From positions 1 to 22,342 of the IMG/VR virus record IMGVR_UViG_3300044616_000654: 22,342 nt of DNA, one strand, 5' to 3'. The position numbers and the translations under genes are program-made. Below are positions 1 through 22,342 of this stretch, piece after piece. The notes under the pieces are model-generated. The model worked only from the letters and a program-made list of their open reading frames with translations. It did no database searches and had not been told where the DNA came from. The DNA is from a virus. Every line of letters starts with the position of its first letter. Positions within the stretch are counted from its first letter, which is position 1.

Positions 1-2
1 AT

Positions 3-101
3 AATTTGTATAAAACATCATTCTATTTGATTGATGAACAATGTCATCCAATGTTGTTCGAACTCGAACTGGAAAATCCAGAAATGTTACCTGCTGATTA
101 A
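3..101 (+). CDS. 3' end of an unrecognised gene (partial)
   Basis: An open frame enters from the left edge and runs for 32 codons to a TAA at 99-101. The visible C-terminus ends in an acidic, Leu/Met-rich stretch (MLFELELENPEMLPAD). No domain can be recognised in so short a piece. Its position directly upstream of a late structural cluster makes a virion or baseplate gene plausible, but that is only context. The frame was chosen because its residue mix looks protein-like and it is open from the edge. An unrelated small gene or a chance frame cannot be excluded. Confidence 0.5.
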   Translation, partial: NLYKTSFYLIDEQCHPMLFELELENPEMLPAD

Positions 102-214
102 TTCGCCCTATAAGCATTAAATTGATGCGCGACCTTTGTAACGTCGAGAACTCGGGGAGGTACCGGGATGGGGCTTAACTAAATAATGATACCTGGATGT
201 CTGCAAACTTCAGG

Positions 215-237
215 AAGAGGGTGAAAATCCCTCTTTT
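215..237 (+). terminator. Possible intrinsic terminator
   Basis: AAGAGGG (215-221) pairs with CCCTCTT (229-235) across a 7-base loop and is followed by two further T residues. The stem is 7 bp with three G-C pairs and the T tract is short, so termination is likely but not strong. It would end transcripts coming from the upstream gene, just before the late promoter at 242. Confidence 0.5.
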
Positions 238-241
238 ATCA

Positions 242-249
242 TATAAATA
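242..249 (+). promoter_or_regulatory. Late promoter (TATAAATA)
   Basis: This is an exact match to the T4 late promoter consensus octamer TATAAATA. It lies 26 bases before the mini-ORF at 276 and would drive that ORF and the Mom-like gene. The expected transcription start falls within the right arm of the inverted repeat at 254-266. Confidence 0.75.
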
Positions 250-275
250 CCTATGCAGACATCTAGAGTAGAACT

Positions 276-356
276 ATGCCTAACTGGACGGAAGAAGGTT
301 TCCAGCGTATTAATGATGTTGCAAATACTGTAGAATTTTTGTTGAATGAAAAGTGA
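276..356 (+). CDS. 26-aa mini-ORF overlapping the Mom-like gene
   Basis: This ATG-to-TGA frame of 26 codons (starting MPNWTEEGFQRIND) begins 26 bases after the late promoter octamer. It ends inside the next gene, in the shared sequence ATGAAAAGTGA at 346-356. The peptide is acidic to neutral, looks helical, and has no Cys or recognisable domain. No clear Shine-Dalgarno precedes it, nor does one precede the downstream ATG at 346, so the 11-base overlap could couple their translation. In phage Mu the translational activator com also overlaps mom, but this peptide has no Com-like zinc-finger cysteines, so only the layout is comparable. It could instead be a non-functional leader. Confidence 0.45.
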   Translation: MPNWTEEGFQRINDVANTVEFLLNEK

Positions 357-939
357 TTATCACATTGACAGAATCAATAAGTCCGAAACCGCAGAATTAC
401 TTCTGCGGTTTCATTATTTGAAAGATCTGTCAAAAGGTTTCAAAGTAGGATATAATTACGGTCTATACAAGAATAATGATTTCTGTTTTATGAACATTGG
501 TGGTGCTTGTGGAGTTTGTATCTTCACTGGATTACCTGTTCCAGAAATCGCAAAAGGTGCATTTGGATTAGAAAGAAATGAACAACAAGGGCTCTTCGAA
601 CTCTCAAGACTTTGCATTCACCCTGATACGCAGTCACGCGAATATAACATCACTTCTTGGTTTGTGTCACGAGCGATTAGACAACTTCGGAAAGATACTG
701 AAGTTAAAGCAATCATTTCTTATGCTGATTCAGATTACCATACTGGTACAATTTATCGGGCTTGCAACTTTAAATATGCAGGTCTCACAGATCCTAAAAA
801 AGACTTCTACTTTGCAGACGGAACTAAACACTCTCGTGGAAGAGTCAAAGGTGCGGAAGGGGAGTGGAAAGACAGAAGTCGTAAACACAGATATGTGATG
901 GTGTTTGATAAAAGTTTGAAGCTGTTATGGGATAAATAA
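346..939 (+). CDS. Mom-like DNA adenine modification protein (GNAT-type acyltransferase)
   Basis: The 197-aa product resembles phage Mu Mom, which converts adenine in DNA to a methylcarbamoyl form and so protects phage DNA from many restriction enzymes. Matching features are HYLKDLSKGFK at 23-33, the ELSRL motif at 85-89, SYAD at 125-128, and HTGTIYRACNF at 132-142 followed by YAGLT. Mu Mom, as I remember it, has the same order: ELSRL, then YAD, then GTIYQATNF and GLT. The basic C-terminus (KHSRGRVKG and RSRKHR) could bind DNA. The length is close to that of the Mu protein. The gene follows a late promoter and overlaps a mini-ORF, and its stop codon overlaps the next late promoter. The protein belongs to the wider N-acetyltransferase fold, so a different acyl substrate is possible. 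Late expression would suit modification of DNA about to be packaged. Confidence 0.75.
   Translation: MKSDYHIDRINKSETAELLLRFHYLKDLSKGFKVGYNYGLYKNNDFCFMNIGGACGVCIFTGLPVPEIAKGAFGLERNEQQGLFELSRLCIHPDTQSREYNITSWFVSRAIRQLRKDTEVKAIISYADSDYHTGTIYRACNFKYAGLTDPKKDFYFADGTKHSRGRVKGAEGEWKDRSRKHRYVMVFDKSLKLLWDK
931..938 (+). promoter_or_regulatory. Late promoter (GATAAATA)
   Basis: The core ATAAATA overlaps the last codons and stop of the Mom-like gene and lies 17 bases before the ATG of the first fibre gene. It is one of eight such octamers placed in front of genes in this window. Confidence 0.65.
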
Positions 940-955
940 CTAAAAAAAGACTATA

Positions 956-3220
956 ATGGCACTTACTAAAATCACTGGTGACGTTATTGCAACAAACACT
1001 AGCATTACCGCAGTTGGCGCTACGTTTACTGGTAATGTTTCGATCGCTGGGACAATTAGCTACGAAGATGTCACCAACGTAGACTCGGTTGGTCTGATTA
1101 CTGCAAGAAGTGGAATTAATATTACTAGTGGTGGATTGATTGTTACTGGAGTAAGCACGGTTTCTGCAGGTAGTACTAGTGCTCCATCAATCAGCCCAAG
1201 TGGAGATACGAACACCGGCATCTTCTTCCCATCGGCTGATACGATCGCTTTTGGAGAAGGTGGTTCGGAAGTATTAAGGATTGATTCATCTGGTCGTCTC
1301 TTAGTTGGCACATCTACAGCGCGTAGTAATTTCTTTGGCACAACTCTTAGTTCTTTAACTCAAACAGAAGGAACAGGTGGTTCTACTGCACGGGGTGCTT
1401 TAAGCGTAATTAATAATGATGTAAGCAATAACCCTGCTTACGTTCTTCTTGGAAGATCAGGTGCAGCAACACTTGGTTCAAATGCTGCGGTTGTCAGTGG
1501 AAGCCGCCTTGGAACTTTAACTTTTCACGGTGCAGATGGTACTAGTTTTATCGAAGCGGCAACTGTTGCCGGTGAAGTAGATGGGACGCCTGGCACCAGT
1601 GACATGCCGGGCAGGCTTGTTTTTTCTACGACCTCAGATAATGCTGGCTCGCCCACCGAGCGGATGCGCCTGGACTCCAGTGGCGGATTCCAGTTTAAGG
1701 GCGCAGGTACTGCAGGTGTCACCCAAGCCGTCAGCTTCAACGGCAGCGCACCTGTTAATAGCCTCGTTATTGACTCGTCGGGGCGGGTAGGTCTGGGGAC
1801 TAGTAGCCCTGGGGCATTGTTGCATTTATCAGCAACTGCAGGCAACCAAGAACTTCGGCTGAGTGATACTACTAACACCGCGATGGGACGAATGTATGTC
1901 GCTAACGGTACTTACCTTATTTCAGAAACCGCTCATCCGATTGTTTTCCAGACTAATGCCACCAATCGCATGACGATTGATTCAAGTGGCAATGTCAACA
2001 TTGATAGCAATACACTCTACGTTGATGCCACCAATAACAGAGTAGGGATTGGCGCTACGACGGTTGGCGATTTACTTCACCTCAGGGCTGCGACTACACC
2101 CCATCTGCGTATTGACCACACTACAACCAGTTCGTTTGGAGCGGTTCAATTTTATGAAGATACAACCCAGCAGGCATCCATTGGCGCACTGGGTTCTACC
2201 AGCAGTGGAACAGGCGGTGGCAATGCACTGCAGATTTGGAATTTCCTAAACGCGCCAACTGTATTTGCTACAAACAATCAAGAACGCGCCCGCATCGACA
2301 GCTCGGGACGCTTGTTAGTTGGCACGTCTTCTAGCCGTGCCATTTATGGCATTTCATCCGCAATCCAAATAGAAGGTACTGGTTTTGACACAAGTTCCTT
2401 AAGTCTAATCTGCAACAACAATGGTTCTCAAAGTGCATACCTTGCGCTGGGAAGAACAAGAGGCACGTCTGTTGGTAGCACAACAACGATTGCAAACGGT
2501 GACATTCTTGGTGCTGTTTCATTTACGGGTGCACATAACTCTGGGCTTACAGGCGCCTCTGCTTCTATTACTGGGTACGTAGACGGCACCCCCGGCGCTA
2601 ACGACATCCCAGGCCGCCTAGAGTTCTCCACTACCGCCGATGGAGCGAGCAGCCCGACGGAGCGGATGAGGATTGATCAAAACGGCCATATCAAAACTTA
2701 CAGCACGGGTAACGGGCATACGGTAAACGTTTCTGCCGGCGGTGGAACTAGCACTTTTATTTATGCTGGCAACAGATCGTCAACTGATGTTCAAGGAAGC
2801 GGTGGCACAACGGTTTACTATGTTTACTCAAACGGAAACGTTCAAAATACAAACGGCAGTTACACCACACTTTCTGATGCCAAATTAAAAGAAAACATTG
2901 TTGACGCCCACTCGCAGTGGAATGATCTGAAAGCAATCCAAATTCGTAACTGGAACTTTAAGAACGAGACCGGTTACGAAACACATCGTCAAATTGGACC
3001 CGTTGCACAGGAGTTGGAGCAAGTATGCCCTGGTCTTGTCTTTGAGACACAGGACCGTGATGCAGATGGTAACGAGACCGGAGAAGTCACCAAGGGTGTT
3101 AATCAATCCGTTCTTTATATGAAGGCTGTCAAGGCGTTACAAGAAGCAATGGAACGCATCGAGCAACTGGAAGCAAGCAACGCTGATCTGCTGGCCAGAG
3201 TAACAGCTCTTGAGTCATAA
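956..3220 (+). CDS. Tail fibre with C-terminal S74 intramolecular chaperone domain
   Basis: This 754-aa structural protein is probably a trimeric receptor-binding fibre. The N-terminal part carries the shared shaft module TFTGNVSIAGT...EDVTNVDSVGLITARSG (about residues 24-53), then GDTNTGIFFPSADTIAF and SSGRLLVGTS. The middle has two copies of the VDGTPG...PGRL module (DNA about 1579-1677 and 2580-2673) plus VGLGTSSPGA and VGIGAT repeats typical of beta-structured shafts. The C-terminus from Ser640 (SDAKLKENI) is a peptidase S74 chaperone domain, with Ser640 and Lys645 at the five-residue spacing of the endosialidase Ser-Lys dyad. Self-cleavage before Ser640 would release about 115 aa. A coiled coil (about 720-754) ends the protein. 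The middle uses more GC-rich codons than the N-terminus, suggesting mosaic origin. The late promoter lies at 931. Confidence 0.88.
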   Translation: MALTKITGDVIATNTSITAVGATFTGNVSIAGTISYEDVTNVDSVGLITARSGINITSGGLIVTGVSTVSAGSTSAPSISPSGDTNTGIFFPSADTIAFGEGGSEVLRIDSSGRLLVGTSTARSNFFGTTLSSLTQTEGTGGSTARGALSVINNDVSNNPAYVLLGRSGAATLGSNAAVVSGSRLGTLTFHGADGTSFIEAATVAGEVDGTPGTSDMPGRLVFSTTSDNAGSPTERMRLDSSGGFQFKGAGTAGVTQAVSFNGSAPVNSLVIDSSGRVGLGTSSPGALLHLSATAGNQELRLSDTTNTAMGRMYVANGTYLISETAHPIVFQTNATNRMTIDSSGNVNIDSNTLYVDATNNRVGIGATTVGDLLHLRAATTPHLRIDHTTTSSFGAVQFYEDTTQQASIGALGSTSSGTGGGNALQIWNFLNAPTVFATNNQERARIDSSGRLLVGTSSSRAIYGISSAIQIEGTGFDTSSLSLICNNNGSQSAYLALGRTRGTSVGSTTTIANGDILGAVSFTGAHNSGLTGASASITGYVDGTPGANDIPGRLEFSTTADGASSPTERMRIDQNGHIKTYSTGNGHTVNVSAGGGTSTFIYAGNRSSTDVQGSGGTTVYYVYSNGNVQNTNGSYTTLSDAKLKENIVDAHSQWNDLKAIQIRNWNFKNETGYETHRQIGPVAQELEQVCPGLVFETQDRDADGNETGEVTKGVNQSVLYMKAVKALQEAMERIEQLEASNADLLARVTALES

Positions 3221-3245
3221 CAACTTTACTCACTAATTTGCCCTG

Positions 3246-3253
3246 AATAAATA
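3246..3253 (+). promoter_or_regulatory. Late promoter (AATAAATA)
   Basis: This ATAAATA octamer lies in the short gap after the first fibre gene, 27 bases before the ATG of the 1675-aa protein. Confidence 0.65.
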
Positions 3254-3280
3254 TAACAGAAGAAAATCTATGACAATAAG

Positions 3281-6200
3281 ATGCCTCTCTCAAGACTAGA
3301 GAACTTTCTCAAAAATATTCAGGGCAATGTCATTTACGTTGATCCGAATGAGCTAGATGCAACGGATAGTATTGAAAACCAAGGTAACTCACAAACGAGA
3401 CCTTTCAAAACTATTCAGAGAGCTCTTATTGAAGCCGCAAGGTTTTCGTATGTAGCAGGTCAAAGAAATGATAAGTTTGATCAAACCACGATCATTCTTG
3501 CCGCTGGTACTCACTACGTAGACAATAGACCTGGTTGGATTCCTTATGCATCGGGTACTAATGCAAGATATTATACTCGATTTGGTTCAAGTAACCTTAT
3601 TCTAAGCCCATATGGCTTAAGTAGTAATTTTGATTTAACATCATCCGATAACGAACTGTATAAGTTAAACAGTGTTCGTGGTGGTGTAATTATTCCAAGA
3701 GGAACATCAATCGTTGGTAAGGATCTTCGTAAGACCAAGATCTATCCAAAGTATGTTCCAGATCCAGAAAACAACAATATTGAATCTTCAGCTATCTTTA
3801 GACTGACCGGTGCGTGTTATATTTCTCAGTTTACAATCTTTGATGGTAATCCTTCTGGTAACGTTTATAAGGACTACACATCAAACACTTATGCACCTAA
3901 CTTCTCTCACCATAAATTAACGTGTTTTGAGTATGTTGATGGTGCAAATGATGTTGTCATTAATGACAACTTCTTGAACATCAGTTCAACATTCACTGAC
4001 CTTGATATGTATTATCAAAAGGTTGGGGATGTTTATGACTCTGGAACTGGAAGACCGATTGAACCTGATTTCCCATCAGGATCGGTTGATTTCCAAACAA
4101 GAGTTGAAGAGTATCGAATCGTTGGTTCAAAAGGTGAACAGGTTGGTATTTCATCAATCAAATCTGGTGACGGTGCAACTGCATCGACAACCATCACAGT
4201 TGATTTAGAATCTGCATTGGTTGATCTTTCGATTGACACTCCAGTTCGTATTTCTGGTGTCAGCACTTCTGGATACAATGGCATTCACGTTGTATCGGAA
4301 GTTGTATCCACCACACAATTCAAGTACGTTGTACCTTCTGCTCCCAATAATCCACTTCCAACATTAACAAGTGCAGACGTTAATATTGAAGTTGATACGA
4401 TTAACTCTGCATCTCCATATCTGTTTAATCTTTCCAAGAGATCCGTATTTGGTCTGAATGGTATTCACTTAGATGGATCAAAAGTCACTGGATTCAAGAG
4501 TGGTCTGGTTGCACAATTCACTGGTAATGCACTGCAGAAAGATGATAAGGCGTTCGTAAGATACAACACCACATCTGGTCAGTATGATGATTATACGGCT
4601 GTTAACAATCTTCACTTAGATCCAGAAGCTGTTTACAAACCTGGATACAAATCCACTCATATTAAAGTGTCGAATGATTCAATCATTCAGGCTGTTTCAG
4701 TATTTGCAATCGGTCATAACAATCAATACGTTGCTGAGAGTGGTGGAGAACTGTCTCTCGCTAACTGCAATGCAAACTTTGGTGAAAATGCTCTGTTGTC
4801 TGAAGGTTTCAAACAAGCCGCATTAGGCCCAGACAATGCAGCGTACATCACTCACATCATTCCGCCAAAGGAAATTGTTGATGGAGAGACAAATGTTGAT
4901 TACTTGTCCATCGATGTAGACAAGACCATTGGTATTGGTACGGTCACGAGACTGTATTTTGAAGGATACACAAATCAAGATTCACCTCCTCCATACATTG
5001 TTGATGGTTATCGTATTGGTGCAAATACAAATGATCGATTAAGAGTTCAATTGAACATTCGTGGAAACGAAGGAGATTTTGTTTCCAAAATTGTAATGCC
5101 ATCAGCAACAGGTATTACTACAAATACAGGTGAAAAGTCTTATGTTGTTTCCAATTCTATTGGTGTTAGCAACATCAGTTCTAACATCATTAGTTTCAAG
5201 ACAAATCACAATCTGATTGATGGAGAATCGATTCGTATTCTTTCAAACAATGGATTCTTACCTGATGGTTTGGACGATGATCAAGTTTATTATGCCATTG
5301 TCAGTGGTTTAAGCAGCAATGCAATCAAAGTTGCAAGAACGTTCAACGATGCTCTAGAAGGAACGTCTCTGACAATCAACAACACGGGTGGAGAACTGAG
5401 TGTTGTCAGCCGTGTCTCTGATAAGAAATCAGGTGATATTGGTCACCCAATTCAATTTGATGTTCCAAATAAGAACTGGTACATTAACGTTTCGAATCAA
5501 ACCATTGATAACGAGATTTATCCAACAATCATTGGATTTGGAACAACAGCCTTAGGTGCAAACACACCAAAGACATATTTCACAAGAAAAGAAAATTCAA
5601 GAAGTATTGAAGATTCGATCTATCGTCTCAGATATGTGATTCCTGCAGGTATCACCACTGCAAGACCACCAATCGAAGGATACATCATTCAAGAAACGAG
5701 TGATACAACTGGTGCTACGGATTCAGAAATCACTGCGACATCTCTGACAAACATTGATGATCAAAAGAACTTCCACTTCTTAAGTGAAGCATCTTGGAAC
5801 AGCAACATCGCTACCGTGATGTCAGAAGAACCACATAATTTAACTGTCGGTTCGATTGTCAATGTAAACAAAATTACTTCATCCAACAACGCGACTGGTA
5901 TTGGTAGCTCTGGTTTTAATGGTCGTTTTGAAGTTATTGGTATTACAAGTGCAAGAGGATTCCAATATTCTCTCACCGATAATCCTGGATCATCAACACT
6001 TAGCAATCAAACGAGAACTGTTGATGATCTTCCAAACTTCTCAAGAAATGAATACGAAAAGACATTCTACATCTACAAGGTAGAAGAAGTCAAGAAACAC
6101 ATCACGGGTGAACAGGATGGCGTTTATCATCTGGTCTGTTTGCATTATGATGCATCTCCAACAGTTTCTCCATTTACAGGATTCAAGTTCAGTCAACCAG

Positions 6201-8308
6201 TCAAAGATCTGTATCCACAAATTGATAGAGACAATCCAGTATCTGATCCTTCTGCAGCCATCAGTCACGCTGAATCAAAACCAATTGGTAAGGTTGTATC
6301 CAGTGATGTAAGAAAGAGTATCACAAAAGATACGATTCAGAAGTTCTTAGGGCAGAATGATATCAGTGTTGGTATCACCAGTATCGTTACAGATATGGGC
6401 ACTGGTCTTGCTCATACAGCTTATCTGTCAGTTGAACATCAATTAAACTCGATTGTATCTGTTGGTATTGCTTCTTCTGGTGTTGGTTATGGTTCTGGAA
6501 GTTCAGCCACATTATATGGTGCTAAGTTAGTTGGTGTTGGTGTTGGTAGCACTGCAGGTAGTGGTGCGATTGCAAATATCACTGTAGATGCAAATGGTGG
6601 TATCACTGGTGTAACGATTGTCAATGGTGGTGGTGCTTATGGTATTGGAAACTCCTTACAAGTTATTGGAGTCACCACATCAGCTGGTCACGTTGTCGGT
6701 ATTCTGACAGTTACTAACATCTATCAAGGTGTTGGTGAAGTCATTCAGATCGCTGGTATTCGTTCAGACACAAACCTGAAACTGAATAATACATTCAGAG
6801 TCACTGCAACTCCGAGTGCAAAAACTGTCTCGTTTGCTTCCACGGAAGTCATTAACTTCGGTATGTCATTGGGTGGCCCAAACAATGTAACTGTTGGAGC
6901 TGCAACTTCGGATGCAACGATGTCAGTCATTGGCCCATCAATCGGTGTCACTGCAATCTCTTATGACATTAACACTGGTATTGCCACCGTAGGTACAGGT
7001 ATCACTGCTCACGGGTTCCTTGCTGGTTCTAAGATTAAACTGGTTGGTGCTGGTCAAACTGCATACAATGGAGTCTTTACTGTTAAGGAAAGAGTTGGTC
7101 TTACGACATTTACGGTACATCTTGGAGTATCAACTGTCTCTGCACCAGCCTTAACTGGTTCTGTCTTTGCTTTCCCTGGTGGTTACTCATCTAACGATGG
7201 TGCGATCACGACTGCCGATGAAAAGGTCGGTAGCAGAATGAACAGTATGTACGCTGGAATTACCACAACGATGTCTGCTGGTATTTCTTCAACTTCATCT
7301 TCAATCAGTATCACCAATGCCACATCGAGTGGTTTGAACATTGGTGATTACATTATGGTGAACGACGAGATGATGAGAATCAGTAACACTTCAATTAATA
7401 CTGTATTCAGAGGTGTGTTTGGAACACAATCAACAAATCATTCTTCTGGAACCGTTATCAAGAAGGTAAGTGTTGTTCCTGTAGAACTGAGAAGAAGTTC
7501 TCTGATTCGTGCTGCAAACCAAACCTTTGAGTATGTTGGTTTCGGGCAAGGTAACTATTCTGTTGCTTTACCAGAGAATCAAACAAAAGTTCTGACAACA
7601 GAAGATCGTAAACTGGGTCAAACACAGAGAAGAAATGGTGGGCAGAATTACTACACAGGTCTGAATGATGTTGGTGAATACTTCATTGGTAATGCCGTCA
7701 TCAAAGGAACTACGGGCGAAGAAGAAGTATTTGATGCTCCAATTCCAACGGTAACTGGTGAAGACAAAGGTATTAAAAATGCCCTGACTGATAGTATCAA
7801 AGTAACTGGTGGTGCAAATAAAGACATTCTGTCTGAGTTTGATGGCCCAACGTTGTTCTCCAGTAAGATCACATCAACCTCTGTTGATGGTATTGAAGCT
7901 GTATCTCTTCAATTACAAGGTGATGCAAAAGTTGCGAGAAAGATTACTGTAGGTATTGCAACTCCAAGTGTCGGTGGTGCTGCTGGTGATGTCACGTTCT
8001 CATCAAAACCATCAGAAAGAGGATATGCTGGTTGGATTTACACCACACAAAACAGCTGGAGAAGATTTGGTCTTGTATCTCGTGATGCTGATGCAATGGT
8101 TGTGAGTGTCGATAGAATCGGCATTGGCACCACCAGCCCAGCGAACACTTTAAATGTAATTGGTATCAGTTCGTTTAGAGGTGATGTACGAGTTGGTGTT
8201 GGAACCACTCAAGGTTTAATTCTGACAGCTCCAAATGGATCACTGTATCGTTTGACCGTCAGCAACACTGGAGTTGTGAGTGCGATTTCAACCAGTGTTC
8301 TTTCATAA
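3281..8308 (+). CDS. Very large virion structural protein with pectin-lyase-like N-terminus
   Basis: The 1675-aa product is of a type common in cyanomyoviruses and is probably a baseplate or fibre component. The N-terminus (VIYVDPNELDATDS, then RPFKTIQRALIEAARFS, about residues 17-55) matches the opening of phage pectate-lyase-like beta-helix proteins. A Tyr/Phe-Asn-Gly beta domain appears three times: GYNGIHVV near residue 330, GFNGRFEV near 878 and AYNGVFTV near 1262. Each is followed by a T/F-x-F/Y strand. Near residues 1333-1395 is another domain (SGLNIGDYIMVNDEMMRI, then RGVFGTQ). The last about 110 residues carry GWIYTTQNSWRRFG and IGIGTTSPANTLNV, a shaft motif shared with the neighbouring fibres. 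Its codons are uniformly AT-rich, unlike the mosaic fibres beside it. A start at 3281 is supported by the late promoter 27 bases upstream, although the ribosome site is weak. No catalytic residues of a true lyase were identified. Confidence 0.85.
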   Translation: MPLSRLENFLKNIQGNVIYVDPNELDATDSIENQGNSQTRPFKTIQRALIEAARFSYVAGQRNDKFDQTTIILAAGTHYVDNRPGWIPYASGTNARYYTRFGSSNLILSPYGLSSNFDLTSSDNELYKLNSVRGGVIIPRGTSIVGKDLRKTKIYPKYVPDPENNNIESSAIFRLTGACYISQFTIFDGNPSGNVYKDYTSNTYAPNFSHHKLTCFEYVDGANDVVINDNFLNISSTFTDLDMYYQKVGDVYDSGTGRPIEPDFPSGSVDFQTRVEEYRIVGSKGEQVGISSIKSGDGATASTTITVDLESALVDLSIDTPVRISGVSTSGYNGIHVVSEVVSTTQFKYVVPSAPNNPLPTLTSADVNIEVDTINSASPYLFNLSKRSVFGLNGIHLDGSKVTGFKSGLVAQFTGNALQKDDKAFVRYNTTSGQYDDYTAVNNLHLDPEAVYKPGYKSTHIKVSNDSIIQAVSVFAIGHNNQYVAESGGELSLANCNANFGENALLSEGFKQAALGPDNAAYITHIIPPKEIVDGETNVDYLSIDVDKTIGIGTVTRLYFEGYTNQDSPPPYIVDGYRIGANTNDRLRVQLNIRGNEGDFVSKIVMPSATGITTNTGEKSYVVSNSIGVSNISSNIISFKTNHNLIDGESIRILSNNGFLPDGLDDDQVYYAIVSGLSSNAIKVARTFNDALEGTSLTINNTGGELSVVSRVSDKKSGDIGHPIQFDVPNKNWYINVSNQTIDNEIYPTIIGFGTTALGANTPKTYFTRKENSRSIEDSIYRLRYVIPAGITTARPPIEGYIIQETSDTTGATDSEITATSLTNIDDQKNFHFLSEASWNSNIATVMSEEPHNLTVGSIVNVNKITSSNNATGIGSSGFNGRFEVIGITSARGFQYSLTDNPGSSTLSNQTRTVDDLPNFSRNEYEKTFYIYKVEEVKKHITGEQDGVYHLVCLHYDASPTVSPFTGFKFSQPVKDLYPQIDRDNPVSDPSAAISHAESKPIGKVVSSDVRKSITKDTIQKFLGQNDISVGITSIVTDMGTGLAHTAYLSVEHQLNSIVSVGIASSGVGYGSGSSATLYGAKLVGVGVGSTAGSGAIANITVDANGGITGVTIVNGGGAYGIGNSLQVIGVTTSAGHVVGILTVTNIYQGVGEVIQIAGIRSDTNLKLNNTFRVTATPSAKTVSFASTEVINFGMSLGGPNNVTVGAATSDATMSVIGPSIGVTAISYDINTGIATVGTGITAHGFLAGSKIKLVGAGQTAYNGVFTVKERVGLTTFTVHLGVSTVSAPALTGSVFAFPGGYSSNDGAITTADEKVGSRMNSMYAGITTTMSAGISSTSSSISITNATSSGLNIGDYIMVNDEMMRISNTSINTVFRGVFGTQSTNHSSGTVIKKVSVVPVELRRSSLIRAANQTFEYVGFGQGNYSVALPENQTKVLTTEDRKLGQTQRRNGGQNYYTGLNDVGEYFIGNAVIKGTTGEEEVFDAPIPTVTGEDKGIKNALTDSIKVTGGANKDILSEFDGPTLFSSKITSTSVDGIEAVSLQLQGDAKVARKITVGIATPSVGGAAGDVTFSSKPSERGYAGWIYTTQNSWRRFGLVSRDADAMVVSVDRIGIGTTSPANTLNVIGISSFRGDVRVGVGTTQGLILTAPNGSLYRLTVSNTGVVSAISTSVLS

Positions 8309-8311
8309 ATA
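8304..8311 (+). promoter_or_regulatory. Late promoter (CATAAATA)
   Basis: This octamer overlaps the stop codon of the 1675-aa gene and lies 28 bases before the next ATG at 8340. Confidence 0.65.
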
Positions 8312-8320
8312 AAAAGAAAA

Positions 8321-8338
8321 GGGTGGAGAGTGAAACCC
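8321..8338 (+). promoter_or_regulatory. Leader mini-hairpin holding the ribosome-binding site
   Basis: GGGT (8321-8324) can pair with ACCC (8335-8338). The loop contains GGAGAG, the likely Shine-Dalgarno for the ATG at 8340. A closely related leader (GGG, then ATAGTGAA, then CCC) precedes the gene at 15017. Confidence 0.4.
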
Positions 8339-8339
8339 G

Positions 8340-9524
8340 ATGGCAATTAACAAGAACTTTGTCGTCAAAAACGGATTAGAAGTAGATACTGATACGTTAT
8401 TTGTCGATTCAGCGAATAACAGAGTTGCCATCGGTACTACTGTTCCAACGACTGCTTTGGATGTCCGTGGAAAGATTCTATCGGACAGTGAGATTCAAAC
8501 TTGGAACGCGAGAATCACTGGTATTGCAACAGTTGGTGCGATTGGTATTACAACCTTAAACGCCACTGATGCAGTTATCACTGGATTCTCAACTCTTGGT
8601 TATGCAAATGCGACTTCACTGAAAGTTACCACAGGATTCACCACAGTTCAAGGTTTATCATCACTTGATCTGACTGTTTCCATCGGTGCAACAATCAGCA
8701 AAGACTTGAATGTTGGTGCAGCTGCAACTGTTGGTGCCGCTCTGACAGTTGTAGGGGCTTCAAAGTTTGCAGAATTTGCACGATTTGAAAAAGATGTCAC
8801 AGTCGGTGCAGCAGTTACGGTTGGTGCCGCTCTGACTGTTACTGGTGCTTCTAAATTCGCAGAGTTTGCGAGATTTGAAAAAGATGTTAGTGTCGGAGCT
8901 GCAGTCACTGTTGGTGCAGCTTTAACGGTCACTGGTGCTTCCAAATTCGCAGAGTTTGTAAGATTTGAAAAGGACATTGTAGTAGGATCTGCTGCAACAG
9001 TTGGTGTCTTAACTGTTACCAATGACACGTACATCGGAGGAAATCTGGTTGTTGCTGGTGACATTAATCTTGATGAATTCAATGGTCGAAATCTGAATGT
9101 CACTGGAATCGCCACCATTGGTTTTCTGACTGCAACAAATTCTTATACTTCTGGTGTAGGAACGATCGTTGACTTCAGAAGCACATTCGCCAATGTCAGT
9201 GGTGTTGCTACGATTGGTTTCTTAACTGCATCCAATTCATATGTAACTGGTGTTTCTACTGTTGGTTTCTTAAGTGCAACCAACATCTTTGTATCTGGTG
9301 TTTCAACGGTTGCAAACACATTTAATGTTGGTCTCGCAGGTACAATGTTATCTGTGATTGGAGTTGGTAATTCTGTAAGAGTTGGTATCAGTTCTGCAGA
9401 TCCACAATATGTTCTTGATGTGAATGGAGATATAAATAGTTCAACCGCATTCCGTGTCAACGGAATTGATATTCTTTCAACCGCTTCTGGTGACGCCACC
9501 GCTCTCGCAATTGCTCTCGGATAA
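8340..9524 (+). CDS. Tail fibre-like structural protein with three 30-aa tandem repeats
   Basis: The 394-aa protein is rich in Gly, Ala, Val, Thr and Ser. It begins MAINKNFVVKNGLEVDTDTL and continues SANNRVAIGTTVPTTALDV, a typical fibre N-terminus. Residues 125-214 are three near-perfect copies of a 30-aa unit (VGAA.TVGAALTV.GASKFAEFARFEKDV), with a decayed fourth. Further on, GIATIGFLTATNSY and GVSTVGFLSATN repeat, which suggests a repetitive beta shaft. There is no S74 or G2 domain, so unlike its neighbours it probably folds without a self-cleaving chaperone. It ends with two stops in a row (TAA TAG) and is followed 6 bases later by a small gene, so the two are likely co-transcribed. Confidence 0.82.
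   Translation: MAINKNFVVKNGLEVDTDTLFVDSANNRVAIGTTVPTTALDVRGKILSDSEIQTWNARITGIATVGAIGITTLNATDAVITGFSTLGYANATSLKVTTGFTTVQGLSSLDLTVSIGATISKDLNVGAAATVGAALTVVGASKFAEFARFEKDVTVGAAVTVGAALTVTGASKFAEFARFEKDVSVGAAVTVGAALTVTGASKFAEFVRFEKDIVVGSAATVGVLTVTNDTYIGGNLVVAGDINLDEFNGRNLNVTGIATIGFLTATNSYTSGVGTIVDFRSTFANVSGVATIGFLTASNSYVTGVSTVGFLSATNIFVSGVSTVANTFNVGLAGTMLSVIGVGNSVRVGISSADPQYVLDVNGDINSSTAFRVNGIDILSTASGDATALAIALG
8712..8981 (+). repeat. Three tandem 90-bp repeats inside a fibre gene
   Basis: Copies start at 8712, 8802 and 8892. Each encodes 30 residues in frame, and a partial fourth begins at 8982 (VGSAATVG). The copies differ at many third codon positions, so they have diverged since duplication and the repeat number is under protein-level constraint. 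Confidence 0.85.
9431..9438 (+). promoter_or_regulatory. Candidate internal late promoter (TATAAATA)
   Basis: This exact TATAAATA lies inside the end of the 394-aa gene, 92 bases before the ATG at 9531. The genes at 9531 and 9863 have no octamer directly in front of them, so this could serve both. Being within coding sequence (GAT ATA AAT AGT), it may also be chance. Confidence 0.35.
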
Positions 9525-9530
9525 TAGGAA

Positions 9531-9863
9531 ATGGCAAACACTTTTAAACTCAAAACAAAATCAAACGTAGGTGTAACCACAGTTGGTATTTACACCTGCC
9601 CATCAGCAACAACAACTGTTGTGATTGGTATCACTCTTTCAAATACTTCTGGAGCTGGAGTCAATGTAGGAGTTGGTGTTACAAGATTGGCTGCAAACGG
9701 AGAAAATATTGATCTTCTGAAGAACGCCCCTCTTCCACAAGGATCATCTCTTGAATTTATGCAAGGTAACAAAGTAGTCTTACAAACAGGAGATTGTGTA
9801 AGAGTGAGCAGTGACACAAACAACAGTGTTGATGCTGCTCTGACGATTATGGAGATTACCTGA
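9531..9863 (+). CDS. Small virion-associated protein, unrecognised
   Basis: The 110-aa protein begins MANTFKLKTKSNVGVTTVGIYTC and alternates beta-prone segments (TTTVVIGITLSN, GVNVGVGVTRL). It has a likely beta hairpin near LPQGSSLEFMQGNKVVLQTGD and ends LTIMEIT. It looks like a single small beta-sandwich domain, and comparable small proteins occur in cyanophage structural clusters. It sits between two fibre genes, 6 bases after one, and its TGA overlaps the next ATG (TGATG), so translational coupling is likely. AGGA lies only just ahead of the ATG. A head-fibre, collar or fibre-attachment role would fit the context, but nothing in the sequence proves it. Confidence 0.75.
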   Translation: MANTFKLKTKSNVGVTTVGIYTCPSATTTVVIGITLSNTSGAGVNVGVGVTRLAANGENIDLLKNAPLPQGSSLEFMQGNKVVLQTGDCVRVSSDTNNSVDAALTIMEIT

Positions 9864-11542
9864 TGTCATTTACTAAGGTCAATGCGGCTGGTATCGGAAC
9901 AACACAGCCATTAACACTTTCTGGAGCCAATCTTTCAGGTGTCATCACGGCTTCTGGTCTTTACGTTACTGGAATCTCTACATTTACTGGTAACGTTTCG
10001 ATCGGGGGCACATTAACTTATGAAGATACCACGAACGTTGATTCAATCGGTCTGATTACTGCGAGAAGTGGTATTCAAATCACTGGTGGTAGTGGTCTCG
10101 ATTTAACTGGTAGTTCTGGTATTATTACCGCTACGACTTATAAAGTTGGTGCTGCTGTTACCATTAGTTCTGGTGGTGTAGAAGTTGCTGGTGTGACAAC
10201 CACACAAACTCTGAGAGTTGGAACTGCAGTTACAATTAGTTCTGGTGGTATTCACGTATTATCTGGTATCACAACGGTATCAGCAGGCACCACGAGTGCT
10301 CCATCGATTACTCCATTAGGAGACAATAATACTGGTATCTTCTTCCCATCAGCCGACACCATTGCTTTCGCTGAAGGTGGTGTAGAGGCAGCTAGGTTTG
10401 ATAGTAGTGGGCGGTTTGGTTTAGGAACTAATGCTCCTGGTTCATTATTAACTTTGAACGCAGCGTCAAACCCGGCACTCAGAATTGATGTATCAAATAC
10501 AAGGCACGCAAGCCTGACTGCCGATACAAGTTCTACTGCCACCTTCTTAGAATCTTACGAAAACTACCCACTTGCATTTTCTGTTTCCTCCGGCGGCGGA
10601 AGAACGGAAAGAGCGCGTATTGATACATCGGGACGGTTGTTAGTTGGCACGTCTACTGCGCGTACTAATTTCTTTAATGGAGCCGATAGTAGCCAGCTTC
10701 AATTAGAAGGTACGTCAACAAGTACTGCATCTTTAGCCATAATAAGAAACAGTGACAATATTGGATATCCAATCCTTAATTTAGCGAAGGCAAGAGGGGC
10801 ATCGGTTGGATCTATCACAATCGTACAAAATAATGATTACGTTGGTGGTATTGAGTTTCAAGGCTCTGATGGAACTGACTTTGTACAAGCTGCTTCAATT
10901 ACTGCACAAGTAGACGGCACACCCGGTGCTAACGACATGCCGGGGCGCCTAGTGTTCTCCACTACTTTGGACGGCGCTAGTAGTCCTACCGAAAGGATGA
11001 GGATTACAAATAATGGCCGTGTAATGATCGGGACAACAACTGATCCCGGTTATCAAACCTCCATTATTGGCTTTAACAGTTACGCCTGTTTAATTCGACA
11101 AGATACAGGCAATTCCACTTACCCATGCCTAGATCTTTTTAGCAATTTTGGAACTGGCAACAACATATTTACTCAATTTTATGATGCTTCAGGATTGCGA
11201 GGATCAATAACTTTTAACCGTAGCGGTGGTGTAGTTGCTTACAACACTACGTCTGACTATCGAGCTAAAACTTTGCTTGGCGAGGTTGAAGACCCTGGTC
11301 AAACTATTGATGCCTTAAAAGTTTATCGAGGCGTAATGAATGGTGCCACGGTTGAGCGCCCGATGTTGGTAGCTCACGAAGCTCAAGAGGTCGCACCGTA
11401 TTCCGTAACAGGAGAAAAGGATGCCGTTGATGAAGAAGGCAATCCGGTCTACCAGCAAATGGATCATCAGGTGCTGGTGCCGCTTCTAATTGCTGAAATC
11501 CAACAACTTCGCGCTCGTGTTGCAGCCCTTGAGGCGTCGTAG
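9863..11542 (+). CDS. Tail fibre with C-terminal S74 intramolecular chaperone domain
   Basis: The 559-aa fibre shares the shaft module TFTGNVSIGGTLTYEDTTNVDSIGLITARSG (about residues 41-70), then GDNNTGIFFPSADTIAFAEGG. One VDGTPGANDMPGRL module is encoded at about 10911-11005. The C-terminal domain begins at Ser464 (SDYRAK), with Lys469 at the position of the S74 Ser-Lys dyad. Self-cleavage would release about 96 aa containing HEAQEVAP, GEKDAVDEEGNPVY and a short terminal coiled coil. Residues encoded by 10328-10402 come from a 75-bp stretch identical to one in the gene at 15017. The start overlaps the stop of the small gene before it, and there is no promoter octamer in between, so it is probably expressed with the genes upstream. 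Confidence 0.87.
   Translation: MSFTKVNAAGIGTTQPLTLSGANLSGVITASGLYVTGISTFTGNVSIGGTLTYEDTTNVDSIGLITARSGIQITGGSGLDLTGSSGIITATTYKVGAAVTISSGGVEVAGVTTTQTLRVGTAVTISSGGIHVLSGITTVSAGTTSAPSITPLGDNNTGIFFPSADTIAFAEGGVEAARFDSSGRFGLGTNAPGSLLTLNAASNPALRIDVSNTRHASLTADTSSTATFLESYENYPLAFSVSSGGGRTERARIDTSGRLLVGTSTARTNFFNGADSSQLQLEGTSTSTASLAIIRNSDNIGYPILNLAKARGASVGSITIVQNNDYVGGIEFQGSDGTDFVQAASITAQVDGTPGANDMPGRLVFSTTLDGASSPTERMRITNNGRVMIGTTTDPGYQTSIIGFNSYACLIRQDTGNSTYPCLDLFSNFGTGNNIFTQFYDASGLRGSITFNRSGGVVAYNTTSDYRAKTLLGEVEDPGQTIDALKVYRGVMNGATVERPMLVAHEAQEVAPYSVTGEKDAVDEEGNPVYQQMDHQVLVPLLIAEIQQLRARVAALEAS
10328..10402 (+). repeat. 75-bp exact repeat, copy 1 (encodes TGIFFPSADTIAFAEGG)
   Basis: This stretch is base-for-base identical to 15227-15301, including third codon positions. 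Related but diverged copies lie near 1210-1280, 12845-12917 and 17328-17402. Confidence 0.9.
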
Positions 11543-11582
11543 TCCTACTCCCTAATGACTTTCATAAATATCTAAAAACACA
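11541..11582 (+). repeat. Intergenic boundary repeat, copy 1
   Basis: It starts within the TAG stop with AGTCCTACTCCCTAA and continues through TGACTTTCATAAATA into CTAAAAACACA. Nearly the same sequence fills the gap at 16773-16815. The AGTCCTACTCTCTAA part alone also follows the fibre genes ending at 14959 and 19171 (14958-14972 and 19179-19193). Confidence 0.8.
11563..11570 (+). promoter_or_regulatory. Late promoter (CATAAATA)
   Basis: This octamer lies in the gap between two fibre genes, 17 bases before the ATG at 11588, the same spacing as at 931 and 16796. Confidence 0.68.
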
Positions 11583-11587
11583 AGAAG

Positions 11588-14500
11588 ATGCCATACATCG
11601 GACAACCACCAATCGTCGGTGACACCACAAGCAGTTTTAGATTACTTGATAACATTGCATCATACACTTTAACGTTTGATGCAACGAGTTCTGATGTAGT
11701 ATCAACCACAAACGATACTCTGACTTTTAGTAATCATCGATTTGTAACTGCACAGAGAGTTACTTATACAAACGGTGGTGGAACTGCGATTGGTGGTCTG
11801 ACTTCTGGCACTGCATATTTCATCATCAAAGTAGATCAGAACACGATCAAACTTGCAACGTCTGCAGCCAATGCAAATGCTGGAACTGCAATCGATTTAA
11901 CGTCTGGTGCCACTGGTACAACTCACACGTTAAACGTTGCATTTGATGGAGTTAACACAAAATTCAAAGCGACATACAATAACGGTACAAAAGCCAAAAT
12001 CAGCCGTGCTGGTCAATTACTGTTGTCCATCAACGGTGTAATTCAACAACCACAAGAAACTTCAGCTCCTACAGTTGGATTTGGTATTGATGCTGATTCA
12101 ACGATTGTCTTCAGCGTCGCACCAGTTAACACGGATGTAGTATTTGGTAATATCATTGCAAACACCGTTGCATCATTCGACCTTTCGGATAATACGGTTG
12201 ATAATTTTACAGGTGATGGTTCAACGGTTTCATTCAATCTTTCTAAAACACCAGCCAACAGCCAAAACGTTCTGGTAACTCTGAATGGTGTTGTTCAATA
12301 TCCAACTGACACATCAACTTCAAGAGCTTACAGTGTCACTGGTAATCTTCTGACATTTGTATCTCCACCTGGAAGTGGTGTTGAGATTCAAGTTCGTCAC
12401 ATTGGTTTCGCTGGTGCAACCACAAGTGCAGTCACAGGATTTTATGGAAGAACTGGTAATGTTGTTCTGACTGGATCTGATGATGTCACAGTTAGAAACT
12501 TGGTTGGTATTGCTGCCACATTTACTGGTAACGTTTCGATCGCTGGTACTCTGACTTATGAAGACGTTACTAACATTGATTCTGTTGGTCTGATCACTGC
12601 TCGTTCTGGTGCGATTATTAACACTGGTACTGCAACAACTGCACTGGTTGTCAATGGTGATACGAGAATCACTGGTATTCTGACTGTTGGAAGTTCTTCT
12701 GTTACGATTGATGGTAGCTCAAACTCAATTCGTATTGGAACTGGAGTTACAATCACATCATCAGGTATCATTGCAACTGCTGGTGTTACCACTGTTTCTG
12801 CAGGCTCAACCAGTGTTCCATCCATCACTCCAGTAGGAGATACAAACACCGGCATCTTCTTCCCATCAGCCGACACCATTGCTTTCACTGAAGGTGGTGC
12901 TGAGGCAGCTAGGATTGATAGTTCGGGCAGATTGTTGATTGGCACGTCTACTGCACGGGTGTTTGATAGCTCCGCAGGGACGCTTACTCCTATAACGCAA
13001 ATTGAATCTACCGGTGCAGAATCCGCTTTTTCTATAACTAGAAACAATACCGCTGCTACTGGTCCAGGGTTGTTTTTTGGTAAAAGTCGATCAGGGAGTA
13101 TCGGTGGAACTACAGTTGTTCAAAGCGACGACAAACTTGGGACTATATTCTTTGAAGGCACCGATGGAACCAATTTAATTGAAGCTGCAACTATTTTTGC
13201 CGAAGTAGACGGCACCCCCGGCGCTAACGACATGCCGGGCAGGTTAGTGTTCTCCACTACGGCAGATGGCGCGTCTAGTCCTACGGAGCGGATGAGACTG
13301 GATTCTTCTGGTCGATTAGGTCTGGGGACTAGTAGCGTTAACACAAAACTAGAAATTGCTGGCAGCAATGATGCGGTAACTGAGAACAACACGCTTCGTT
13401 TTACGGATACAGATGCAAACACTGAAGCAAATCAACAAATAGGCAAGATTGAATTTTATTCAAGCGACGCTTCTACTCCCGGAGCCGGTGTTAAGGCGTA
13501 CATTGGCGCATTTGCTGCGGATACGACTCCAGACGCATACTTAGCATTTGCTACTCAAGATGGCAGCGTTGTTAGCACTCCGGTTGAACGACTTCGGATT
13601 ACTTCGGAGGGGAAAGTAGGTCTGGGGACTAGTAGCCCTGGCGCAACATTTGAAGCCTATACAAGTTCCGCACGTCGCGTAAGAATAGGGGAAACGCCCG
13701 GTTATACCGCTAGCGACTATTCCGCGCTGGGAGGCTCTGTTACTTTCTCAAGAGCAAGTGATAACAGGACAGACTTACACGCAATTTATAGCTACGACAA
13801 TACTGGGCCAACAAAAAATAACCTTGCAATTACTTCGCGCAACGATACTGTATTTATTAATGACAACGCTGAACGACTACGCATTACCGACACAGGCCGT
13901 GTAGGGATTGGCACTACTAGCCCGGCAGCGACATTGGACATCTCCGGAAACCAGCTATTCTCTGCCGCAAACCCACAGATCCAATTTAATGCTGGCGGTC
14001 CTATTATCCGGTTGCCTTCAGCAAACACCCTCGCATTTTTAACTGACAGTACAAATGAACGCGCCCGCATCGACAGCTCGGGACGCCTTTTAGTTGGCAC
14101 GTCTTCTGCTGCTACCGGTACAGATTCGCAATATTCGCTTATTCATGTTTACGGCAATACCAGCGGAAACTTCCAAGGTGGTCGCATAAATATTGGCAGA
14201 GCCGAGTTTTCCGCAAACATTACTGCGGGCGAAATACTTGGTGACATTTATTTTTCGGATGCTCAATCTGGCACTTATGGTCGGATTGAGTGCGTTGCAG
14301 ATGGAACCGCTGGCGCGAATGACTATCCGGGGCGTTTAGTGTTCTCCACTACCGCCGACGGAGCGAGCAGCCCGACGGAAGCAATGCGAATTACAAGCAA
14401 TCAAAACATTTGCATTGGCAGTGGAGTAGATGACTCAACCGATCTAACAGTAGCTACTGTTAGAGGCAAACGTATTGGTGGACCTGCTGATCAAACAATT

Positions 14501-14959
14501 ATTGCGGACAGAGGAGTAACGCCTTTTGCCGTTAATCGCAGTGAGAGTGACAATGTAAGCCGCGCACTCATCGACTTTTATCGCAACGGAGCTAATCCAG
14601 GCTCAATTACTGCGACCAATACGGCTACCGCATACAACACCTCTTCCGATTACCGTCTGAAGGAAAACGTAGTCCCGCTGACTGGAGCCGTTGATCGCCT
14701 CAATGATCTTCAGGTTCACCGCTTTAACTTCATCGCAGATCCCGACACCACTGTTGACGGCTTCCTTGCTCACGAAGCCCAAGCCGTTGTCCCTGAATGC
14801 GCTACCGGCAACAAGGATGAGGTTGATGACGAAGGAAATCCCGTCTACCAAGGCATCGACCAGTCTAAGCTGGTGCCGCTGCTGACGGCTGCGCTGCAGG
14901 AGACGATTGCCGAACTACAGGCTCTGAAGGCTGAAGTAGCAGCTCTCAAGGGCGCGTAG
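11588..14959 (+). CDS. Large tail fibre with C-terminal S74 intramolecular chaperone domain
   Basis: The 1123-aa fibre has a distinct N-terminal region of about 300 residues (MPYIGQPPIVGDTTSSFRL). This contains two LLSINGVIQQP / VLVTLNGVVQYP strands (about residues 145-157 and 228-242), likely paired beta domains that attach to the virion. The shared shaft module TFTGNVSIAGTLTYEDVTNIDSVGLITARSG follows (DNA 12521-12610), then GDTNTGIFFPSADTIAF. After it come at least two VDGTPGANDMPGRL-type modules (13204-13300 and 14299-14390) and several VGLGTSS / VGIGTTSPA repeats. The S74 domain begins at Ser1020 (SDYRLKENV) with Lys1025 completing the dyad, followed by HEAQAVVPECATG and a terminal coiled coil. 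Self-cleavage would release about 104 aa. Codon use shifts from AT-rich to GC-rich after the shaft module, as in the other fibres. Confidence 0.88.
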   Translation: MPYIGQPPIVGDTTSSFRLLDNIASYTLTFDATSSDVVSTTNDTLTFSNHRFVTAQRVTYTNGGGTAIGGLTSGTAYFIIKVDQNTIKLATSAANANAGTAIDLTSGATGTTHTLNVAFDGVNTKFKATYNNGTKAKISRAGQLLLSINGVIQQPQETSAPTVGFGIDADSTIVFSVAPVNTDVVFGNIIANTVASFDLSDNTVDNFTGDGSTVSFNLSKTPANSQNVLVTLNGVVQYPTDTSTSRAYSVTGNLLTFVSPPGSGVEIQVRHIGFAGATTSAVTGFYGRTGNVVLTGSDDVTVRNLVGIAATFTGNVSIAGTLTYEDVTNIDSVGLITARSGAIINTGTATTALVVNGDTRITGILTVGSSSVTIDGSSNSIRIGTGVTITSSGIIATAGVTTVSAGSTSVPSITPVGDTNTGIFFPSADTIAFTEGGAEAARIDSSGRLLIGTSTARVFDSSAGTLTPITQIESTGAESAFSITRNNTAATGPGLFFGKSRSGSIGGTTVVQSDDKLGTIFFEGTDGTNLIEAATIFAEVDGTPGANDMPGRLVFSTTADGASSPTERMRLDSSGRLGLGTSSVNTKLEIAGSNDAVTENNTLRFTDTDANTEANQQIGKIEFYSSDASTPGAGVKAYIGAFAADTTPDAYLAFATQDGSVVSTPVERLRITSEGKVGLGTSSPGATFEAYTSSARRVRIGETPGYTASDYSALGGSVTFSRASDNRTDLHAIYSYDNTGPTKNNLAITSRNDTVFINDNAERLRITDTGRVGIGTTSPAATLDISGNQLFSAANPQIQFNAGGPIIRLPSANTLAFLTDSTNERARIDSSGRLLVGTSSAATGTDSQYSLIHVYGNTSGNFQGGRINIGRAEFSANITAGEILGDIYFSDAQSGTYGRIECVADGTAGANDYPGRLVFSTTADGASSPTEAMRITSNQNICIGSGVDDSTDLTVATVRGKRIGGPADQTIIADRGVTPFAVNRSESDNVSRALIDFYRNGANPGSITATNTATAYNTSSDYRLKENVVPLTGAVDRLNDLQVHRFNFIADPDTTVDGFLAHEAQAVVPECATGNKDEVDDEGNPVYQGIDQSKLVPLLTAALQETIAELQALKAEVAALKGA
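14337..14379 (+). repeat. 43-bp dispersed repeat family (encodes VFSTTADGASSPTE)
   Basis: This copy is identical to 15621-15663 and 17913-17955. Copies at 15999-16041 and 18426-18468 are identical to each other and differ from the first set by one base (GAC to GAT). Less perfect copies lie at 2619-2661, near 13248-13290 and near 10951-10995. The family is GC-rich compared with the surrounding phage genes and sits in four different fibre genes at exact or one-base identity. Confidence 0.9.
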
Positions 14960-14972
14960 TCCTACTCTCTAA
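14958..14972 (+). repeat. Intergenic boundary repeat, copy 2 (short form)
   Basis: AGTCCTACTCTCTAA begins in the TAG stop of the 1123-aa fibre gene. The sequence after it differs from copies 1 and 3 until the next promoter octamer. Confidence 0.75.
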
Positions 14973-14979
14973 ACAATTT

Positions 14980-14987
14980 AATAAATA
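14980..14987 (+). promoter_or_regulatory. Late promoter (AATAAATA)
   Basis: This octamer lies 29 bases before the ATG at 15017, a spacing close to that of the gene at 8340. Both of these genes have the mini-hairpin leader. Confidence 0.65.
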
Positions 14988-14998
14988 ACTAAAACAAC

Positions 14999-15014
14999 GG
15001 GGGATAGTGAACCC
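14999..15014 (+). promoter_or_regulatory. Leader mini-hairpin before a fibre start codon
   Basis: GGGGG (14999-15003) followed by ATAGTGAA and CCC (15012-15014) can form a 3-bp stem just before the ATG at 15017. The sequence resembles the leader at 8321-8338 (both contain AGTGAA then ACCC), so the two leaders are probably related. Confidence 0.35.
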
Positions 15015-15016
15015 AA

Positions 15017-16765
15017 ATGGCTTCAGAAATCAGAGTTAATACGATTAATAATAGTTCTGGTCTCGGAACAATTACCATTAGTAACACTGGTGCAGTTTTT
15101 GCCGGTGTTACGACGATCACAAATCTTCAAGTCACAGGAACCACAACTGGTGTTGTAGTATCTGGTGTTACAACTGTCTCTGCCGGATCAACTGCAACTC
15201 CTTCTATCAGCCCATCAGGAGATACGAATACTGGTATCTTCTTCCCATCAGCCGACACCATTGCTTTCGCTGAAGGTGGTGTAGAGGCAGCTAGGTTTGA
15301 TTCATCTGGTCGTCTCTTAGTTGGCACGTCTTCTGCGTTCGATTCTGCAAACACCGGCACTAGCTGGCTTGTTGGAATTGAAAATCCCTCAAATTACACC
15401 GCTTTTTCAATTAAAACAAATCAAGCCAATGCAAATGGCGCATATATAAATCTTGGCAAATCTCGCGGTACTACAGCTAACTCAAAAACACTAGTCAATA
15501 ATAATGACGAGTTGGGTGGTGTTTACTTTGAAGGCGCAGACGGGAGTGCCATGCGCATTGGTGCAAATATCTCTGCTTATGTAGATGGAACACCAGGGGC
15601 AAGCGACCTTCCGACAAGGTTAGTGTTCTCCACTACCGCCGACGGAGCGAGCAGCCCGACGGAGCGCCTCCGCATCGACAGCTCGGGACGCCTGTTAGTT
15701 GGCACGTCTACTTCTTACAACGTCGGCTCAACCGTTGGCGCTGTGTTTCAGCAAGTAAATACGGATAGTGTCGTAAATGCATCTTTTAGTCGCTACACAA
15801 ACGATACAAGTGGAGCAATTTTATCTTTAGGCAAAAGTAGAGGTACTTCGGCTGGTAGTTATACCATTGTTCAAAATGGAGATGAACTTGGAAGCATCCG
15901 ATTTGCTGCCGCTGATGGCACAGATCTTGTAACTCAAGCCGCGCAAATTACTTGCGCTGTAGACGGCACCCCTGGCGCTAATGACATGCCGGGCAGGCTA
16001 GTGTTCTCCACTACCGCCGATGGAGCGAGCAGCCCGACGGAGCGGATGAGGATTCGGGCGGATGGAAGTATTGAAATGGGTAAAGCTGATTCTGGCGATA
16101 AGCTTGCCGTTTTAAACGCAGCGAGCCAAGGCGTCATCAGTGCTTACGCAACAAATGCTTCGTATGCAGCCACGGCGACGTACGTTAATGTCAGCAGAGC
16201 GGCAAATACCGCTTACAGTTTTATTAAACTAATTAGCGGTGATTTTGCAGATACAGAGTTCCATCTTCGTGGTGATGGCAACGCTTTCGCTGATGGCACT
16301 TGGAGCGGAGGCGGTGCTGACTACGCTGAATACTTTGAGTGGAGCGACGGCAACCCTGACGAGGAAGATCGCCGTGGCATCAGCGTTGTCCTAGACGGCA
16401 ATCAAATCCGCCCCGCTGTAGACGGCGAAGACCCAATCGGTGTGATCTCTGGCAACCCCAGTGTCGTTGGTGATGCAGCTTGGAACAAGTGGAGCGGCAA
16501 ATACTTGCGCGACGATTACGGCACCTACATCCTTGAGGACTACGAGGTCGTCAACGATGAAGGTGAAACTGTTATTCAACAGCGCCGCAAGATGAATCCC
16601 GCCTACGACCCCGATCAGGAGTACGTCAACCGCGAAGATCGTCCTGAGTGGGACTGTGTTGGTCTGATGGGTAAGCTCCGCATCCGCAAGGGTCAACCCA
16701 CCGGAAGCCGCTGGATCAAGATGCGCGACATCAGCGATTCCGTTGAGGAGTGGTTGATTCGCTAG
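15017..16765 (+). CDS. Tail fibre with C-terminal peptidase G2-type autoproteolytic chaperone domain
   Basis: The 582-aa fibre begins MASEIRVNTINNSSGLGTI, a common phage fibre N-terminus. It lacks the TFTGNVSIAG module of its neighbours but has GDTNTGIFFPSADTIAFAEGG and SSGRLLVGTS. Two VDGTPGA modules follow (about 15580-15674 and 15958-16053). Its C-terminus differs from the S74 fibres: GGADYAEYFEW (Asp435-Trp442), then DGNPDEEDRRGISVVLDG and a conserved core ending GSRWIKMRDISDSVEEWL. This matches the IMC autoproteolytic domain of the peptidase G2 family, known from the neck appendage of phage GA-1, which helps trimerise the fibre and is then cut off. The exact cleavage residue was not determined. 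The C-terminal 150 codons are GC-rich. The late promoter is at 14980. Confidence 0.85.
   Translation: MASEIRVNTINNSSGLGTITISNTGAVFAGVTTITNLQVTGTTTGVVVSGVTTVSAGSTATPSISPSGDTNTGIFFPSADTIAFAEGGVEAARFDSSGRLLVGTSSAFDSANTGTSWLVGIENPSNYTAFSIKTNQANANGAYINLGKSRGTTANSKTLVNNNDELGGVYFEGADGSAMRIGANISAYVDGTPGASDLPTRLVFSTTADGASSPTERLRIDSSGRLLVGTSTSYNVGSTVGAVFQQVNTDSVVNASFSRYTNDTSGAILSLGKSRGTSAGSYTIVQNGDELGSIRFAAADGTDLVTQAAQITCAVDGTPGANDMPGRLVFSTTADGASSPTERMRIRADGSIEMGKADSGDKLAVLNAASQGVISAYATNASYAATATYVNVSRAANTAYSFIKLISGDFADTEFHLRGDGNAFADGTWSGGGADYAEYFEWSDGNPDEEDRRGISVVLDGNQIRPAVDGEDPIGVISGNPSVVGDAAWNKWSGKYLRDDYGTYILEDYEVVNDEGETVIQQRRKMNPAYDPDQEYVNREDRPEWDCVGLMGKLRIRKGQPTGSRWIKMRDISDSVEEWLIR
15227..15301 (+). 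repeat. 75-bp exact repeat, copy 2
   Basis: Identical to 10328-10402. Identity ends abruptly at AGGTTTGAT, after which this gene continues with TCATCTGGTCG, a version matching the first fibre gene near 1285-1297 instead. Confidence 0.9.
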
Positions 16766-16772
16766 ACCCAGA

Positions 16773-16815
16773 AGACCTACTCTCTAATGACTTTTCATAA
16801 ATACCTAAAAACACA
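16773..16815 (+). repeat. Intergenic boundary repeat, copy 3
   Basis: AGACCTACTCTCTAA, TGACTTTTCATAAATA and CCTAAAAACACAG match the gap at 11541-11582 almost base for base. The next genes at both places also begin ATGCCATAC. Confidence 0.8.
16796..16803 (+). promoter_or_regulatory. Late promoter (CATAAATA)
   Basis: This octamer lies 17 bases before the ATG of the 60-aa gene, inside the boundary repeat shared with 11563. Confidence 0.68.
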
Positions 16816-16820
16816 GTAAA

Positions 16821-17003
16821 ATGCCATACCACATCGAGAGAACTGGAAGTGTTTTAGATCCAAATAGAACTCTTTATTATAAGGGTGATAATTCTTGGAC
16901 TGATGATTATTCAAATCGTAAAGTTTATAGTTCAAAAGCAAAAGCCAACACAGATCTGAAAGCCAAAGAGAACACTCGTGGCGGAACAGTGGTCTCTGAA
17001 TAA
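16821..17003 (+). CDS. 60-aa hypothetical protein
   Basis: This small basic, polar protein (MPYHIERTGSVLDPNRTLYY, then KGDNSWTDDYSNRK and SSKAKANTDLKAKENTRGG) has no membrane segment or catalytic motif. The central aromatic-acidic part followed by a Lys/Ala helix resembles small conserved cyanophage proteins of unknown role. It has its own late promoter 17 bases upstream and lies between two fibre genes, so it may be a virion or assembly accessory factor. Its stop overlaps the next late promoter. The coding style is AT-rich, like the fibre N-termini rather than their GC-rich tails. Confidence 0.7.
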   Translation: MPYHIERTGSVLDPNRTLYYKGDNSWTDDYSNRKVYSSKAKANTDLKAKENTRGGTVVSE

Positions 17004-17006
17004 ATA
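16999..17006 (+). promoter_or_regulatory. Late promoter (AATAAATA)
   Basis: This octamer overlaps the TAA stop of the 60-aa gene and lies 20 bases before the ATG at 17027. Confidence 0.65.
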
Positions 17007-17026
17007 TTCAAAAAGAGTGTTGAGTA

Positions 17027-19171
17027 ATGGCTTTAACTAAAGTTCAAACGATTGGTATTGAAACGGGAATAACTTTTACTGGTATCACAACCACTTCAAG
17101 CCTTCAAGCAACAACAATTAACGTAAGTGGTATTGCTACGTTTGGTGGTAACGTTTCGATCGCTGGTACTTTAACTTATGAAGACGTTACAGATGTTGAT
17201 TCCGTAGGTTTAATCACCGCGAGAAGTGGAGTTAATATTACTGGTGGTGGTTTAGTTGTGACTGGTGTTACAACTGTTTCGGCTGGATCTACGAGTATTC
17301 CATCCATCAGCCCAACAGGAGATACGAATACTGGTATCTTCTTTCCAAGCCCTGATACCATTGCTTTTGGTGAGGGTGGTTCAGAAGTCGCTAGGTTTGA
17401 TAGTTCGGGCAGATTTGCGATTGGTACTACGAGTCCCAGTCAACCACTACATGTTGCCAGCACTGGAACAGTCGCCAGGTTTGAATCCAGTTCAAGTGAT
17501 GTATTGCTGCGTCTTTCAAACAGCTCAAACGGTTTGGGCTACATCGGTTATCAAAGCAGCAACCTTACTTTTTATGTAAATGACACAGAAAGATTCAGAT
17601 GCGACAGCTCGGGACGCCTGTTAGTTGGCACGTCTAGTAGCCGCAACACCGCACTGGGCCAGGGAGTATTTCAGATCGAAGGTGGCACGCCTTTAGCCAC
17701 TATTACTGCAAATGCCGCCAACCAATATGGAGCCGCTTATATTTTCTCAAAAACTCGTGGCAGCAGCTTTGAGACGGTTGTTAGCGGCGACAATCTTGGC
17801 ATTTTGAGTTGGCAGGGATCGAATGGCTCTGCACTACTTGAAGGCGCACGCATTGAAGGAGTAGTTGATGGGACAGTATCCGGGGGTGGTGCTGGTGACC
17901 TTCCGTCCCGCCTAGTGTTCTCCACTACCGCCGACGGAGCGAGCAGCCCGACGGAGCGGATGAGGATTGACAGCTCAGGCCGTGTAGGGATTGGCACTAC
18001 TGCGCCTGGCGCTTTATTGCACGCCGCCGGAAAGATTCGCTTTGGCTCTAACGCTTCGTATTACGGCGAAATTGATCATGACGCGGCAAGTACAGGCTCT
18101 AATATCTATAACCACTCAGATAACGGCGGTCACATCTTCCAAAATGGTGGAACAGAGCGATTAAGGATTGACAGCTCCGGCCGCCTGTTAGTTGGCACGT
18201 CTTCTTGGTCTAACTCGTTTACAACCGCAGTTCTTCAGGGAAATGCCAGTGATGGGGCAACTGGTCCGGGTGTTTTAGCAATTTCTAGAGGACTTGCGCC
18301 ATCTTCGTTGGGCGCAGGCAATGCTGTAGGCAACATCGTTTTTACCGCAAATAACGCTGGCGCTTTTGCATCGATTATCTGCGAAGGCGATGCAAACGCT
18401 GGAACGAATGACTACCCAGGCCGCCTAGTGTTCTCCACTACCGCCGATGGAGCGAGCAGCCCGACGGAGGCGCTGCGTATTAATAACGATGGCAGCATCG
18501 TTGGAGGAGGCAACACAAATAGCGCAAATCTATTCTCAGGTCCTGGATTTAGCCTTCGCAAAGGCAGCGGCTCTAACTTTGAAGGTTTATCGCTATCTAA
18601 AACTTCTACTTCGTGGGGCACCGCTTTATACATTCATCGTTCATTCAGTGCAGGAGATGGCACTCTAATTGAGTTTGCTCACGATACGGCGACTGAAGGC
18701 ACTATTAGTATTTCTGGTACTACTGTTCAACTCAATGGTGCCCACCTTTCTCGCTGGTCCCAACTTCTTGACGGTGGACGTGAGGACATTCTGCGCGGCA
18801 CTGTCCTGAGCAATCTAGATGAGATGTGCGAATGGGGTGATGAAGACAATGAACAGCTCAACCGCACCAAAGTGAGCGACGTTGAAGGCGATCCAAACGT
18901 GGCTGGCGTGTTTGTCGATTGGGACAACGACGACGACACCTACACCGAAGACTTCTACTGCGCGATGACGGGTGACTTCATCATCCGCATTGCCGAAGGC
19001 GTCACGGTGCAACGGGGCGACCTGCTGATGTCCGCTGGGGATGGCACTGCCAAGCCTCAGGACGACGACATCATCCGCAGCAAGACTATCGCCAAAGTGA
19101 CTTCAAACCACGTCACCTGCACTTACGACGATGGCAGCTACTGCGTGCCTTGCGTGCTGATGGCTTGTTAA
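17027..19171 (+). CDS. Tail fibre with an unrecognised Cys-containing C-terminal domain
   Basis: The 714-aa fibre opens MALTKVQTIGIETGITF and carries GGNVSIAGTLTYEDVTDVDSVGLITARSG (DNA 17141-17230) and GDTNTGIFFPSPDTIAF. It then has VDGTVSGGGAGDLPSRL and NDYPGRL modules, with two SSGRLLVGTS copies. The C-terminal part has neither an S74 SDxRLK motif nor a G2 DYAEYFEW motif. Instead, after GTISISGTTVQLNG comes AHLSRWSQL (from Ala572), ILRGTVLSNLDEMCEW, an Asp-rich stretch, VQRGDLLMSAGDGTAKPQ and a Cys-containing end (CVPCVLMAC). By position this probably does the same job as the other C-terminal chaperones, and it may be a distant G2 relative. It is the last fibre in the array, and no late octamer follows it. 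Confidence 0.82.
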   Translation: MALTKVQTIGIETGITFTGITTTSSLQATTINVSGIATFGGNVSIAGTLTYEDVTDVDSVGLITARSGVNITGGGLVVTGVTTVSAGSTSIPSISPTGDTNTGIFFPSPDTIAFGEGGSEVARFDSSGRFAIGTTSPSQPLHVASTGTVARFESSSSDVLLRLSNSSNGLGYIGYQSSNLTFYVNDTERFRCDSSGRLLVGTSSSRNTALGQGVFQIEGGTPLATITANAANQYGAAYIFSKTRGSSFETVVSGDNLGILSWQGSNGSALLEGARIEGVVDGTVSGGGAGDLPSRLVFSTTADGASSPTERMRIDSSGRVGIGTTAPGALLHAAGKIRFGSNASYYGEIDHDAASTGSNIYNHSDNGGHIFQNGGTERLRIDSSGRLLVGTSSWSNSFTTAVLQGNASDGATGPGVLAISRGLAPSSLGAGNAVGNIVFTANNAGAFASIICEGDANAGTNDYPGRLVFSTTADGASSPTEALRINNDGSIVGGGNTNSANLFSGPGFSLRKGSGSNFEGLSLSKTSTSWGTALYIHRSFSAGDGTLIEFAHDTATEGTISISGTTVQLNGAHLSRWSQLLDGGREDILRGTVLSNLDEMCEWGDEDNEQLNRTKVSDVEGDPNVAGVFVDWDNDDDTYTEDFYCAMTGDFIIRIAEGVTVQRGDLLMSAGDGTAKPQDDDIIRSKTIAKVTSNHVTCTYDDGSYCVPCVLMAC

Positions 19172-19178
19172 GCATAGA

Positions 19179-19193
19179 AGTCCTACTCTCTAA
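19179..19193 (+). repeat. Intergenic boundary repeat, copy 4 (short form)
   Basis: AGTCCTACTCTCTAA lies 8 bases after the stop of the last fibre gene. Here it is not followed by a late promoter, which marks the end of the fibre array. Confidence 0.75.
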
Positions 19194-19200
19194 AAACCCG

Positions 19201-19356
19201 CTACGAGATATCAATCAAGACCTCCACATCTTGACAACCATTTCTTCGAACATACTTTTCCCAGTTTAAAGCATCTCTCTCATCATAAAAGGTTGCTACT
19301 TGTTGTGAGTAGTAACCTTTTTTCTTTGGTTTCTTATAGCTTACTTTAAACTTCAT
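19201..19356 (-). CDS. 51-aa small hypothetical protein on the minus strand
   Basis: Reading leftward from ATG (complement of 19354-19356) to TAG (complement of 19201-19203) gives 51 residues. They run MKFKVSYKKPKKKGYYSQ, then QVATFYDERDALNWEKYV and a C-terminus NGCQDVEVLIDIS. It has a basic start, a helix with an aromatic-acidic pattern (ATFYDERDALNWEKY) and a beta end, a layout I associate with small cyanophage proteins of unknown role. It is the only minus-strand gene I can support here. A promoter reading leftward (TTGACA, 17 bases, TAGGAT) lies just upstream and would give a leader of about 23 bases. It converges on the last fibre gene, and its codons overlap the fibre terminator at 19287-19323. 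Confidence 0.7.
   Translation of the reverse strand: MKFKVSYKKPKKKGYYSQQVATFYDERDALNWEKYVRRNGCQDVEVLIDIS
19287..19323 (+). terminator. Strong intrinsic terminator for the fibre transcript
   Basis: AAAAGGTTGCTACT (19287-19300) pairs with AGTAGTAACCTTTT (19308-19321) around the loop TGTTGTG, and the T run is 19318-19323. All 14 positions pair in the + strand RNA if G19295 with U19313 is counted as a wobble. In minus-strand RNA that position is a C/A mismatch, so the structure favours + strand termination. It lies inside the antisense 51-aa gene. Confidence 0.82.
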
Positions 19357-19385
19357 AGAGCGTCCCGATCATCCTTAACAGAGTT

Positions 19386-19414
19386 ATCCTACTCACGGAA
19401 CAGAGACCTGTCAA
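19386..19414 (-). promoter_or_regulatory. Leftward sigma70-type promoter
   Basis: On the minus strand, TTGACA (complement of 19409-19414) is followed by a 17-base spacer and TAGGAT (complement of 19386-19391). The -35 is perfect and the -10 matches at four of six positions. It would drive the 51-aa gene. Confidence 0.7.
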
Positions 19415-19424
19415 GCCCTTGACA
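19409..19424. repeat. 16-bp palindrome made of two opposed -35 boxes
   Basis: TGTCAAG and CTTGACA are perfect inverted copies separated by CC. Each arm contains the TTGACA of one of two divergent promoters, so a protein bound here could cover both. Confidence 0.85.
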
Positions 19425-19447
19425 AGACTCACCGAGCCTGATACACT
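19419..19447 (+). promoter_or_regulatory. Rightward sigma70-type promoter
   Basis: TTGACA (19419-19424) is followed by a 17-base spacer and TACACT (19442-19447), which matches TATAAT at four of six positions. The expected start is near 19454, about 14 bases before the ATG at 19468. This is a host-type early promoter, unlike the late octamers of the fibre region. Confidence 0.75.
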
Positions 19448-19467
19448 GGATTCGGTTTCAAGAGATT

Positions 19468-19569
19468 ATGACCACAACGGACAAACTTATTTTTATTGGG
19501 TCATTCGTTTGGTTCCTACATTGGGGAACAAAAGTCACTGAAGCTCTTTTTCATTATGCTTTCGCTTAG
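19468..19569 (+). CDS. 33-aa possible membrane peptide
   Basis: This small frame (MTTTDKLIFIGSFVWFLHWG and on to HYAFA) starts about 14 bases after the predicted transcription start. It has AAGAGA a few bases before its ATG. Residues 7-20 are strongly hydrophobic and aromatic, so a single membrane segment is possible. It overlaps the start of the metallopeptidase-like gene by 14 bases. There is no recognisable family. It may be a coupling leader for the gene behind it or a true micro-protein. Confidence 0.5.
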   Translation: MTTTDKLIFIGSFVWFLHWGTKVTEALFHYAFA

Positions 19570-19978
19570 TCATTCTGGTTACAATTACTCCAAGAAACGT
19601 TGCGAGAGAGTTGTAACTTGGTTCGTGAATAAACATCTTCCACGTCATAAGATTCACATCAATGTGCATCATCGTGGATTGTATCGTGAAGGTGTTTATG
19701 GTTGGGTTTGGGCTACAGATTGTCATTATCGACCTCGTGAATTTGAGATCGAGATGCACAACTTTATGACCACTGAACATTACACCAGAACACTTTTGCA
19801 CGAACTCTGGCACGTCTATCAACACGTCAAAGGTGCTCTGAAGGATAAACACGGAAAGAGACTTTGGTGTGGTATTGATTGTTCCGAACTGGATTACGAG
19901 GATCAACCTTGGGAACAACAAGCTCATCAGATGGAAGACATTCTTTTGGAGGAATATCTCTATGACAACGAACTTTAA
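19556..19978 (+). CDS. Putative zinc metallopeptidase-like protein (HExxH)
   Basis: The 140-aa protein has HELWH at residues 82-86, inside a likely helix (RTLLHELWHVYQHVKG), the classic zinc-binding HExxH. PWEQQAHQMED follows at 118-128, where Glu120 could be a third ligand or the typical downstream helix. This resembles small SprT/M78-like phage metallopeptidases. The ATG at 19556 is preferred over an upstream ATG at 19496 because the extra 20 residues overlap the mini-ORF and look unlike the rest. The first gene or second gene after the rightward early promoter, it is probably expressed early. The substrate is unknown. Its 3' end overlaps the next gene by 17 bases. Confidence 0.68.
   Translation: MLSLSHSGYNYSKKRCERVVTWFVNKHLPRHKIHINVHHRGLYREGVYGWVWATDCHYRPREFEIEMHNFMTTEHYTRTLLHELWHVYQHVKGALKDKHGKRLWCGIDCSELDYEDQPWEQQAHQMEDILLEEYLYDNEL
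19948..19952 (+). promoter_or_regulatory. Ribosome-binding site GGAGG
   Basis: A perfect GGAGG lies 9 bases before the ATG at 19962. It decides that start over the upstream ATG at 19869 in the same frame. It lies inside the end of the metallopeptidase-like gene. Confidence 0.75.
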
Positions 19979-20228
19979 TGATCTGAACAAGAATGATACG
20001 ATTCTGTCACCAAAGCCTGCACCGACAGGATATGTAACCAAAGACGGAATGTATGCAGCGGTGCCTTATGGAAAACAATACATCATCATTTTCAATGGGC
20101 AACAAGTTCAACTCTGTCGAAGCCTAGATACTGCAAAGAAACAGATTACGAAATTGAGAAATGAAGACCGTAGAAAGACACAGGTACGAGGGAAAAAGAA
20201 TCGTTCAAACAAGAAGTCTAACGTTTGA
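19962..20228 (+). CDS. 88-aa basic hypothetical protein
   Basis: The protein (MTTNFNDLNKNDTILSPKPA onward) has a small beta domain (YGKQYIIIFNGQQVQLCRSL, residues about 36-55), a helix and a strongly basic tail (RRKTQVRGKKNRSNKKSNV). The tail suggests binding to nucleic acid or another acidic partner. The good GGAGG site and the overlap with the preceding stop (17 bases) make translation likely. No family was recognised. Its 3' end overlaps the following gene by 68 bases in another frame. Confidence 0.65.
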   Translation: MTTNFNDLNKNDTILSPKPAPTGYVTKDGMYAAVPYGKQYIIIFNGQQVQLCRSLDTAKKQITKLRNEDRRKTQVRGKKNRSNKKSNV

Positions 20229-20652
20229 GCCATATCGGTATTCTGAACACAATATGGCTCTGGTGATGGGTTTAATTCGTCAGAATCTATCACCAGAGTT
20301 TCTTCGTGGTCGTAAGGCTTTGATGTATCCTGATGATGTTCTGACCAATCAAACCTACGGGCATTGTTATCATTCCGCTCAGTCATTGTATTATCTAATG
20401 GACACGGATCAGTTGATTCCAATGAGTGCAATCGACTATCGTGAAGAGAAACATTGGTGGCTTCAGAATGGTGATAAAATCTATGATGTGACTGCAGAAC
20501 AATATTATTCAGTAGGAAAACAACCTCCGTATCACATTGGAAAGAAAAGTCGGTGGTATGGATGGAAAGAAAGACCACAACAAATTACTCTCAATTTGAT
20601 GGTCAAAGTTTTAGGAAACAGACTCATCAAAGACGTTGTGACAGTCCGATAA
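20161..20652 (+). CDS. 163-aa protein with a Cys-His-Asp arrangement
   Basis: The conserved-looking core reads TYGHCYHSAQSLYYL (Cys69), then EEKHWWLQNGDKIYDVTAEQY (His98 and Asp109). A Cys, then a His, then an Asp spaced like this occurs in transglutaminase and papain-like folds, and phage proteins with GHCY...HWW...D.TA patterns exist. The function is unproven and the match to a fold is inference. Starting at 20161 overlaps the previous gene by 68 bases with a weak ribosome site. A start at 20254 (MALVMGLIRQN) would avoid this and keep the core. A terminator follows directly, so this appears to be the last gene of the small-gene cluster. Confidence 0.65.
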   Translation: MKTVERHRYEGKRIVQTRSLTFEPYRYSEHNMALVMGLIRQNLSPEFLRGRKALMYPDDVLTNQTYGHCYHSAQSLYYLMDTDQLIPMSAIDYREEKHWWLQNGDKIYDVTAEQYYSVGKQPPYHIGKKSRWYGWKERPQQITLNLMVKVLGNRLIKDVVTVR

Positions 20653-20659
20653 CCGTCAC

Positions 20660-20685
20660 AGGGCCCTCGCCAAGGGGGCTCTTTT
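20660..20685 (+). terminator. Intrinsic terminator
   Basis: AGGGCCC (20660-20666) pairs with GGGCTCT (20676-20682) with one G-U, around a 9-base loop. A short T run follows (20682-20685). It lies between the small-gene cluster and the helicase gene. Confidence 0.7.
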
Positions 20686-20716
20686 GTTGTAGGATACTCT
20701 CATACAAAACAACACA

Positions 20717-21895
20717 ATGCAACTTCGACCGCATCAACAACGCGCTCTTGCTGCGATGCAGACCTATTCTAAAGGTCAGATCATTGTTCCTACGGGTGGC
20801 GGCAAAACCCTGAAGATGATCTATGACACTGCACGTCTGTTTGAGTCTGAAACTCCTCAGACTGTTGTAGTTGTCGCACCTCGTATTCTTCTTGCAGAAC
20901 AACTTTGTTCTGAGTTTCTTGAAGTTATCACTGATCCTATGGTTCGTGTTCTTCACGTTCATAGTGGAGAAACTCATCACGAATCGACCACCAAACCCGA
21001 TCACATCTACGACTGGGCTGTACAAACCTACAAACGTCATCGCATCATCTTTACCACCTACAATTCTCTGAATCGTGTTCAGGAATCTGGTATTGATGTT
21101 CATACCATTTACTTTGACGAAGCCCACAACTCTGTTCAACGTAACTTCTTCGGCCCTACCGAACACTTTGCATCCGTTGCAGATCGTTGTTACTTCTTCA
21201 CTGCAACTCCCAAACATTCTGTGACGGTTTCTAAACCTGGTATGAATGATGTGGATGTCTATGGTAACGTGATCTGTAAGGTTTCTGCACCCGAACTGGT
21301 GGAGGGTGGTTACATTCTTCCCCCGAAGGTTGTTGTCAAACAACTCCCGATGGTCAAGGGTCGTCAGATGATCTTTGATCGTGATTGTGAGAATATGATT
21401 GAGACGATTGACGAACAGAACGTCAACAAAGTTCTCATCTGTGCTCGAGCCACCCGTCAGATTGTTGGTCTGATCAATGAGACTGATTTCTGTCAACAAC
21501 TGCAGGATCGTGGTTATTCTTGGATGACCATCACATCCAAGACTGGTGCGATTATCGACGGTCAGAAAGTCAATCGGGAACAGTTCTTCGACACTCTCAA
21601 CGCTTGGGGTAAAGATTCCACCAAGAAGTTTGTGGTTCTTCATCACTCGATTCTGTCTGAAGGTATCAACGTCTCTGGTCTGGAGGCCGTACTGTTTCTC
21701 CGTAATATGGACTACATTGGTATCAGTCAGACAATCGGTCGTGTGATCCGTCTAGGCGACCGCCAGAAGACGTTTGGGCTCGTCTGTGTACCTGTCTATG
21801 ATAATGTGGGTATTTCGACCTCTCGTAAGGTCCAGGCGGTTGTTGATACCGTCTTTGAAAAAGGTGAACCTGCAATCTCGGTGATCAAACGATGA
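20717..21895 (+). CDS. DEAH-box superfamily 2 DNA helicase
   Basis: The 392-aa protein has the superfamily 2 motifs in order: Walker A PTGGGKT (25-31), VVAPRILLAEQL (52-63), DEAH (134-137), TAT (162-164) and QTIGRVIR (338-345). It resembles the restriction-type and UvsW/ERCC3-like helicases of phages, and cyanophages commonly carry such a gene beside UvsW. The role is probably in replication or recombination, but the length and motif wording do not decide between these. No strong promoter was seen in the 60-base gap before it, only a terminator. The TGA overlaps the next ATG (ATGA), so the two genes are coupled. A symbol is not given because I cannot separate it from UvsW-like paralogues. Confidence 0.87.
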   Translation: MQLRPHQQRALAAMQTYSKGQIIVPTGGGKTLKMIYDTARLFESETPQTVVVVAPRILLAEQLCSEFLEVITDPMVRVLHVHSGETHHESTTKPDHIYDWAVQTYKRHRIIFTTYNSLNRVQESGIDVHTIYFDEAHNSVQRNFFGPTEHFASVADRCYFFTATPKHSVTVSKPGMNDVDVYGNVICKVSAPELVEGGYILPPKVVVKQLPMVKGRQMIFDRDCENMIETIDEQNVNKVLICARATRQIVGLINETDFCQQLQDRGYSWMTITSKTGAIIDGQKVNREQFFDTLNAWGKDSTKKFVVLHHSILSEGINVSGLEAVLFLRNMDYIGISQTIGRVIRLGDRQKTFGLVCVPVYDNVGISTSRKVQAVVDTVFEKGEPAISVIKR

Positions 21896-22342
21896 AACGC
21901 TCTACTAAGAACTGGAAATCCTACTGCAAAACTGCATTTAACAATTTGCGTGCAAATCTGGATGACTGGGGTGACCCAGAGTATGTCAGACCCATCACTC
22001 GCAGTTTTTACATTTGTGTATTCGACCTGGCACAAATGAATCACACTGGTCTCATCAGTGAACAGGCTTTGAACAATCCGAGTCAACGAACTTACGATCA
22101 TTATCTTTCGCCACAATTTGTGGGTCGAATGATTATGGACAATCCTGATCCTTATCTGGAGGATTACGATCTGTTTGAGAATCTCTTTTGGCTCTCTTGT
22201 TCTACCATCACTGTCACCAAAAGTGAGAACAAACAACTCAGCCTTCTGACAAACAATAAGGGTAATGATTATAAGGTCTTTGTACCCACTGACAAGAAGT
22301 ACAAACATCTTGGTATCAATCTTTATGAAACTGTCAAGAAAG
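21892..22342 (+). CDS. Hypothetical gene coupled to the helicase (partial, 3' end off window)
   Basis: The frame starts at ATG 21892 within the helicase stop (ATGA) and runs open to the window edge, giving at least 150 residues. It begins MKRSTKNWKSYCKTAFNNLR. Visible segments include RSFYICVFDLAQMNHTGL, TYDHYLSPQFVGRMIMDNP, LFENLFWLSCSTITVTKSEN and TNNKGNDYKVFVPTDKKY. It looks like a soluble mixed alpha/beta protein, with no Walker, zinc or nuclease motif visible so far. The tight coupling suggests it acts with the helicase, but the function is unknown. Confidence 0.75.
   Translation, partial: MKRSTKNWKSYCKTAFNNLRANLDDWGDPEYVRPITRSFYICVFDLAQMNHTGLISEQALNNPSQRTYDHYLSPQFVGRMIMDNPDPYLEDYDLFENLFWLSCSTITVTKSENKQLSLLTNNKGNDYKVFVPTDKKYKHLGINLYETVKK

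Follow-up and report, generated by a model that had tools for sequence, protein, structure and literature searches.

The mom gene and its neighbourhood

The window, by which we mean the whole stretch of DNA analysed, is a virus record of 22,342 bases (IMG/VR IMGVR_UViG_3300044616_000654). On the best reading of its sequence, the source virus is Kyanoviridae-like, that is, a T4-like virus of the kind infecting cyanobacteria. The window helicase and the phrog_2818 relatives lead to Synechococcus myoviruses, and gp32 in the relatives that carry mom shares 65-79% identity with that of cyanophages. The features discussed below are as follows, with the evidence for each in brackets.

105..174, + strand: tRNA-Thr(TGT)-like cloverleaf whose D- and T-loops lack their usual sequences (fold; a true tRNA-Thr(tgt) stands there in relatives)
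193..205, + strand: 5' arm of the leader stem, extending to 190 (inverted repeat; covarying pairs in HNH relatives)
213..237, + strand: inner terminator-like hairpin, GAAGAGGG..CCCTCTTTT (fold; helix 2 of the covariation test)
242..249, + strand: late-promoter motif of T4 type, TATAAATA, lying in the leader-stem loop (motif; ATAAATA equidistant in ten HNH relatives)
254..266, + strand: 3' arm of the leader stem (inverted repeat, fold, covariation)
276..356, + strand: 26-codon chimeric leader frame overlapping mom by 11 nt (HNH start plus phrog_2818 end; contig L379)
308..312, + strand: deletion junction, in frame, with at most 2 shared bases (comparison of the window, L378 and L001)
346..939, + strand: mom-family gene, 197 aa (Pfam PF25680, phrog_1384, profile against 8bv8, S104)
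385..412, + strand: perfect 12-bp hairpin in mom codons 14-23, with a U-rich tail to codon 24 (fold, synonymous diversity, double changes)
933..938, + strand: TAAATA motif, 23 nt before the next fibre gene at 956 (motif scan)

Mom is a broad anti-restriction enzyme whose prototype, from phage Mu, transfers a methylcarbamoyl group to adenine and so blocks host restriction; in Mu its expression is tightly restrained. A sequence-only reading of the window had proposed a Mom-like protein at 346-939, and sequence profiles bear this out, placing the gene firmly in the Mom family. Its product matches Pfam Mom PF25680 (E 3.3e-24, 86.1 bits against a curated cut-off of 27.1) and PHROG 1384, 'Mom-like DNA modification protein' (E 5.8e-34), and a profile built from 13 relatives, with Mu left out, found a single protein in the PDB, the Mu Mom structure 8bv8 (E 5.4e-25). 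In 8bv8 the serine S124 is mutated; it aligns with S104 of the window protein, which is invariant in 14 sequences. The counterpart of Mu D149 is invariant too; the HY, ELxR, SxAD and NF positions of the Mu methylcarbamoylase are conserved as well. Unlike Mu Mom, to which it is 23% identical in the alignment, the window protein has no N-terminal extension, and its gene lies in a different operon with no Com. The Mom-like proteins of Listeria A511, Lactobacillus LP65, Corynebacterium and Proteus phages (phrog_1384) belong to the same family at about 30-34% identity but differ in hosts and gene neighbours.

A predicted model of the window protein is GNAT-like over residues 1-145 at low confidence (pLDDT 55), and in structure comparison this low-confidence model reaches Z 10.8 with 8bv8, tied with other GNATs. 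The possibility that the protein aligns better to another acetyltransferase family is disfavoured by the sequence profile, which finds only Mom in the PDB; the fold model leaves Mom level with other GNATs. The protein might instead be no DNA modifier, but a GNAT of another kind or a Mom that has lost its activity, given that its activity is putative and many GNATs fit the fold equally well. We consider this very improbable in view of the Mom-only profile result, the invariant S124 and D149 counterparts and the conservation of the protein over 205 distinct genes. A Mom-family adenine-modifying enzyme remains the best reading of the sequence, and within a family that is already known, the window gene is an ordinary member.

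IMG/VR holds more than 599 relatives of the window mom. Annotated phage records contain no Mom with at least 60% identity to it, and their best match is that of Roseobacter phage CRP-212 (52%). The idea that this Mom subgroup has its home in prokaryotes was rejected, as the prokaryote genome collection searched for one yielded no member. In most relatives mom stands directly behind gene 32, so the position beside the fibre genes, pointed out in the earlier reading, is not typical. Two side observations concern fusions. In CRP-212 (L162:3001-3924) one open frame joins Mom to a MazG domain, and because the annotated MazG gene begins within mom, mom is hidden in the annotation. In addition, the window protein weakly matches C-terminal parts of phrog_559 and phrog_3339 proteins, whose annotation is HNH or homing endonuclease, which suggests Mom-endonuclease fusions elsewhere.

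The 26-codon frame and its leader

The short frame preceding mom encodes MPNWTEEGFQRINDVANTVEFLLNEK, a peptide with no cysteine. As had been described, it has 26 codons and shares 11 bases (346-356) with mom, and the sequence upstream of the mom start (GAATTTTTGTTGA-ATG) contains nothing like a Shine-Dalgarno site, so that mom has no ribosome site of its own. Comparison with related contigs resolves the frame into two parts. Its codons 1-12 (36 bases, 276-311) are the start of an HNH endonuclease gene (L378:1891-1926), and its codons 13-26 are the last 14 codons (41-54) of phrog_2818 (L001:2847-3011), a small gene found in 79 cyanophage records. L001 and L002 carry the same mom DNA as the window; in L001 the 54-aa gene before mom is phrog_2818 (E 5.9e-26) and likewise overlaps mom by 11 bases. 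From 309 onward the window is identical to the L001/L002 locus, whereas 16-311 match L378 instead, where an intact 203-aa HNH gene starts at the sequence of window 276-311 (MPNWTEEGFQRI-VDAGKK..). The full order in L378 is an 89-aa ORF, the tRNA-like element, HNH, a 64-aa ORF, phrog_2818 and mom; relative to it, the window has lost, in frame, about 0.9 kb that separate HNH codon 12 from phrog_2818 codon 41. A lone assembly error is unlikely because L379, a second contig, carries the identical fusion (100% over 1000 bases), and although chance could yield a bare 26-codon frame, the HNH and phrog_2818 origins show that this one did not arise so. Judged from these alignments, the frame is firmly identified as a deletion scar.

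This origin bears on the suggestion of a com-mom-like layout. Mu Com is a zinc-finger protein of the CCCC type that binds a hairpin close to the structure by which translation of the mom mRNA is inhibited (PMC6483171). If the small frame likewise encoded an activator opening the mom mRNA, its position and overlap would recall Mu, where com (35768-35956) overlaps mom (35877-36602), but the frame has zero cysteines and gave no match to Com in a Pfam search whose positive control, Mu Com, matched PF10122. Moreover, it joins the beginning of an HNH gene to the end of phrog_2818; phrog_2818, being so widespread among cyanophages, is no dedicated mom partner; and the genes before mom in relatives vary (gp32, HNH, small membrane ORFs, phrog_2818) with none in common. 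We regard such an activator as having next to no likelihood, and the proposed layout does not survive as a counterpart of com-mom. The accompanying remarks fared better: the peptide indeed lacks zinc-finger cysteines, and this favours control by coupling, which would take the place of an RNA-binding activator. Even without Com, mRNA structure and coupling may restrain mom here too; the control of the window mom may be alike in outcome to that of Mu, and it is not a member of the Mu system.

The leader in front of the scar is firmly the HNH gene's own at the level of its anatomy, as read from the alignments: a conserved long stem whose loop holds a late-promoter motif and a terminator hairpin. 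Ten full-length HNH relatives share one order, namely a tRNA-Thr(TGT) or look-alike, TAAATA at about -96, the 5' arm, the terminator hairpin, ATAAATA at -32, the 3' arm, AGAGTAGAA and ATG, with the ribosome site lying in the 3' arm of the stem. In the window, positions 268-270 pair with 190-192 across the weak ribosome site, extending the stem, and TATAAATA lies just over 30 nt upstream of the ATG at 276. The arms covary: in 8 aligned sequences (L387, which has a further arm sequence, was left out of the count) 99% of cells are paired, with 11 double-change cells against 3.9 in shuffled alignments, and slid controls are 43-58% paired. The read-through leader is predicted to fold at -36.9 kcal/mol (z -3.6) and the late leader at -8.2 (z 0.4). 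Between these two transcripts there is only a modest difference in how open the ribosome site is predicted to be, since weak local pairs can form in the late leader.

Late expression of mom, also proposed earlier, has a basis at the level of a motif inside a covarying stem, and as a motif only. Taken by itself TATAAATA is not significant (2 in the window against 0.49 expected; 13 of 100 shuffles reach 2). The shorter TAAATA occurs 32 nt before ATG 276 too, with a modest overall enrichment (17 found, 11 expected). Similar late-promoter-like TAAATA motifs, at 933, 3248, 8306, 11565, 14982 and 17001, stand 23-35 nt before six fibre starts.

The closest parallels are the leaders of T4 I-TevI, T4 segB and Aeh1 mobE, in which the ribosome site is concealed in read-through mRNA made early but free in late mRNA (PMC2988022, PMC3014915). 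The window leader resembles them in having a stem that covers the ribosome site and is conserved by covariation, and a late promoter, here a motif only, set so that the late mRNA would lose the 5' arm; like that of segB, it adjoins a tRNA gene, or in the window a tRNA-like element. It differs from all three in its extra terminator in the loop and in that the endonuclease, intact in L378, is gone save for 12 codons, so that the leader now precedes mom. The tRNA-like cloverleaf has a D-loop without GG and a T-loop with GGAGGTA in place of TTC. It is conserved in three contigs, the window, L380 and L381 (about 1030-1100), and a change in L381 improves the acceptor stem. ARAGORN, run with intron options, found no tRNA in 105-174, and an Rfam search of window 1-1000 returned chance-level matches only, all under gathering scores.

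The hairpin within mom and the gene 32 terminator

Codons 14-24 of mom form a predicted hairpin (fold z -7.6 in the window) that is under very strong synonymous constraint. It is found in 137 of 205 non-redundant mom genes, 96 of which have the identical 28 bases. Synonymous diversity over the hairpin is 0.042 of expected, compared with a gene mean of 0.644 and 0.457 for the next lowest window elsewhere; none of 20,000 permutations reached the observed value, and the same codons in terminator-type relatives stand at 0.838. Three pairs are kept by double changes, one of them via E-to-D plus F-to-Y in the protein. Two other sources of the low diversity were rejected: search-pattern bias, as none of the peptides used to gather the mom relatives spans codons 14-24, and a selective sweep or module transfer, which the far greater variation at codons 8-13 and 25-30 of these same sequences speaks against. 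Separately, terminator-type relatives have a second low stretch at mom codons 103-112, at about 0.22 of expected.

The hairpin and an intergenic gene 32 terminator are complementary in their distribution across the sequences compared. When gene 32 lies at most 600 bases away with no intergenic terminator, 127 of 128 mom genes carry the hairpin; when a terminator abuts the mom ATG in gene-32-side relatives, none of 47 does (both counts are our tally of locus rows). L269 has the hairpin despite a standard terminator. On a tree of codons 41-190 the hairpin/terminator state switches at least 9 times on supported branches, and among independent pairs terminator and hairpin change the same way in 0 cases and in opposite ways in about 5 (reaching only p 0.03-0.125). 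The 5' end of mom, where codons 1-25 join the upstream sequence, is of two types. These swap at least 9 times when set against the remainder of the gene, much as though this end and its upstream junction were exchanged as one unit.

From this distribution we infer that the mom hairpin is a gene 32 terminator embedded in mom. Mom-less cyanophages offer a comparison, since a terminator-like hairpin ends gene 32 in 3 of 6 inspected (P-SSM2, S-SRM01 and S-SCSM1). The hairpin-type relatives resemble them in having an intrinsic terminator-like hairpin 3' of gene 32, but differ in that it lies inside the next gene. The element could instead be a protein-binding site or a stabiliser of the gene 32 mRNA 3' end: its loop, TTAC, is almost invariant, conserved beyond the need of a plain terminator, and its U-tract (UUUCAUUAU), the U-rich tail behind a stable stem, is weak. 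Such a role deserves consideration as a minority possibility, set against the absence of the hairpin where a standard terminator is present (L269 excepted) and the constraint on the U-rich tail codons 23-24, CAT TAT (0.16 and 0.04, versus 0.92 and 0.76 in hairpin-less relatives).

The region upstream of mom varies in other respects. Terminator-type loci (L066, L071, L079 and others) have a sigma-70-like promoter 85 nt upstream of mom (TTGnnn, 15-19 nt, TATAAT; TATAAT in 45 of 52), and since it lies directly before the ATG-abutting terminator, the transcript would begin with the terminator hairpin. Other loci have hydrophobic ORFs between gp32 and mom whose starts and stops overlap, either tiny (22 aa, e.g. 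MNYNQICLTLLVVAAYINLLFK; L010, L041, L114 and others) or of about 50 aa (..LWIIGMYYIKLxMDRKFGR; L026, L034, L076).

A proposed control of mom by RNA elements

In the mechanism that we propose, the hairpin would have arisen as a gene 32 terminator set within the opening part of mom, which would leave mom with only read-through or ribosome-protected transcripts, and the window mom would have taken the hairpin along when it moved. The deletion would then have put mom behind the leader, and hence the on-switch, of a selfish HNH endonuclease. Read-through early mRNA would fold the long stem and hide the ribosome site of the scar, while late transcripts starting near 255, without the 5' arm, would allow the scar to be translated. 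Ribosomes stopping at 356 would restart at 346, reaching mom by coupling. Ribosomes are known to suppress intrinsic terminators (PMC5021804), so coupled translation from the upstream gene could prevent the terminator hairpin and let mom through.

Alternatively, leader and scar may be inert, mom being made at a low level by a weak start of its own or by general read-through, with the overlap as a relic. Many relatives have mom starts that overlap the upstream stop (by 4 or 11 nt), partly because the start reads xTG-AAR, and the fusion is known from just two copies, identical to each other; but the fusion is in frame, with its 11-nt overlap kept, behind an intact conserved leader, and we think inertness unlikely. 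A switch acting on mom, coupling and the terminator role are each inferred, and the combined reading, in which a Mom-family gene, a scar, an HNH leader acting as a late switch with coupling and an embedded gene 32 terminator come together, seems to us reasonably probable. Its broader form is offered more tentatively, at slightly less than an even chance: that RNA elements, and no Com, control mom in the uncultured T4-like viruses of cyanobacteria. These elements would be a gene 32 terminator in codons 14-24, restricting mom to transcripts that are read-through or covered by ribosomes, together, in the window lineage, with a late switch of a homing endonuclease captured by deletion. The Mom family is known; the arrangement and control of the window mom are what is new.

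On this proposal, hundreds of uncultured viruses bear a Mom, mostly behind the replication gene 32, that would be controlled without Com. A stretch that is both coding and a terminator-like hairpin would be a clean case of one DNA with two roles, and the scar would illustrate how the switch of a selfish endonuclease can pass to a useful gene next to it.
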